Virus record (IMG/VR): IMGVR_UViG_3300046170_000297
Location: 1 to 60,254 of that record
Length of the DNA: 60,254 bases
Origin: a virus
Direction: 5' to 3' (one strand)
The stretch's first letter is position 1, and each line of letters begins with the position of its first letter. The position numbers and the translations under genes are program-made. Below, piece by piece: positions 1 through 60,254 of the stretch. The notes under the pieces are model-generated. The model was not told the origin of the DNA. It saw only the letters and a list, made by a program, of their open reading frames with translations, and ran no database searches.

Positions 1-672
1 TGATATACCAACAGAAAGATCTATTGTTATAAAAAATGGTATAGATAATTTTCCTATAAGAAAGATTTATAAAAAAGGAGATCCTATAAAACTTATACAT
101 CACTGTACACCATGGCGAGGTTTAAATGTTTTATTAGGTGCAATGCAGGAAATAAAGAACCCCAATATTATACTAGATGTATATAGTTCATCGCAAGTCT
201 ATGGAGATGAATTTAAAAAAAATAATGATAAACAGTTTGAACCTTTATATGAACAAGCAGAAAAATTATCTAATGTAAATTATATTGGGTATAAACCTAA
301 TGAATATATTAGAGAGATGATGCCTAACTACGATATGTTTGTTTATCCATCTATATTTGAAGAGACTTCTTGTGCATCAGCTTTGGAAGCATTAGCTTCT
401 GGAGTTCATGTAATTACAAATAACTTTGGAGCATTATATGAAACATGCGCAGAGTGGCCTGTGTATATAAACTATTCTACTAATTATGAAAGCATGGCTA
501 TAGATACTGCGGAGCTATTAATATAGCAGCTAGTTATTTACATGAAGATTTTATGCAAGACCATTTAGAAGAACAACAAAAGTTTTATAAAAGATTTTAT
601 AGTTGGGAGAAAAAAGGAATGGAATGGACAAACTTTTTGAAAGGAGCTTTAAGTGAAAGAAACAATAAATGA
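1..672 (+). CDS. Glycosyltransferase family 4-like, C-terminal part (gene enters from the other end of the window)
   Basis: This is the C-terminal part of a GT-B fold, family 4-type glycosyltransferase, which would transfer a sugar from a nucleotide-sugar donor. Reading from base 2 the protein has a conserved TPWRGLNVLLGAM stretch, then GYKPNEYI, then the donor-binding segment EETSCASALEALASG with its E-x7-E pattern near 361-410. The frame breaks at 518-526. A single missing A in TTAATA restores the downstream frame, which runs to a TGA at 670-672. The missing N-terminus matches the partial gene at 59993-60254, so the gene crosses the ends of the window. It lies beside another glycosyltransferase-like gene and follows the tail genes. 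Acceptor unknown. Confidence 0.8.
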
Positions 673-778
673 AGATACTTATCAAACACTTAAAAGAAGT
701 TGAGGTAACACATACGAAAAAGCACTCTTCCTATGTGGAAACCGGACACCGGACAAAAAGAAACAAAGAAGAAAATAA
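653..778 (+). CDS. Small basic protein, interrupted by an in-frame TGA
   Basis: A GTG at 653 lies 6 bases after a good ribosome-binding site (AAAGGAG, 640-646), which decides this start. The frame encodes a peptide of about 41 residues with the core NTYEKALFLCGNRTPDKKK. It is broken by TGA at 701-703 in a context where TGG (Trp) would give a smooth protein, so I take the TGA as a point error. It overlaps the end of the glycosyltransferase by 20 bases and abuts the next gene. The lysine/arginine-rich tail suggests nucleic-acid contact, but the function is unknown. Confidence 0.45.
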
Positions 779-1527
779 AACCTTATATCTATATGTTTGT
801 ACACCTTGTCATAGTGAATGTTCTATGCATTACACTCAAGCCTTATTAGAATTACAACAACTTTGTATTAAAAAAGAATAAAAATTACATTTACTTTATT
901 AAAATCTTCTTTGTAACTCAAGGAAGAAATTATGTGTTCAGCTTTTTTAGAATCTAATTGTACACATATGTTATTTGTAGATTCAGATATATATTTTAGA
1001 GCAGATTCTATATTAAAAATGTTAAAGAAAGATGAGGAATTGATGTCTATTCCCTACCCCTTAAAAACAATGATGTGGGATAAACTTTACAAAAATGGAA
1101 CGATGGTGAAGTTAAGGGCCCTGAAGATATACATAGATATTTAAAATACTTATCCAATGAAAGTAGATAACCCAGAAGATATAAAGTTAGATAACGGAGT
1201 TATGGAAGTAACGCATAGTCCAACAGGAGTATGTTAATTAAAAGAAGTGTTTTTGACAAAATGATAAAGGCTTATCCTGACAAAGGAATCGTGCAAAAGA
1301 CAGTTATTAATGGTGGAGTATATAGATAGACCCCATATGTGGAATTTTTTTGACACATTACACGATACCGAAACAAAGATATTTTTAGGTGAGGATTTTT
1401 CATTTTGTAAGCTTTGGGAAGGACATTGGGGGGAAATGTTTTGCTTATATCAATGACCCAATAATACATGTGGGGAGAACATCAATATGAAGGTTGTTTT
1501 GCCGATGAGTTGAAACCAACCAAGTAA
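775..1527 (+). CDS. GT-A type glycosyltransferase-like protein, broken by several indels
   Basis: Pieces in different frames together make one protein of about 250 residues. They read TLYLYVCTPCHSECSMHYTQ (about 777-836), then CSAFLESNCTHMLFVDSDIY (about 931-990), then MSIPYPLK, SPTGVMLIKRSVFDKM, EDFSFCKLW, and a C-terminus near ELKPTK with stop at 1525-1527. The FVDSDIYF segment is the DxD motif expected of metal-dependent GT-A (family 2-like) glycosyltransferases. At least five single-base indels break the gene near 775, 878, 1090, 1145, 1240 and 1320-1430, so the exact start is uncertain. Probably modifies a phage or host surface glycan together with its family 4 neighbour. Confidence 0.6.
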
Positions 1528-1562
1528 AATGGTAATATTGTCTATAATTAATTAATTAGACT

Positions 1563-2516
1563 ATGGACCCATTTACACTAGCATTAGCCACATTTGGCGT
1601 ACAAAAACTTCGAGGAAAATCAACTAAGAAAGCACTTCAAAGCGCAGCTCTAATTGGTGGAGGAGCCTACGCTCTCGGGGCAGCAGGAGTAGGAGGATCA
1701 ACATTTACAGGTGCTCCACTATCAAGTGCTAAATCTTTTTTAGGTATGGGACAAGGTTCAGCTATAAGCCAACAAGCAGCAAGCTTACCTCAAATGAAAG
1801 GTGCAGATATAGCTGGAGCTCAATTTAGAACTGCAGCCGAACAGGCAACATTAGCAAATAAAGGATTAGTTGGTGCACAAAAAATTACTTCAGGTATTAC
1901 AAAAGAACCTGAAGGAATAGCTAAACTTTTTGATTATGCTAAAAATAATAAATTACAAACTGCCTTAATGGCTTCAAGTATAATTCCTTTATTAGCAAGC
2001 GAAGATGAAGGCGATGGTGGAATAGAAGGTTATAGCCCAGAAGATTATAAAAAAGCATATGAAGAACAATCTGGAAAATTACAAGGTGCGTTTGTACCTA
2101 CACAAAATACAAGACCCACAATGGATGAAACAATTAGATCAGATATGTTTTACGCAAACGAAGGTGGGTTAGCAACTGCAATTAAAAAATTTAATAAGGG
2201 TGGAGTAAACTATTTACCATCTAAGACAGATCATAATGAAAACGATTATAATAATTATGTAAGAGCAGAAGGTTATGTTGAAGATGGTGCGGGTAACGGG
2301 GATAAGGATGAAGATACTATGTTAGCACAATTAGCTGATGGAGAGTTTGTGTCACGTGCAGATGCAGTCCTAGGCGCAGGTATATTATCTGGAGGAGATC
2401 CAAAAAGTTATAAGAGTATGAGAAAAGCTGGTGCAAATTTTTTCTATGATCAACAAAAAAAATTAAAAAGAATTTACGATTTAGTTAATGACAACCAAAC
2501 TAATACAGTTCAGTAA
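1563..2516 (+). CDS. Probable virion structural/internal protein, 317 aa
   Basis: The N-terminal half is alanine/glycine-rich with a hydrophobic stretch around residues 25-45 and another near 135-147, suggesting membrane contact. The C-terminal part (about 250-317) carries TMLAQLADGEFVSRADAVLG followed by a basic, aromatic tail. That DGEFV..ADAV pattern is common at the C-termini of virion proteins in marine phages. It is first in a block of large Ala/Gly/Gln-rich genes ahead of the replication genes, a position fitting internal or ejection proteins. No strong ribosome-binding site is visible before the ATG. The 3' end overlaps the next gene by 29 bases. Function inferred from position and composition only. 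Confidence 0.6.
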   Translation: MDPFTLALATFGVQKLRGKSTKKALQSAALIGGGAYALGAAGVGGSTFTGAPLSSAKSFLGMGQGSAISQQAASLPQMKGADIAGAQFRTAAEQATLANKGLVGAQKITSGITKEPEGIAKLFDYAKNNKLQTALMASSIIPLLASEDEGDGGIEGYSPEDYKKAYEEQSGKLQGAFVPTQNTRPTMDETIRSDMFYANEGGLATAIKKFNKGGVNYLPSKTDHNENDYNNYVRAEGYVEDGAGNGDKDEDTMLAQLADGEFVSRADAVLGAGILSGGDPKSYKSMRKAGANFFYDQQKKLKRIYDLVNDNQTNTVQ

Positions 2517-2904
2517 AGAAGAGATTGATAAAGTATGGCCTTTAGCAAAAGAATTAGTGCACAAAGCTTGTATCAGAGCAGGAGGATTTATAAGTGAAGA
2601 GCATATTAAAGAACATTGTAAACAAGGTACAATGCAGCTTTGGATGGCTGTTACAGATACTAACGAAATTTTATGTGTGGGTGTTACTGAAATTAGAGAC
2701 TACCCTAATTACAAAGTTTGTGATGCTAAAATCGTCACTGGTAAAAGGTATAAAGAATGGTTTGATCAAATTGATAAAGTGGCTGAATGGGCTAAAGAAC
2801 AAGGTTGTAAAAAAATGGAAATCTTTTCAAGGCCTGGTTACGTCCCTTTATTTAAACAAAAAGGATATGTGGCAACACATGTTCAAGTAGAGAAAGACTT
2901 ATGA
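2488..2904 (+). CDS. GNAT-like N-acetyltransferase fold protein, 138 aa
   Basis: The size and pattern fit a small phage GNAT-like protein: an N-terminal helix, the central strands LWMAVTDTNEILCVGVTEI, and the late segment KMEIFSRPGYVPLFKQKGY, where GNAT enzymes have their last strand-helix-strand. The classical acetyl-CoA loop (Q/R-x-x-G-x-G/A) is poorly preserved, so catalysis is uncertain. Such proteins are common among podovirus virion genes. It overlaps the upstream gene by 29 bases and the downstream gene by 4 (ATGA), implying translational coupling. Role in the particle or in the cell is unknown. Confidence 0.55.
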   Translation: MTTKLIQFSKEEIDKVWPLAKELVHKACIRAGGFISEEHIKEHCKQGTMQLWMAVTDTNEILCVGVTEIRDYPNYKVCDAKIVTGKRYKEWFDQIDKVAEWAKEQGCKKMEIFSRPGYVPLFKQKGYVATHVQVEKDL

Positions 2905-3914
2905 TTAATATTAAAAAATTAAATATAAAAGAAAAGATAAAATTATTTACTGAGTTATATGAAGATATATCTGGTAAGGGTATTGGTGGAGATACAGAAC
3001 TTGCACATATAAATAAATTTGAATCTACACTTTTAAAAAGCGTTGGTGGTCAAGGAAGCATTAACCCTACTACAGGATTAAAACAATATCTTGGTGGTGG
3101 TGGAGGAGGCGGAGGTGGCTCCGGTACACAAACTACAATTGCAAGAGAAGCACCAGAAGTTGAAGCTAGAAAATTAGCACTTTATGATCAAGCAGCAAAT
3201 TTAGCAAAAACTCCTGTATCTATTCCTGGTATGCAAGTTGCAGGTCTTTCTCCATTAGAGCAAGCTGGTATTACTCAAGCTGGTCAAACAGGTGTTGGCG
3301 CAGGTACTGTTACTTCTGGTATCGGATCAATACAAACCGGTATGGCAAATCCAAACATTGGACAATTTTTAAATCCATATCAACAATATGTGACAAATGA
3401 AATTGGTAGACAGGGACAAATGATGGCACAACAAGTAGGTGCTAATGCTATTCAAGCTGGAGCGTTTGGAGGAGGAAGAGAAGGAGTTCAACAAGCAGAA
3501 CTTCAAGGAAGAACACTTTCAGCTATGGGCCAAGCACAAGCACAAGGTTTTCAAACTGCACTACAAGCAGCACAAACTCAAAGACAACAACAACTTGCAG
3601 GTGGACAATTACTAGGACAACTAGGAGCACAACAACAAGCTATGAGTCTTGCAGATATAAATGCACAGATGCAAGCAGGTGCGTTGCAAAGAGGTATTGG
3701 TCAAAGAACATTAGATGCCCAAAGAGCAACAGAATTACAAAGAGCATATGAGCCTTATCAAAGAGTGGAGTTTATGAAAGGTATCATGACTAATTTACCT
3801 ACGACACAAAGTAGTATTACAGCAACCACGGCTCCCGGGGCTAACCCATTTGCACAAGCAGCAGGAACAGCATTAGGTGGATATGCAGCTTATAACATGA
3901 TGCAACCGAGGTAA
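2901..3914 (+). CDS. Gln/Ala/Gly-rich probable internal virion protein, 337 aa
   Basis: After about 60 N-terminal residues there is a nine-glycine run (about residues 66-74), then a long Gln/Ala/Gly-rich helical region with GAFGGGREGVQQAELQGR near residue 190 and many QAQ/QQQ repeats. This composition and its place between two other large low-complexity genes suggest a DNA-ejection or internal core protein of a podovirus. The C-terminus is small and hydrophobic (AGTALGGYAAYNMM). No enzymatic motif is seen. It is translationally coupled to the GNAT-like gene by an ATGA overlap. Confidence 0.6.
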   Translation: MINIKKLNIKEKIKLFTELYEDISGKGIGGDTELAHINKFESTLLKSVGGQGSINPTTGLKQYLGGGGGGGGGSGTQTTIAREAPEVEARKLALYDQAANLAKTPVSIPGMQVAGLSPLEQAGITQAGQTGVGAGTVTSGIGSIQTGMANPNIGQFLNPYQQYVTNEIGRQGQMMAQQVGANAIQAGAFGGGREGVQQAELQGRTLSAMGQAQAQGFQTALQAAQTQRQQQLAGGQLLGQLGAQQQAMSLADINAQMQAGALQRGIGQRTLDAQRATELQRAYEPYQRVEFMKGIMTNLPTTQSSITATTAPGANPFAQAAGTALGGYAAYNMMQPR

Positions 3915-3916
3915 TT

Positions 3917-4781
3917 ATGGATAAAGTGTTAACAAGAAAAATGTTTAAAGACAGATACTTTAAATCATTAAAGCCAACTGTGAAACATTTTCAAGCGGGT
4001 GGTCTAGGTTCATTATCACCAAAAGAGAAAGCTATATATGCCGCAACTTTGGCTGCACCATTACTTCAAGCAAAAGGTAAAGGACTTGCTCCTGCACTAT
4101 CAGCATTAGGAGAAGGTGTTGGTAAATTACCTGCAACAATTTTATCTGTAGAAAAACAAAAAGGAACTGCACTAGATAGATCAAGAACTTTGACAGATGC
4201 AGAATTAAAAGAATATAATTTACCAAAAGGATCTATTGCACAAATAGATGGTAAAGGAAAAATTACTGTTGTATCTAAACCTTCTGCAGAATCTTTAAAA
4301 CAAATTCAAGGAAGTAAAAGAGTAAGAACTATTTTATCTAGAATTGGAGATGACTATTATAAATTAGGTAAACCTGTAGGTTTTGGTGATTTAGGTAGAA
4401 TTAGAGCATCACTTGGTAAGGTAGGTGGCTCACAATTTTCAAAAGACTACGGTGCTTTTAAAAGTAGAATACAACAAGCAACTTCATTTGTAACACAAGC
4501 GATCTCTGGTGCAGCAGTATCAGAACAAGAGGCAGAAAGAATTACAAAACTTATACCACAAGTAGGTGATACTGAAGCTACATTTGAAGCAAAGCTACAA
4601 GCATTAGATAGTTATTTTGCAGATGCTATTGCAATTGCAGAAGATAATAATGCAGACTTTACTACTGCCTTAGAGATTATGGAGGCAGTCTGGAAAAGGT
4701 GCTTCTAATTATATTGATTTAAGTGAAGGTGTTACTATTAAACAATACGGTGGTAATAAATATGATGTTAGTGCAAATTAA
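3917..4781 (+). CDS. Probable internal/ejection protein, about 288 aa, one frameshift
   Basis: The first 255 or so residues read in one frame and contain a hydrophobic alanine-rich helix (IYAATLAAPLLQA, residues 41-53) and helical segments ending at EIMEAVWKRCF. A single-base shift near 4685-4700 continues the protein as GASNYIDLSEGV to a TAA at 4779-4781. The length and Ala/Gly/Lys-rich composition match its neighbours in the internal-protein block. The shift is taken as a sequencing indel because the downstream frame is coding-like and stops 8 bases before the next start. Function inferred from context. Confidence 0.6.
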
Positions 4782-4789
4782 GGATTTAT

Positions 4790-7475
4790 ATGGCAGAGAT
4801 AGTTGTACAAGGAAATACATTTAAAATTAAAGGGAACAGAGCCTACTCCAAAAGAACAGGTAGCTATCGATTCTGTTTTAGCAGCTAAAAAAGCTGAAGG
4901 TAAAGGTGGATTAAGTTTTGATGATGAGATGAAACTTATGATTACACCTGAAGAAGTTTTATCAGACGCACAAAAAGGAAAATATAATAAAGATACAGAA
5001 AGTTTTTTAGCAAGCCCAGACTTTATGAGAATAGTAACAGAGGTAGGTTTATCTATCGCTGGTGGTATTGCAGGTGTTGCAGCAGCTCCTTTTACAGGAG
5101 GATCTTCTTTAGTTGGTACAGGATTGATGGCAGCAAGAGTTGCTAGAATAGCTAGACCACTTTTAAATTTAAGTAAAAATAAACAAAGATTAATTGGAGG
5201 TGTAACTGGTGCAGGACTAGGGGGTGGAGCTGGTGCAGCTATATCTCAAACATTTGATCCTAAAGAAAGTATTGTTAGAGAAGTTGCAAGAGGTACAGCT
5301 CAAGGTGCTTTCGGTGAACTACTTGGTTTTGGTATGGCAGGAGCCTTAGCTAAAACATATAACAAAGTTACAGGGTTTTCTTTAAAAACAATTCAAGGTG
5401 CGGACGATGTAGTTCGGGGTTTAGATGGAGATAAATTATTTTACAAAGAAATAAATAAAATTAAAGAAACAGGTAAACTACCATCAAAAGAAGTATTAGA
5501 TAAGTTATCGGATGAAACAGCAGAAGTTTATATTACACCACAACAAAGATCTATTTTAGAAAATAAAACATTATCAAAAAATGCATATGACAGTGCAATA
5601 GAAGCCAACCCAGATTTTTTTAAATTTAAAAAAAATATTTTAGGTAAAGGTGGAGAATTCGTTTTTGAAAGAGCAAATATTATTGCAGGTAAAGTTACAG
5701 AACAATCTGGTGTTGAGTTAGCTAGTTCATTATCTGCTGCATCTATTGGTGGTGGTGCATTTATTAGAAACACTGAAGGTTTAGGTAGATTAATGACTAT
5801 AGAATCTATTGATAATTTTACAAAAGTATTAACTAAAGACTTACCAAAAATAGATTATGACACTGCTGCAGATGGTGTAACAGCTTTTTTAAATTCACAA
5901 GTTAGAGGTGGTAAAGAAATATTTGAATCAACTAAAAATAAATTATGGGATGAATTAGGAGAAGGTATAAATAAGGCTACTCTATTACCTGATGGCAGTT
6001 ATAATCCTGCTTTCAATGTAAAAATTAACGGTCCTTCAGTACCACCAACATTAAAAGTTTTTAATAGTTTTACTGGTAGAACAGAGCCAAATGCGACTAA
6101 TTTATTTACATATGTTAATAAAGCAATAAAAGAAAACTTAACTGTACAAGATGAAGGAATAACAGCTATAACCTCAATGATTCAAAGAATGGGGAGTGAA
6201 ACAGATTATAATAATTTTAGAAGAGTTTATTCTGCAATAGGTAAAATGAAATTAGGTGGAACACCAGCTGATGCTGTTAAAGCTGAAGTAATAAAAAGAA
6301 TGGAATCTATGTTAGCTAATTCACCGCTACCTGCATCTGTTAACGCAGCTAGATTAGCTGCATCAGATTTTACTCGATTAGGTAGTGATGCATTCAAAGG
6401 TAAAGTTGTAAGTGATTTATTGAAAACAGATTTTGGACAAGAAAGATTATACAAACAAATAATTGGTGCAGGAAGACCAAGTTATTTTAGAGCTTTTCAA
6501 GAAAGTTTAGATGCTGCTAAAATTACCGCTGGAGGAAAAAAATACGATTTATTTTCTGGAAAAATAAAAACCGCAGGTGGTGTAGTTCCTGATAGAACTG
6601 CAATTCAAGGGGCTTTACAGGGACAATTTTTAAAAGATTTTTTGAATAATAGCGTAGATAAAAGTGGACAATATTTTAAACTAAATAAAACAAAAGCAGA
6701 AAAATTTTTAAAAGATCATGAATGGTTGTTAGGGGATGATCCTATAACAAAAAAACCAATTGGTTTTTTAGATGATTCACAAATAAAAGGTATAAGAGAA
6801 TATACAAGAAGATTACAATTAATTGAAGGTAAAATAAAACCACCAGGTGCTGCAGGAACAAGTGGAGATATGCTTGTACAGATGAAACAGGCCGGTGCGT
6901 TATCACAAATAGTTGGTGTAGTTGGTTTTGGTACAGGTACAATTGATCCAGGTGCCGCTACATTTTTTGTATTAGGTCCTGCTGGTTTAGCTTACGCAAT
7001 GTCTAGGCCTGCAACAACTAGAGCTTTAATAAATGGTTTAGGTAAAGCTAATAAAGGAATTGATAGTTATCAAGGTTTAACTAGGTATATTGGACAATTA
7101 AGTAGTGCATTAGTTTCGGAAGGTATCATTGGTCCCGTAGAAGCCAAGGCAGCTATGGATAAAGTTGAAGGAAACAAGGAAGCATATGAACAATATTTTA
7201 AGACAGGTATTATGCCTAGCGCTCCAGCAAAAAGAGAATTTGAACCAGAAAATGCACCTGCAATTGAAATAGACCCGTACTTACAATCTGGAATAAAAAG
7301 ACAAGGTACAGGACAAAGAACAGGATCAATAGTAAGATCTGGCTCTGATATACCTCTACCAAATGTTCAACCATCAAACTTACCAATGGGTGGACAACAA
7401 TCAAACACAGAACTAGCACAGGCCTTAAACCTTTTTAGTAAGGGAGGGATAGTCAGTGCCAAGAAAAGCTTCTAG
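4790..7475 (+). CDS. Large probable ejection protein, about 895 aa, frameshift near the start
   Basis: The start is ATG 4790 (MAEIVVQGNTFKIKG). One indel in the G run near 4832-4835 then moves the frame, and reading continues unbroken to 7475. Residues about 85-150 form glycine/alanine-rich hydrophobic stretches (GLSIAGGIAGVAAAPFTGG), and another lies near residues 700-735 (IVGVVGFGTGTIDPG), suggesting membrane insertion. Being by far the largest gene of the block, it is a candidate for the long ejection protein that forms a channel at infection. The C-terminal 20 bases overlap the next small gene. No lytic transglycosylase motif was recognised. Confidence 0.6.
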
Positions 7476-7671
7476 TAAAGATATACTTGCTCATCAAAGA
7501 ATGGATGACCATGAGAAGTTATGTAGAATTATGCAAGAAGAAACTAATAGAAAAATAAATGATGTTCATCAAGATATACATAGACTTGAAAAAATAATGA
7601 TAGCATCTACAGGATTTTTAATGACAACAATGCTAGGAATAATTGTTGCTCTTATTTTGAAATTAAACTAA
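7456..7671 (+). CDS. XhlA-like coiled-coil plus one membrane segment (holin-associated candidate), 71 aa
   Basis: A charged N-terminal helix (residues 15-48, heptad-like NRKINDVHQDIHRLEKIM) is followed by one hydrophobic helix (STGFLMTTMLGIIVALIL, residues 51-68). This is the architecture of the XhlA/haemolysin-like family, which often sits with holins. It begins inside the end of the large internal-protein gene and ends 8 bases before the exonuclease gene. A three-helix holin candidate lies elsewhere at 32401, so this one could be an accessory or a membrane anchor. No motif proves lysis function. Confidence 0.5.
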   Translation: MPRKASSKDILAHQRMDDHEKLCRIMQEETNRKINDVHQDIHRLEKIMIASTGFLMTTMLGIIVALILKLN

Positions 7672-7679
7672 AAGACCTT

Positions 7680-8420
7680 GTGCGTCTTGTTAGAGAAAAT
7701 AATTCATTTTATATTACCGACTTAAAACTCGAAAAGAAATATGAGTATGCTAAGTATACTCGAGACAACGACCTCGGCTCACGGCACTATAATGTTGGAG
7801 ATATAAAAATACCATCAGTCACAACTATATTATCAGCTACACAATCAGAAGATAAGAAAGCAGGGTTAGATGCATGGCGTGAAAGAGTAGGATACCAAGA
7901 AGCGCAACGTATAACTAATCAAGCTGCAACTCGGGGAACTGAGATGCACTATGTATTAGAAAATTATATTGATGGTAGAGGTTACATTAATCTGTCACCA
8001 GAGGGTGCCTTACCACGACTCATGGCTCACGAAATTGTAGAGAACTTAGATAAGTTAAAAGAAGTATGGGGTAATGAAGTTAGTCTTGCATATGAAGATA
8101 GATGGGCAGGTGCAACAGATGTAGTTGGTTTGTATGATGATCAACCTACAATCATTGACTTTAAACAATCTAATAAAATTAAAAGAGAACAATATGTAGA
8201 AGACTATTATTATCAAATCTGTGCATACTCCTTAGCACATAAGAAACAATATGGTCCTATAACACAAGGGTTAATATGTATCTGTACTAAAGATAAAGTT
8301 TATCAAGAATTTAAAATGAATGAGAATAAATTAAAAGAGTATGAAGAAAAATGGTTAGAAAGAGTAGAACGATATCATAAAACTAAAGCCACTTCTGAAC
8401 CTGTTCCCCAAGGGTCTTAG
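7680..8420 (+). CDS. PD-(D/E)XK exonuclease (RecB/Cas4-like), 246 aa
   Basis: The catalytic core is visible as the acidic residue in AGATDVVGLYDDQ (about 140-152) followed by TIIDFKQS (about 154-161), the D...D-x-K signature. A downstream QI-type helix with the YYQICAYSLA pattern is typical of RecB-family nucleases. The N-terminal half has IPSVTTILSAT and a conserved RGTEMHYVLE. It probably degrades DNA ends for recombination or host DNA breakdown, with the helicases and possible ssDNA-binding protein downstream. The start codon is GTG at 7680. The 3' end overlaps the tail of the convergent minus-strand helicase by 38 bases. Confidence 0.8.
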   Translation: MRLVRENNSFYITDLKLEKKYEYAKYTRDNDLGSRHYNVGDIKIPSVTTILSATQSEDKKAGLDAWRERVGYQEAQRITNQAATRGTEMHYVLENYIDGRGYINLSPEGALPRLMAHEIVENLDKLKEVWGNEVSLAYEDRWAGATDVVGLYDDQPTIIDFKQSNKIKREQYVEDYYYQICAYSLAHKKQYGPITQGLICICTKDKVYQEFKMNENKLKEYEEKWLERVERYHKTKATSEPVPQGS

Positions 8421-9789
8421 CAGATAATTCAATTTTGTTTTCAAGATTGTGTAATACCATTTGATCAATAGTATCTCTACAAATTATATCGATATAAGTT
8501 ACTTGAGACTTCTGTCCTATTCTATGAGCCCTGTCTTCGCTCTGTTGTCTTACTTCTAGATTATAAGAGTTACTAAAATAGATAACATACTTAGCAGCAG
8601 TCAGTGTTAGACCATACCCACCTACAGTTGGATTACCGACTAAGAATCTACACTCATCATTGTTTTGAAATTTTTCTACTGCTTTGTTACGAGCATCAAC
8701 AGAGTCTTTACCATAGATAGATACTACTGAGTCTACACCATAAGTCTCGGCTAATTTCTTTTTAATACCTTCAATGTTATGTACATAGTTTGCCCAGATA
8801 ATACATTTATCTTGAGTCTCTTCAATAATACTCATTAACTCTTTTAGTTTTGCATTGGTTTTAAAATCAACAATGTCACCTTCATTTGTTTTAACAAAAC
8901 CATTTGATACTTGTTGTAGTTTAAGTAATTCAGTTAATTTATTATTATAAGAAACTTCTGCATCTCTAAGAACCATAAGAGCAGATTCTTTTAGTTGTTC
9001 ATAAGCTTTTCGTTGTTCATCTGGTAGATCTACATATCTTTGTACATACATCTTTTCTGGTAGATCAAGACAATCTTTTTTTCTTACCCTATATGAAAAA
9101 TTTTTTAATTTATATTCTAGCTCTTCAAGATTCACATAATACTTTGGTATCTGTATATTATACCCACCCCGTTCTATACTAAACATAACTGCATACTTAG
9201 CTTTGAATACTGTGTAGTTATCATACCCTAATAACTTTTTATCTAAGAATGCACATTGTGAAAATAAATCTAATGGTGATTTAGTTATAGGGGAACCTGT
9301 TAGTATTCTTTTATATCTAGCAAGTTGACCTAATTTAATTATAGCTTTAGTTCTTGATGCTCTTAAATTTTTAATAGAAGTACTTTCATCTAATATAATC
9401 ATACTTCTCATACCATGTTTTTGTAATTTAGATTCTAACCACTTCTTACCTGAAGCATGGGATAACGCTTCAACATTCATAAGTACAAATGTAAGTTTAT
9501 CTGGATCCATCCTAAATGTTTTATCTTTTGAAACTTTCCAAGTATAAATGTTAGTATTTTCTGGACAATGAATATCAATTTCTTTTTTCCAATTTTGGTA
9601 TACAGAGTTTGGTGCAATAACAAATGCAAAATCAATTCTTTTATCTTGGTATAGATAAGCTGCATTATCTATAGCTACCTTTGTCTTACCGGTTCCCATC
9701 TCCATAAAGTATGCAAAGTTGTATGGTTTAGCCCCTTCTATTAATGATCTTCTTTGATGACTGAAGGGTTCTGTTTTGTATTTGTACAT
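8383..9789 (-). CDS. SNF2-family DEAD-like helicase/translocase, 468 aa
   Basis: An ATP-dependent superfamily 2 DNA translocase. Seen motifs: Walker A MGTGKTK (31-37), motif II LDEST (133-137), motif III TGSPI (164-168), and motif VI RAHRIGQ (420-426) preceded by QQSED. The RAHRIGQ form is diagnostic of the SNF2/RapA group. At 468 residues it is a minimal two-lobe engine without accessory domains. It is the only large gene of the replication block on the minus strand. It meets the exonuclease gene tail to tail and diverges from 9861 across a 71-base gap holding a perfect palindrome. Role probably in replication or recombination remodelling. Confidence 0.9.
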   Translation of the reverse strand: MYKYKTEPFSHQRRSLIEGAKPYNFAYFMEMGTGKTKVAIDNAAYLYQDKRIDFAFVIAPNSVYQNWKKEIDIHCPENTNIYTWKVSKDKTFRMDPDKLTFVLMNVEALSHASGKKWLESKLQKHGMRSMIILDESTSIKNLRASRTKAIIKLGQLARYKRILTGSPITKSPLDLFSQCAFLDKKLLGYDNYTVFKAKYAVMFSIERGGYNIQIPKYYVNLEELEYKLKNFSYRVRKKDCLDLPEKMYVQRYVDLPDEQRKAYEQLKESALMVLRDAEVSYNNKLTELLKLQQVSNGFVKTNEGDIVDFKTNAKLKELMSIIEETQDKCIIWANYVHNIEGIKKKLAETYGVDSVVSIYGKDSVDARNKAVEKFQNNDECRFLVGNPTVGGYGLTLTAAKYVIYFSNSYNLEVRQQSEDRAHRIGQKSQVTYIDIICRDTIDQMVLHNLENKIELSAKTLGEQVQKWL

Positions 9790-9803
9790 TGAGAATGATT
9801 TAA

Positions 9804-9834
9804 ATTATTTATTTGCAAAGATCAAATAAATAAT
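9804..9834. promoter_or_regulatory. Perfect 12-bp inverted repeat between divergent genes (possible operator)
   Basis: ATTATTTATTTG (9804-9815) is repeated as its exact reverse complement at 9823-9834 around a 7-base centre, CAAAGAT. It sits between the start of the minus-strand helicase (9789) and the plus-strand gene at 9861, where promoters for both should lie. It has no T tract of its own beyond the arms and is very AT-rich, so a dimeric repressor or activator site is more likely than a terminator. No experimental basis. Confidence 0.5.
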
Positions 9835-9860
9835 ATATTGATTCGACCAAGGAGGTTCTT

Positions 9861-10406
9861 ATGGACTTAGAAGCAGAATCTATTGTAAAGATAGATATGG
9901 CAATGTCATCTGACATTACCGAATCTTGCAAAAAGTTATTGGAAACTCAGAAAAAAATAGAAACGGCTGAAGAAGAACTTAAAAAGTTAAAAGAAGTTGA
10001 GACTAATCTTTCTGAGCAAACAATTCCAAACTTAATGCAACAAGCAGGTGTAGAGTTAATTAAACTTGAAGGTGGTATTTCCGTTGAGGTTAAACCGTAC
10101 TACTCTGCTAAAATACCAGCATCTAGAAGTGAAGAAGCTTTTAATTGGCTTCGTGAAAACGGTCATGGAGACTTGATTAAAAACCAAGTGTCAATGGAGT
10201 TTAAAATGAAACAAGATAATGAAGCTAAAGCAATTGTAGATGAGTTAAAAAACAAAGGTCTTCCAGTTCAACAGAAAACATTTGTACACCCAAGTAGTTT
10301 AAAATCTTTTGTAAAAGAACAGATAAAGGATTTGGGTAAAGATGTTCCTGCTGATTTGTTTGGAACCTATGTTGCAAATAAAACTAAAATAACCACGAAG
10401 GAGTAA
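9861..10406 (+). CDS. Conserved coiled-coil protein of the replication block, 181 aa
   Basis: Residues 20-60 form a clear coiled coil (KKLLETQKKIETAEEELKKL). The rest is a mixed alpha/beta domain with IKLEGGISVEVKPYYSAKIP and a C-terminal helix. A good ribosome-binding site (AAGGAGG, 9850-9856) precedes the ATG. The gene ends 2 bases before the probable ssDNA-binding gene, and the pair recurs in related marine phages as far as I recall. Its place among exonuclease, primase and helicases suggests a recombination or replication accessory factor. I do not recognise a named family. Confidence 0.65.
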   Translation: MDLEAESIVKIDMAMSSDITESCKKLLETQKKIETAEEELKKLKEVETNLSEQTIPNLMQQAGVELIKLEGGISVEVKPYYSAKIPASRSEEAFNWLRENGHGDLIKNQVSMEFKMKQDNEAKAIVDELKNKGLPVQQKTFVHPSSLKSFVKEQIKDLGKDVPADLFGTYVANKTKITTKE

Positions 10407-10408
10407 AC

Positions 10409-11224
10409 ATGAAAATAAAAGAAAATGCAATGACGACTAAAAAAGAAAACCTACCATCGACTTTAGATTTAGAGTCAATGGAAGGACAAGGTAACGAGTT
10501 TGTAACAGCTCGGGATACTAAACTACCAATATTAAAAATTATATATCAAAACTCTCCAGTCTTGGATGACAAAGATCCTAGGTTTGTTGAGGGAGCTGGT
10601 CTATATGATATATGGAGTGAAACATCTGGTAAAGTATGGAAAGCTAGAGAAGGCTTTTTAGTTACACCATGTTTGTATATAAATACTTTTAATGAGTGGC
10701 AAGACATGGGTGAGTCCACTGGAAGACCTGTAAAAATACATACAGATCCAGCAATTATGAGTGAAACAAAAAGAGATGCAGGTGGTAAGGATAGATTACC
10801 AAATGGTAATTATGTTGAAGACACAGGCAATCACTTTGTTATGATTTTAGATAAAGATCTTAACGTAGAAGAACAGGCATTAATTACCATGAAATCTACA
10901 CAAAAGAAAAAATCTAAAATGTGGAACTCAATGATACAATCGAGAAGAATGCAGGGTAAAAAAGGATTATTTAATCCACCTAGTTTTTCTCAAGTTTATA
11001 AACTATCTGTCACTAGAGAATCAAGCAAAGACTATACTTGGGGTGGTTGGGTTGTAGAGTTTCAAGAAATTTTATCAACGGATAAAAATCTTAAAACATT
11101 GCAGAGCACTCAAGCATTTTACAAAAGTGCAATGACAAGTGATATCTTTGGAAAAGTAGATTTCTCTCAAGAGAATCAATCTCAAGGTAACAATCAAGAT
11201 ACTAAAGAAGCAACTCCATTTTAA
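10409..11224 (+). CDS. Probable ssDNA-binding/recombination protein, 271 aa
   Basis: No enzymatic motif is visible. The protein has a compact central beta-rich region (LPILKIIYQNSPVLDDKD, then GFLVTPCLYINTFNEW) and a long Gln/Asn-rich tail ending in ATPF, resembling the acidic -PF tip by which many ssDNA-binding proteins recruit partners. The tip here is less acidic than usual. It lies between a coiled-coil gene and the primase, with a clear GGAG ribosome-binding site before ATG 10409. An internal ATG at 10430 is an alternative start. The ssDNA-binding role is inference from position and tail. Confidence 0.5.
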   Translation: MKIKENAMTTKKENLPSTLDLESMEGQGNEFVTARDTKLPILKIIYQNSPVLDDKDPRFVEGAGLYDIWSETSGKVWKAREGFLVTPCLYINTFNEWQDMGESTGRPVKIHTDPAIMSETKRDAGGKDRLPNGNYVEDTGNHFVMILDKDLNVEEQALITMKSTQKKKSKMWNSMIQSRRMQGKKGLFNPPSFSQVYKLSVTRESSKDYTWGGWVVEFQEILSTDKNLKTLQSTQAFYKSAMTSDIFGKVDFSQENQSQGNNQDTKEATPF

Positions 11225-11230
11225 TTAATC

Positions 11231-12781
11231 ATGGAGCAAAAACTCTTAAAGATATTTGAGGGTAATTCTGAACTGTTCATCACAACTTCTCTTACGGGGG
11301 AAGTTGATGAACGGGGTAAGAAGCAGGTTAAAGTACTCACGGTCCACGAACCTGTTACCCTTGAGTTATGGAAGAAGCATTTAAAAGGAGAGACACGGAT
11401 CGGGATAAAACCTGAGAACGGTGACGTGTGTAAATGGGGATGTATTGATATTGATCCCCGTAACTATACTACATTTTCAGAAAAGAAAATTGTAGATATC
11501 ATAAGAGATAATCAACTACCATTAATTGCAGTAAGATCTAAATCTGGTGGGCTACATTTATTTTTATTTTTGAATGATTGGTATCCTGTCAAAGAAGTTC
11601 TTAAAGTTTTAAATGATTGGAATAAAACTTTTTTCTATTCGGAAGAAGTATTTCCAATGAACAAATGTTTGAACATGCCGTACTTCAACATGGATCAAAC
11701 TACTGAGTTTGCTTACAACGATAACAATACTCCAGTGATGATAAATAATTTTTTAGAAATGATAACTAAAAAAACTGTAACCTTAGAGCAGTTAAATAAT
11801 ATTAAAGTAAAAGAGTATGAGCCAGAGAGTGATTGGAAACATTATCCTCCTTGTGTTCAGAAAATGATTTCAGAAAAATGGGAAGGTAATCACAGAAACG
11901 AATTGTTATTTAATGTTGGTGTTCTTGAAATGAAGAAAGCCGATGGCAGCTTAAATGCAAGTGAGATACAAAACATTTTACAGAGAAGGAACTATGAAAT
12001 ATTTACAACACCGTTAGATCCTAAAGAAGTAGAAACACTTGCAAAGTCTATATCTAAAAAAGATTATACATATAAGTGTCCACCTAAAACAAATGCAATT
12101 GCACCACTATGTAATAAAGATCTATGTAAGTTAAGAAAGCTTGGTATCGGTTCACAAGTACCAGATATGATTGATGACTTTGAAGATGTAGAGTTTATTA
12201 GATCCACTAAATCAATTGAGTACACATTTAAGTTTCAAGATGAGAAAATAATAATTAACCCAGAAGATATGAAAGATGAAAAATCTTTTAGAGTTAAGCT
12301 ATTACGTTATGGTATCTATTGGATGACATTACCTAAACCTAAGTCGGGACCATCTCCGTTTGAAATGCTTATGGCGACCTTAGTAAGGAAAGCAGTTGAG
12401 AATGAGAAGATGAAATTTGAAGATACACTTGGAGAAGAGAAATATAATTTTCTTAAAAAATTCTTTGAGAGTCATATTGAAGAAGATGACTTTGAGAAAC
12501 TACAAGACAATTATGTTATACTAGATTCTAAGACAAACATTTGTTACTTCAAAAAAATTACTTTCGAAAAATTTTTAGGTAGTGATAAAACATTTAAGAG
12601 TGCTAGTGAAGCATTGAATTTACTTAATTGTGATAGACATGACTACCATGAAGGTGTTAAGAATGTGTGGTCAGTTATGATGCCTAAGTTTGTTGATTAC
12701 AAAGTAGCAGAGAAAAAAGAAACAACAAAAACTGTAACGGAGATGGATGACGAATTCCACACAGGAAAGTTTAGAACTTAG
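11231..12781 (+). CDS. Archaeo-eukaryotic type primase (AEP/prim-pol superfamily), 516 aa
   Basis: Two hallmark motifs of the AEP superfamily are visible. The metal-binding D-x-D lies in WGCIDIDPRN (D73, D75), and the nucleotide-binding SxH-type motif is SKSGGLHLFLF (103-113). The C-terminal 300 residues include a cysteine cluster (CPPKTNAIAPLC..DLC) that may bind zinc, then helical domains. It would make primers for the downstream family A polymerase. No DnaB- or T7 gp4-type helicase domain is fused. The 3' end overlaps the SF1 helicase gene by 35 bases, so the two are probably co-translated. Confidence 0.8.
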   Translation: MEQKLLKIFEGNSELFITTSLTGEVDERGKKQVKVLTVHEPVTLELWKKHLKGETRIGIKPENGDVCKWGCIDIDPRNYTTFSEKKIVDIIRDNQLPLIAVRSKSGGLHLFLFLNDWYPVKEVLKVLNDWNKTFFYSEEVFPMNKCLNMPYFNMDQTTEFAYNDNNTPVMINNFLEMITKKTVTLEQLNNIKVKEYEPESDWKHYPPCVQKMISEKWEGNHRNELLFNVGVLEMKKADGSLNASEIQNILQRRNYEIFTTPLDPKEVETLAKSISKKDYTYKCPPKTNAIAPLCNKDLCKLRKLGIGSQVPDMIDDFEDVEFIRSTKSIEYTFKFQDEKIIINPEDMKDEKSFRVKLLRYGIYWMTLPKPKSGPSPFEMLMATLVRKAVENEKMKFEDTLGEEKYNFLKKFFESHIEEDDFEKLQDNYVILDSKTNICYFKKITFEKFLGSDKTFKSASEALNLLNCDRHDYHEGVKNVWSVMMPKFVDYKVAEKKETTKTVTEMDDEFHTGKFRT

Positions 12782-14390
12782 AATATTAAAAGATCTTTAC
12801 CATAAAACAGTAAAGATCTTTGGTCCTCCAGGTACAGGTAAAACATACACACTGATTGAGAAGGTTCTTAAAAGTTATTTAAGAAAAGGTGTAAGGCCAA
12901 ATGATATTGCTTATCTATCCTTTACTAACAAAGCTGTTAACACTGCAGTCAGAAGAGCCATGGAGTCTTTTCCAAATTATTCTACAGAAGATTTTTCAAG
13001 ATTCAAAACACTACATACTTATTGTAGGAGATACTTTCCAGAAGAAGTATTTGATCCTAAAGATTGTACAATTGATTTTGCATTACAAACCAAAGTAATT
13101 AAGTCTTCAGATAAAAGATTAGCAGATGATAACTTCATGTATAAAGATTGGTCATTAGGAGTCTACAGTAAAGCTAGAAATTTATTAATAGATCCTGAGG
13201 AAGCCTACAAAATGGAAGGGTATAAAAGAGATTCACTTACAGTATTTAAAAGAAAGATAGATACTTACGAACACTATAAGACAGGAGGAGGAGAGAGATC
13301 ATTCATAGACTTTGATGATATGATTCAAAGAGCAATAACAGAAGTAGATTTCCCACCACTTAAAGTTTTAATCTTAGATGAAGCACAGGACTGCACCCCG
13401 TTACAATGGTCAGTGTTATATAAAATGGCACCTAAAGTAGATAGGATATATCTTGCAGGAGATGATGACCAGGCTATATACAAATGGAATGGAGCAGATC
13501 CAAAATATTTTACAAAGTTCTTTCCAGGTCGCAAAGTAAAACTAAGAAAGACTCAAAGATTTGGAGAAGCAATTCATAGATTCTCACAAGTAATTAGAAG
13601 AGGGATTAGAGACAGTGAAGAAAAAGAATATCAACCAGGAGATTCAAAAGGCTCTGTTAAAAGTTATTTGTCATTCAAAGAGATACCTTTCGAAACATTA
13701 AAAGAAGATTGGTATATCTTAGGTCGTATTAATGAAACTGTAAATGAACTTAGGATGTTAGCTAAGGATGCAGGTTTATATTACAAAGACAATAGAGGTA
13801 CTAAATGTTTTGATCAGAAACAATGGGAAGCTATCAAAGCTTGGACAACAATTAGTAATAATAAAAAGATAGATAAAAGAGCAGCACGTAACATGGTTAA
13901 ATATATTAGAGAACTTGAAGACCCTGCTTATAGATTAGATAAGTTCTGGAGGAATGAACCAGATTTAAGAGAGTATGACTTTCAAACTTTAAAAGAGTGG
14001 TGTGGTCTAGCATTAGAAGATACACAAAAAAATAAACCTTGGTATTGGATACTGAGAAGAAATTTTAAACCAAGACAAGTAAGACACTTTATAAGATTGT
14101 TAAGAAGATATGGACAAAAAGAATTAGATAAGGATCCAATAATAACAATTGATACAATACATAGTGTCAAAGGTGGTGAAGCAAATCATGTTGTACTTTA
14201 TAGTAAAGGTAATTACCCATCTGATTATGCAAACAAAAACAAACAAGAAAAAAGTGATGAACGTAAGGTTTGGTATACCGGTGCAACAAGAGCAAGAAAA
14301 ACTTTACATTTATTAAGAACAGACTATAAGTTTAACTACCCAATAGGGTCAGACTATTTAATTTATGTCCAGGAGAAAAATGACAAATAA
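12747..14390 (+). CDS. Superfamily 1 DNA helicase, UvrD/PcrA-like, 547 aa
   Basis: An ATP-dependent 3'-5' type SF1 helicase by motif content: Walker A GPPGTGKT (26-33), LSFTNKAV (Ia, about 57-64), motif II DEAQD (211-215), motif III GDDDQAIYKWNG (238-249), motif V DTIHSVKGGE (about residue 470) and motif VI VWYTGATRARKTL. At 547 residues it is shorter than bacterial UvrD. The start lies within the end of the primase gene, and an alternative downstream start is possible because residues 1-15 are not conserved-looking. With no DnaB-type helicase in the window, it may serve replication directly. Confidence 0.9.
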   Translation: MTNSTQESLELRILKDLYHKTVKIFGPPGTGKTYTLIEKVLKSYLRKGVRPNDIAYLSFTNKAVNTAVRRAMESFPNYSTEDFSRFKTLHTYCRRYFPEEVFDPKDCTIDFALQTKVIKSSDKRLADDNFMYKDWSLGVYSKARNLLIDPEEAYKMEGYKRDSLTVFKRKIDTYEHYKTGGGERSFIDFDDMIQRAITEVDFPPLKVLILDEAQDCTPLQWSVLYKMAPKVDRIYLAGDDDQAIYKWNGADPKYFTKFFPGRKVKLRKTQRFGEAIHRFSQVIRRGIRDSEEKEYQPGDSKGSVKSYLSFKEIPFETLKEDWYILGRINETVNELRMLAKDAGLYYKDNRGTKCFDQKQWEAIKAWTTISNNKKIDKRAARNMVKYIRELEDPAYRLDKFWRNEPDLREYDFQTLKEWCGLALEDTQKNKPWYWILRRNFKPRQVRHFIRLLRRYGQKELDKDPIITIDTIHSVKGGEANHVVLYSKGNYPSDYANKNKQEKSDERKVWYTGATRARKTLHLLRTDYKFNYPIGSDYLIYVQEKNDK

Positions 14391-14628
14391 AGGAATCTTT
14401 GATGAAGCTAAAGATGCTGATGAAAAGCAGATTGGTGGGAATCACTACCGAAGCTTTTTAATTCAACCGTGGACTTTTATAAGAAAGAATGGTCTCAATC
14501 CTTTTCAAGCAAATGTTATTAAATATGTATGTAGATATTTATTCAAAGGTAAAACAATAGAAGATATAGATAAGATTATTCATTACTGTGAACTAGAGAA
14601 ACAACATTTGAAAGAAGAAAAAAAATGA
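14365..14628 (+). CDS. DUF3310 family protein, 87 aa
   Basis: It contains the family signature QIGGNHYRSFLIQPWTFI, then FQANVIKYVCRYLFKG and a terminal IHYCELEKQH helix, matching DUF3310 (SaV-like phage nucleotide-kinase-associated protein). These small proteins accompany replication genes in many phages. The biochemical role is not established. ATG 14365 overlaps the helicase gene. ATG 14380 (MTNKGIFDEA) is an equally likely start. The end overlaps the polymerase start by 4 bases. Confidence 0.85.
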   Translation: MSRRKMTNKGIFDEAKDADEKQIGGNHYRSFLIQPWTFIRKNGLNPFQANVIKYVCRYLFKGKTIEDIDKIIHYCELEKQHLKEEKK

Positions 14629-16499
14629 ACGGACTACAACTTACGTTAACATTTAAGAAATCAATGTGGAATACACCGTCAGAATATAAAGATTTATCTG
14701 GTGCAACTGAGATAGCAATTGACTTAGAAACTAGAGACGATGGTATTAATGAAAAGCTTGGAGCTGGTTGGGCTTTAGGTAAAGGAGAGATTGTAGGGTT
14801 TGCAGTAGCCGTTGATGGATGGCAAGGATACTTTCCGTTTGGACATTTAGGTGGTGGTAACATGATACCTGAACAAGTAAAAAAATATATGAAGGATGTA
14901 TGTGCCCTTCCTTGTGCAAAAATATTTCACAACGCTCAGTATGATGTAGGTTGGTTAGAAGCATCAGGAATCACGGTCAACGGACCAATAGTAGATACAA
15001 TGATAGCTGCAGCATTAATAGATGAAAATAGATTTCAATATAACTTAAATAGTTTGTCAGTAGATTATTTGGGAGAAATAAAAGCAGAGACAGAATTAAG
15101 AGAAGCAGCCGCAGCTCATGGTATAGACCCTAAAGCAGAGATGTGGAAGTTACCTGCAGAACATGTTGGTTACTATGCAGAGCAAGATGCAGTGTTAACA
15201 TTAAAGTTATGGCAAAGATTTAAACAAGAGATAAGAACGCAGAGCCTAGAAACTGTGTGGGATCTAGAACAACAATTAATTCCGGTGCTGATAAAAATGC
15301 GTCAACGAGGAGTGAGAGTCCAAGTGGAATTAGCTGAACGACTAAAAAAAGAAATGTTGAGCCAAGAAAAAGAACTACTGGGGGCCATACAAAAAGAATC
15401 AGGAATAGAAGTAGACATTTGGGCATCACGCCAGATTGCCAAAGCTTTTGACAAAATGAAATTAGATTATCCACGAACTGAAAAAACAAATGAGCCTTCC
15501 TTTACACAAAATTGGTTAATAAATAACAAACATAACCTAGCGCAATTAATTGTGCAAGCCAGAGAGATAAATAAATTTCATAGTACCTTCCTGTCATCAA
15601 TACTTCGATACCAGGTCAAAGGTAGAATCCATGGAGAGATACAACAATTAAGATCTGATTTAGGGGGAACGGTATCAGGTAGACTATCTATGAGTAACCC
15701 AAATCTACAACAAGTACCTGCTAGAAACAAAGATCTAGGACCTAAAATTAGATCACTGTTTATACCAGAAGAGGGTTACCAATGGGGCTCATTTGATTAC
15801 TCGCAACAAGAACCACGAATGACGGTTCACTATGCAGCATCTATTGGAGACAATGGTTATGAAGGGGCACAAGAATTAGTAGAGGCTTATAAGAATGATG
15901 ACGCAGACTTCCATCAAACAGTAGCAGATCTTGTTGGTATTGAAAGAACTCAAGCTAAAACAATTGGTCTAGGTATAATGTATGGAATGGGTAAGAATAA
16001 ATTAGCATTATCTTTAGGGGTAACTAAAGATGAAGCAGATGAATTAATTGTAAAATATAACAAGAAGGTTCCTTTTATTAGAAAACTTTCTGATAGATGT
16101 AAGTTAGCAGCAGATGAGAAGGGTGTGATTAGGACTAAAAAAGGTAGGAAGTGTAGGTTTGATAAGTGGGAGACTAGAGACTTTGGATTACACCAAGCCG
16201 AAACATTTGATAATGCAGTTGCTAAATATGGTAAAGATAATATTAAGAGAGCCTATACATACAAAGCATTGAATAGATTAATTCAAGGATCCTCAGCTGA
16301 TCAAACAAAACAGTCTATGTTGGATTGTTACAAAGCAGGTCACTTACCTATGTTACAGATACATGATGAACTTTGTTTTAATATTAAGGATGATGCTCAT
16401 GCAAAAGAGATAAAAGGTATTATGGAGAAGTCAATTGAGTTTAAAGTACCTTCAGTGGTTGACGTTGGATTAGGAAAGAGTTGGGGTGATGCTAAATAG
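14625..16499 (+). CDS. polA: DNA polymerase family A with 3'-5' exonuclease domain, 624 aa
   Basis: The replicative polymerase. Exonuclease motifs: AIDLET (31-36, Exo I), FHNAQYD (101-107, Exo II), YYAEQDA (183-189, Exo III), so proofreading residues are intact. Polymerase motifs: A, FDYSQQEPR (390-398); B, RTQAKTIGLGIMYG (441-454); C, QIHDE (578-582). The length is typical of phage enzymes without a 5'-3' exonuclease domain. It starts with a 4-base overlap (ATGA) on the DUF3310 gene and its end overlaps a homing endonuclease gene by 14 bases. One continuous frame with no errors. Confidence 0.95.
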   Translation: MNGLQLTLTFKKSMWNTPSEYKDLSGATEIAIDLETRDDGINEKLGAGWALGKGEIVGFAVAVDGWQGYFPFGHLGGGNMIPEQVKKYMKDVCALPCAKIFHNAQYDVGWLEASGITVNGPIVDTMIAAALIDENRFQYNLNSLSVDYLGEIKAETELREAAAAHGIDPKAEMWKLPAEHVGYYAEQDAVLTLKLWQRFKQEIRTQSLETVWDLEQQLIPVLIKMRQRGVRVQVELAERLKKEMLSQEKELLGAIQKESGIEVDIWASRQIAKAFDKMKLDYPRTEKTNEPSFTQNWLINNKHNLAQLIVQAREINKFHSTFLSSILRYQVKGRIHGEIQQLRSDLGGTVSGRLSMSNPNLQQVPARNKDLGPKIRSLFIPEEGYQWGSFDYSQQEPRMTVHYAASIGDNGYEGAQELVEAYKNDDADFHQTVADLVGIERTQAKTIGLGIMYGMGKNKLALSLGVTKDEADELIVKYNKKVPFIRKLSDRCKLAADEKGVIRTKKGRKCRFDKWETRDFGLHQAETFDNAVAKYGKDNIKRAYTYKALNRLIQGSSADQTKQSMLDCYKAGHLPMLQIHDELCFNIKDDAHAKEIKGIMEKSIEFKVPSVVDVGLGKSWGDAK

Positions 16500-16917
16500 A
16501 AATTTTCCCCATGATAACAAAGACTTAATAGCTTATGCAGCAGGATTGTTTGATGGTGAAGGTAACATTAATTATGCACAATATAAATGCAAGAAGCCAA
16601 ATGGTAAAACTTATTTAAAATGGAATGTAGCAATGGAAGTTGCAATGACAGATTTAGATTGTATCAAAAATTTTTATGATATTGTTAAAGTAGGCAGTAT
16701 TCATTTCAAAGGTATTGGTAAAGGATCATTAGGTAAGACAGATCAGTGGAGATGGAGATGCTCTCATCAAAAAGCATTACACCTTGCAAAATTATTTTTA
16801 CCGTACGCTACTGTAAAAAGAGAAAGACTATTAAAAATTATAAATCACTATGAGTTTATTAAGCCGAAAGAATCCCTAGGAAAAAAGTTTAGTTTTTTAA
16901 AATCTAATAAAACTTAG
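16486..16917 (+). CDS. Single-motif LAGLIDADG-type homing endonuclease, 143 aa
   Basis: The segment AYAAGLFDGEGNI (residues 17-29) is a divergent LAGLIDADG motif with the metal-binding acidic residue in DGEG. One motif in 143 residues implies a homodimer. The later RWRCSHQKALHLAKLFLPY and ERLLKIINHYEF helices also fit the family. It is free-standing directly behind polA, overlapping it by 14 bases. No intron or intein is visible in polA, so it may cut a polymerase gene lacking the insertion in related phages. Convergent with the minus-strand operon, sharing 4 bases. Confidence 0.8.
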   Translation: MMLNRNFPHDNKDLIAYAAGLFDGEGNINYAQYKCKKPNGKTYLKWNVAMEVAMTDLDCIKNFYDIVKVGSIHFKGIGKGSLGKTDQWRWRCSHQKALHLAKLFLPYATVKRERLLKIINHYEFIKPKESLGKKFSFLKSNKT

Positions 16918-17099
16918 CCTGTTGCAACTAAATTTTCTTGAACATCTTGATGTTTTAATTGATTTCTAAGAGATTTAATTTCACTCTCAGTCTTCAACAT
17001 ATCTGTAGTACAACCACCATGTGTCATAAGACTAGCTGACCAAGCATGTTCTTTGTGTTGAAGTTTTTTAAGCAACTCCAATTTTTCTTTACTTAACAT
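16914..17099 (-). CDS. Small hypothetical protein, 61 aa
   Basis: Last gene of a minus-strand set of four. It is mostly helical with a coiled-coil-like ends-and-middle pattern (EKLELLKKLQHKEHAWSASL, then ESEIKSLRNQLKHQ), and one central Cys in THGGCTTD. It overlaps the upstream gene by 11 bases. No signal peptide and no recognised family. Confidence 0.5.
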   Translation of the reverse strand: MLSKEKLELLKKLQHKEHAWSASLMTHGGCTTDMLKTESEIKSLRNQLKHQDVQENLVATG

Positions 17100-17283
17100 C
17101 TACGATCTCCTCGTATGTTATGTGGACTCTTTTATTACCGGTGAAGCCATCATCGATAACTTCAACAGTACCGTTATCCACGTTATCTGACACTTTCAAT
17201 ATCGCTTCTTTACAATCGTCTGCTTCGACTACTTGGTCTACTTGCAAACCTCCCATGTATGCTTTGATACGATAAGCTGTCAT
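17089..17283 (-). CDS. Small hypothetical protein, 64 aa
   Basis: Compact mixed alpha/beta protein beginning MTAYRIKAYMGGLQVDQVVE and ending in HITYEEIVDVK, without cysteines except in ADDCKEA. It is third in the minus-strand set and overlaps its neighbours by 4 and 11 bases. The pattern suggests a small beta-sheet domain. Function unknown. Confidence 0.55.
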   Translation of the reverse strand: MTAYRIKAYMGGLQVDQVVEADDCKEAILKVSDNVDNGTVEVIDDGFTGNKRVHITYEEIVDVK

Positions 17284-17540
17284 AAGATATTATAGGATAT
17301 TTCAAAGCTTTGGTCAATATCCATGCCTTGACTGTCAATAGCATAACAAAATACATCATAAGAGGCCATAGAGCCCCCTAATCCTTCGATCTTACGTTTT
17401 TGAGCTGTACCTATAGCTTTAGCCATAGATCTGCATTCTGAGGCATCTGAGAGGTTATCTCTGAGATATTGTCCACACTTTGTCTCTCCATTTGGATAAG
17501 TTAAACAAAATGATGTTAGTAGTATAAATTTAATTAGCAT
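17280..17540 (-). CDS. Small secreted cysteine-containing protein, 86 aa
   Basis: It starts with a lysine and a hydrophobic core (MLIKFILLTSFCLTYPNG), a plausible signal peptide. The remainder has cysteines in TKCGQYLRD, SECRSM and VFCYAI that could form disulphides in the periplasm. The start codon overlaps the stop of the upstream gene at one base (TAATG on the minus strand). The paired arrangement with the next secreted protein suggests a common periplasmic or envelope role, for example superinfection exclusion. That is inference. Confidence 0.55.
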   Translation of the reverse strand: MLIKFILLTSFCLTYPNGETKCGQYLRDNLSDASECRSMAKAIGTAQKRKIEGLGGSMASYDVFCYAIDSQGMDIDQSFEISYNIL

Positions 17541-17752
17541 TAAGTTTCTAATAATTTTTCACAAGTAAATTTTGTATAGATTTCATACTTATTTACTTCA
17601 TCTCTACCCATTTCTTCTAATAAGTCTACTGATTTTTTGTAGCCATCAACATGGCAATCAAATGAGTCAGTATAAGGTGTTTCTATTTGAATTGGAGGCA
17701 TGCAGCTTCCACCAATTACTGAGCACACATAGATTACTAAAATTATTTTCAT
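17540..17752 (-). CDS. Small secreted cysteine-containing protein, 70 aa
   Basis: First gene of the minus-strand set. The N-terminus MKIILVIYVCSVIGGSCMPP looks like a signal sequence, possibly a lipoprotein with Cys in GGSC. Further cysteines lie in SFDCHVDG and FTCEKLL. Residues 20-70 are polar and helical. Its start is next to the divergent plus-strand promoter region 17752-17821. No family recognised. Confidence 0.55.
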   Translation of the reverse strand: MKIILVIYVCSVIGGSCMPPIQIETPYTDSFDCHVDGYKKSVDLLEEMGRDEVNKYEIYTKFTCEKLLET

Positions 17753-17780
17753 TGACTTTTAATTACATCCCATATATTTA
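17752..17780 (+). promoter_or_regulatory. Probable sigma70-like promoter for 17822 and following genes
   Basis: TTGACT (17752-17757), a 17-base spacer, then TATTTA (17775-17780). The stretch TTGACTTTTAA-TTA-TCCC is nearly repeated at 25660, ahead of the GP88 gene, which supports a functional element. It lies in the divergent gap between the minus-strand secreted genes and 17822, and its -35 box touches the minus-strand start codon. Confidence 0.5.
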
Positions 17781-17821
17781 AGATAGCATAATAATAACAA
17801 ACCTACAATGGAGGATTAAAA

Positions 17822-18100
17822 ATGGCAATTATGTTTGAACCAAAAGGTAGAACTTCAACTGAGACAGTAAAAGAACCAGATGTTTTACCGTTAGGACAAA
17901 AACCAGAAGGTGAACTTAATACATTACTTCGAATGCAAAATGCATTTAATAAATTAGTTAGTAGTATGAAGTTACTTGAAGACAATCTAGAAAAATTAAA
18001 GGACGAGAATAAAAGACTCAAAGATGCTTTAGGACTTACTGAAGTTGACGAGCCTTTAGTTTCAACTGAAGATATGGAGATTAAAAATGGACATCAATAA
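17822..18100 (+). CDS. Small coiled-coil protein, 92 aa
   Basis: An acidic/proline-rich N-terminal third is followed by a strong coiled coil (SMKLLEDNLEKLKDENKRLK, residues 42-61) and an acidic tail. A GGAGG ribosome-binding site precedes the ATG. It is first of three small overlapping genes leading into the methyltransferase. It could be a dimeric regulator or scaffold for the next protein. No family recognised. Confidence 0.55.
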   Translation: MAIMFEPKGRTSTETVKEPDVLPLGQKPEGELNTLLRMQNAFNKLVSSMKLLEDNLEKLKDENKRLKDALGLTEVDEPLVSTEDMEIKNGHQ

Positions 18101-18314
18101 ATGGAAGTCAGTTGCAATTGCATCTAAAGATTACAAAGTATTAAAAGCCCTTTGTAAATCAAAATTTAGAGCGCCAGGAGCTATGGTCTCAAAACTTCTG
18201 AATGATTATGTAGAGCATCAAGCTAAAAAAAATAAAACAACTGTTGAAAATTTTAGAAAAAAATTATTAAACGGAGATGGTCATGATGACGGAGAACGAT
18301 CTAAAAAGAGTTGA
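18087..18314 (+). CDS. Small basic helical protein, possible ribbon-helix-helix type regulator, 75 aa
   Basis: It is short and basic. The segment SKDYKVLKALCKSKFRAPGA followed by MVSKLLNDYVEHQAKK resembles the strand-helix-helix spacing of small DNA-binding regulators, with a conserved-looking S/K-rich loop. It overlaps both neighbours (14 and 38 bases). The DNA-binding role is inference from size, charge and pattern only. Confidence 0.45.
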   Translation: MDINKWKSVAIASKDYKVLKALCKSKFRAPGAMVSKLLNDYVEHQAKKNKTTVENFRKKLLNGDGHDDGERSKKS

Positions 18315-18516
18315 CACTAGAATCAAAGCAAAAGAATTATTCACTATTGAATTAGATCACGCTAACAACACGCTTACTTTTATAGTGAATGGTAAAGTAA
18401 TGAATGTAGCAAAAACATTCAAAGCAGAAGCCCTATTTGAAAGAATGTTAAAGATAGCAAAATTTAAATTCTTGAAGATGAGGGATCAAAAGAGAAAAGA
18501 ATATATTGAAAACTAA
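18277..18516 (+). CDS. Small hypothetical protein, 79 aa
   Basis: It contains FTIELDHANNTLTFIVNGKV (two beta strands) followed by a basic helical C-terminus (FLKMRDQKRKEYIEN). Three possible ATG starts lie close together (18277, 18283, 18286). The GGAG at 18273-18276 fits the second or third better. It overlaps the TTG start of the methyltransferase gene by 11 bases. Function unknown. Confidence 0.5.
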   Translation: MVMMTENDLKRVDTRIKAKELFTIELDHANNTLTFIVNGKVMNVAKTFKAEALFERMLKIAKFKFLKMRDQKRKEYIEN

Positions 18517-19789
18517 ACTAAAGGTATTAGACTTATTCAGTGGGATTGGAGGCTTTAGTTTAGGTCTTCATTCCACTGATATATTTGATACAGTTAAGTT
18601 TGTAGAGTTTGATGAATTTTGTCAAAAGGTTTTAAAAAAGAATTTTCCAAACGTACCAATTGAAGGAGATATAAAAAATGTCAAAGGAAAAGAATTCGAA
18701 GCAGACATCATTGTGGGAGGTTTTCCCCTGCCAGCCGTTCAGTGTTGCAGGGAAACAAAAAGGGAGAGATGACAACCGATATCTCTGGCCAGAAATGTTT
18801 AGACTCATTAAAGAAATCAAACCCGAGTTCGTTATTGGAGAGAATGTGCAGGGACTTGTTAACCTCCAAAACGGCATGGTCCTCAGACAGGTGCAAGATG
18901 ACTTGGAAGGTGAAGGTTTCGAAGTCCAATGTTTCCTTATACCAGCTTCAGGCATCGGTGCTTGGCACCAAAGATTTAGAGTCTGGATTGTGGGCCACTC
19001 CAAACACAATGGATTACTTGCCGCCGAGAAGCGCAGCAGGGACAAAAAAATTAATGGAGGGACACAGGAAGGGCAGAACCAAACCATCGAATTTGAGAGA
19101 ACAAGTGGATCCAGAAACGATGAAGATGTATCCAACACCGAACGCAAGAGATTGGAAGGACTCAGTGAACAAGGTACCACCCTCAGTAGGGAAAACGAGA
19201 GGTCACAGTTTGGGTCAACGAATAGCAGCAGATCAAGTGAGGATGTATCCAACTCCACGATCCTCGGGACAGGAGGATGCAGAGACTCTGATCAAGAGGA
19301 AGGGAGAGAAGGCTGCAGCTCAACACAATCTGACGGCAAACGTTCAAATGTTTCCTACACCATCAGCGAGTTGTCAGTTGGATGTAGTAGCACCACCAGA
19401 GACAGTGAAGCAGAACTCATCAGGTTGGAGTGTAACGAGGGTTGGCACTGGAACCAAGTTCGGAGCCAAGTTGAACGATGTAGTGAACAAGATTTACAAC
19501 AAATACCAACACCCACGGCTCACGACTCAAAGAATGTGACGTTCCCAATCAGTCAGAAGGGGAAGTCAACAGTAGTGGGCAACATGTTAAAGAACGAAAT
19601 ACCAAAACCTGGTGGCAAATTGAATCCGACCTTTGTGGAGTTCCTAATGGGATTTCCAGAGAATTGGACAAAGATAGAGCAAGCAGAATCAAAAGTCTCG
19701 GAAACGCAATCGTCCCACAAATGGCAAGAATCTTCGGACTCGCAATCAAAAAAGTTTTATCGGACTCCGACTGCAATGGACAAGGGTGA
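18506..19789 (+). CDS. dcm: DNA cytosine-5 methyltransferase (Dcm-like), two indels
   Basis: All core C5-methyltransferase motifs are visible: motif I DLFSGIGGFSLGL (near 18530), catalytic GGFP-C-QPFSVAGKQKG (about 18715-18755), ENV motif in VIGENVQGL (about 18833), QRFRVWIV (about 18970), and motif X SLGNAIVPQMARIFG near the C-terminus, ending at TGA 19787-19789. The start is TTG 18506. One extra C in CCCC at 18725-18728 and one missing C near 19505-19508 break the frame. Correcting both gives one continuous protein of about 427 aa. It methylates cytosine in DNA, probably for protection from restriction. The region is richer in GC than its neighbours and is dual-coding. Confidence 0.85.
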
Positions 19790-20140
19790 TAATAGTTTTA
19801 AGTATGCAGCCAAAATATTAAAAGGTAAATTAAATAGATCTCAGTCTAAGCAACCGGTACAGAAAACATTATCTATGGATGTGGCCATGGAGCATTTAAA
19901 AAACAATCAACATTTGATAGATGCTTATGATGAAAAATTTAAGATGAGACCACACCTCCCACCCAAAGATAATTTTTAAAATATTTAAAAGAGAACCTGG
20001 ACAAGAAAAAATTAGTTGAAGATAATATAATTAAGAAGACAACTATTGATCATTGGTTAAGATCAGATCATTGCTTTGCATATCCTACCGTTGAATATTG
20101 GAAAATGATTAAGCCATACTTAAAAGAAATTAAAGTTTGA
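18769..20140 (+). CDS. Second protein encoded in the +1 frame of dcm (TPTA-repeat family), two indels
   Basis: ATG 18769 follows AAGGGAG at a usable distance and starts MTTDISGQKCLDSLKKSNP. The frame then carries the ordered features of a phage protein family I recall: TSKTAWSSDRCKMTWKVKVS, LYQLQASVLGT, then repeats of the type TPNTMD, YPTPNARDWKD, YPTPRSS, FPTPSAS and PTPTAHD. These are followed by GGKLNPTFVEFLMGFPENWT and, beyond the dcm stop, YRTPTAMDKGDNS and a terminal HWLRSDHCFAYPTVEYW domain. The same missing C near 19505 and a missing T in the run at 19973-19977 shift it. Up to 19789 it is fully overlapped with dcm. From there to 20140 it stands alone. Function unknown. Confidence 0.6.
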
Positions 20141-20258
20141 TTATCAAATGACATTTGAAATCGAGTCTGATTGGGAATAAATTTTTAGTCATCTCCCTTG
20201 TACCCACGACACTGATTAGTTTATAATAAGTACTTGCCACTGAAGGTAAAATTTTTAT

Positions 20259-20467
20259 ATGACTAAACTATTACGCAACTACAAGATATGTACCGACTGT
20301 AAAGGAACGGGTCATATCGAGACTTCAAGCAATCGTTTGTATCTTGTATCATTTGCAATGGATCAGGATCCACGACTCACGGCTCATCATCAGAAGCAGA
20401 ACAAGTATTATTATTTAAAGTAGCGTGGGATTATATTAATGGCAGACAAAACGGATGGTATCACTGA
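20259..20467 (+). CDS. Small DnaJ-type zinc-finger protein, one frameshift
   Basis: ATG 20259 begins MTKLLRNYKI, followed by CTDCKGTGHIE. After one missing base near 20340-20350 the frame gives CIICNGSGST and continues to TGA 20465-20467. Two CxxCxGxG motifs are the zinc-binding repeat of DnaJ central domains, here without a J domain. About 70 residues. Such stand-alone fingers occur in phage replication modules. It may bind partner proteins or DNA, by inference. The end overlaps the next start by 29 bases. Confidence 0.6.
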
Positions 20468-20738
20468 TCTAACAAAAGTATTAGTTAGTGCTGCTAAAAA
20501 ATTTAATGAAAAAGAATATAGCAAACTACAATCTGTAATCTTTGCTATGCTCCATGGGGTTAACTATGGTTACACTGATATGGATGCAAGATTCCTGGAA
20601 GACTCAAACGATTTATTTTTTATACACAAAGCTGATAAAATACATAAGAAGATAACTAAGAAAGCAAAAGTAAAATACAAAGATAACGTAATTCAATTTA
20701 AAGATTTTAGTAGAGAGGACGCTACGAATGATGGCTGA
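20439..20738 (+). CDS. Hypothetical protein, 99 aa
   Basis: Mainly helical protein beginning MADKTDGITDLTKVLVSAAK, with a basic stretch KIHKKITKKAKVKYKD near residues 67-82 and an acidic end. No family recognised. It overlaps the next gene by 11 bases, and the three genes 20439-21376 look like one operon ending at a large hairpin. Confidence 0.55.
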   Translation: MADKTDGITDLTKVLVSAAKKFNEKEYSKLQSVIFAMLHGVNYGYTDMDARFLEDSNDLFFIHKADKIHKKITKKAKVKYKDNVIQFKDFSREDATNDG

Positions 20739-20943
20739 TAATTATACTAAAGCAGAAGCACAATTGGATTTTAGAGATATCTCTGAACACATAAGTGAAG
20801 AGGGATTAGAAGGCGCAGCCATTACAACTTTGATTGATGATGTACATGAACACTTTGAGGTCGCCACTCGATTAAATTTTAAAAAATCGAAAGGCCATTA
20901 TCGTGCTCTACTCAGTAGACTTATTAAAACTTATGGGCATTAG
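20728..20943 (+). CDS. Hypothetical protein, 71 aa
   Basis: A small, acidic-to-basic helical protein (ISEEGLEGAAITTLIDDVHE, then RLNFKKSKGHYRALLSRL). Two adjacent ATGs mark the start. It overlaps the preceding gene by 11 bases and the following gene by 11 bases if that one starts at 20933. Function unknown. Confidence 0.5.
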   Translation: MMADNYTKAEAQLDFRDISEHISEEGLEGAAITTLIDDVHEHFEVATRLNFKKSKGHYRALLSRLIKTYGH

Positions 20944-21376
20944 AATTACTGCTGATATCATTGAAGAGAACCATATTTGCAATGAACAGAAGTTATGGAG
21001 GCATGTAATTTTAAATGCGTTTGAAGATACTAGAGCTCTAAGTGCAGATCGTAAAGCTTCATTAAATAAAACGGATGCACATTATTGGATAGCAGCCTCG
21101 AAAGATTTTGAACAGATCTGTTGGTGGGCAGGATGGGAACCAGATAATGTTAGGTACCGGTATTACAAAGCATTAAAGAATGGAGATATCAAATTTAAAA
21201 GAAAACATTTTCTTTGGTATGAGTATGATAAATTATTTCAAAGACTCAAAGCCGAAACTGATAATGATTTAAGACGTGAGCTGAGACGTAATATAGAAAA
21301 TAAAAGAAGACAGATTATGGATGCAGATAATGTTTTTGTTGATAATTTTAAAAAGGATTTGAATGTTGAACTTTAA
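20933..21376 (+). CDS. Hypothetical protein, about 147 aa
   Basis: I place the start at ATG 20933 (MGIRITADIIEENHICNEQK), next to the upstream stop. An ATG at 20903 in frame is possible but would overlap the upstream gene further. The protein is rich in aromatic residues around FEQICWWAGWEPDNVRYRYY and has a basic helical C-terminus (RELRRNIENKRRQIMD). It recurs in related marine phages as far as I recall. No known function. The stop lies inside a 13-bp hairpin. Confidence 0.6.
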   Translation: MGIRITADIIEENHICNEQKLWRHVILNAFEDTRALSADRKASLNKTDAHYWIAASKDFEQICWWAGWEPDNVRYRYYKALKNGDIKFKRKHFLWYEYDKLFQRLKAETDNDLRRELRRNIENKRRQIMDADNVFVDNFKKDLNVEL

Positions 21377-21415
21377 CCTGCAGTAAGGGAGCAAAATCTA
21401 AGCTGCAGGTTAAAG
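21371..21415 (+). terminator. 13-bp perfect inverted repeat at the end of the 20439-21376 operon
   Basis: CTTTAACCTGCAG (21371-21383) pairs exactly with CTGCAGGTTAAAG (21403-21415) around a 19-base loop. The left arm contains the stop codon of the preceding gene. There is no T run directly after it, so it may be an RNA-stabilising or Rho-associated end rather than a classical intrinsic terminator. Confidence 0.5.
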
Positions 21416-21747
21416 CAGTTAACTCATGATTTCTCCTAAGTTAGTTAATTAAAGATATACGTTTAAAATTTTTTTTCAAGTTTTTTTTCTTCTAAAAAAT
21501 GTTCTCCAGAACCAGGATCTACAAATAGAAATAGCCGTGAATATTACTGCAATATGGAAAGCTTTCCCATACGGTTGGGTACATATCGAAAAATGGAAAT
21601 ATATATAGCTGCACTAAGGTTGATAGTAATAACCCTGAGCCGACATCAATTAATGTTTCGAAAAGATTTCTCATAATAAAACTTAGGCCCACTAGAAAGG
21701 AATAAATCTAAAAAAACGTGAGCCTAAGCTAACTAACAATTGAGGTA
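21377..21747. other. Non-coding stretch with hairpins
   Basis: Apart from the 21371-21415 hairpin I see no convincing gene here. A second stem is formed by CTTAGGCCCAC (near 21685-21695) and GTGAGCCTAAG (near 21719-21729), with one mismatch and a loop of about 25 bases, just ahead of the small gene at 21748. The rest is AT-rich with long T/A runs (21460-21500). It may be a leader for 21748 or part of the origin/packaging region to the right. Confidence 0.35.
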
Positions 21748-21876
21748 ATGAAAATGATAACAAACATTACTCAAGATAACTTTAAGTCATTGGCCAGGAT
21801 CCGTCAATCTTTAATCTGGGTCAATGGTATTAGAACCACGGCTCACGGGGCCTTGTTTCCTAGTACACTTCCTTAG
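21748..21876 (+). CDS. Possible small protein, 42 aa
   Basis: It begins MKMITNITQDNFKSLARIRQ after a GAGG ribosome-binding site and the ACTAAC leader motif shared with several nearby genes (CTAACTAACAATTGAGG). It ends at TAG 21874-21876, inside the CTAGGAAA repeat region. The clean leader supports translation, but the C-terminal half runs over the GC-rich word CCACGGCTCACGG, so coding is uncertain. Confidence 0.4.
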   Translation: MKMITNITQDNFKSLARIRQSLIWVNGIRTTAHGALFPSTLP

Positions 21877-22075
21877 AAAAAAAAAAATAAAAAAAAGTTT
21901 GTAAGGGTTTTTTTCTAGGAAACTAGGAAAAACATTGAAACACAACACTTCTAGAGCAAAACACACTAGGAAAACACTAGGAAAATTCCTAGTAGTTCTA
22001 GGAAAATACACTGCTTGAGGCCATTTTCTGCTAAAAAATAAAATAAAAAAGTTTGTAAGAAAGAGTATTAGGAAA
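21856..22075. repeat. Cluster of CTAGGAAA boxes upstream of terS (possible pac/cos or replication origin)
   Basis: Exact CTAGGAAA occurs at 21915-21922, 21923-21930 (directly adjacent), 21966-21973, 21977-21984 and 21998-22005. The inverse TTTCCTAG lies at 21856-21863 and the near-inverse ATTCCTAG at 21985-21992. Degenerate copies are at 21872, 21951 and 22068. A flanking direct repeat, AAAAAAGTTTGTAAG, is at about 21891-21905 and 22045-22059. This iteron-like array lies between a small gene and the terminase small subunit, where packaging sites and origins often lie. Confidence 0.6.
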
Positions 22076-22099
22076 AAATTTATGATATAACAGGTCAAG

Positions 22100-22606
22100 A
22101 TGACTAAAAGAAAAAATACTTTGAAATCAACATCTGAGCTGACATTAAAGCAAAAGGCCTTTGTAGATATATATGTTAGTAATTGGGGAGAGATCTCCAA
22201 GACTGAAGCAGCCACTCGGGCTGGCTATACCTCTGATAAAAAAGAAGGACCAACAGAAATTGCAAGTAGACTAACCAATCCAAATAAAAATCCTCATGTA
22301 GTACGTTACATGGAGATGAAATATAACCAGGAATTAAAAAAACATGAAGGGGACAAGCTTAAAAAATATAAAAGATTCGAGACACTAAGTAAAAAGGCAG
22401 AAGATAAAAAACAATTCTCTGTAGCTGTAAACGCAGAATATCGTAGTGGACAAATGGCAGGATTTTTTGTAGATAAAAAAGAAGTAACCCATGTTGGATT
22501 GGAGGGTATGAGTCGTGAACAACTTGAAAAAAGGTTATCCGAACTTGAAGGAAAAATCGGAGAAGCCAAAAACATCATTGACGTTACGCCAGAAGAAATT
22601 ACTTGA
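22100..22606 (+). CDS. terS: Terminase small subunit, 168 aa
   Basis: It begins with LTLKQKAFVDIYVSNWGE and AATRAGYTSDKKEG, the helix-turn-helix pattern of Terminase_2-type small subunits (K-Q-x-x-F-x-x-x-Y then A-A-x-R-A-G-Y). A helical middle region follows and an acidic coiled C-terminus (EQLEKRLSELEGKIGEAK). It would recognise packaging sites on the DNA and load the large subunit. It lies right after the CTAGGAAA cluster. Unusually, the large subunit is 4.9 kb downstream, beyond an island of unrelated small genes. Confidence 0.75.
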   Translation: MTKRKNTLKSTSELTLKQKAFVDIYVSNWGEISKTEAATRAGYTSDKKEGPTEIASRLTNPNKNPHVVRYMEMKYNQELKKHEGDKLKKYKRFETLSKKAEDKKQFSVAVNAEYRSGQMAGFFVDKKEVTHVGLEGMSREQLEKRLSELEGKIGEAKNIIDVTPEEIT

Positions 22607-22619
22607 TGAGGGAAAATTT

Positions 22620-22703
22620 ATGGTAGTTTTTAATGAGATCCATAATAAACATTTACAAACATCAATTGGTATCGTTTCAATTTTAACAGAGGACAAGTCA
22701 TGA
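22620..22703 (+). CDS. Small protein, 27 aa
   Basis: ATG 22620 has a good ribosome-binding site (GAGGG, 22608-22612) and reads MVVFNEIHNKHLQTSIGIVS, ending at TGA 22701-22703, which overlaps the next ATG (ATGA). The coupling to two further overlapping genes supports translation. Too short to assign. Confidence 0.4.
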   Translation: MVVFNEIHNKHLQTSIGIVSILTEDKS

Positions 22704-22801
22704 ACTTCGAAGATACATATGGGTTTTTTTTCACAAAATCCGAAGATGCATATGGGTTTTTTTTGATGAAGTCCGAAGATACATATGGGTTTTTTTCATG
22801 A
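22700..22801 (+). CDS. 33-aa peptide made of three 11-residue repeats
   Basis: The peptide is M plus three repeats of the type (F/S)EDxYGFFxxK: FEDTYGFFFTK, SEDAYGFFLMK and SEDTYGFFS. It starts and ends with ATGA overlaps with its neighbours, a sign of translational coupling. The repeats are encoded by an exact 33-nt period that includes runs of seven or eight T. No homologue recognised. The DNA repeat, not the peptide, could be the selected feature. Confidence 0.4.
   Translation: MNFEDTYGFFFTKSEDAYGFFLMKSEDTYGFFS
22708..22799. repeat. 33-nt tandem repeat, three copies
   Basis: Copies begin with CGAAGATACATATGGG at 22708, 22741 (GATGCATATG variant) and 22774, each followed by seven or eight T and a variable 6-8 bases. 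The period is exactly 33 bases, so the frame is kept. Not a CRISPR: the copies are tandem, with no unique spacers of the usual size. Confidence 0.85.
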
Positions 22802-23118
22802 ATAAAAAAATACAAAAATCAAAAATTTTAAATTTTAATTTTAAAAATTTAGGAAATAATATTTTAGATTATCCTTACGTAGAAATTAAATGGCTTGATA
22901 TTGAGGGTGACGCAGGTTGGAGTAGTACCAAAGATTTAAAAAATCAAAAACTTCCTGTATGTGTATCAAAAGGATATTTGTTATCTCAAGCAAAAGGTAT
23001 CACCAGAATATTTACAGATTATATTGAAACAAAAGATAAACCAACATTTGATAATATAGGAAATACTACAATTATTCCTACCTCAGTAATTCAATCAATA
23101 AAAAAAATAAAAGTTTAA
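22798..23118 (+). CDS. Hypothetical protein, 106 aa
   Basis: A basic N-terminus is followed by YPYVEIKWLDIEGDAGWSST and VCVSKGYLLSQAKGITRIFT. The core (an aspartate-rich strand, GW, then a G-Y-L beta hairpin) resembles a small phage protein family of unknown function that I have seen in marine and tailed phages. It starts by ATGA overlap with the repeat peptide. Ends with ...VIQSIKKIKV. Confidence 0.6.
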   Translation: MNKKIQKSKILNFNFKNLGNNILDYPYVEIKWLDIEGDAGWSSTKDLKNQKLPVCVSKGYLLSQAKGITRIFTDYIETKDKPTFDNIGNTTIIPTSVIQSIKKIKV

Positions 23119-23153
23119 CTTGATTTTTATATAATTACGTATATCTCACTTAA

Positions 23154-23261
23154 ATGGGATTTTTATCACACATATTTATATTTATACTCAAACGTCCATT
23201 ATTAGCCATTATTTTGCTTGTATTTGCTTATCTTTTAATTGGTGGTTTTTTCAAATTATAA
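23154..23261 (+). CDS. Small single-pass membrane peptide, 35 aa
   Basis: It reads MGFLSHIFIFILKRPLLAII and continues hydrophobic to a TAA at 23259-23261. Almost the whole length is membrane-compatible, with one internal KR pair. No clear ribosome-binding site. The promoter of the next transcript starts 2 bases after its stop. Possible envelope-acting peptide, uncertain. Confidence 0.4.
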   Translation: MGFLSHIFIFILKRPLLAIILLVFAYLLIGGFFKL

Positions 23262-23262
23262 T

Positions 23263-23290
23263 TTGACTTATACTCTATATATCTTATATT
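23263..23290 (+). promoter_or_regulatory. Strong sigma70-like promoter
   Basis: TTGACT (23263-23268), 16-base spacer, TATATT (23285-23290). The bases following, TATATTGATGGGATAT then TATAAAACTAACAAAA, are nearly repeated at 26535-26576, which marks a duplicated promoter/leader cassette. It would drive 23299/23462 and following genes. Confidence 0.6.
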
Positions 23291-23298
23291 GATGGGAT

Positions 23299-23469
23299 AT
23301 GATTATAAAACTAACAAAAAAAGAAAAAGAGTTTTTGGTTGATTGGTTAAGTGATGATTTAGATATCCAACTTAAAAATTATTATGTCAAAGAAGCAGAC
23401 ACAATAGTTAAACCCTTGAGATCAATAATAAAAAAACTAACAATAAAACAAAGGAGCAAAAATGGGTAG
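23299..23469 (+). CDS. Small hypothetical protein, 56 aa
   Basis: It reads MIIKLTKKEKEFLVDWLSDD and ends with a basic helix (RSIIKKLTIKQRSKNG), overlapping the next gene by 8 bases. The start lies only about 10 bases from the -10 box, so it would be almost leaderless. Amino-acid pattern (K-E-F-L-x-D-W-L) looks genuine. Function unknown. Confidence 0.45.
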   Translation: MIIKLTKKEKEFLVDWLSDDLDIQLKNYYVKEADTIVKPLRSIIKKLTIKQRSKNG

Positions 23470-23833
23470 ATACTATCAAGGAGACATAGAAGGTAAATTC
23501 TGGTTTGGTGTTCAATCAAGTGATGACGCAGATCATTTTGGTTCAGAGGGTCAAGCAAGTGAATTAAATTATTTTTTTGATAAAGAAAATTTAAAAGATA
23601 TCAAAAAAGGTATTAAAGAATGTTTAAAAGGTCTAGGTGATTGGAAGGATAAGCTAGATACATTTTTTAAAAATAATGAGGGCTACAACGATGAGATGTT
23701 GTGGGATCAAATCAAACTCAATAAAGTTAATGCTAAAAAAATGTTAAAATTTTATGCAAGACTTAGGTTGGGTAATGAGATAAAAGAATGTGTAGAAAAA
23801 AACGGAGAATGTTCTTTTTCTGCAGAACTTTAA
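23462..23833 (+). CDS. Conserved hypothetical protein, 123 aa
   Basis: The N-terminus MGRYYQGDIEGKFWFGVQSS is a pattern I recall from proteins of unknown function scattered in phages and bacteria. The middle is helical and acidic/basic alternating, and the C-terminus includes CVEKNGECSFSAEL. It has an AAGGAG ribosome-binding site preceded by the shared ACTAACA leader motif. It sits in the terS-terL island with two other unknown genes. No enzymatic motif seen. Confidence 0.65.
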   Translation: MGRYYQGDIEGKFWFGVQSSDDADHFGSEGQASELNYFFDKENLKDIKKGIKECLKGLGDWKDKLDTFFKNNEGYNDEMLWDQIKLNKVNAKKMLKFYARLRLGNEIKECVEKNGECSFSAEL

Positions 23834-23855
23834 TAACTAACAAGGAGCAAATAAA

Positions 23856-24455
23856 ATGGACGCATACGAAGTAAAAAAGGAAACAGAGAACAGTTATAAT
23901 CTAGGGAAGATTAGACAATTAATTAAAACAAATAAGTATCTTTTTAAAAAAGAAAAAAATAGATACTTTGATATTAACAAGTTTGAAAAAAACAAACTTT
24001 CTATTAATCCTCAAGGTGGTGGATTTGTTCAATCTGTAGATATAACAGATCAAAATTTTATTAATGATTTTAAGAATGAAAAAATCATTTTTAAAAATGA
24101 ACTACCAATGGTTTATAAAAAAGTAAAATTATATCATGATCATTGGATTGCAGACAATAGAATTGATCTTGCACATTATATTGAAGGTTTTGTTCATGAA
24201 TACAAATGGAATGGTTGGTCTATGCCTATGGTTGAACTTGATCAGATTGAAAAGTTTAATAAAATTCAAAAAGAAACTTTAGATAGTGAACCAACATCTA
24301 TATTTAAAATTATTGATGAAGATAGTATTCAAATTAAAATGTATGATGAAGACGATTGGATTGGAATTGAAGCAGAATATATAGATGTAAATGGTCAAAC
24401 AAAAAAAGTTTTTGATATTTCACTTGGTTGGACTTGGTCAGAGGAGGGTTTATAA
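23856..24455 (+). CDS. Hypothetical protein, 199 aa
   Basis: A charged helical N-terminus is followed by NPQGGGFVQSVDITDQNFIN and a tryptophan-rich second half (HEYKWNGWSMPMVELD, DDWIGIEAEYIDVNGQ). The leader ACTAACAAGGAGC precedes it. It is coupled to the next gene by TAATG. No family recognised. Its arrangement with 23462 and 24455 suggests one operon ending at the terminator at 24915. Confidence 0.6.
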   Translation: MDAYEVKKETENSYNLGKIRQLIKTNKYLFKKEKNRYFDINKFEKNKLSINPQGGGFVQSVDITDQNFINDFKNEKIIFKNELPMVYKKVKLYHDHWIADNRIDLAHYIEGFVHEYKWNGWSMPMVELDQIEKFNKIQKETLDSEPTSIFKIIDEDSIQIKMYDEDDWIGIEAEYIDVNGQTKKVFDISLGWTWSEEGL

Positions 24456-24865
24456 TGCTTATTAAAGATATTGTAAAACTTGTATCAACTATTGATAATA
24501 AAAAGTTACCAGACGACATAGAAAAAATGTTAAAAAGGTTAATGTGGTCGGAGAGTAAAAGTACTTATATTGAAATTGGAGACATGCATCTTGATCATTA
24601 CTTAAGATCTGTAGCTAAAAAATTAAATATAGAACCAAGTAGTGAGGAACTTATTGAAAAATTACAAGGAATGAAATTTTTAATAGTTCGTTGGAGTGGT
24701 GATCAAACTCCACCCTCTTCAAATTTGGTCGTTGATCCACTTAAATTTTTTAATGAGTGTTATTACGGAGACGATGTTATTAAAGATCTGGCAGAGGTTG
24801 AAGTTGGAGAAAAATACAAAGTTGATGAGATGATGCAAGACATTGAAATATTAAGATATGAATAG
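24455..24865 (+). CDS. Hypothetical protein, 136 aa
   Basis: Start chosen at ATG 24455, overlapping the upstream stop (TAATG). It reads MLIKDIVKLVSTIDNKKLPD. The protein is helical with a central segment ELIEKLQGMKFLIVRWSGD and an acidic C-terminus. Last gene before a strong intrinsic terminator. Function unknown. Confidence 0.55.
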   Translation: MLIKDIVKLVSTIDNKKLPDDIEKMLKRLMWSESKSTYIEIGDMHLDHYLRSVAKKLNIEPSSEELIEKLQGMKFLIVRWSGDQTPPSSNLVVDPLKFFNECYYGDDVIKDLAEVEVGEKYKVDEMMQDIEILRYE

Positions 24866-24914
24866 AATTCTTGATTATTGGGATTAACACAGACAACCAA
24901 TTATCTTGATTAAG

Positions 24915-24951
24915 GGGGCAACAACGGGAGACTTTAGTTGCCCCTTTTTTT
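24915..24951 (+). terminator. Rho-independent terminator
   Basis: GGGGCAAC (24915-24922) pairs with GTTGCCCC (24937-24944) around a 14-base loop and is followed by seven T. It closes the 23299-24865 operon. Confidence 0.9.
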
Positions 24952-24973
24952 ATGTTATTGACTTGATAACATA

Positions 24974-25338
24974 ATGAAAAAATCAGAGTCAATCTTTGGA
25001 AACGAATAAAATCACTTAAGTTAAAAGGTCAACTATTTCGTATTGAAAGTAACACTATTAATGGAATACCAGACGTTTATTGGTTGATAAATGGTAAAAG
25101 TATTTGGATTGAACTCAAGTCAAATGATGTCAAGAATTTAGGTTTATCTAAGTACCAAATCAATTGGCATTTGACCCATTTTAAAAATGGTGGACAATCA
25201 TTTATCCTGCGAGAGTGTCTCTCGCAGGGAACCTCCTCAGAATTACAAATTTCCGTGATCCGTGAGCCCAGAACCTTGGTTCATGCCTACTCATCACTTA
25301 GTTTAAAAGACGCAATGAAAAAAATTCAAGACGCTTGA
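24974..25338 (+). CDS. VRR-NUC type nuclease, about 121 aa, one frameshift
   Basis: ATG 24974 reads MKKSESIF. A missing T near 24996-25000 shifts the frame into KGQLFRIESNTINGIPDVYW, then KSIWIELKSNDVKNLGLSKY. The G-x-PD...IELK pattern is the active-site signature of VRR-NUC domains of the PD-(D/E)XK superfamily, and length fits the minimal phage form. Such proteins cut branched DNA or act as structure-specific nucleases. It follows directly on the terminator. A 10-bp hairpin (25206-25228) lies inside the coding region. Confidence 0.75.
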
Positions 25339-25659
25339 ACCAATTCCCACGCATCACGAGACTAAAACCATATCGCTAAAAATCGCCTATGCGATTTTTA
25401 ACATTGGTTTACTATTACTAAACTTTTGCCATGTCATAATTTACGTTCGCCCCCTTATACTATACGTGCGAGGTTCCTAAACTTTTACCATGTCTTTTTT
25501 TGTGCTTTGTTAGTACTACTAATATTTAAAAAAATTTATTTTTTTTAATTGGTCCCGTTAACCGTGGCAGCAGGCAGCTTAAAGCTTCAAGGCTACCAGG
25601 TCGAGTCTTCACCAGGTCGAAGCCTAGCAGCTAGAGCTCAAATTAAATTTAATTAATAG
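25339..25659. other. Non-coding stretch with hairpin, direct repeats and a GC-rich block
   Basis: No convincing gene. It holds a 10-bp hairpin TAAAAATCGC/GCGATTTTTA (25377-25400) that could end transcription on both strands. It also holds an 18-base direct repeat, CTAAACTTTT(G/A)CCATGTC, at 25418-25435 and 25477-25494 (59 apart). A GC-rich block around 25565-25635 carries two ACCAGGTCGA copies (25595-25604, 25611-25620) and the palindrome AAGCTTTAAGCTT-like core near 25578-25588. Outer complementarity AACCAAT (25338-25344)/ATTGGTT (25403-25409) suggests folding. A regulatory RNA or origin-like element is possible. Confidence 0.5.
25377..25400. terminator. Bidirectional terminator-like hairpin
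   Basis: TAAAAATCGC, loop CTAT, GCGATTTTTA: ten perfect pairs with A and T tracts flanking the GC core, as in terminators that work from both sides. It lies 39 bases after the nuclease gene. Confidence 0.6.
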
Positions 25660-25688
25660 TTGACTTTTAAATTATCCCGCCTTAATAA
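25660..25688 (+). promoter_or_regulatory. Sigma70-like promoter of the GP88 gene
   Basis: TTGACT (25660-25665), 17-base spacer, TAATAA (25683-25688), followed by the leader TTAACTAACTAAAAAGGA before ATG 25722. The -35 region TTGACTTTTAA-TTATCCC closely matches that at 17752. Confidence 0.6.
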
Positions 25689-25721
25689 GATTTATTAACT
25701 AACTAAAAAGGAATAAAAAAA

Positions 25722-26426
25722 ATGGCATTATTAAATTACTACAGCCAAACCAAAATGGCTAAGGGTGAAGCGTTTGGATATAAAACAGCTATCTTACATT
25801 TTGCGCCCTATAATATGAGCGGCAAAAATGTTTGTCCAAAAGCAACAAAAGGTCCTGGTGGCTGCATCAAGCCATGTTTAAATACTTCAGGCCGTGGACA
25901 AATGAATTCAGTGCAGCAGGCTCGAATAAATAAAACCAATTATTTTTGGAATAATAAAAATGGTTTTTTGTGGGAACTGTCAAAAGAAATTGAACTTTTA
26001 AAAAAGCGTGCAGCTCGAGACGGTTTTAAATTTGCCGTTCGACTCAATGGAACTAGTGACCTTCCATGGTTTAAATATAAAGTTGATGGCGGGGGCTCTA
26101 TTATGGATCTTCACCCTGATGTCCAATTTTATGATTATACCAAAGTTTTAAATTATTTGGATCATGGTAAAAAAAATTATCATGTCACGTTTAGCGACTC
26201 GGGGACCAACTACCAGGATCAAGTGGCAGCAATGGCAAAATATTATGCTAACGTTGCTGTAGTCTTTAAGGATAAGCTGCCAAAAAAATGGATGAGTCGA
26301 CCCGTTATAGATGGCGATCTTCATGATCTACGTTTTAAGGATCCGTCAGGCGTGATTGTTGGGCTTGTTGCTAAGGGACTCGGTAAAAAAGTCGAGACAA
26401 ATTCATTCATTAAAATTGCAGTTTAG
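25722..26426 (+). CDS. GP88 family protein, 234 aa
   Basis: It matches the phage 'gene product 88' family: GYKTAILHFAPYNMSGKNVC near the N-terminus, three cysteines in C38-x9-C48-x3-C52 (CPKATKGPGGCIKPC), AR followed by KTNYFW, and the conserved VRLNGTSDLPW (about 107-117). The C-terminal half has HVTFSDSGTNYQ and VIDGDLHDLRF. Function in the family is not established. The cysteine cluster could hold a metal or Fe-S centre, by inference. It has its own promoter and is richer in GC than adjacent genes, suggesting recent acquisition. Confidence 0.8.
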   Translation: MALLNYYSQTKMAKGEAFGYKTAILHFAPYNMSGKNVCPKATKGPGGCIKPCLNTSGRGQMNSVQQARINKTNYFWNNKNGFLWELSKEIELLKKRAARDGFKFAVRLNGTSDLPWFKYKVDGGGSIMDLHPDVQFYDYTKVLNYLDHGKKNYHVTFSDSGTNYQDQVAAMAKYYANVAVVFKDKLPKKWMSRPVIDGDLHDLRFKDPSGVIVGLVAKGLGKKVETNSFIKIAV

Positions 26427-26587
26427 AACGGTTCTAAGTTATGGACCTTTTATACGTAATAATATGGTGTTTAAAAAAAGAAATATTAATTTTAATTTTT
26501 ATTATTTTATTTCTTGCATTCTTTTAAACCGTCCTATATTAATGGGATATATAACATAAGTTATATAAAACTAACAAAAGGAAAAAA
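26427..26587 (+). promoter_or_regulatory. Intergenic leader with repeat of the 23285 promoter cassette
   Basis: TATATT-ATGGGATAT (26535-26549) and TATAAAACTAACAAAAGGA (about 26563-26581) repeat the sequence at 23285-23316. The -35 is weak (TTGCAT, 26514-26519). The beginning holds a 7-bp palindrome, TTAGAAC-G-GTTCTAA (26423-26437), across the GP88 stop codon. Confidence 0.5.
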
Positions 26588-26755
26588 ATGAGCACACTTA
26601 ATAAACAAAGTAAGCTAAATATTTTAAACCTAAGTATAGAAAAAAAGGCTTTAAGATATATAAACCTAACTAAACAAATAAAACAATTGAGTGACGTAAA
26701 GGCATTATTAAAAGATGAGATAACACCCGTTTTAAAAAATGTCCTAATCAATTAA
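26588..26755 (+). CDS. Small hypothetical protein, 55 aa
   Basis: It reads MSTLNKQSKLNILNLSIEKK with a helical, lysine-rich composition and ends at TAA 26753-26755. AAAGGA lies before the ATG within the ACTAACA leader. First of four small genes ending at the hairpin at 27305. Unknown function. Confidence 0.5.
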   Translation: MSTLNKQSKLNILNLSIEKKALRYINLTKQIKQLSDVKALLKDEITPVLKNVLIN

Positions 26756-26946
26756 AAAACTTTAAAGGCGTTCCAAAGCCCTCAGTTTTTGATAAAAATG
26801 CAACCGTTGATTTTTATCTAGAATTAATTGAACGTGTATCGAATAGATTTGATACAACGGCATTTAAAAAAGCCGAGCCGAAACTTTACACAAAGTATTT
26901 AAAGCTTTCACCATCAACCGAGTTAAAAGGGAAAATATTATCATAA
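26739..26946 (+). CDS. Small hypothetical protein, about 69 aa, probable frameshift at the start
   Basis: The frame NQLKNFKGVPKPSVFDKNAT to LSPSTELKGKILS is clearly protein-like and stops at 26944-26946, overlapping the next ATG. It lacks a start codon. ATG 26739 (ATGTCC) would serve if one base were missing from the following run. I treat it as a real gene with one indel. Function unknown. Confidence 0.45.
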
Positions 26947-27098
26947 TGGAATTAACATTATATATATTTTTAATCTTAATTAGTTTCATGATCGCTTTTT
27001 TTGGTGTGATTGTACTTTTTACGATTGATCCGTGGACGGGGTTTATCTTGTCCACGGGTGGCATTATCTTATCAATTAGAACAATGGCGAGGGCTTAA
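26946..27098 (+). CDS. Small membrane protein with two hydrophobic segments, 50 aa
   Basis: It reads MELTLYIFLILISFMIAFFG, then VIVLFTIDPWTGFILSTGG, giving two membrane-compatible helices around a short DPW turn, and ends SIRTMARA. Overlaps the preceding stop by one base. Could be an envelope-acting accessory protein. No family recognised. Confidence 0.5.
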   Translation: MELTLYIFLILISFMIAFFGVIVLFTIDPWTGFILSTGGIILSIRTMARA

Positions 27099-27100
27099 CA

Positions 27101-27292
27101 ATGTTATCTTATCGGACATGGTTTATTAGTTGTAAACCCTTAAAGAACGAGGCAAGGGATTGGCAATTAGAACTTGAGAAGGGCAAGACAATTCACACGT
27201 TTACAATCTCTAATAAATTAAAATTATTAGACGTTGAATATTTCGCATATAAAAAGATTGACGAATATATTGACGAGGAAATAAAAAGCTAA
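27101..27292 (+). CDS. Small hypothetical protein, 63 aa
   Basis: It reads MLSYRTWFISCKPLKNEARD, then a helical acidic C-terminus (VEYFAYKKIDEYIDEEIK). Last gene of the island before the hairpin at 27305 and terL. Function unknown. Confidence 0.5.
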   Translation: MLSYRTWFISCKPLKNEARDWQLELEKGKTIHTFTISNKLKLLDVEYFAYKKIDEYIDEEIKS

Positions 27293-27304
27293 TCACTAAC
27301 AACA

Positions 27305-27331
27305 CACGCCCCACGGATCACGTGGGGCGTG
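27305..27331 (+). terminator. 11-bp GC-rich hairpin closing the island
   Basis: CACGCCCCACG (27305-27315), loop GATCA, CGTGGGGCGTG (27321-27331). Very stable but with no T tract, so it may stop exonucleases or act with other factors. It contains the recurrent word CCACGGATCACG. Confidence 0.6.
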
Positions 27332-27512
27332 GTACTTAATAGAGGTACCAAACGACCCCCAAAAAATAACAGAAAAAAATTATATTTTTTTCACGGTAAA
27401 TTTTTTAACTTATTTAACTTTTACCTATAACCTGTATGACAAATAGAAGTAGTATGGCCTTGTAGAATTAGGGGGTAGATTTTAAGGGGACCCAAGGGTA
27501 TAGTAAATTAAG
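27332..27512 (+). promoter_or_regulatory. Leader region of terL
   Basis: About 180 bases without a gene, AT-rich (TTATATTTTTTTCACGG, TTTAACTTTTACCTATAACC) and ending with the G-rich AATTAGGGGGTAG and AAGGGGACCC just before the terL start. It probably holds the late promoter. No -35/-10 pair is clear enough to name. Confidence 0.3.
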
Positions 27513-28999
27513 ATGACAGATACAGAATTATTGACCACCGATCAGTTACGAGAGAGGCTCGAAAAAGTATGGTTGAAACATATAAAATTATGCCAAGACA
27601 ACTTCTTGTATTTTGTAAAGAATGTTTGGCCAGATTTCATTTGCAGAACTGATAGTGATCCAGATAAGTGGGGACACCATCAACACATAGCACACGAGTT
27701 TACAAAGATATCTAAAAATAAAAAAGGAAGGCTCATAGTGAAATATGCCTCCTAGACACACTAAATCAGAATTTGCATCCATATACTTTCCTGCTTGGAT
27801 GATTGGAAAGAATCCTAAAATGAAAATTATGCAGGTATCACACAACGCAGAACTTTCAGGAAGGTTCGGTGCGAAGGTAAGAAACTTAATTGACAGTCCA
27901 GAGTATAAACAGATCTTTGGAGATGTTAGACTAAGAGAAGATAGTAAGGCAAAAGGACGTTGGGAGACCAATCAAGGTGGGGAATACTTTGCAGCGGGTG
28001 TTGGCGGTTCTATCACAGGACGAGGGGCGGACTTACTTATTATCGATGATCCACACACGGAGCAAGACTCACTATCCGATAGTGCAATGGAAAGAACTTT
28101 TGATTGGTACTTGTCTGGTCCTAGACAACGTCTACAACCAGGAGGCTCAATTGTACTTGTAATGACAAGGTGGGCTCAAGATGATTTGACTGGTCGATTA
28201 ATAAAATCAGAAAATGAACCTAAGGCAGACAAGTGGGAGAAAATTTCTTTTCCAGCTTTGCTTGGTGAAGATGACAGATGCACAACCCGTGTGGCCTGAG
28301 TATTGGTCTCTAGATGAATTAGAAAAAGTTAAAGCGTCAATATCAATTAGAAATTGGTCTGCTCAATACATGCAAAACCCCACGTCAGAGGAAGGAGCAA
28401 TTCTTAAAAGAGAATGGTGGCAGCCGTGGGTCGGGGATCTTCCAACTTTAAAACATGTTATTCAATCTTATGATACTGCATTCAGTAAAAAAGAAACTGC
28501 CGATTACTCAGCCATTACTACATGGGGAATATTCACGCCTCACGAATCAGGGCCTGATGCTATTATGTTAATTGATGCCGTTAAAGGTAAATATGATTTT
28601 CCAGAATTAAAAATGGTTGCCCTCGATCAATACAAGTATTGGCAACCAGAGACAATTATTATAGAAGCTAAAGCTAGTGGACAAAGTTTATTACAAGAAT
28701 TAAGACGAATGGGTATACCGGTTATGGATTACACACCAGGAAGAGGCCAGGATAAACACTCACGGGTCAACGCCTGTTCTCCGATATTTGAATCTGGACA
28801 AGTATATTTCCCAAGAGACGAACATTGGGCTCAAGAAGTAATTGAGGAATGTGCTGCGTTTCCTCATGGTGAGCATGACGATTATGTAGACAGCACAACA
28901 CAAGCTATGTTAAGATACCGACAAGGTTCTTTTGTAACTACTTATTCTGACGAGGATGAGATGGAAAGTTATAAAGAACGTAAATACGTATATTATTAA
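27513..28999 (+). CDS. terL: Terminase large subunit, about 495 aa, two indels
   Basis: The DNA-packaging ATPase/nuclease. Three pieces read in order: QDNFLYFVKNVWPDFI; then MPPRHTKSEFAS (deviant Walker A), LLIIDDPH (Walker B) and VLVMTRWAQDDL (coupling motif); then HVIQSYDTAFSKKETADYSA, the RNaseH-like nuclease start, with IIIEAKASGQSLLQEL and HGEHDDYVDSTTQAM. One extra A near 27743 and one indel near 28270-28280 break it. A packaging enzyme cannot be lost in a phage, so these are read as sequence errors. Terminase_6-type, as in P22-like marine phages. Separated from terS by the island. Confidence 0.9.
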
Positions 29000-29013
29000 T
29001 CAAAGGAGACGAC

Positions 29014-29502
29014 ATGTCAAAAAATTAAAAAGAAACTAAAGAAAGCTGCACTTGCTGGAATAGCGATGTATACGGTGCATCTAAAATGTTAGGAGCACAA
29101 AAAACTGCAGCTCCTATTGGAGCACCTCCAGGAGCTAAAACTCCATCATCAACAAAAATTAACGCTAAGAAGAGAGTTGTGGATCTAGGTCCTGAAACAA
29201 AAAACATTGTTGGTAAAACTACAAAAATGACTGTAGATAAAGATGCTCTTCCAAGAGAGATAGAAGAGAAAGCTTCTAAAGTAAAAGCAGTACAAAAGAA
29301 AATTAATAAAGCTGTTGTTAAAAGAAAAGAAGAAGGTATGCTTTCACCAACTATGCCAAAATCTGAAAGTCAGTACAATGCTTTAACAAAAGAAAACTCT
29401 GGTTTAGATATGTTTGGTGGTGCCAAAAAAGGTAAAATGATCAGAGCACGTGGTGGTGGAATGGCAATACAAGGCGGAATGAAACCAACAAAACTTTATT
29501 AA
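29014..29502 (+). CDS. Lysine-rich small virion-block protein, about 160 aa, frameshift near start
   Basis: ATG 29014 follows AAAGGAG and reads MSKK(I/L)KKKLKKAALAGIA after correcting an A-run indel and one more near 29070. From 29086 the frame is clear, KML-GAQKTAAPIGAPPGAKT on to a C-terminal RARGGGMAIQGGMKPTKLY. The Gly-rich RGGGMAI tail recurs in other small proteins of this region. It lies between terL and portal. Function unknown, perhaps a head or packaging accessory. Confidence 0.55.
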
Positions 29503-29508
29503 GTTAAA

Positions 29509-31616
29509 ATGGCTGAAATTGAAAAAGCAATTGAAGAGGAAGTAACAACTCCTGATTCAGAAGAAGTTGATATTGAAGTTGAAGGTGAAGAGCCTGTAAC
29601 AGTTGAGGATGTAGTTTCTGAAACTGAATCTTTTTATAAAAATATTGCAGAAGACATGTCAGATGAGACTCTGCAAAGATTATCTAATCAGTTATTAGAT
29701 GATTATAAAAAAGATAGAGTCTCTAGAAAAGATTGGGAAACTTCTTATACTAATAATTTAGATCTTCTTGGAATCAAGCACACAGAGATGACTAGACCGT
29801 TTAAAGGTTCGGCATCCGTGACTCATCCTCTATTATCAGAAGCAGTTACATCATTTCAAGCACAAGCCTATAAAGAATTACTTCCATCTCAAGGACCAGT
29901 AAGAACTAGAGTCTTAGGTGTTGAGGATAATCAAAAAGTAAATCAAGCACAACGAGTGCAAGATTTTATGAACTACATGATTACCGAAGAGATGGAAGAG
30001 TACACTCCAGAATTTGATCAATTATTATTTTATTTAGCACTTGCAGGATCAGCATTTAAAAAAGTTTATTATGATGAAGTAATGCAAAGAGCTGTATCTA
30101 AATTTATTCCTGCAGAAGATTTAGTGGTTCCATACTACACTACCGATTTAATGGAATGTGAAAGAATTACTCATGTCATTAAAATGGGAGAGAACGAGAT
30201 ACTTAAAAAACAAGCAGCAGGATTCTATAGAGATGTAGAATTAAAACCAACTGCTAGTGGTCCTACAGAAATTGAAAAAAAATATCAAGAGTTAGAAGGA
30301 GTAACACCTTCAACTGACAAACAATATTCATACTCAGTACTTGAGATGCATGTTGATTGTAATTTAGATGAGTTTGAAAACACAATTCAGAAAAAGAAGT
30401 TAAAGTTCCTTACATCATAAGTATTGATGAAGGCTCTGGTGAAGTTTTATCTATCTATCGTAACTACGATATGACAGATGAGACTAAAAAAAGAAAAGAA
30501 TACTTTGTACATTTTAAATTTTTACCAGGATTAGGGTTTTATGGTTTTGGATTAACACACATGATAGGTGGATTATCTAGAACTGCTACACAATCTTTAA
30601 GACAATTACTAGATGCAGGTACATTATCGAACTTACCTGCAGGATTTAAGTCTAGAGGTATAAGAATCAGAGACGATGACCAACCATTTCAGCCAGGAGA
30701 GTTCAGAGATGTGGATGCACCAGGTGGAAATATCAAAGATCAGTTTCAAATTTTACCATTTAAGGAGCCATCAGCTACATTATACCAATTAATGGGCTTT
30801 GTTGTTCAAGCAGGACAGAAGTTTGCAGCCATTACTAACATGGATACAGGTAATGATTTGCAAAATAGAGCTGTTGGTACGACTGTTTCGCTATTAGAGC
30901 GTGGTTCGAGGGTCATGAGCGCAATACACAAGCGATGTTACTACTCAATGAGAAGAGAATTTAGACTTTTATCAAAAGTTTTTGCAACATATCTACCACC
31001 AATCTACCCATATTCAGTATATGGTGCAGATCAAGCAGTAAAACAAACTGATTTCGATGATAGAGTAGATGTTATACCAGTTGCAGACCCAAATATCATG
31101 AGTATGGCACAAAGAGTAACGCTTGCTAACGAAAATTTAAAGATTGCTATGTCAAATCCTATGATGCACAACTTGAGAGAGGCATATCGAAGAGTATATG
31201 AAGCATTAGGAACTCAAGATATAGATCAATTACTAATTCCACAAGAACAACCAGTTCCAAAAGACCCTGCAACAGAAAATATGGAAGCATTAATGCAAAA
31301 ACCTCTTAAAGCATTTCCAACTCAAGATCATGCGTCTCATATCGCTGCTCACGCAGCGTTTATGTCTACAAGAATGGTTCAAATTAATCCTCAAGTGTAT
31401 TCAGCTCTACAAGCACACATATCTGAGCACGTTGCACTGCAAGCAACAGGAGAAATTGGTGCTATGGTGCAAGAGGATCCTACAATTCAACAGATGCTAC
31501 AACAAGATCCAGAAGCAGCTAAACTTAGAACGGATGCAATGGTAGCACAAAGAGTTGCAGAGATAACTACACAACTTGCACAAGGTGAAGCATGGGTCAA
31601 CAGAAAGATCCACTAG
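29509..31616 (+). CDS. Portal protein (P22-like), about 700 aa, one frameshift
   Basis: The dodecameric portal through which DNA enters. The first part (29509-30410) includes TRPFKGSASVTHPLLSEAVT and SAFKKVYYDEVMQRAVSKFI. After a one-base shift near 30400-30410 it continues VPYIISIDEGSGEVLSIYR, PGLGFYGFGLTHMIGGLS, PSATLYQLMGFVVQAGQKF and NRAVGTTVSLLERGS. Size and motifs fit the large P22-type portals of marine podoviruses. The C-terminus is Gln/Ala-rich helical, and the next small frame may be its true end. It follows terL closely. Confidence 0.85.
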
Positions 31617-31828
31617 TTGCATTGAAAGAAAGAGAACTAGATCTTAAAGCTATGGACTTACAAAGAAAAGCTGAACAAGATATGAATGTAAATGAAATTA
31701 GAGAAAACGAAATTGATGAAAGATTAGATATTGAAAAAATGAAACTAGAAAATAACGAAGATCAAGCAGCAGAAAGAATTAGAATTGCTGATGAGAAGTT
31801 AGATATCGCTAGGAAGAAGAAAAAATAA
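31592..31828 (+). CDS. Charged coiled-coil protein, 78 aa, or C-terminal end of portal
   Basis: Almost entirely helical and charged (KERELDLKAMDLQRKAEQDM, then IRIADEKLDIARKKKK). Related portals carry such a tail fused (the DPL..L..RE.D pattern), so a single-base error near 31590-31610 could have split it off. Alternatively it is a separate protein starting at ATG 31592. I favour fusion. Confidence 0.5.
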   Translation: MGQQKDPLVALKERELDLKAMDLQRKAEQDMNVNEIRENEIDERLDIEKMKLENNEDQAAERIRIADEKLDIARKKKK

Positions 31829-32401
31829 TGAAAAGAAAAATTAGAAAATTTAAAGGTGGTAGGTATGGATGCTGGAGGAAAAAAATCTCCAGGTGGAGGA
31901 TCTTTTAAATCACCATCGTCAATGTCTACAGTAACTACGATAATGCCTTTTTCATCTGGTAATCATAGGTGCAACTAAAACTAGTTCTAATATAAATAAC
32001 AACACTAGATACGGTGCAAGAGCAGCTATTAGTCCAAGTACAACTACGAAAATCTAGAAAATTCCTAGTCATGGCCTGCAATCATTCCTTTAAGTGGTAC
32101 TTTATATAAAAAAGCTATTGATAGTAGAGCTATGGGTTATGGTAAAACAAAAAAGAAAACTGTTATGCCACCACCGACAAGTAACGGTGGTAACGATAGA
32201 GGTCAAAATCCAATTACACCAATCGTTGCTAACAAACCTATTGATCCATTATTAATAAAACCAAAAGAAAATTTTTTTAACTTTGTGGCTTACAATGTTG
32301 GAGGATTATCAGGTGGCGTGAAGTATGGTCCACCACCAAAGAGAGGACCAAACCCTCAAGTACCTCCTATCAAAATGAAAAAGGGAGGATATAAAAAATA
32401 A
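31828..32401 (+). CDS. Pro/Gly-rich small virion-block protein, several indels
   Basis: ATG 31828 reads MKRKIRKFKGG. Shifts near 31858, 31962 and 32055 then separate MDAGGKKSPGGGSFKSPSSM, SSNINNNTRYGARAAIS and the long clear part MGYGKTKKKTVMPPPTSNGG to PPPKRGPNPQVPPIKMKKGG, ending at TAA 32399-32401. The GPNPQVPP..M-KKGG C-terminus is a pattern I recall in related phages. Function unknown. Confidence 0.5.
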
Positions 32402-32790
32402 TGTGGTTATCAGCAATTAAACTTGCAGTTTCTGCAGGATCAAAAATTTACGCTAACAAGCAGAAAACAAAAATGGCTATGTCAGAAGCACAGCTTATGC
32501 ATGCTACAAAAATGGCTCAAGGTCAGGAAGCTTACCAAGGCAAACTTCTTGAGGCTAGGCAATCGGACTGGAAAGACGAGGCCGTTTTGATAATTCTCAG
32601 TTTGCCCGTGTTGGTGCTCGCTTGGGCAGTGATATCGGATGACCCAACAGCGATGGACAAAGTAAAATTATTTTTTGATATGTTCTCGCAGCTTCCATCG
32701 TGGTTTACAAATTTATGGATTCTTGTCGTGGCGAGCATTTATGGCATTAAGGGTACACAAATCTTTCGTAATGGTGGAGGTAAAAAATGA
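32401..32790 (+). CDS. Holin-like membrane protein, 129 aa
   Basis: A helical N-terminal half is followed by two clear membrane helices (AVLIILSLPVLVLAWAVIS, about 60-78, and WFTNLWILVVASIYGIKG, about 100-117) and a possible third near the start. This matches a common pelagiphage holin-type family. With the M15 peptidase at 40389 it would make the lysis pair, although they are 7.6 kb apart. Starts on the preceding stop (TAATG). Confidence 0.6.
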   Translation: MWLSAIKLAVSAGSKIYANKQKTKMAMSEAQLMHATKMAQGQEAYQGKLLEARQSDWKDEAVLIILSLPVLVLAWAVISDDPTAMDKVKLFFDMFSQLPSWFTNLWILVVASIYGIKGTQIFRNGGGKK

Positions 32791-32942
32791 ACCTAGAAAG
32801 AGATTTACAAAAACTCAAAAAAGAAAAACAAATGAAAGAATCTGCTATTGCCCAACTTAGAAAAAGAAGTAAAGATTCTGTAGCTAGACCAAGAGCAGAA
32901 AAAAATATTTTATCAACTAATCCAGAGATGCAAAAAATATAA
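32787..32942 (+). CDS. Small basic helical protein, 51 aa
   Basis: It reads MNLERDLQKLKKEKQMKESA and is strongly charged and helical. Starts with ATGA overlap on the holin-like gene and ends by TAATG overlap with the next. Function unknown. Confidence 0.55.
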   Translation: MNLERDLQKLKKEKQMKESAIAQLRKRSKDSVARPRAEKNILSTNPEMQKI

Positions 32943-33100
32943 TGTGGAAGTGGCTTATAAATTTATTTAAACCAAAGGATCAGACTGATTCTCATATTAA
33001 ACAATTTGAGGATGTTGATTATTCAAAACTATCAAAAGGTGATCTTAAAAAATTAAGAGCACAAGGTAAAATAAAAAGTATTTACTTTCCATACAAATAA
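32942..33100 (+). CDS. Small hypothetical protein, 52 aa
   Basis: It reads MWKWLINLFKPKDQTDSHIK, an amphipathic Trp-rich N-terminus that may touch membranes, then a basic C-terminus ending IKSIYFPYK. Coupled to the previous gene by TAATG. Unknown function. Confidence 0.5.
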   Translation: MWKWLINLFKPKDQTDSHIKQFEDVDYSKLSKGDLKKLRAQGKIKSIYFPYK

Positions 33101-33114
33101 TATATAGATTCTTC

Positions 33115-33321
33115 ATGGGTCTTAGAACAGCATTATTACAAGCATTAGAGGATAGATATAATGCACAAATATCTGAAGCTGATGCAACTATTCAAATATA
33201 TTTAGAAAAACCTGTAGCAATTGGAGAACATCCTCAACATTTAGATGAAATAGATAAGCTAATTACAAAAATATCAGAAGCAGAAGAAAAATTACAAATT
33301 TTACAACAATTTAAATTGTAA
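33115..33321 (+). CDS. Small coiled-coil protein, 68 aa
   Basis: It contains the phrase AIGEHPQHLDEIDKLITKI flanked by helices, a pattern I have seen in small proteins beside phage head genes. Ends TAATG with the next gene. Function unknown. Confidence 0.55.
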   Translation: MGLRTALLQALEDRYNAQISEADATIQIYLEKPVAIGEHPQHLDEIDKLITKISEAEEKLQILQQFKL

Positions 33322-33524
33322 TGTTGGACTATCACACCAAAGAACAAATAGTTAACGTAATTAACAAACAGATTAAAGATATAAAAGATCATCTTTGCTA
33401 TGGGGTTGAAACGGAATCTCAGTTGATGTATGCTAGGGGCAGACTCAGCGCTTTAGAAACGCTGCTTCAGGATATTAAAAACCTGCAAAAGGAGGATAAC
33501 GATGGTACAATTGATAAAACCTAA
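33321..33524 (+). CDS. Small helical protein, 67 aa
   Basis: It reads MLDYHTKEQIVNVINKQIKD and continues with ARGRLSALETLLQDIKNLQK, an all-helical pattern. It is coupled by TAATG to the gene before and overlaps the co-chaperonin gene by 23 bases. Unknown function. Confidence 0.55.
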   Translation: MLDYHTKEQIVNVINKQIKDIKDHLCYGVETESQLMYARGRLSALETLLQDIKNLQKEDNDGTIDKT

Positions 33525-33942
33525 ACTTAATGATTTCGGTAACGAAAAAAATAAAGAAGAGGTTAAATCACAGATTCCAACAGATCCCAAAGGCATCAAA
33601 GAATATCTTGAAATCATACCCAACCCAGTAGGATACCGTATGCTTGTTAGACCTTGGTCAGGACAAGCCAAAACAAAAGGCGGTGTTATCTTAGCAGATG
33701 AAACTCAAGACAAAATCCAAATGACAACTGTCGTTGGACTTGTTGTAAAACAGGGTGACCTTTGTTATCAAGATAAAGAAAAATTTCCTAAAGGTGCTTG
33801 GTGTAAAGAAGGAGAATTTGTTATTTATGGCAGATACTCTGGAAGTAGATTTCAAACTAAGTACGGTGAACACCGTATACTCAATGATGACGAGATCATA
33901 GGAACAATAGGTAAGCCAGAAGATATTCTCCATTTATTTTAA
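33502..33942 (+). CDS. GroES-like co-chaperonin (Cpn10 fold), 146 aa
   Basis: The core IPNPVGYRMLVRPWSGQ followed by KTKGGVILADETQDK matches the first strand and mobile loop of Cpn10 proteins. GLVVKQGD, CKEGEFVIYGRYSG and RILNDDEIIGTI complete the barrel. A GGAGG site precedes the ATG. Its place before scaffold and capsid genes suggests it partners with host GroEL to fold the major capsid protein, as gp31 does in T4. That role is inferred. An N-terminal extension of about 35 residues is unlike bacterial GroES. Confidence 0.75.
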   Translation: MVQLIKPKLNDFGNEKNKEEVKSQIPTDPKGIKEYLEIIPNPVGYRMLVRPWSGQAKTKGGVILADETQDKIQMTTVVGLVVKQGDLCYQDKEKFPKGAWCKEGEFVIYGRYSGSRFQTKYGEHRILNDDEIIGTIGKPEDILHLF

Positions 33943-33958
33943 ATAAAGGAGAATAAAC

Positions 33959-35026
33959 ATGGCAGAAGTAAAAGACTATAGTGCGGAAGCACTTATGGCA
34001 AAAGAACATGAGGTAGAATTAGATACCGATAATGTTAAAGAAGAAAATGTTCAAGTAGAAGAAAAATCAACAAAAGAAGAAACACCTAACTTAAATGTTG
34101 GTGAAGTTGATTTAGGTTATACTGGACATGACAAACCAGAAGAAGATAAAACAGAAAAACCAGAAATAGAAGTTACAGAAGATAAAACTGAAACTCCTGT
34201 TGAAAAAAAAGTTGAATCTGAAACTGAAAAAGAAAAACCAAACCTTAATGAGTCGAGAAGAGATTATCAAAAAAGAATTGATAAACTAGTCTTTCAAAAA
34301 AAAGAAGCTGAAAGAAGAGAAAAAGCAGCTCTTGATTTTGCAGAAGGTATAAAAAAGAAATTTGACTCAAGTGTTCAAAAGTTAAATTCTACTGACGAAC
34401 AGTATCTAAAAGAATTAGATGCAAGAGTAGATGCACAAAGAGAACAAGTCAAAGTAGCTCTTCAATCAGCTATCGAAAGCCAAGACGCTTCTAAAATTAT
34501 GGAAGCTAACGATAGACTAACTCAATTAGCTGTAGAAAAAGAAAAAGCTAGATTAGAGATGGCTAATCGTGAAGAAAAAAAGAAAGCTGAAGAAGAAAAA
34601 AGTAAACAACAACAAAACGTACAAGCTGCACCTCAAACAGCGGAAACATCACAAACGGCACCACAAATTACACCTAGAGCCAAGAAATGGGCTGAGGAGA
34701 ATACGTGGTTCGGGAATGATGAGGTCATGACCAATGCTGCTATTACTATACACAACAATATTTCTCAAGAGGGTATTGAAGTAGACAGTGATGAGTATTA
34801 TAATGAAGTTAACTCAAGACTTAAAAGGTATTTTCCTGAGAGTTTTGGTAACACTAATGACGAGCCTAAAAAAGAGACACCCAAACCCGTCCAAACGGTT
34901 GCCTCGGCTGGTCGTAGTCAACAAGGACGCAGAACTGTGAAACTCACAAAGTCACAGGTAGCGATTGCTAAAAGATTAAATGTGCCACTAGAGGAATATG
35001 CTAGATACGTGAAGGAGGATAAATAG
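33959..35026 (+). CDS. Capsid scaffolding protein, 355 aa
   Basis: A very acidic, Glu/Lys-rich low-complexity N-terminal third is followed by a long coiled coil (RRDYQKRIDKLVFQKKEAER to KARLEMANREEKKKAEEEK), a Gln/Pro/Thr linker, and a basic C-terminal helix (TVKLTKSQVAIAKRLNVPLE) of the type that binds coat protein. The place directly upstream of capsid genes supports the call. Transiently fills the procapsid. Confidence 0.7.
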   Translation: MAEVKDYSAEALMAKEHEVELDTDNVKEENVQVEEKSTKEETPNLNVGEVDLGYTGHDKPEEDKTEKPEIEVTEDKTETPVEKKVESETEKEKPNLNESRRDYQKRIDKLVFQKKEAERREKAALDFAEGIKKKFDSSVQKLNSTDEQYLKELDARVDAQREQVKVALQSAIESQDASKIMEANDRLTQLAVEKEKARLEMANREEKKKAEEEKSKQQQNVQAAPQTAETSQTAPQITPRAKKWAEENTWFGNDEVMTNAAITIHNNISQEGIEVDSDEYYNEVNSRLKRYFPESFGNTNDEPKKETPKPVQTVASAGRSQQGRRTVKLTKSQVAIAKRLNVPLEEYARYVKEDK

Positions 35027-35027
35027 T

Positions 35028-35498
35028 ATGAGTACAATTAAGAGAACTTCACGGGAGTCAGAGAATAAAGCAACGAAAGAAGCTCCAAAAGCTTGGACTC
35101 CACCATCCAGTTTGGATGCGCCACCCGCACCGAACGGTTACGCCCACAGATGGATCCGTACTACCGTTCAAGGTTTTGAGGATACAGCTAATGTATCTAA
35201 AAAATTAAGGGAAGGATGGGATTTTGTTACAGTCGAACAAGTTCAAAACGAGATCGGCACTAATAAATATCCTTTCTATACCGAAGGCAAATACGAGGGG
35301 TGTATAGGAATTGGAGGCCTTGTGCTGGCAAGGATACCAGAGGAGATTTTGGTTTCACGTGCTGAGTATTTTAAAAAACTTACTCAAGACAGAATGAACG
35401 CGGTAGACAATGATCTTATGAAGGAACAGCACCCGGATATGCCTATCAATATTGATAGACAGTCCAGAGTGACCTTTGGTGGTAGTCGTAAAAAATAA
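35028..35498 (+). CDS. Conserved head-region protein, 156 aa
   Basis: It has PPAPNGYAHRWIRTTVQGFE, then KLREGWDFVTVEQVQNEIG and GLVLARIPEEILVSRAEYF. This order is familiar from head genes of related marine phages, between scaffold and coat genes. Might be a minor head or assembly factor. The ATG lies just after the scaffold stop. Confidence 0.6.
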   Translation: MSTIKRTSRESENKATKEAPKAWTPPSSLDAPPAPNGYAHRWIRTTVQGFEDTANVSKKLREGWDFVTVEQVQNEIGTNKYPFYTEGKYEGCIGIGGLVLARIPEEILVSRAEYFKKLTQDRMNAVDNDLMKEQHPDMPINIDRQSRVTFGGSRKK

Positions 35499-35559
35499 TA
35501 TTTTTGCAATACCTACCGGGTTATTAAAATAAACTGTTAACACAACGGAGAAAACAAAT

Positions 35560-36138
35560 ATGTCAAACGTAAGTGAAAAGTTTGGTCTTAGACCTTACAG
35601 AAAACTAGACGGAACACCTCTTGTTGGAGCCCAAAACAGATATACGATTGCTTCAGGTTATGCTTCTGCAATTTTCCAAGGCGAAATGGTTGAGCCATTA
35701 GGAACTGGAAATATTCAGAGACACGGCCCGAATACTTCGGACGCTGTTGTGGGTGTTTTTAACGGATGTTTTTACACAGACCCAACTACTCAAAAGCCGA
35801 CTTACAGCAACTACTACCCAGGTGGTATTGCTGCTTCTGACATCACAGCATTTATTATTGATGATCCAGATGCAGTATTTTTAGTTGATGCTGATGAAGC
35901 TTTCACAAGAGCTGATCTGTACAAGAACTACTCTGTTACAAACACAACAGGTGTAACACAAACAGGAATATCAAAACAGCAACTAGACGTTAGTGTATCT
36001 GGTACTGCGCAAACTTTTGTCATTCAGGCAATCGACATTTCGCAAGACCCAGAAAACTCTGACACAGGTTCTGCTAATGCGAACATTCTTGTTAGAATCA
36101 ACAACCACTTCTACAGAAGTGGAACAGGTATAGCGTAA
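35560..36138 (+). CDS. Probable capsid decoration/stabilising protein, 192 aa
   Basis: A beta-rich protein with FGLRPYRKLDGTPLVGAQNR, YTIASGYASAIFQGEMVEPL and NANILVRINNHFYRSG. It lies immediately before the major capsid gene, the usual position for a decoration protein, and has a strong GGAG site. Role inferred from place and composition. Confidence 0.6.
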   Translation: MSNVSEKFGLRPYRKLDGTPLVGAQNRYTIASGYASAIFQGEMVEPLGTGNIQRHGPNTSDAVVGVFNGCFYTDPTTQKPTYSNYYPGGIAASDITAFIIDDPDAVFLVDADEAFTRADLYKNYSVTNTTGVTQTGISKQQLDVSVSGTAQTFVIQAIDISQDPENSDTGSANANILVRINNHFYRSGTGIA

Positions 36139-36153
36139 TAAAGGAGACATACT

Positions 36154-37072
36154 ATGGCAATATCACGATCCCAACTAGTCAAAGAACTAGAGCCAGGTTT
36201 GAATGCTTTATTCGGCCTGGAATACAACAGATACGAGAATCAGCATGCTGAAATTTTCGTAACTGAAACATCTGACAGAGCTTTTGAAGAAGAAGTAATG
36301 TTAAGCGGTTTCGCTTCTGCACCAACTAAACAAGAGGGTGCTGGAGTAGTGTTTGATACAGCAGGTGAAACTTTCACAGCTAGATACAACCACGAAACAA
36401 TCGCTTTAGCATTTTCGATCACTGAAGAAGCAATCGAAGATAACCTATATGACAGATTAGCTGCAAGATACACAAGAGCTCTTGCAAGATCTATGTCAAA
36501 TACGAAGCAAGTTAAAGCTGCTAACGTACTTAACCAAGCACAGTTTACTGCTGTGACTGGTGGAGACGGGGTACCACTAATTTCTAGTGCTCACCCATTA
36601 GCAACAGGTGGTACATTTTCAAATGTATTAGCAGTTGCTGCAGACCTTAACGAAACTTCACTTGAGCAGTCGTTAATCGACATCGCTGGATTCGTAGACG
36701 AAAGAGGTCTAAGAATCGCTTCTCAAGGTAGAAAGATGATAATTCCAAAAGAATTACAATTTACTGCTGAGAGATTGATGAAAACTCCACAAAGAGTTGG
36801 AACAGCTGATAACGACATCAACGCAATCGCTTCAATGGGAATGGTTCCAGAAGGGTACTCAGTTAATAATTTCTTAACTGATACTGATTCTTTCTTCCTA
36901 ATGACTGATGTTCCTAACGGATTAAAACACTTTCGTTAGATCACCAATCAAAACTGCGATTGAAGGTGACTTCGATACTGGTAACGTAAGATTTAAAGCT
37001 AGAGAAAGATACTCTTTTGGATTCTCAGATCCTAGAGCAATCTTTGGTAACGGAAACTTACCAACTAGTTAA
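36154..37072 (+). CDS. Major capsid protein, Mu gpT-like, about 305 aa, one indel
   Basis: It reads MAISRSQLVKELEPGLNALF and includes FGLEYNRYENQHAEIF, FTARYNHETIALAFSITEEA, LISSAHPLATGGTFSNVLA and GRKMIIPKELQFTAERLM, the pattern of Mu gpT-like coat proteins common in marine phages. An extra C near 36935 ends the frame early. The continuation RSPIKTAIEGDFDTGNVRF to SFGFSDPRAIFGNGN reaches TAA 37070-37072. An intrinsic terminator follows at once, as expected for a highly expressed gene. Confidence 0.85.
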
Positions 37073-37100
37073 TAAATAATACAATTAGTATTACTTAAAA

Positions 37101-37129
37101 GGGGCGGTGTTCACACTGCCCCTTTTTTT
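37101..37129 (+). terminator. Rho-independent terminator after the capsid gene
   Basis: GGGGCGGTG (37101-37109), loop TTCA, CACTGCCCC (37114-37122; one G-U pair), then seven T. Confidence 0.9.
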
Positions 37130-37227
37130 GTGTATAATAAAAAGACCTAGAAAAATAATTATTATGTAGACTGGCTAGGCAGACGGTATAGAGACTACAT
37201 AACGAACGCTATACAAAGGAGAAAATT

Positions 37228-37782
37228 ATGGCATCAACTACTTTTTCAGGACCAGTACGTTCTGAAGGTGGCTTTCAAATGGCTACAAAAAATGCATCAA
37301 CAGGTGCAATCACAACAAGAATGAGTTCAGGTATGCCTGATCTTACAGGTTTACTTTTAGCTGACACAGCAACAGCGGCAAATATTTCTATCGCTGATGG
37401 AGTTATTGCAACTGTAAACTACACAGGTGCAGCGGCATGTGCTGTAGCATTACCAGCAGCAACTAAAGGTGCAATTGCAGTTTATGTTCAAGCTAAAGAC
37501 ACAACAGGTGGAACTGCTACTTTAACTTTCAATGCAGCAGGTTCTGACGTTTGGGCTACTGGTTCTTTAATTGAATCAAGAGCAGCAGCCGAAGTTACAT
37601 TTGATACTTCTGCATCAGGTGAAACACAATTAGTTTACACTCCAGCTAACGCAGCAACTAATCTTTTTACTACTGGAAGCAAAATTGCTTTTATGTGTTT
37701 TGAAGATGGTACTTGGCACATTGCTTCAGAAATGGGTGGTGCGGCTGATGCTACTACAGGTGCGTTTGCATTTGCAGCGTAA
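37228..37782 (+). CDS. Ala/Thr-rich probable head decoration protein, 184 aa
   Basis: It reads MASTTFSGPVRSEGGFQMAT and is rich in Ala, Thr and Gly with short beta strands (GVIATVNYTGAAACAVALPA), typical of capsid-bound decoration proteins in this family of marine phages. It has its own leader of 155 bases after the capsid terminator and a strong AAGGAG site, and ends at a UUCG hairpin. Role inferred. Confidence 0.6.
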   Translation: MASTTFSGPVRSEGGFQMATKNASTGAITTRMSSGMPDLTGLLLADTATAANISIADGVIATVNYTGAAACAVALPAATKGAIAVYVQAKDTTGGTATLTFNAAGSDVWATGSLIESRAAAEVTFDTSASGETQLVYTPANAATNLFTTGSKIAFMCFEDGTWHIASEMGGAADATTGAFAFAA

Positions 37783-37792
37783 TAATAAACTA

Positions 37793-37812
37793 GTGGCTCC
37801 TTCGGGAGCCAC
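37793..37812 (+). terminator. UUCG-capped 8-bp hairpin
   Basis: GTGGCTCC, loop TTCG, GGAGCCAC, placed between two decoration genes. Without a T tract it may attenuate or stabilise the mRNA rather than end it. Confidence 0.6.
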
Positions 37813-37826
37813 GAACTAGGAGATTT

Positions 37827-38153
37827 ATGTTTAAAGGCGATATACAAGCTACAAGATCAACTGCTGCTGCAGGAGCAACCGCAATTATTTCACAACCAAT
37901 TAGGTTAAAAGGAATTATTGTTTCTAGTGATGGTGGTGGAGCAGGAGTATTAGAATTAACAACAACTTCAAATTCTGGAGACACAATGTTTATTGCAGAT
38001 GTTCCTACTGGAGATTTAGTTAATTTTTCTTTTCCTGATGATGGTATTTTATTTCCAAAAGGAATTTTTTGTAAAACAAAAACAAATATTTCAGCTTATA
38101 CATTGTTAACAGATAAATATTCTGGTCCTAATTTAACTGGGAGTAATGGATAA
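37827..38153 (+). CDS. Small beta-rich virion protein, 108 aa (paralogue of 38153)
   Basis: It contains PIRLKGIIVSSDGGGAGVLE and SFPDDGILFPKGIFCKTKTN. The (F/L)P-x-x-GILF-x-x-GI pattern is shared with the next gene, so the two are probable paralogues. Coupled by TAATG. Likely a trimeric or pentameric head or tail decoration subunit, by inference. Confidence 0.55.
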   Translation: MFKGDIQATRSTAAAGATAIISQPIRLKGIIVSSDGGGAGVLELTTTSNSGDTMFIADVPTGDLVNFSFPDDGILFPKGIFCKTKTNISAYTLLTDKYSGPNLTGSNG

Positions 38154-38458
38154 TGGGTGGTTCAAGTTTTTCGTCAGATCAGTCGGTCGCACATGCAACA
38201 GCCACAGCTCAAATGGTAGCCGTTGGTGGTACAGGTAAAACAAATAGAACAAGGCTAACTTCTATTCAAGGTAAAGGTAATAGTGCAAGTGGTTCAATCA
38301 TATTTAGAAGTGGTGGTGCTACAGGAGATGTTATTGCAACTTACTTATTTGGAGAAGAAGGTTTAGATATGTATTTACCAGGTAATGGTATCTTATTTGA
38401 AGACGGTATTCATGCAACTATTGCAGGGACAGGCGGAGTAACAATTACATTTACGTAA
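38153..38458 (+). CDS. Small beta-rich virion protein, 101 aa (paralogue of 37827)
   Basis: Gly/Ser/Thr-rich with KTNRTRLTSIQGKGNSASGS and MYLPGNGILFEDGIHATIAG. The latter aligns with the GILF-x-x-GI segment of the previous protein. Starts on the previous stop codon. Role as for its neighbour. Confidence 0.55.
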   Translation: MGGSSFSSDQSVAHATATAQMVAVGGTGKTNRTRLTSIQGKGNSASGSIIFRSGGATGDVIATYLFGEEGLDMYLPGNGILFEDGIHATIAGTGGVTITFT

Positions 38459-38459
38459 A

Positions 38460-38774
38460 ATGGATTTAGATTATTACGCAGATATAATTGAATTAAAAAA
38501 AGGTGGTATGCCACCTAGAAATAAAAAAAATTATAGACCTACTGAAAAAGGTGCAGGAATGACTGAAGCTGGAGTAGCTGCTTATAGAAGAGCTAATCCT
38601 GGATCAAAACTTAAAACTGCAGTAACAGGTAAGGTTAAAAAAGGATCAAAAGCTGCCAATCGTAGAAAATCATATTGTGCAAGATCATTAGGACAATTAA
38701 AAAGATCTTCTGCTAAAACAAGAAATGATCCTAATTCAAGAATAAGACAAGCGAGACGAAGATGGAAATGTTAA
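38460..38774 (+). CDS. Very basic protein of a DUF6321-like family, 104 aa
   Basis: It carries NYRPTEKGAGMTEAGVAAYR then ANPGSKLKTAVTGKVKKGS and ends in RQARRRWKC, a widely conserved small phage protein of unknown function. The two cysteines (YCARS, KC) and high Arg/Lys content suggest DNA or RNA binding, perhaps inside the head. The end overlaps the next small gene. Confidence 0.65.
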   Translation: MDLDYYADIIELKKGGMPPRNKKNYRPTEKGAGMTEAGVAAYRRANPGSKLKTAVTGKVKKGSKAANRRKSYCARSLGQLKRSSAKTRNDPNSRIRQARRRWKC

Positions 38775-38908
38775 AAGATTTACTTAAAAAATTATTTGGA
38801 TACAATGATTTAGAAAAAAGAATAAGAATTCTAGAAAGAAAAAATTATTGGAGAGAAAAATATAAACATGGCTTATCTCAATTCAAACATCCCTCCAATA
38901 TACTGTAA
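38762..38908 (+). CDS. Small coiled-coil protein, 48 aa
   Basis: It reads MEMLKDLLKKLFGYNDLEKR, a short amphipathic/coiled helix, and ends at TAA 38906-38908, overlapping the next gene by 41 bases. Overlaps on both sides support translation but the C-terminus is doubtful. Confidence 0.4.
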   Translation: MEMLKDLLKKLFGYNDLEKRIRILERKNYWREKYKHGLSQFKHPSNIL

Positions 38909-39587
38909 AATAAGAAAGGAGTATCTTTATGATCTTAAAGAACATATGGGAGAAAGTGAAGACTGTGTTGTCTTCGCCATTACATCTATTCCAGGGCGTG
39001 CAATCTTATTCAATATCATGTTACCAAATGGTGCATGCTATTGGCGTTTGCCTATCTCAGCGTTTTTCCAAAAACGTTATGATAGAGCCGATGTGCCGAA
39101 TATGCAGACGCACGAGTTGGAATTGTGGAACAGTTTCAGTTATTATCCTAGTATTACTACTTTTGATTTTTTAATTGGAGAAAAAGGTAAATATTTTGGT
39201 ATAGATAAAAAATTTTATTATGGACAATATTTATTTACAATTGATTGGGCACACCCAGACCCAAATATTTTAGATGTCGAGCATAGTGAAGTACCTGATG
39301 AACATAAGTGCGCACATATATTGGCTCTTACTAACGGCAATTATGCAGCTCAGCCTAATAATCGTATTCTGTGGAATGTTAGTAGCTACACTACTAATAA
39401 CGATATACCAGACTATAAAGTTCAAAGTACTGAATGGAATGTCGAAAATAAGGGATTAATTACTGAAGATAGCGATAAAATGTTTTACGATATAAATGAA
39501 AAAAAAGATACTAAAAGAACTTACGAAAAATATAAGGAATATGCACATGATTTATCCTTTGAAAACGATAGTAACAAAGATGATTGA
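38868..39587 (+). CDS. Conserved marine-phage protein of unknown function, 239 aa
   Basis: A strongly patterned protein that I recognise from many marine phages: MQTHELELWNSFSYYPSITT, FDFLIGEKGKYFG, YLFTIDWAHPDPNILD and DEHKCAHILALTNGNYAAQ, then PNNRILW. No catalytic motif is known to me. The conserved acidic/aromatic stretches suggest an enzyme-like or structural fold. It sits between basic small proteins and membrane peptides upstream of the lysis gene. Confidence 0.65.
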   Translation: MAYLNSNIPPIYCKIRKEYLYDLKEHMGESEDCVVFAITSIPGRAILFNIMLPNGACYWRLPISAFFQKRYDRADVPNMQTHELELWNSFSYYPSITTFDFLIGEKGKYFGIDKKFYYGQYLFTIDWAHPDPNILDVEHSEVPDEHKCAHILALTNGNYAAQPNNRILWNVSSYTTNNDIPDYKVQSTEWNVENKGLITEDSDKMFYDINEKKDTKRTYEKYKEYAHDLSFENDSNKDD

Positions 39588-39678
39588 TAAATTTATATAT
39601 AATTTTTTTGGTGCACTAGACAAAGCAGCAGGATGGATTGATAATATATTCTTTAACAAAAAAAAGAAAAAGAAATAA
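39580..39678 (+). CDS. Small amphipathic peptide, 32 aa
   Basis: It reads MIDKFIYNFFGALDKAAGWI and ends in a run of lysines. It overlaps the preceding gene's end by 8 bases. Might associate with membranes. Function unknown. Confidence 0.45.
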   Translation: MIDKFIYNFFGALDKAAGWIDNIFFNKKKKKK

Positions 39679-39680
39679 TT

Positions 39681-39780
39681 ATGGAGTATCAAAGGATGAA
39701 CTATTACTTTTACAGGTGCTTTAATTGTAGCTTTTGTGTTAATAGCCCTTTTTTTACAACCTGGATATATACCTAGATGA
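39681..39780 (+). CDS. Small single-pass membrane protein, about 33 aa, frameshift
   Basis: ATG 39681 starts MEYQR. After a shift at about 39697-39702 the frame TITFTGALIVAFVLIALFLQ reaches TGA 39778-39780. One clear membrane helix. Overlaps the next ATG (ATGA). Confidence 0.45.
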
Positions 39781-40153
39781 GTAACAAACCACTAAACATC
39801 GGAGAAGAAGGCACGTGTGCAGATGCCGATGAAAACCGTAGCTAGCCTGATCGTGCTCGTAGGCAATGGGCGTGTTCGCATATACGGAGCTGACTGCGAG
39901 GTTGGTATCGTTAGAGACATCACGTGAGTTGTTTGAAAATGATTTGTTAAAAAAATCTGAACAAGTCCCTACGGATCAGGAACAACATTTTTTAATCGAG
40001 GATTTGTATAAGTCCGTAGAGAAGATGGAAGAGACTCAAGAAATGAATATGACAAACAAAGTTAATATAGAATTTTTAAGAGAACAACTAGATAAAGCTT
40101 TAGCTGATATCGAAGTATTAAAAGATAAGGTAAGACAAAACGGAGGTCATTAA
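39777..40153 (+). CDS. DUF7201-like membrane-anchored coiled-coil protein, about 124 aa, two indels
   Basis: It starts MSNKPLNIGEEGT, then (after indels near 39818 and 39863) VQMPMKTVASLIVLVG, a membrane helix, MGVFAYTELTARLVSLETSR, and a coiled coil ending DIEVLKDKVRQNGGH. This matches a pelagiphage family listed as DUF7201 in my memory. Its place just ahead of the endolysin and the N-in membrane anchor with a periplasmic-type coiled coil suggest an envelope-disrupting role at lysis (spanin-like), by inference. Confidence 0.5.
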
Positions 40154-40386
40154 TGGAGTTGATTGTAGCCCTACTTATGATTGTAAATGGAGAGATCAAA
40201 GAACATAGAATTCAAATTGATCCAGAATCAGGTAAACCCTCAATGTCAATGTGCTTGAAAGGGAAGCGGGTTGCAATGAGATCAAATACAAAAGATAATA
40301 TAGTTTATCAATGTATCAAGTCGATGGCTGAGCTCGAGTCAAACGTAGACGGATCAAAATCAATTAAAAAATTAATATTGGAGTAG
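40153..40386 (+). CDS. Small exported-looking protein, 77 aa
   Basis: The N-terminus MELIVALLMIVNGEIKEHRI has a short hydrophobic core that may be a signal sequence. The remainder contains MSMCLKGKRVAMRS, YQCIKSMAELESNVDGSKS. It lies directly before the endolysin, as in related phages. Unknown function. Confidence 0.55.
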   Translation: MELIVALLMIVNGEIKEHRIQIDPESGKPSMSMCLKGKRVAMRSNTKDNIVYQCIKSMAELESNVDGSKSIKKLILE

Positions 40387-40388
40387 TA

Positions 40389-40865
40389 ATGGAATTAACA
40401 CGTAATTTTAGTTTACAAGAATTAATTAAATCAGATACAGCAATTAGGTTGGATATCAACAACAATCCAAACTCAGGTCAGATAGAAAAATTAAAAGCAT
40501 TATGTGAAAATATACTGCAACCGGTACGTGACCACTTTGGCAGAGTAAAGGTAACGTCAGGGTTCCGTAGCGAGCAGCTTTGCCTAAAGATAGGTAGCTC
40601 GATCAATAGCCAACATGCAAAAGCTGAGGCTGCAGATTTTGAATGTATGGGAACTGACAATGCTGAATTAGCTGATTGGATCAATAAAAACCTAGACTAC
40701 GATCAATTGATACTCGAGTTCTACACTCCTGGGGAACCCAACTCGGGATGGATACACTGTAGTTATACTACAGATCAACCAAGAAAACAGTTCTTGCATG
40801 CATACAAATCTGAGGGTAAAACAAAGTATAAACCAGTTATAGGAAAAGCAAAGGATTTAGCATGA
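40389..40865 (+). CDS. M15 family peptidase, endolysin, 158 aa
   Basis: A zinc peptidase that cuts peptidoglycan stem peptides. The M15_3 pattern is complete: VTSGFRSEQL (55-64), SQHAKAEAADFE with zinc ligands H76 and D83, LILEFY, and GWIHCSY with H123. No signal peptide, so a holin would release it. The usual S-K-G before the EAADFE is K-A here, a mild change. It overlaps the following small gene by 4 bases. Confidence 0.85.
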   Translation: MELTRNFSLQELIKSDTAIRLDINNNPNSGQIEKLKALCENILQPVRDHFGRVKVTSGFRSEQLCLKIGSSINSQHAKAEAADFECMGTDNAELADWINKNLDYDQLILEFYTPGEPNSGWIHCSYTTDQPRKQFLHAYKSEGKTKYKPVIGKAKDLA

Positions 40866-41002
40866 CAATAGGAAGATCACAGATATCAAAACAAATAGAA
40901 GGTAAATTAAGTGGTGCGAGAGACGAGAAGAAAAAAAATAAAAAAGTTAAACTTGCTATCAAACGTAAGAAAAACCCACTAGCCAAGACATTTACTGCCT
41001 AG
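40862..41002 (+). CDS. Very basic small protein, 46 aa
   Basis: It reads MTIGRSQISKQIEGKLSGAR and ends KNPLAKTFTA, with a Lys-rich middle. Starts by ATGA overlap with the endolysin. Similar basic genes follow at 41025 and 41498. Unknown function, possible nucleic-acid binding. Confidence 0.5.
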   Translation: MTIGRSQISKQIEGKLSGARDEKKKNKKVKLAIKRKKNPLAKTFTA

Positions 41003-41024
41003 TCAAAAGATGTTATAATCTTGC

Positions 41025-41498
41025 ATGACTAAATTATGTGCAAGAGGCAAAGCCGCAGCCAAAAGAAAATTCAAAGTTTACCCCAGCGCATATGCAAATG
41101 CATACGCTTCAAAAATTTGTGCAGGTAAAGCAAAAGATCCATCAGGTTTAAAAAGAAAAGATTGGGGACCAAAGAAAGCTAATACAGGAGACTTAATGAC
41201 TAGAGATAAAAGAGATCCAAATAGAGTTCCAAACACTAAAATTTTTGATGTTATTGGAGATATTTTTAAAACTCCCTACTACATAAGAGGTGGAAAAAAA
41301 GAAGAAAAAAAAGAAAAAAAGAAAAATAAAAAACCATTAAAAAAACCAAAACAAAACATAGATGAGTTACCTAGAGGTTTACAGATAGATACTACTACAG
41401 ACAGTAGTGGTTCTGCGGCAAATAAAATGATGTGTGGAGGCGAGGTACGTGGAACGGGAGCAGCGATTAGAGGCAAAGGTTTCAAAGGTATATTTTAA
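41025..41498 (+). CDS. Basic Cys-containing protein with RGxGAAIRG tail, 157 aa
   Basis: The N-terminal AKRKFKVYPSAYANAYASK, flanked by cysteines, is a familiar small phage domain (K-x-x-Y-x-x-W-x-N substitutes here). The middle is Lys-rich (KKEEKKEKKKNKKPLKKPK). The end GGEVRGTGAAIRGKGFKGIF repeats the Gly-rich tail also seen at 29014 and 41785. Function unknown. Probably a minor virion or DNA-associated protein. Confidence 0.6.
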   Translation: MTKLCARGKAAAKRKFKVYPSAYANAYASKICAGKAKDPSGLKRKDWGPKKANTGDLMTRDKRDPNRVPNTKIFDVIGDIFKTPYYIRGGKKEEKKEKKKNKKPLKKPKQNIDELPRGLQIDTTTDSSGSAANKMMCGGEVRGTGAAIRGKGFKGIF

Positions 41499-41767
41499 TG
41501 AGCCTAAAGAAATGGTTCAATGAAAAATGGGTTGATATAGGATCACCTAAAAAAGGGGGAGGATACAAAGAATGTGGAAGAAAATCTGCAAGTGGATCAA
41601 AAAGAAAGTACCCCAAATGCGTGCCTGCTGCAAAAGCCAACCGAATGACAGAATCAGAAAAGCGTTCTGCTGTTGCAAGGAAAAGACAAGCCGGTAATCC
41701 TGGAGGCAAACCAACTAACGTCAGCACCTTTACCAAGAGATACTATGGTGGTATGATAGACGTATAA
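41498..41767 (+). CDS. Basic small protein, 89 aa
   Basis: It contains KGGGYKECGRKSASGSKRKY then PKCVPAAKANRMTESEKRSA and ends TNVSTFTKRYYGGMIDV. A widespread small phage protein of unknown function, as I recall. Coupled to the preceding gene by TAATG. The two Cys may bind metal. Confidence 0.6.
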   Translation: MSLKKWFNEKWVDIGSPKKGGGYKECGRKSASGSKRKYPKCVPAAKANRMTESEKRSAVARKRQAGNPGGKPTNVSTFTKRYYGGMIDV

Positions 41768-41784
41768 TATTTTAGGAGAAAATT

Positions 41785-42093
41785 ATGGCGTTAAAAGGTA
41801 AACAAAAAGAATTAGATAAAAATAAAGATGGTAAAATATCTGGTGAAGATTTTAAGATGATGAAAGCTAAAAAAGGCGTACTAGCCAAAGAAGACAAATA
41901 TGCAAAATATGTTAGAGAAATAAAAGAAGATAAAAACCCTAAGGGTATGAAAAGACTTTCAGATGAAGTAAAGAAAAAATCTATTGGTGGAGAATCAAGA
42001 GGTTTTGGTGCAGCTAGAACTTCTGGCATGGGTCTACAAGATGAAGAATTAATACCAGGAAAGTCTTTAGATTATTATAAAGACGTAATGTAA
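41785..42093 (+). CDS. EF-hand containing small protein, 102 aa
   Basis: Residues 11-22 (DKNKDGKISGED) match an EF-hand calcium loop, with D11, N13, D15, I18 and an acidic residue at position 12. A basic helix follows and a tail with GGESRGFGAARTSGMG, related to the Gly-rich tails nearby. Calcium binding may help particle stability in seawater, by inference. Lies just upstream of the tail adaptor genes. Confidence 0.6.
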   Translation: MALKGKQKELDKNKDGKISGEDFKMMKAKKGVLAKEDKYAKYVREIKEDKNPKGMKRLSDEVKKKSIGGESRGFGAARTSGMGLQDEELIPGKSLDYYKDVM

Positions 42094-42099
42094 TGAATT

Positions 42100-42795
42100 A
42101 TGGCTACGTCAGGAACTACATCATTCGATCTTCAGATCGATGACATTATTGAAGAAGCATACGAACGATGTGGTATGCGGACTAATAGTGGGAATGACTT
42201 ACGTAGCGCAAGAAGAAGTTTAAATCTTTTATTTTCAGAATGGGGCAACAGAGGTATTCACCTTTGGAAAGTTAAATTAAATGAAAAAGCATTAGTTGCA
42301 GGAACTGCTACATACACTGTAGATACAGATGTAAACGATGTTCTTGAAGCATATATTTCTACAACAAACGCAGCAGGAAATACTTCATCAACAAATGATA
42401 TCTCATTAACAAAAATTGATAGATCAGCTTATGCTGCACTTCCAAATAAATTACAAACAGGACAACCATCACAGTATTATGTTGATAGACAAACAACACC
42501 AACCATAAGTTTATATTTAGCTCCTGATGCAACTACATATACAACATTAAAATTTTATACAATCAATAGAATTGAAGATGCAGGTGGTTTTACAAAAACA
42601 CCTGATGTTGCTTATAGATTTTTACCGTGTATGTGTTCTGGCCTTGCATATTATCTATCACAAAAAAGAGCACCAGACAGAATTCAATTATTAAAACAAT
42701 TATATGAAGATGAATTGATTAGAGCATTAAACGAAGATGGTTCAAGAACTTCGGTTTATATTTCTCCACAAACTTATTTTGGGAGTGGTTCTTAA
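42100..42795 (+). CDS. Head-tail adaptor / tail accessory protein, 231 aa
   Basis: It has FDLQIDDIIEEAYERCGMRT, LNLLFSEWGNRGIHLWKVKL and YRFLPCMCSGLAYYLSQKRA, the layout of P22 gp4/T7 gp11-like adaptors that dock below the portal. Length and position between head and fibre genes agree. Coupled to the next gene by TAATG. Confidence 0.65.
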   Translation: MATSGTTSFDLQIDDIIEEAYERCGMRTNSGNDLRSARRSLNLLFSEWGNRGIHLWKVKLNEKALVAGTATYTVDTDVNDVLEAYISTTNAAGNTSSTNDISLTKIDRSAYAALPNKLQTGQPSQYYVDRQTTPTISLYLAPDATTYTTLKFYTINRIEDAGGFTKTPDVAYRFLPCMCSGLAYYLSQKRAPDRIQLLKQLYEDELIRALNEDGSRTSVYISPQTYFGSGS

Positions 42796-43199
42796 TGAGT
42801 TACGCAACAGGAAAACATTCTAAAGCTATCTCCGATAGATCTGGACAAGCATTTCCATACAAAGAAATGGTTAAAGAGTGGACAGGTGCATTAGTTCATA
42901 TATCAGAGTATGAACCTAAACATCCACAACTAGATCCTCCTTATCATAAAGCAGATGCAGTAGCTTTACAAAATACAAGATCACAAAGATTTCAACAACC
43001 TACAACTGTTGCAGCTAACGATACAACTCTAGCTGATTCTGGTGGTATTACAGTTGGTGTAGCAAATTTGACTTTACCAGGACAATTTGGATTTTTAAAT
43101 AAAGGAACGTCATCGATGATTCCTGCAGATCCATCGTTACAAAATAGAAGAAGACAAGTATCTATGCAAATTAATTCAGTAACCGTGAGTATTACATAA
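42795..43199 (+). CDS. Conserved structural protein, 134 aa
   Basis: It contains GQAFPYKEMVKEWTGALVHI and EYEPKHPQLDPPYHKADAVA, a pattern I recall beside adaptors in related phages, then a beta-rich C-terminus. Coupled on both sides by TAATG. Probably part of the head-tail junction. Confidence 0.6.
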   Translation: MSYATGKHSKAISDRSGQAFPYKEMVKEWTGALVHISEYEPKHPQLDPPYHKADAVALQNTRSQRFQQPTTVAANDTTLADSGGITVGVANLTLPGQFGFLNKGTSSMIPADPSLQNRRRQVSMQINSVTVSIT

Positions 43200-43861
43200 T
43201 GGCTATATCATACTCAGATTTTTTAACACAAATAAGAAACTTCACTGAAGTAGATAGTAATGTATTAAGCGACACAATTATTGCACAGTTTATAAGAAAT
43301 GTAGAATTAAATGTAGCGGGAGCCGTGGACTATGATGATACAAGAAAATATGCAACTTCATCATTCACTGCAAGTAAAAGATATTTAGTTACACCTAATG
43401 ATTTTTTAATTATTAGATCTCTTCAAGTATTTAGCACTACTGATCAAACAGGAGATAGAACTTTTATGGAGAAAAGAGATACTAGTTTTATAACTGAATA
43501 TAATGGAAGTGGTACTACAGGATTACCGAAATATTATGCTAATTGGGATGATGCTTCAATTGTAGTAGCTCCTACTCCAGATCAAGCTTATGCAGTACAA
43601 CTTAATTATATTATTACACCACCGAGTTTTACCTCAACTAACACAACTTATTTATCTGAGTATCAACAAGGAATGCTTTTAGATGGTGTTTTAACAGAGG
43701 CTTATGGATTTTTAAAAGGGCCAATGGATATGTACAACCTTTACAAAAGTAAGTATAATGAAGGTGTACAGAATTTTGCTCTTCAACAAATGGGGAGAAG
43801 AAGACGATCAGAATACGATGATGGGGTACCTAGAGTTCAAGTACCTTCACCATCACCATAA
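43199..43861 (+). CDS. SU10-type adaptor protein, 220 aa
   Basis: It begins ISYSDFLTQIRNFTEVDSNV, with helices then strands (YYANWDDASIVVAPTPDQAY) and a C-terminal helix region GMLLDGVLTEAYGFLKGPMD, matching the phage adaptor family first seen in SU10-like podoviruses. It would connect portal and tail nozzle. Confidence 0.65.
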   Translation: MAISYSDFLTQIRNFTEVDSNVLSDTIIAQFIRNVELNVAGAVDYDDTRKYATSSFTASKRYLVTPNDFLIIRSLQVFSTTDQTGDRTFMEKRDTSFITEYNGSGTTGLPKYYANWDDASIVVAPTPDQAYAVQLNYIITPPSFTSTNTTYLSEYQQGMLLDGVLTEAYGFLKGPMDMYNLYKSKYNEGVQNFALQQMGRRRRSEYDDGVPRVQVPSPSP

Positions 43862-43881
43862 AAAATTAAAGGAGAACTATT

Positions 43882-44328
43882 ATGGCAATAACAACTAATG
43901 CAATTTGTAATTCATTTAAAAAAGAATTACTCCAAGGAAAACACGACTTTGATACATCATCAGATACATATAAATTAGCGATGTATACATCATCAGCAAC
44001 TTTAGGTGCTTCAACTGAAAACTACATAACTGCTAATGAAGTATCTGCTTCAGGGCAATATGCTGCTGGAGGTGGTACTTTAGTGAACCAAGGTGTTAAA
44101 GTCTCGTCTGGTGTAGCGATAACTGACTTTGCAGACTTATCATTTACTGGTGTAACTCTTACTGCAAGAGGTGCGCTAATCTATAATACAACGACTGACG
44201 GTGGCTCGAACACTACAGATGCTGTTTGTGTTTTAGATTTTGGTGGAGATAAAACAGCAACTTCAGGGACTTTTACAATTCAGTTTCCTGCTTTTACAAC
44301 ATCAGCTGCAATATTAAGATTAACGTAA
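43882..44328 (+). CDS. Small tail/fibre-associated protein, 148 aa
   Basis: It contains AICNSFKKELLQGKHDFDTS and SFTGVTLTARGALIYNTTTD, a family common at the start of fibre clusters in marine phages. Beta-rich and Thr-rich. Likely an outer tail or head ornament. Exact role unknown. Confidence 0.6.
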   Translation: MAITTNAICNSFKKELLQGKHDFDTSSDTYKLAMYTSSATLGASTENYITANEVSASGQYAAGGGTLVNQGVKVSSGVAITDFADLSFTGVTLTARGALIYNTTTDGGSNTTDAVCVLDFGGDKTATSGTFTIQFPAFTTSAAILRLT

Positions 44329-44340
44329 GGAGTAGTTTCA

Positions 44341-44799
44341 ATGGCACTTGTCGTTAACGATAGAGTTAAAGAGACAAGCACTACTACAGGACAAGGAACT
44401 TTAAACCTTGCGGGTGCTTCACAAGACTTTATTACATTTGTAGCAGGTATAGGTACAACCAATACTACTTACTATTGTATTGAAAATACTGGAACAGGTG
44501 AGTTTGAAGTTGGTATTGGTACAGTAACCGATGCCACTCCAGATACTTTATCAAGAGACACAGTCATAAGTAATTCAGCAGGGAATACATCTAAAATAGA
44601 TTTTGCAGCAGGAGAAAAAAACGTATTTTGTACAATGCCTGCTAAAAGAACTATTAGTCCAGTGATGACTGCCACGGGATTCGTGGTTACTCATGCATCG
44701 ACCCTAGACCAAGATCAAACAATGGATTCTGGAGTTCTTGCAGGCCCTGTCACAATAACTGGAACTATAACTGCAACAGGAACCTTGGTAATTATATAA
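44341..44799 (+). CDS. Tail-fibre-like protein with fibre N-terminal pattern, 152 aa
   Basis: It begins MALVVNDRVKETSTTTGQGT, with VAGIGTTNTTYYCIENTGTG and FEVGIGTVTDATPDTLSRDT, a domain usually found at the N-terminus of marine phage fibres. Here it ends in TITGTITATGTLVII with TAATG coupling to the first giant fibre gene, so it may be a fibre connector. Confidence 0.6.
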   Translation: MALVVNDRVKETSTTTGQGTLNLAGASQDFITFVAGIGTTNTTYYCIENTGTGEFEVGIGTVTDATPDTLSRDTVISNSAGNTSKIDFAAGEKNVFCTMPAKRTISPVMTATGFVVTHASTLDQDQTMDSGVLAGPVTITGTITATGTLVII

Positions 44800-47700
44800 T
44801 GAGTCAATTAGAAGTAGATAAAATAATCCCACAATCAGGCACCACTCTTACATTAGGAGATTCAGGTGATACGATTAGTTTTGCAAGTGGTGTACTTCCT
44901 AATTTGGAAAATCTTACAGTTACTGGTGATTTAACTGTTGACACTAATTCATTAAAAGTAGACAGCACTAATAATAGAGTTGGGATAGGGACAGCAACCC
45001 CTAGTGTTTCATTAGATGTGGTTGGAGCTATAACTGCATCAGGCAATATAACAGGTACCCTTGCTACAGCAGCCCAAACTAATATTACATCGTTAGGCAC
45101 CCTGACTAGTTTAACAGTGAATGGAAACTTATCAGTAGATGGCGGAACAATCAAACTAGATGGTAATTATCCAACAGGAACAAGTAATGTTGCATTAGGA
45201 AATACTGCACTAGATGATGGTAGTTTAAGTGGTGGTTACAACACTGCTATTGGCGATGGGTCTATGACAGCCAACACTTCTGGTCAAACTAATACATCTG
45301 TTGGTTTTGAGTCTATGTGTGCAAATACAACAGGAGCAAATAATGTTTCTATGGGTGTTTATGCACTTAGAAAAAATATATCAGGTGGTTCTAACACTGC
45401 AATCGGTTGTGCATCACTTCAAGAAAATACAACAGCTAGTAATAACACAGCAGTAGGTTTTGAATCTTTAAAAGCTAATACGACAGGTGCAGCAAACACA
45501 GCAGTAGGTTTTGATGCACTAAAAGCTAGTACAACATCAGCATATAACTCTGCTTTTGGTAGTTATGCTTTAGACGCTAATACGACAGGTTCAAAAAATG
45601 TTGGTATAGGTTTTAATGCAGCTGGTGGTAATACAACAGGTTCAGATAACGTAGCAGTTGGTCAAAATGCTTTAAGATGTAACACAACAGCAAGTAATAA
45701 TACATCAGTAGGAACTTGTGCATTGTTTGCTAACACAACAGGAACAAACAACGTAGCTATAGGTAATGTAGCTTTACAATCAAACACAACAGCTTCAAAT
45801 AATACTGCTGTTGGAAGAAACTCACAACCAGATACAACAACAGGAGATAGAAATACCTCTATGGGTTATGCTTCTATGTTCACAAATAGTACAGGTGGTT
45901 GTAATGTAGGTATTGGATATTATGCCTTAATGAAAAATACAACAGCTTCTAACAATACAGCTATTGGTAATGAGGCTTTAGCTTGTAACACAACAGGTTA
46001 CTGTAACACTGCGGTAGGTACTTGTGCTTTAGATACAAATACAACAGGAAGTAACAACACAGCAGTAGGTTCTGCTTCACTTCCTTCTAATACTACAGGT
46101 ATAGACAACACAGCACTTGGAAGAAATGCTCTACAGTCTAATACTACAGGTAGCTATAATACAGCACTTGGAAAAAATGCTCTAGATGATAATACTACAG
46201 CTAATAATAATACAGCAGTTGGTTATAGAGCGTTATTTATAAATTCAACAGGTGCAAATAATGTAGCTGTTGGCTGTGGTTCTTTAACAGATAATACAAT
46301 AGGCGACCAGAACACAGCAGTAGGTGGAACAGCTTTAGGAGATAATACTGAAGGAGAATACAATGCAGCTTTTGGTTATAATGCTTTAAGAAAAAATACT
46401 ACAGCAAATAATAATTCAGCATTTGGTTACTATGCTTTAGCTTGTAACACAACAGGTTCAGAAAATACAGCTGTTGGACAAAAAGCATTAGTAGCTAACA
46501 CAACAGGGTGTCAAAATACAGCTGTTGGATTATCTTCAATGTTCACTAACACAACAGGTTGTCAAAATGTTGCTATGGGAAGACAATCTTTACATAATAA
46601 TACTACAGGCGATTGTAATGTTGCTCTTGGTTATAATTCTTTATTTAATAATCAGACAGCAGATAATAATACAGCAGTTGGAACTCATGCTTTATTTGCT
46701 AATACTACAGCTTCTTGTAATACTGCTATAGGAAAAAATGCAATGGCTGCAACTACAACAGGGATGTAGAAATGTTGCGGTTGGTGCTGGTGCTTTAAAA
46801 ACAAATACTACAGGAGATGCTAATGTTGCAATAGGTAGAGAAGCATTAGGTGTAGCAACAACAGCAGATAATAATACTTCTGTTGGTTTTGATTCTTTAC
46901 AAGCAAATACAACAGGTGCTGCTAATACAGCTATTGGACTTAATTCTTTATTTTCTAACACAACTGGAGAATTAAATGTAGCAGTTGGAGCAAATGCTAT
47001 GGAAAGTAATACAACAGCTGGTGCTAATGTTGCAGTAGGTGTTTATGCTATGCGTTGTAATACAACAGGTGGTGATAACGTAGCTGTAGGTTATGCTTCT
47101 ATGTATAAAAATGAAGGTGCTGGAGTTAAAAACACTGCTGTAGGTTGTGTGTCTTTATGTTCTAACACAACTGGTGATGAAAACGTAGCAATAGGGACTT
47201 TAGCTTTAGCATCTAATACAACAGGTTCTACTAATACAGCAGTAGGTACTAATGCTTTGATTTGTAACACAACAGGTTCTGCTAATACAACAGTTGGAAA
47301 AGACGCATTAGGAAAACAAACAACAGGTGCAAACAATACATCTATTGGACAAGGTGCATTAAATTCTGTTACTTCAGGATTTGGTAATGTTGCAATTGGT
47401 AATGATTCAGGTGCGCAAGGTGCTATGATTGATATTACAGGCGAAGACAATAGAGCTGTTTTTGGTCACAATAGTATAACTAATGCTTATGTTAAAGTTG
47501 CTTTTACAGTAACATCAGACCAAAGAGATAAAACAAACTTAGGTACAGTTCCACATGGGTTAGATTTTGTTAATCAACTAAACCCTGTTTCATTTCAATT
47601 TAAAAAATCAAGAGATAATGATGCACCTCATGGAGATATGAGATATGGTTTTTTAGCACAAGATATACTTGCACTTGAAGGAGATAATCCTGTTATCATT

Positions 47701-47811
47701 GATAATGAATTTGAAGATGCTTTGAAATACAAAGGTGAACATTTGGTACCAGTATTAGTCAATGCAATCAAAGAATTAACAGCTAGAATAGAGGAATTAG
47801 AAAATGAGTAG
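44799..47811 (+). CDS. Giant fibre/spike 1: YadA-like repeats plus S74 chaperone, about 1,004 aa, one indel
   Basis: The N-terminal anchor (LEVDKIIPQSGTTLTLGDSG, then SVDGGTIKLDGNYPTGTS) is followed by about 40 repeats of 17 residues of the type NTAVG-(x)4-L-x-x-NTTG-x-x, a YadA-like left-handed beta-roll that trimerises. The C-terminus TSDQRDKTN...PHGLDFV...YGFLAQDI...LVPVLVNAIKEL is a Peptidase_S74 intramolecular chaperone that folds the trimer and cleaves itself off. One base is off at about 46762-46768. Likely receptor binding. Ends with an ATGA-type overlap on fibre 2. Confidence 0.85.
45185..47400 (+). repeat. 51-nt coding repeats of fibre 1
   Basis: About 40 imperfect 51-nt units encode 17-residue beta-roll repeats (core AATACAACAGGT...GCAGTAGGT). 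Similarity to the repeats of fibres 2 and 3 makes recombination between them possible. Antisense frames stay open here only as a by-product of the period. Confidence 0.85.
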
Positions 47812-50278
47812 TATTATTAAAGTAGATACAATCCAGGACCAAGCAGGTAATAATATTATCAACGAATCAAGTGATACTATTACTATCGGTGCAGCCGGTG
47901 ATACGGTTAATATAGTTGGGACACTTCAAAATAATGGTTCAGCTATACCAGGAGACATTTCTTCAGTTGTAGCAGGAACAGGTTTATCGGGTGGTGGAAC
48001 ATCTGGAGATGTAACTTTAAATGTAGAAGCAGCACAATCAGGAATTACTTCTCTTGGAACTTTATCTAGTTTAACGGTTAATGGTAATGTTAGTGTAGAT
48101 GGTGGCACAATTAAACTAGATGGTAATTATCCAACAGGAACAGGTAATGTTGCTTTAGGAGATACTGCTTTAGATTCTTTAACTTCAGGTGGTGGTAATA
48201 CTGCTATTGGTGGAGAATCTTTAACTGCTAATACATCAGGGAGTGGAAACTCAGCTTTAGGATATAGAACATTTTGTGTTAACACTACAGGTGCAGATAA
48301 CACTGCAATGGGTAGACAAGCATTAAGAAATAATGAATCAGGAGATAATAATGTTGCAGTTGGTCGTAATGCAATGGAATCTAACACTACAGCAGACAAT
48401 AACACAGCAGTAGGTTTTGAATCTCTAAAAGCAAACACAACAGGTAATTCAAACACAGCAGTTGGAGTATCATCTTCACAAACAGGCACTACAGCCTCAG
48501 ACAACACATCTGTTGGTTTTTGTTCTTTATATTCTGTGACAACAGGAGGTGCTAATGTAGCATTAGGAACTTGTGCTTTAAAATCAAATACTACTGCAGT
48601 TCACAATGTAGCTGTTGGTAAAGATGCTTTAGAAGCTAATACGACAGGTGCAGAAAATACAGCAATAGGTAAAGATAGTTTAACAGCTAACACAACAGGA
48701 GCACAAAATACAGCAGTTGGACATAGTGCTTTAAAAACTAACACAACTTGTGGTAATTTAACAGCAGTTGGTTATGGAGCGCTTTGTGCAAATACAACAG
48801 GAACAAATGATACAGCAATGGGTCATGCTTCTTTAGATGCAAATACTTCTGGTTCTGACAATGTTGGATTTGGTACAAATACTTTAGGTGCAAATACATC
48901 AGGCGGTAATAATACAGCTATTGGTAGTTGTGCTTTACAAGCAAATACAACAGCTTCTGGTAATACAGCAGTTGGTCTTAGAACATTATTAGCTAACACA
49001 ACAGGTGCATCTAATGTAGCCGTAGGTTGTGGTGCTTTAGCTGCTAACACTACAGCATCAAGAGGAACTGCTGTTGGAAGATGTGCTTTAGCATCAAATA
49101 CTGATGGTGATGCAAATACTGCTGTAGGTGACCTTGCTATGGAAGATTGTACTACAGGAGATTTAAATACTGCTATAGGTACAGAATCATTAAAAAATTT
49201 AACAACAGGTTGTTACAATGTTGCTTTGGGTAGATCATCTGCAGAATCATTAACAACAGCTGATTATAATACAGCTATTGGTTATCAATCTTTAAGAGCT
49301 GGTACGACAGCTTGTCAAAACACAATGGTTGGTGCTTTCTCTGGTGATGAAATGACAACAGGTCGATATAATGTAGGTGTAGGAGTACATGCTATTGGTT
49401 CAACAACAGATGCTGAGGGAAATACTGGAGTTGGTTATAACGTTTTAGAAAATAATACAACAGGTGATAATAATACAGCAGTAGGTTCTTTTGCTTTAGA
49501 TTCAAACACTACTGCTGACGAAAATACAGCTGTTGGATATGTTGCTTTAAGTTCTAGTACAACAGCTGCAGAAAATACAGCAATCGGCAGAGGTGCTATG
49601 CAAGTAACCACAACAGGTGCTGTAAATACAGCAATAGGAAAAAATGCTTTAAATGAAAACACTACAGGTTCTTGTAATACCGCAGTGGGTAAAAATTCTT
49701 TGGGTGATAATACAACAGGTTGTATGAATACAGCTTTGGGTCAAGATTCTGGTGCTACGTTAACTACTGGTAAGGGAAATACCCTTATAGGAAGAGAAGC
49801 TGGTTATTACGTTACAGGTGGAGGAAATGTAGTTGTTGGTGGACCAAGCACTAACGGTGGTTATACACCTGCTTTCAATATAACAAGTGAAGATAACAGA
49901 GTAGTAATAGGAAATAGTTCTGTAACTAATGCTTATGTAAAAGTAGCTTGGACGGTTACATCAGATCAAAGAGATAAAACTAATTTTAATATAGTTCCAC
50001 ATGGTTTAGATTTTGTAGAAAAGCTAAAACCTGTTTCATTTCAATTTAAAAAATCAAGAGAAGATAATACCCCTGATGGTCCTAAACATTATGGATTTAA
50101 AGCACAAGATATTATGACTTTAGAGGGAGATAATCCTGTAATTATTGATAATGAACAACCAGAACATTTAAGATACAAGGGTGAACATTTAGTCCCTGTA
50201 TTAGTCAATGCAATACAAGAACTATCAGAAGAAAATAAAGACTTGAAATCTAGAATAGAAGCTTTAGAAAGTAACTAA
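47804..50278 (+). CDS. Giant fibre/spike 2: YadA-like repeats plus S74 chaperone, 824 aa
   Basis: Same plan as fibre 1: an anchor ending in SVDGGTIKLDGNYPTGTGN (about 92-110), about 34 repeats of 17 residues (NTAIGKDSLTANTTGAQ type), then TSDQRDKTNFNIVPHGLDFV and YGFKAQDIMTLEGDNP, the S74 self-cleaving chaperone, ending in a coiled coil (ENKDLKSRIEALESN). One continuous frame without errors. The S-D-x-R-D-K signature holds the catalytic serine and lysine dyad region. Confidence 0.85.
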   Translation: MSSIIKVDTIQDQAGNNIINESSDTITIGAAGDTVNIVGTLQNNGSAIPGDISSVVAGTGLSGGGTSGDVTLNVEAAQSGITSLGTLSSLTVNGNVSVDGGTIKLDGNYPTGTGNVALGDTALDSLTSGGGNTAIGGESLTANTSGSGNSALGYRTFCVNTTGADNTAMGRQALRNNESGDNNVAVGRNAMESNTTADNNTAVGFESLKANTTGNSNTAVGVSSSQTGTTASDNTSVGFCSLYSVTTGGANVALGTCALKSNTTAVHNVAVGKDALEANTTGAENTAIGKDSLTANTTGAQNTAVGHSALKTNTTCGNLTAVGYGALCANTTGTNDTAMGHASLDANTSGSDNVGFGTNTLGANTSGGNNTAIGSCALQANTTASGNTAVGLRTLLANTTGASNVAVGCGALAANTTASRGTAVGRCALASNTDGDANTAVGDLAMEDCTTGDLNTAIGTESLKNLTTGCYNVALGRSSAESLTTADYNTAIGYQSLRAGTTACQNTMVGAFSGDEMTTGRYNVGVGVHAIGSTTDAEGNTGVGYNVLENNTTGDNNTAVGSFALDSNTTADENTAVGYVALSSSTTAAENTAIGRGAMQVTTTGAVNTAIGKNALNENTTGSCNTAVGKNSLGDNTTGCMNTALGQDSGATLTTGKGNTLIGREAGYYVTGGGNVVVGGPSTNGGYTPAFNITSEDNRVVIGNSSVTNAYVKVAWTVTSDQRDKTNFNIVPHGLDFVEKLKPVSFQFKKSREDNTPDGPKHYGFKAQDIMTLEGDNPVIIDNEQPEHLRYKGEHLVPVLVNAIQELSEENKDLKSRIEALESN
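48145..49860 (+). repeat. 51-nt coding repeats of fibre 2
   Basis: About 34 units of 51 nt, same consensus as in fibre 1. The stretch just before them (48080-48145) is nearly identical to 45125-45190 and 51935-52000. Confidence 0.8.
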
Positions 50279-50297
50279 TTTAATCAAGAGGAATAAA

Positions 50298-51176
50298 ATG
50301 CTTAATACATATGTCGTTGAAGGCGGTGTTGGTAAATGTACCGCATTCACTGCTTTACTACCTAAATTAAAAAAGAAATCGGATATACAAATTTATACTC
50401 CATACATCGATTGCTTTGCAGGTAACCCTGATGTTAAACTTGCATTGGAGCAAACGCTACCCATACAAGATCCAAGAATAATGGCATCAGATAATATTTA
50501 TTACTGTGAGCCATATAAATCTAATTTTCAATTTGGTAAGCAACATATTATTGAAAGTTATTGTGAGCATCACGGTGTTGAATATGATAAATCTATGAGA
50601 CCAAAACTTTATACCGATCAACATAAAGCAGCTATTACTAAATGGTTAGGTGATAATAATATTGGTAAATATATTATGATTCAATTTAGTGGTGGTCAAG
50701 CTAAATGGAATTATGGAGAAAATGTTCAATATCAAAACATCAATCCTAATAGAAATTATCATCCTTTCTTGGCACAACAAGTAGTTAATATGTTACTGGA
50801 AGAATATAAAGATACAACTATTATCAATTGTGTATTACCAAATGAACCACATTATCAAGGCACAATCAGATGTGATTTACACTGGGCCCAGATCCATGAA
50901 ATGTTAAAAGGAGCGACAGGGTTTGTAAGTATTGATAGTTGTTTACAACATTTCTCAGCCTCAACAGGAACACCAGGGGTTGTGATTTGGGGATCAACTA
51001 GATGGACTCAATTCGGATATTCTCATAACAAAAACTTACATTTTCACATGGGAAATCGTTGGAATGAATCTAAGTATGTGGATAGCGACCCAAGAAATAA
51101 TATGGTAGAATCAACAAAAATTATAGATTGCTTTAAAAATCTAAAAAAATTACCAGTTGCATGTGCAACTGAATAA
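50298..51176 (+). CDS. GT9-like (heptosyltransferase-type) glycosyltransferase, 292 aa
   Basis: The C-terminal half carries GFVSIDSCLQHFSASTGTPG and VVIWGSTRWTQFGY, matching the family 9 donor-site pattern (S-x-D-x-x-x-x-H-x-A-x-x-x-G-x-P). The middle has YIMIQFSGGQAKWNYG, and the N-terminus begins MLNTYVVEGGVGKC. It lies between two fibre genes, so it may glycosylate fibres or alter host lipopolysaccharide. Acceptor unknown. Confidence 0.7.
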   Translation: MLNTYVVEGGVGKCTAFTALLPKLKKKSDIQIYTPYIDCFAGNPDVKLALEQTLPIQDPRIMASDNIYYCEPYKSNFQFGKQHIIESYCEHHGVEYDKSMRPKLYTDQHKAAITKWLGDNNIGKYIMIQFSGGQAKWNYGENVQYQNINPNRNYHPFLAQQVVNMLLEEYKDTTIINCVLPNEPHYQGTIRCDLHWAQIHEMLKGATGFVSIDSCLQHFSASTGTPGVVIWGSTRWTQFGYSHNKNLHFHMGNRWNESKYVDSDPRNNMVESTKIIDCFKNLKKLPVACATE

Positions 51177-51190
51177 TAAGGAGGAAAACT

Positions 51191-51442
51191 ATGTCAGACG
51201 AAGCAAGAACAGCAGAACAATTAGCTCAAGACTATACAGCAATGGGTCACTCTGTAGATTTAATTAATGGTATCATTGATGGATCACAAATGGCAGATGA
51301 AAATGCTGAAGATAGACAGGGCGCTGTTGACAGAAATGTTGAACACTTAGAACTTATGGTTGCAAAATCAGATTGGGGAAGTGAAGACATGACTGCAGCA
51401 AATTCTGCGATCACGGCTGGTAAAGCATACACAGCTAGTTAA
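51191..51442 (+). CDS. Small acidic protein, 83 aa
   Basis: It reads MSDEARTAEQLAQDYTAMGH and is helical and acidic, with a conserved-looking RNVEHLELMVAKSDWGSED. I recall it next to fibre genes in pelagiphages. Perhaps a fibre assembly chaperone. Strong AAGGAGG site. Confidence 0.55.
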   Translation: MSDEARTAEQLAQDYTAMGHSVDLINGIIDGSQMADENAEDRQGAVDRNVEHLELMVAKSDWGSEDMTAANSAITAGKAYTAS

Positions 51443-51450
51443 GGAGTACA

Positions 51451-51666
51451 ATGATAACTGTAAATGAAAAAAGTTATGACGAAACTAAACTTTCAAACGA
51501 AGGTAAAGCTGCGTTAGAAAACATTCAAGTATTAAACACAGAACAAAATCAGTTGAAGATAAAATTTCAACATAATGAGATTTTGTTAAAATACTACATG
51601 GATGTTTTGACTAAAAACTTACCTGAGGAAGAAAAAGAACAGAAGGTAAAGACTGAGAGTAAATGA
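51451..51666 (+). CDS. DUF6447-like small protein, 71 aa
   Basis: MITVNEKSYDETKLSNEGKA followed by a helical region with QVLNTEQNQLKIKFQHNEI matches a small family seen in cyanophages and other marine phages (DUF6447-like). The first strand and the helical pair are typical. Overlaps the next fibre start by 4 bases. Function unknown. Confidence 0.65.
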   Translation: MITVNEKSYDETKLSNEGKAALENIQVLNTEQNQLKIKFQHNEILLKYYMDVLTKNLPEEEKEQKVKTESK

Positions 51667-54624
51667 GTGAACTTAAAGTTAACAAAATCAGTCCAAGGAA
51701 TAGTACCACTGTCACAATGGGGGACAGTGGTGATACCTTTACTATACCATCTGGAGTCGCATTAAATATACAAGGTTCAGTTTCTGGATTTACTTCTACA
51801 GGTATTGATGACAATGCAACATCAGTTTCAATAACTATTGATAGTTCAGAAAATGTTGGAATTAAAAATACAAGTCCAGCGACCGCTTTAGATGTTACAG
51901 GCACAATAACTGGAGATGGATTAACTGTTGCTGGTAATGTTAGTGTAGATGGTGGTACAATCAAACTAGATGGTAATTATCCAACAGGAACATCAAACTT
52001 AGGTTTTGGAGATAATGCTTTATGTTCTATTACATCTGGTGCAAGATTTAATACAGCTATTGGAAATAATGCTTTATGCACACATACTTCAAACGATAAA
52101 AATACTGCTGTAGGAAATCAAGCATTAAGAGATAATACAGGTGGTTGTAATACAGCTGTTGGACATGATTCAATGGTTAATAACGGTGCCGGACAATGTA
52201 ATGTTGCAGTAGGACATGGTTCTTTATCTAATAATACGACAGGAGATTTTAATACTGCAGTAGGATTTAATGCATTAAATTCTAATACGACAGGAGAACC
52301 GAATACAGCAGTAGGTTTTTGTGCTTTAGAAGCTAATACAACAGGAGTTAATAGCACTGCAGTTGGTGCCAATACTTTAATAAATGCCACATCAGCAAAT
52401 AATAATACTGCCATTGGTTCTTGTGCTTTGAATGCTGCTACTACAGCAGCAAACAACACTGCAGTGGGATTTTCAGCACTTGATACTTTAACAACAGGTT
52501 GTGAAAATGTTGCAGTTGGTAGAGATACTATGTTTGCAGGTACAACAGCTTGTAGAAGTGTAGCTGTTGGTTATAGAGCATTAAAAAGTGTTGACAACTG
52601 CTGCTAATAATGTAGGAGTTGGTTATCATGCTTTGTGTACTAACACAACAGGAACTTCAAATGTAGCAGTAGGTAACAATGCTTTAAAAACTCAAACTAC
52701 AGCAGATGGTAATACAGCTATTGGTTCAGATACACTTTGTACAATTACATCTAGTGCTGGTGGAAATACAGCTGTTGGACAAAAAGCATTAGAAGATGAT
52801 ACAACAGGTTATTATAATGTAGCAATAGGTTCATTATCATTATGTCAAAACACAGAGGGTGCTTGTAATGTTGCAATCGGTAGAGAAGCATTAAGAAATA
52901 ATACAACAGCTTCAAATAACACAGCAGTTGGAAAAGATAGTTTAAAGGCTAACACAACAGGTGCAGACAACACAGCAGTAGGTGGAGAAGCTTTAATAGC
53001 AAACACTACAGGAGCAAATAATACTTCAGTTGGTAAAAACTCTATGTTGGGAAATACTGAAGGAGCAAGTAATACTGCTTTAGGAAATAATGCTTTACAA
53101 TGTAACACAACAGCAGATAACAACACAGCAGTAGGTAGATGTGCTTTAAGGTCTAACACAACAGGTGCATCAAATACAGCAGTAGGAGTACAAGCATTAT
53201 TAAGTAATACAACAGCAGACAACAATACAGCTGTTGGTAGAGAATCTCTTTGTGCAAATACTACAGGTGCAGGTAATTCTGCACTAGGTCAATCATCACT
53301 TTTTAAAAACACAACAGGAAATCAAAATACAGCAGTCGGTAGAAGTGCTTTGATTTGTAACACAACAGCTTCTAACAACACCGCAGTAGGTTTTGAATCT
53401 TTAAGAGTTAACACAACAGGTGCAAATAATACTGCAGTTGGAAAAGATTCATTAAAAGAAAATACGACAGCATCAGGAAATACAGGTGTTGGAGAAAGTG
53501 CTTTAGAAGTAACAACAACTGGTTGCTGTAATACAGCAGTAGGAAATGGTGCGTTACAAGCTAACACTACAGGTGATAATAATGTAGCAGTTGGTCAAGC
53601 CGCTTTAGCTTTTGCTACGACAGCAGATAATAACGTAGCAATTGGAAGACAAGCTTTATTTTGTAACGTAACACATGTTTCTAACACTGCTTTAGGTACA
53701 TGTGCATTATTTTGCAATACAGCTCATAATAATACAGCGGTAGGTATAAATGCATCTGCATTAAGTACAACAGCAACTTGTAATGTAATAATGGGAGTTA
53801 GTGCAGGTTCTGCTGTTACAACGGCAAGCTCAAATGTATTTATAGGTCATGAAGCTGGTAGTACTACTACAACAGGTGGTAATAGTGTTGGTATTGGTAG
53901 AAGAGCAAAAACAGGAACTACTGGCGGTTCTAACAATATAATTGGCGGAGATAGCGGAGGATCTATAACTAGTGGTTATTACAATAATGGTATGGGAAAT
54001 TCTCATTTTCCAAGTTTAACCACAGGAACAAATAATATTGCAATAGGTCATGATTCTGGTTCTAAGTTAACAACTGGTTGTGATAATATTATGATGGGTT
54101 ACAAAACATGTACCCTTTATGCATCTTCAGAAAATACTATTCTCATAGGTCATGGAGATGGTATTAATAGCTTTGTCGGTGGCGAGAACAATACTATTAG
54201 AATGGGTAAAAGAACTGCTAACATCAATAATGACTTTAGTTCAAATGCAAACTGGTCTCACTCATCAGATGCTAGATATAAAAAAAATGTACAAGACAAT
54301 ACAATAGGTTTAGATTTTATAAATGATTTAAGAACAGTTACTTATCAATGGAAAGCACAATCAGAATTAGATCCATCATTAGATGAGTATGACAAAGATA
54401 AAACTAAAGCAGATTCTTCTAAAACACAACATGGTTTAATTGCTCAAGAAGTAAAAGCAAGTATGGATAAATTAGGTATTACTGAAGATTTTGCAGGTTG
54501 GAGTAAAGATACATTTCACAAAAATGAAAAACAAAGTATTTCTGAAAGTATGTATGTAATTCCATTAATAAAAGCAATTCAAGAATTAAAAGCAGAAATA
54601 GACGAATTGAAACAAGGTAGGTAA
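51663..54624 (+). CDS. Giant fibre/spike 3: YadA-like repeats plus S74 chaperone, about 987 aa, one indel
   Basis: Anchor ending SVDGGTIKLDGNYPTGTSN, about 35-38 repeats of 17 residues, then less regular GG/TTG loops and a divergent S74 domain: SHSSDARYKKNVQDNTIGLD, TVTYQWKAQSE, TQHGLIAQEVKASMDKLGI and YVIPLIKAIQELKAEIDEL. The frame breaks at about 52590-52603 (KSV|LTTAANNVGVGYHAL). Its S74 domain differs clearly from those of fibres 1 and 2, suggesting a separate origin. Confidence 0.85.
52000..53780 (+). repeat. 51-nt coding repeats of fibre 3
   Basis: Imperfect 51-nt units as in fibres 1 and 2 (consensus AACACAACAGG...GCAGTAGG). They give way to irregular segments after about 53780. Confidence 0.8.
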
Positions 54625-54630
54625 TAGGTT

Positions 54631-55347
54631 ATGGCATTTGGAATAGCAGCATTTGCAGAGACACCTTTTGCGTCACTAGCGTCTACAAACGCTTCTGTTG
54701 CAGTATCGGGTCTACAACTTACCGCTAGTTTGGGTCAAGAAACTACCCAAGCTGATGTTAATGTAAATGTCACGGGTCAATTATTAAATTCAAGTATTAA
54801 TTCAATCACTGTTGATTTAAATACACCTGTAAATGTAACAGGTTCACAAATTACAATAAGTATAGGCGAAGAAAGTTTAATTATAAATTCGACTATAAAT
54901 GTGACGGGATCTCAATTAAATTGGACTATTGGAACTTTTTCAGTTAGTGCAAATGGTAACATAAGTGTAGTTGTAACTGAACATGATATTGTATCTAGTA
55001 TAGGTTCAGTAGTTGCTACTGCAAATGCAGATATAGCTCTTACAGGTCAAAGCCTAACAATGGCTCTTGGTGAAGAAAGTGTTACTGTTGATGCTACTGT
55101 AAGTTTAACTAGTCAAACATTAAGCACTGCTATCAATGACGTAACTGTTGCAGGTAATGCAAACGTAAGTGTTACTGGTATTCAACTTACAGGATCGATA
55201 AATACACCACTAATTGTAGCTTGGGAAAATGTAGATCCAAATGTTACAAATACTTGGACTGAAGTTAATAAAGCAGTTTCTAACACGTGGACTGAGGTAG
55301 ATAAGGAAGTTTCTAACACTTGGGTTGAGGTTGATAAGGCAGCTTAG
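54631..55347 (+). CDS. Repetitive beta-rich tail protein, 238 aa
   Basis: Six to seven repeats of the type V-x-V-TG-x-Q-L-x-x-S-I-G (for example NVNVTGQLLNSSINSITVDL) followed by three copies of (S)NTW(T/V)EVDK-x-(V/A) at the C-terminus. I recall this plan from marine phage fibre clusters. Probably a fibre or tail ornament subunit. Confidence 0.65.
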   Translation: MAFGIAAFAETPFASLASTNASVAVSGLQLTASLGQETTQADVNVNVTGQLLNSSINSITVDLNTPVNVTGSQITISIGEESLIINSTINVTGSQLNWTIGTFSVSANGNISVVVTEHDIVSSIGSVVATANADIALTGQSLTMALGEESVTVDATVSLTSQTLSTAINDVTVAGNANVSVTGIQLTGSINTPLIVAWENVDPNVTNTWTEVNKAVSNTWTEVDKEVSNTWVEVDKAA

Positions 55348-55364
55348 AAAGGTTATAATTACGC

Positions 55365-56282
55365 ATGGCTTCAACATATTCATCAGATCTTAAACTAGAA
55401 CTTATGGCTACTGGCGAAAACGCTGGTACATGGGGAACTAAAACAAACACAAATTTAGAGCTTGTTCAACAAGCAATTGCAGGCTATCAAGAAATAAATG
55501 TAGCATCATCAGACGTTACATTAGATATGAATAATGGTTCTATTTCTAATGCTAGAAATATGGTTCTTAAATTTACAGGAACTTTAGCGGGAACTAGAGT
55601 AGTAACCTTACCAAACTCAATAGAAAAATTTTATGTAGTTATTGATGGCACTACTCATTCAGGAAATACTTTAACTTTCAAAACTGCTTCTGGAACTGGA
55701 TTTACGTGTGTGCAAGGAAAAAGTCATTTTGCATATTCTGATGGTACAAATTTAAATTTAATATCAGGGATACAATTAGCTAATAATACTTTAGATGCTG
55801 TGTTAGATAATGGAAATACTTCTGATGGTACTATTAATGTAAGTAATGTTACAGTAACAGCTGCAACAACTACAAATACTATTGTTGCGAGTAGCACAAT
55901 TGCTGCAGGAGGAACCATTAGTAACAGTTCTGGAGACATTACTTCTAGTGCTGGAAATGTATCTGATCAAAAAGGAGAAATTAGATTAGTTCCATTAAAT
56001 TCTAAAACAACTAGTTACACTTTAATTGCAAGCGATCATGGTAAAGTAATATCTACAACAGGATCTATAACTGTGCCTCCTAGTATATTTTCTGCTGGTC
56101 AATCAATAAGTATATTCAATAATTCAGCATCATCTTTTTCAATAACAAGAGGCTCTGGTGTAACAATGTACTGGGCACAAAATGGAACAAACGCAGATAG
56201 GACTTTAGCTACTAGAGCTGTTGCAACAATTCTTTGTGTAGCTTCTAACACTTTTGTAATTACTGGTGGAACAATAAGTTAG
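55365..56282 (+). CDS. Tail fibre protein with conserved N-terminal docking domain, 305 aa
   Basis: The N-terminus STYSSDLKLELMATGENAGT followed by WGTKTNTNLELVQQAIAGYQ is a common docking domain of marine phage fibres. The rest is Thr/Ser/Asn-rich beta structure ending TFVITGGTIS. Likely adsorption apparatus, supporting the adhesin coded next. Confidence 0.7.
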   Translation: MASTYSSDLKLELMATGENAGTWGTKTNTNLELVQQAIAGYQEINVASSDVTLDMNNGSISNARNMVLKFTGTLAGTRVVTLPNSIEKFYVVIDGTTHSGNTLTFKTASGTGFTCVQGKSHFAYSDGTNLNLISGIQLANNTLDAVLDNGNTSDGTINVSNVTVTAATTTNTIVASSTIAAGGTISNSSGDITSSAGNVSDQKGEIRLVPLNSKTTSYTLIASDHGKVISTTGSITVPPSIFSAGQSISIFNNSASSFSITRGSGVTMYWAQNGTNADRTLATRAVATILCVASNTFVITGGTIS

Positions 56283-56291
56283 GAGGAAATC

Positions 56292-57239
56292 ATGACTCAC
56301 TATACTTTATTAGTTGGTGCTGGTGGTTGGTTTCCCATAGCAGCTTCAGGTGGAACAGAATCTACTCAAAATATTGGTGGAATAGATTATAAAGTTCATA
56401 AATTTACATCAACAGGTACATTAACAATTTCAAATGCGGGTACTCAGGGTCTTATCCAAGTATTTATGTGGGGAGGCGGTGGAGGTATTGGCGGATATTC
56501 TACATCACTTGATCCTGGAAGAAATGGTGGAGATGGTGGTGGAGGAGCTTATGCTGAAAATACATCAATTAGTATAAACGCTGAATCATTAAGTGTTTGT
56601 GTCGGTGGCGGAGGCGGAGTGGGTTCACTTAGTGCTGGCGGAGGCGGAGGAAATGCAGGCTCAGGTGTAACAATAAGTTCAACAAATTATTATTTTGGTG
56701 CAAGAGGGAGTAATGCAGGACCATCAGGAACTTCAGCTGCTGGAGGTGGTGGAGGAGGAGCTTCTGCTTTATTAAGAAGCACAACAGGTTTAATAGTAGC
56801 TGCTGGAGGTGGTGGCGGAGGTGGTGTTGAAAGAGCAGGTTTAGGTTATGCTGCTGGAAACGGTGGAGGTGGCGGAGAAAATGGTACTGCTTCACCTCAA
56901 GGTGCGTCTGGAGGAACTGCAGGTGCATCGGGTACAACAAACGGTTTATTTGACGATGCAGGAGGAGATCAATCAGCTGGCGGTGGCGGTGGCGGTGGTA
57001 CTGCTGGTGGTGGTGCTGGTGGTAATCCAGGTGGAGACAACCGAGGAGGTGGAGGTGCTGGTGGTGGTACTTCTACAGGAACAACTGTCACAAACGGAAG
57101 TGGAAGAACTCCAGGAAACAATACAGGTTACAACGATCAAGACTATGGTAAAGGTGGAGGCGGAGGTTATCCACCATCACAATCAAATGGTAATAGTGGA
57201 CTTATAGTGATAAGATACCCAATAGAGTACCCAGGATAA
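56292..57239 (+). CDS. Polyglycine-rich receptor-binding adhesin, 315 aa
   Basis: After a small N-terminal beta region (DYKVHKFTSTGTLTISNAG) the protein becomes runs of glycine separated by short loops (GGGGGIGG, AAGGGGGGAS, SAGGGGGGGTAGGG), ending in LIVIRYPIEYPG. This is the pattern of the PGII polyglycine sandwich known from the tip adhesin gp38 of S16-type phages. The loops decide receptor specificity. Coding by GGT/GGA runs makes the DNA prone to slippage. Confidence 0.7.
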   Translation: MTHYTLLVGAGGWFPIAASGGTESTQNIGGIDYKVHKFTSTGTLTISNAGTQGLIQVFMWGGGGGIGGYSTSLDPGRNGGDGGGGAYAENTSISINAESLSVCVGGGGGVGSLSAGGGGGNAGSGVTISSTNYYFGARGSNAGPSGTSAAGGGGGGASALLRSTTGLIVAAGGGGGGGVERAGLGYAAGNGGGGGENGTASPQGASGGTAGASGTTNGLFDDAGGDQSAGGGGGGGTAGGGAGGNPGGDNRGGGGAGGGTSTGTTVTNGSGRTPGNNTGYNDQDYGKGGGGGYPPSQSNGNSGLIVIRYPIEYPG

Positions 57240-57242
57240 AAT

Positions 57243-59171
57243 ATGGCTTTAACAAACGTAAATATTAGACCCGGAATAAATAAAGCAGATACCCCATCAG
57301 GAGCAGAAGGACAATGGATTGATGGAGACTTTGTTAGATTTAGATATGGTCAACCAGAAAAAATAGGTGGTTACACTGCCATTGGTCAAGAAACTATAGC
57401 AGGACCAACACGTGCTCAACACACTTGGACAGATTTAGAAGGTAGAAGGTACGCTGCACTTGGCACATCAAAAGCTTTATATATTTATTATGAAGATAAA
57501 TTTTATGATATTACTCCGCTTGCATCAGCAATAACTGGAGCAACGTTAACATCTACACAAAACTCGAATACTGTTACTATTACAAAAGCTAGTCATGGAC
57601 TTGATGTCGGAGAGTTTATAACTTTTACTTCTGTAACGTTACCTGGTGGTGGAGCAACTGGTTATACAACAGCTAATTTTACTGATTTTACTTTCGAGAT
57701 TTTGACAGTACCTACTACAGGCACTTTTACAATTCAAATGAAAACTAACGAAACCGGTACTGGAATGTCAGCGGCTGGAAGTGTAACTATAAACCCTTAT
57801 GAAGAAATAGGTCCAACTATACAAACATATGGTTATGGTTGGGGTACAGGAACTTGGAGCAGATTGACTTGGGGTTCAGCAACTACTTCCTCTACTTTAA
57901 TTCTAGACCCTGGATCATGGTCACTTGATAATTTTGGAGAACAACTTATTGCAACTATTAAAGATGGTAAAACATTTGTGTGGAATCCAGGTGTTTCAAA
58001 TCCATTAGAGCAAAGAGCAACAATAATGACAGGTGCTCCAACAGCAACAAGATTAACAATTACCTCAGATAGAGATAGACACGTAGTTCACTTTGGAACT
58101 GAAACTGCAATTGGAGATAATACAACACAAGATCCAATGTTTATAAGATTTAGTGATCAGGAAAATTATAATGTATACCAACCAACTTCTGTAAACACTG
58201 CTGGAACATTTAGACTGGACACCGGAAACAAAATTGTAGCTGCAGTTTCTGGTAAAGATTATAATTTAATTCTTACTGATCAAGCTGCATACACAATGCA
58301 ATTTGTTGGTCCACCATTTACTTTTTCAATTAGACAAGTTGGTTCTAACTGTGGATGTATTGGGCAGCATGCAACTGTATATGCAGATGGTAAAGTATTT
58401 TGGATGGGCTCTGGAGGAGGCTTTTTTGTTTTTGATGGTACAGTAAAACTACTTCCGTCACTTGTTGAAGACTTTGTATTCACGACTACCGGATCAAATG
58501 AAGGAATAAATTATTCATCTAATGAAATTATATATGCATCACACAACTCTTTATTTAATGAAATAGTTTGGTTTTATCCATCAGGTACACCATCTGGTAA
58601 CCCAGCTGTTCAAAACAATAAGACAGTTGTTTACAATTACGTTGAAAATACTTGGTCTATTATGACACTTTCTAGAAGTTCTTACGCAGATGCAAGTACG
58701 TATGATGTGCCTTATGCAACAGAGTATAATTCTACTGCCACACCAACAATTTCTAATTTAAGTGGAGCGACAAATACTTTTGGTTCAACTACTTACTATG
58801 CTCATGAGGTAGGTAATAATGAAATAGCTTTAGATGGAACAGAAACTGCAATACCTGCATATATACAATCAGGAGATTTTGATCTACCTACAGAGGGGGA
58901 TGGACAATATATTCTGAGACTAAGTAGATTTTTACCCGATTTTAAAAACTTACAAGGTAATGCAGTGGTTACAATTTTTTTAAAAAATTTTCCAGTTGAC
59001 TCTGGGACATCCTCTCAATTAGGTCCTTTTACCATAAACTCTAGTACAGAAAAAATTGATACAAGAGCTAGAGGAAGACTTGCAAATATTAAAATACAAA
59101 ATACTGCAGTAGATGAGACATGGAGATTTGGAACATTTAGAGCAGACGTTAACCCAGATGGAAGAAGATAA
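57243..59171 (+). CDS. P22 gp10-like tail accessory protein, 642 aa
   Basis: It begins NVNIRPGINKADTPSGAEGQ and includes RFRYGQPEKIGGYTAIGQET, TWTDLEGRRYAALGTSKALY, GEQLIATIKDGKTFVWNPG and GCIGQHATVYADGKVFWMG, the propeller-like repeats of the gp10-type packaged-DNA stabilisation protein. It would close the portal/tail tube after packaging and carry the fibres. Length agrees with marine relatives. Coupled to the next gene by TAATG. Confidence 0.75.
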   Translation: MALTNVNIRPGINKADTPSGAEGQWIDGDFVRFRYGQPEKIGGYTAIGQETIAGPTRAQHTWTDLEGRRYAALGTSKALYIYYEDKFYDITPLASAITGATLTSTQNSNTVTITKASHGLDVGEFITFTSVTLPGGGATGYTTANFTDFTFEILTVPTTGTFTIQMKTNETGTGMSAAGSVTINPYEEIGPTIQTYGYGWGTGTWSRLTWGSATTSSTLILDPGSWSLDNFGEQLIATIKDGKTFVWNPGVSNPLEQRATIMTGAPTATRLTITSDRDRHVVHFGTETAIGDNTTQDPMFIRFSDQENYNVYQPTSVNTAGTFRLDTGNKIVAAVSGKDYNLILTDQAAYTMQFVGPPFTFSIRQVGSNCGCIGQHATVYADGKVFWMGSGGGFFVFDGTVKLLPSLVEDFVFTTTGSNEGINYSSNEIIYASHNSLFNEIVWFYPSGTPSGNPAVQNNKTVVYNYVENTWSIMTLSRSSYADASTYDVPYATEYNSTATPTISNLSGATNTFGSTTYYAHEVGNNEIALDGTETAIPAYIQSGDFDLPTEGDGQYILRLSRFLPDFKNLQGNAVVTIFLKNFPVDSGTSSQLGPFTINSSTEKIDTRARGRLANIKIQNTAVDETWRFGTFRADVNPDGRR

Positions 59172-59335
59172 TGGCTAAGATAAACGTATATGTACCAGAA
59201 CCACCACAAGAATATAGTGTAGAAGGATTTAGACAAATAAACCAAGGCTTAGCAACTATTGAAAATCAATTAAATACTTCATATCAACAAGACTTGAAAA
59301 ACGAACAAGATTCGTTTAATTACTTTATGCAATGA
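59171..59335 (+). CDS. Small tail-associated protein, 54 aa
   Basis: It reads MAKINVYVPEPPQEYSVEGF and continues as one helix with NQGLATIENQLNTSYQQDL. Coupled by TAATG to gp10-like gene and by ATGA to the next. Possibly an N-terminal fibre connector. Confidence 0.55.
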   Translation: MAKINVYVPEPPQEYSVEGFRQINQGLATIENQLNTSYQQDLKNEQDSFNYFMQ

Positions 59336-59669
59336 CAATAAGATATAAAAGCGAAACATTTGATTTGACAACTACTAACGTTACACCAGTTCTAACGTGC
59401 CCTAGTGATGCAACTATTATTGTAAAAGAGTATACAAGCAGTACATGATACTGCAAGTAATGTAGATACTCATGCCATAGTTACAAAATCAGGTGGATCA
59501 GCGGTAAAAAATTTCTTATGAAGAATTAAATAAAGCAACTACAAATATGGTTAAAGGATCTTTGAATTTAGAAGCAAGTGATGTTTTATCAATGCAAGCA
59601 GGTGCAGCTAATGAGATTACAGGTATTGTTAGTTATGCTTTAATAGACCGTTCACAGGAAAATGGCTAG
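59332..59669 (+). CDS. Small beta-rich virion protein, about 112 aa, two indels
   Basis: It starts MTIRYKSETFDLTTTNVTPV, LTCPSDATIIVKS, then (after shifts near 59438 and 59510) VHDTASNVDTHAIVTKSGG and ATTNMVKGSLNLEASDVLSM, ending at TAG 59667-59669. A common small structural protein next to the tail genes of related phages. Confidence 0.6.
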
Positions 59670-59799
59670 AAAATTTAAAGACTTTGTTGAAAGAGATAAA
59701 CCTAGGAAGAGACCTAGAAGACATTGTAAGAGCCCTAATAAAAAAAAGAAGTTGCAAAATAATAAAAAATATAATAGACAAGGACGGAGACAAAAATGA
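59662..59799 (+). CDS. Very basic small protein, 45 aa
   Basis: It reads MARKFKDFVERDKPRKRPRR and stays Lys/Arg/Asn-rich to the end. It overlaps both neighbours (8 and 4 bases). Possible DNA-condensing peptide. Function unknown. Confidence 0.5.
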   Translation: MARKFKDFVERDKPRKRPRRHCKSPNKKKKLQNNKKYNRQGRRQK

Positions 59800-59993
59800 G
59801 TGATATAATTAAAATACCAGCAGAAGCAAAAGAAATTGTAAAACATAAAAGGACTGGTAAAGTATATGCTAGTAAAGATGATTTTGATGCTGATGTTGCT
59901 GATCCCAATACTGATACTACTGTGGATGATTTTAGACAAGACCTCGAAATTAAAGTTACTAAAGTTACTATGGGAGCTGCCACCAAAAAATAA
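59796..59993 (+). CDS. Small hypothetical protein, 65 aa
   Basis: It reads MSDIIKIPAEAKEIVKHKRT followed by GKVYASKDDFDADVADPNTD, a pattern I recall near tail genes. Starts with ATGA overlap and ends with TAATG overlap to the glycosyltransferase. Confidence 0.55.
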   Translation: MSDIIKIPAEAKEIVKHKRTGKVYASKDDFDADVADPNTDTTVDDFRQDLEIKVTKVTMGAATKK

Positions 59994-60254
59994 TGCAACC
60001 TCGAGGCGCAACTGAGATACAAATGGAAATGCTGAATAAGCATGTTTCAAAAGATCTCTTAGATCAATTTCAAATATGTACATCCATACCAGGTAAAGTC
60101 CCGCTAGACCCTAATAAGATAAATATACTTTGGCAAAAAAATTCTTGGGATCAACCTAATCTACAAAATTTTTTTAGAAATAAAGACAGGCACAATGAGT
60201 ATGATTGGTATGTTTTTAATAGTCATTGGAACTATGAAAAGTTTAGATACTTTT
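59993..60254 (+). CDS. Glycosyltransferase family 4-like, N-terminal part (continues at base 1)
   Basis: It begins MQPRGATEIQMEMLNKHVSK, then FQICTSIPGKVP, NILWQKNSWDQPNLQNFF and YDWYVFNSHWNYEKFRYF, at which point the window ends. This is the first half of the same GT-B enzyme whose second half opens the window with DIPTERSIVIKNGIDNF. Joining the ends needs one more T in the T run to keep the frame. The PRGATE motif is the acceptor-side glycine loop. Confidence 0.8.
   Translation, partial: MQPRGATEIQMEMLNKHVSKDLLDQFQICTSIPGKVPLDPNKINILWQKNSWDQPNLQNFFRNKDRHNEYDWYVFNSHWNYEKFRYF

Follow-up and report, generated by a model that had tools for sequence, protein, structure and literature searches.

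A cluster of short repeated motifs of roughly 220 bases adjoins terS, the gene of the small terminase subunit, at positions 21856-22075 of the window, is framed by an inverted repeat, and is probably the packaging initiation site (pac/cos-like) that TerS recognises in this phage family. The window, by which we mean the whole stretch of DNA analysed, is an IMG/VR record of 60,254 bases from an ocean phage of the HTVC023P type, a pelagiphage; pelagiphages here are phages of SAR11 bacteria. HTVC023P matches a 4.2 kb window query with 75.7% identity over 53% of the query, and both window ends abut on HTVC023P coordinates, which implies that the window is a complete circular genome opened at an arbitrary point; no end repeats were found in it. 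HTVC023P-type phages are the most abundant pelagiphage group reported, with about 7.6% of viromic reads (PMC12753301), and the searched literature on them mentions neither a packaging site nor a genome end. Knowledge of a defined site would show how such genomes are packaged. The element and the adjoining gene are laid out below, where identities are to the window over 58 relatives.

21856-21879, minus strand: left arm (TTTCCTAGTACACTTCCTTAGAAA) of the inverted repeat that frames the array, with an inverted iteron at its outer end; 85% identity
21880-21914, no strand: left A/T tract; sequence variable (63%), composition kept
21915-21930, plus strand: iterons A1 and A2, CTAGGAAA twice back to back; 88% identity
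21932-21964, no strand: spacer that separates the two iteron groups; CTTCTAGAGCA at 21948-21958 is conserved
21966-21984, plus strand: iterons B1 and B2 at an 11-base step; group B 86% identity
21986-21992, minus strand: iteron B3, inverted, TTCCTAG
21998-22005, plus strand: iteron B4
22017-22031, plus strand: block GAGGCCATTTTCTGC after the last iteron; only 53% conserved
22032-22051, no strand: right A/T tract
22052-22075, plus strand: right arm (TTTGTAAGAAAGAGTATTAGGAAA) of the inverted repeat that frames the array, with the iteron-like TTAGGAAA at its outer end; 84% identity
22076-22099, plus strand: conserved terS leader, TATGATATAACAGGTCAAG; 83% identity
22100-22606, plus strand: terS, small terminase subunit, 168 aa, with a predicted N-terminal helix-turn-helix

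The exact 8-mer CTAGGAAA occurs five times on the plus strand (21915, 21923, 21966, 21977 and 21998) within a span of 91 bases, the first two copies lying back to back and the third and fourth at an 11-base step, as the sequence-only reading of this DNA had described them; its coordinates for the array were also nearly exact. Of the two inverted copies that it named, that at 21856-21863 is exact over all 8 bases, whereas that at 21986-21992 is exact over 7. The density is indeed far above chance, as had been claimed, since up to six copies of a single 8-mer fall within 150 bp; the maximum was three in 60 simulations under a Markov model of the window and four in 60 that used local composition. 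A count over the genome finds no equal density elsewhere, the other 60 kb holding one further copy (16876). The proposed frame fared less well: a direct repeat of 15 bases, with 154 bases between its copies, does exist, but most of it is A-tract and relatives such as HTVC023P do not preserve it, and it was rejected as a functional frame. The conserved frame is the imperfect inverted repeat with 24-bp arms at 21856-21879 and 22052-22075, each with an A/T tract beside it, which the earlier reading lacked. In more distant relatives, just upstream of terS in L171 and L173, the leader stretch ACAGGTCAA (22081-22099) occurs reverse-complemented, as TTGACCTGT or a similar sequence. Between the upstream gene and the array, an 11 bp stem (CTTAGGCCCAC / GTGAGCCTAAG) followed by the conserved CTAACTAACAA lies at 21682-21728 and is possibly a terminator or a small RNA feature. 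An RNA element was discarded as a candidate, the single Rfam match being sub-threshold and outside the array.

Close relatives with the same terS hold the array at the same place, and in nearly all TerS loci with enough upstream sequence (the TerS search gave 80 loci) it keeps its spacing and its framing arms. In the alignment used for identities, comprising 58 distinct sequences with the window as reference, the values for arms, iteron groups and leader listed above compare with 79% for the first 50 terS codons and 43% for the flank; the array and its arms are conserved like coding sequence within a variable gap. A pattern scan for the B cluster across 2.9 million viral contigs matched 42, with TerS identities to the queries down to about 65%. 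In 41 of the 42, the array lies upstream of terS on the same strand, at 93-158 bp (49 bp in one, by truncated alignment), and the remaining contig ends 55 bp after the array. As the pattern selects the motif of the window's clade, this result is a measure of constant position and not of the motif's reach. Matches to a CTAAGAA pattern in L211, L212, L213 and L215, contigs without terS, were taken as unrelated. The motif itself changes in concert: in L046 and L049, YTAAGAA replaces YTAGGAA in all seven copies, and in L071-L074 the copies mostly read YTGGGAA. A change carried through every iteron copy would be expected for the sites of one sequence-specific protein. The conservation of array and arms, the position upstream of terS in 41 of 42 matches with the other truncated by its contig, and the concerted motif change all favour a packaging site.

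The obvious candidate for the reader of the iterons is TerS itself. Its profile matches are to phrog_51 (4e-6) and to Pfam Terminase_2 (9e-6, just above its cut-off), and a structure model of modest quality (mean pLDDT 67) places helices at residues 16-27, 34-40 and 50-58. A sequence search of the PDB gave no match, and the best fold match of the model, which is weak (E 2.1), is to the phage protein phBC6A51 (2ao9), counted among the small terminases (PMC11331095). The helix-turn-helix of the L046 TerS has no lineage-private residue to explain the new motif; thus, the motif change alone does not identify TerS, and the point weighs against the packaging site. The same is true of the reports that the TerS proteins of SPP1 and SF6 read DNA shape rather than sequence (PMC4856287, PMC9611059).

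The plan of the element recurs with other motifs in other lineages. In 023Pt_psg01, whose TerS is about 31% identical to that of the window, the element at L167:13627-13861 is built on TGGCACA and consists, in order, of a tandem pair and a spacer, then an inverted copy and another tandem pair, and finally a G/C block with an A/T tract behind it; it also has outer arms and A/T tracts, and is present in most of the 32 related loci whose sequence covers the region. It lies within 1 kb of terS, which is on the opposite strand and beyond the following gene, a homologue of window 22798-23118 as judged by eye. An ORF at L167:13879-14165, beginning at about 13879 just after the element and annotated in its 3′ part only (14008-14166), looks homologous to window 22798-23118 and to HTVC027P gp28. 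HTVC027P has iterons of the TGTNACA type at the corresponding place (judged by eye), its element at L163:14778-14945 being no more than about 1 kb from terS. In DSL-LC04, the top-scoring interrupted inverted repeat of the genome is a framing repeat whose core, ATACACT, is similar; it lies upstream of the terS cluster, likewise within about 1 kb, and the inner repeats differ. CRP-901, MinM2 and CRP-810 have TerL in common with the window, and no comparable element was found in the stretches of CRP-901 and MinM2 examined. The same plan near an inverted terS in psg01 and the similar framing repeat near terS in DSL-LC04 favour a packaging site further.

The psg01 arrangement, with terS inverted and past the next gene, argues against the element as a simple terS operator, and it bears on a more general role in transcription, in which a phage regulator would bind the array and switch the operon that runs rightward from terS, or from the 22798-23118 homologue in the psg01 clade. 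Such control would suit an element that in both clades immediately precedes the first of the rightward genes, as well as a conserved terS leader. The element is single-copy in the genome, hence without a regulon, as an operator it would be large, with 220 bp, about eight sites and symmetrical arms, and in psg01 it does not precede terS; we regard transcription control as improbable.

The main rival is an iteron-type replication origin, where a phage initiator would bind the CTAGGAA iterons and melt the A/T tracts, with the arms stabilising the complex. Iteron-type origins of plasmids and phages consist of clustered short repeats next to A/T-rich DNA, and the element resembles them in having its iterons clustered beside A/T tracts. 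It also separates the replication genes from the late genes, has several small conserved neighbours without known function, and carries clade-specific motifs that would equally suit a clade-specific initiator. In contrast to such origins, no initiator was found among the neighbours by Pfam, PHROGs or NCBIfam, several of the neighbour proteins being of no recognised function, and the cumulative skew shows no turn at the element, a weak test where nearly all genes run in one direction. The constant close partner is terS instead: when the window proteins were compared with the neighbourhoods of four lineages, TerS was the only one matched close to the element in all of them, with TerL further off. 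The sequence-only reading had offered a TerS-binding packaging site or a replication origin as alternatives. Between these, the comparison favours the packaging site, since the distance between the element and terS is at most about 1 kb in four lineages, an inverted terS included, since TerS alone among the compared genes is near the element in all four, and since contig ends pile up at one point in the element in one clade; an origin is, in our judgement, unlikely.

Hints of a first cut or a physical DNA end come from the ends of contigs. Within the window's clade, contigs end in the array stretch at about five times the background rate and the ends are scattered, whereas four of the 56 psg01-clade contigs, each from a different metagenome, start at the last iterons no more than 4 nt apart, corresponding to 7.1 contig starts per kb as against 0.1-0.2 nearby. 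Together with the known TerS sites of this kind, these four starts speak for a packaging site, although the cluster may be an assembly break. On the opposing side stand the scattered ends of the window's clade, the finding that none of 25 contigs stops at the psg01 point from the other side, and the complete genomes, whose assemblies run across the element without a break. Complete assemblies have many different opening points, and these do not tell for or against SPP1-type headful packaging with permuted genomes. The contig starts also bear on a T7-like reading, in which the element would be a short direct terminal repeat of some 220 bp that assemblies have collapsed and whose two cut ends the arms would mark. 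Nearly all relatives retain both arms, which are separated by about 200 bp, and short terminal repeats of 125 bp are described in another pelagiphage group (PMC10504331). No contig was seen to begin or end at both arms, a collapsed repeat being invisible in an assembly, and the psg01 start cluster falls inside the element; we consider a terminal repeat very improbable.

A G/C block containing TGCGCG or CGCGCG and followed by an A/T tract is seen at L167:13803-13817, L161:7268-7280 and L163:14885-14900. The block is near-symmetrical in the psg01 clade (CGACGCGCGCGACC) and has no clear equivalent in the window. It recurs at the same element position in three lineages and is a possible cleavage site, and the window block at 22017-22031 possibly takes its place and forms the cut region. 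The starts of three contigs from relatives lie no more than about 8 nt from the window block.

If the element is a packaging site, we infer the following course from its layout, including TerS as reader, the cut, its place and the direction of packaging. TerS oligomers made from the adjacent gene would bind the CTAGGAA iterons, arranged as two in tandem, a spacer of about 36 bp and a cluster of four with one inverted, and the A/T tracts and symmetrical arms would help to fold the DNA, by wrapping or looping, into a nucleoprotein complex that positions TerL for the first cut. The cut would fall in or beside the element, probably near the last iterons and the G/C block, and from there packaging would run rightward through terS, terL and the structural genes.

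TerS-recognised sites commonly lie near terS, are multi-element and involve bent DNA, as in lambda cosB and SPP1 pac (PMC4669245, PMC4856287). Lambda cos (cosQ-cosN-cosB) has the TerS sites R3, R2 and R1 with an IHF site between R3 and R2, and a cosN of two-fold symmetry that yields cohesive ends; the element is like it in comprising about 200 bp beside terS with short, TerS-site-like repeats in two groups and a spacer. Unlike lambda cos, its iterons are seven-base, stand in both orientations and are enclosed by a long-range inverted repeat, with no significant IHF site in the spacer and no cohesive end known. An IHF bend site in the spacer was rejected as not convincing, since nine of 36 spacers contain an IHF-like match with no more than one mismatch, as against 13% in the control. 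cosN and cosQ are conserved between lambda and phage 21, whereas their R sites vary along with the recognition helix of TerS (PMC4669245), which resembles the differing motifs and kept plan observed here. In SPP1 pac (pacL-pacC-pacR), TerS is bound on both sides of the cut and pacL is bent (PMC4856287); the element is similar in its position near terS, its elements flanking a middle region, its A tracts and a possible symmetrical complex. SPP1 pacL and pacR share no sequence, whereas the arms of the element are inverted copies and its iterons strict repeats. We suggest, tentatively, that TerS iterons within a long-range inverted repeat represent a packaging plan not described before, in which the plan is kept and the iterons are replaced wholesale (CTAGGAA, TGGCACA, TGTNACA), so that motif and reader would change together. 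The natural motif series and the accompanying TerS proteins make the question of how TerS reads DNA (PMC9611059) testable by site exchange.

Elsewhere in the window, terL (27513-28999) and the next large gene (29509-31828) are each split over three overlapping or adjoining ORFs and are single ORFs in HTVC023P; the splits look like frameshifts, perhaps sequencing errors of the record. A LAGLIDADG-type homing endonuclease is encoded at 16486-16917, immediately following the DNA polymerase gene.
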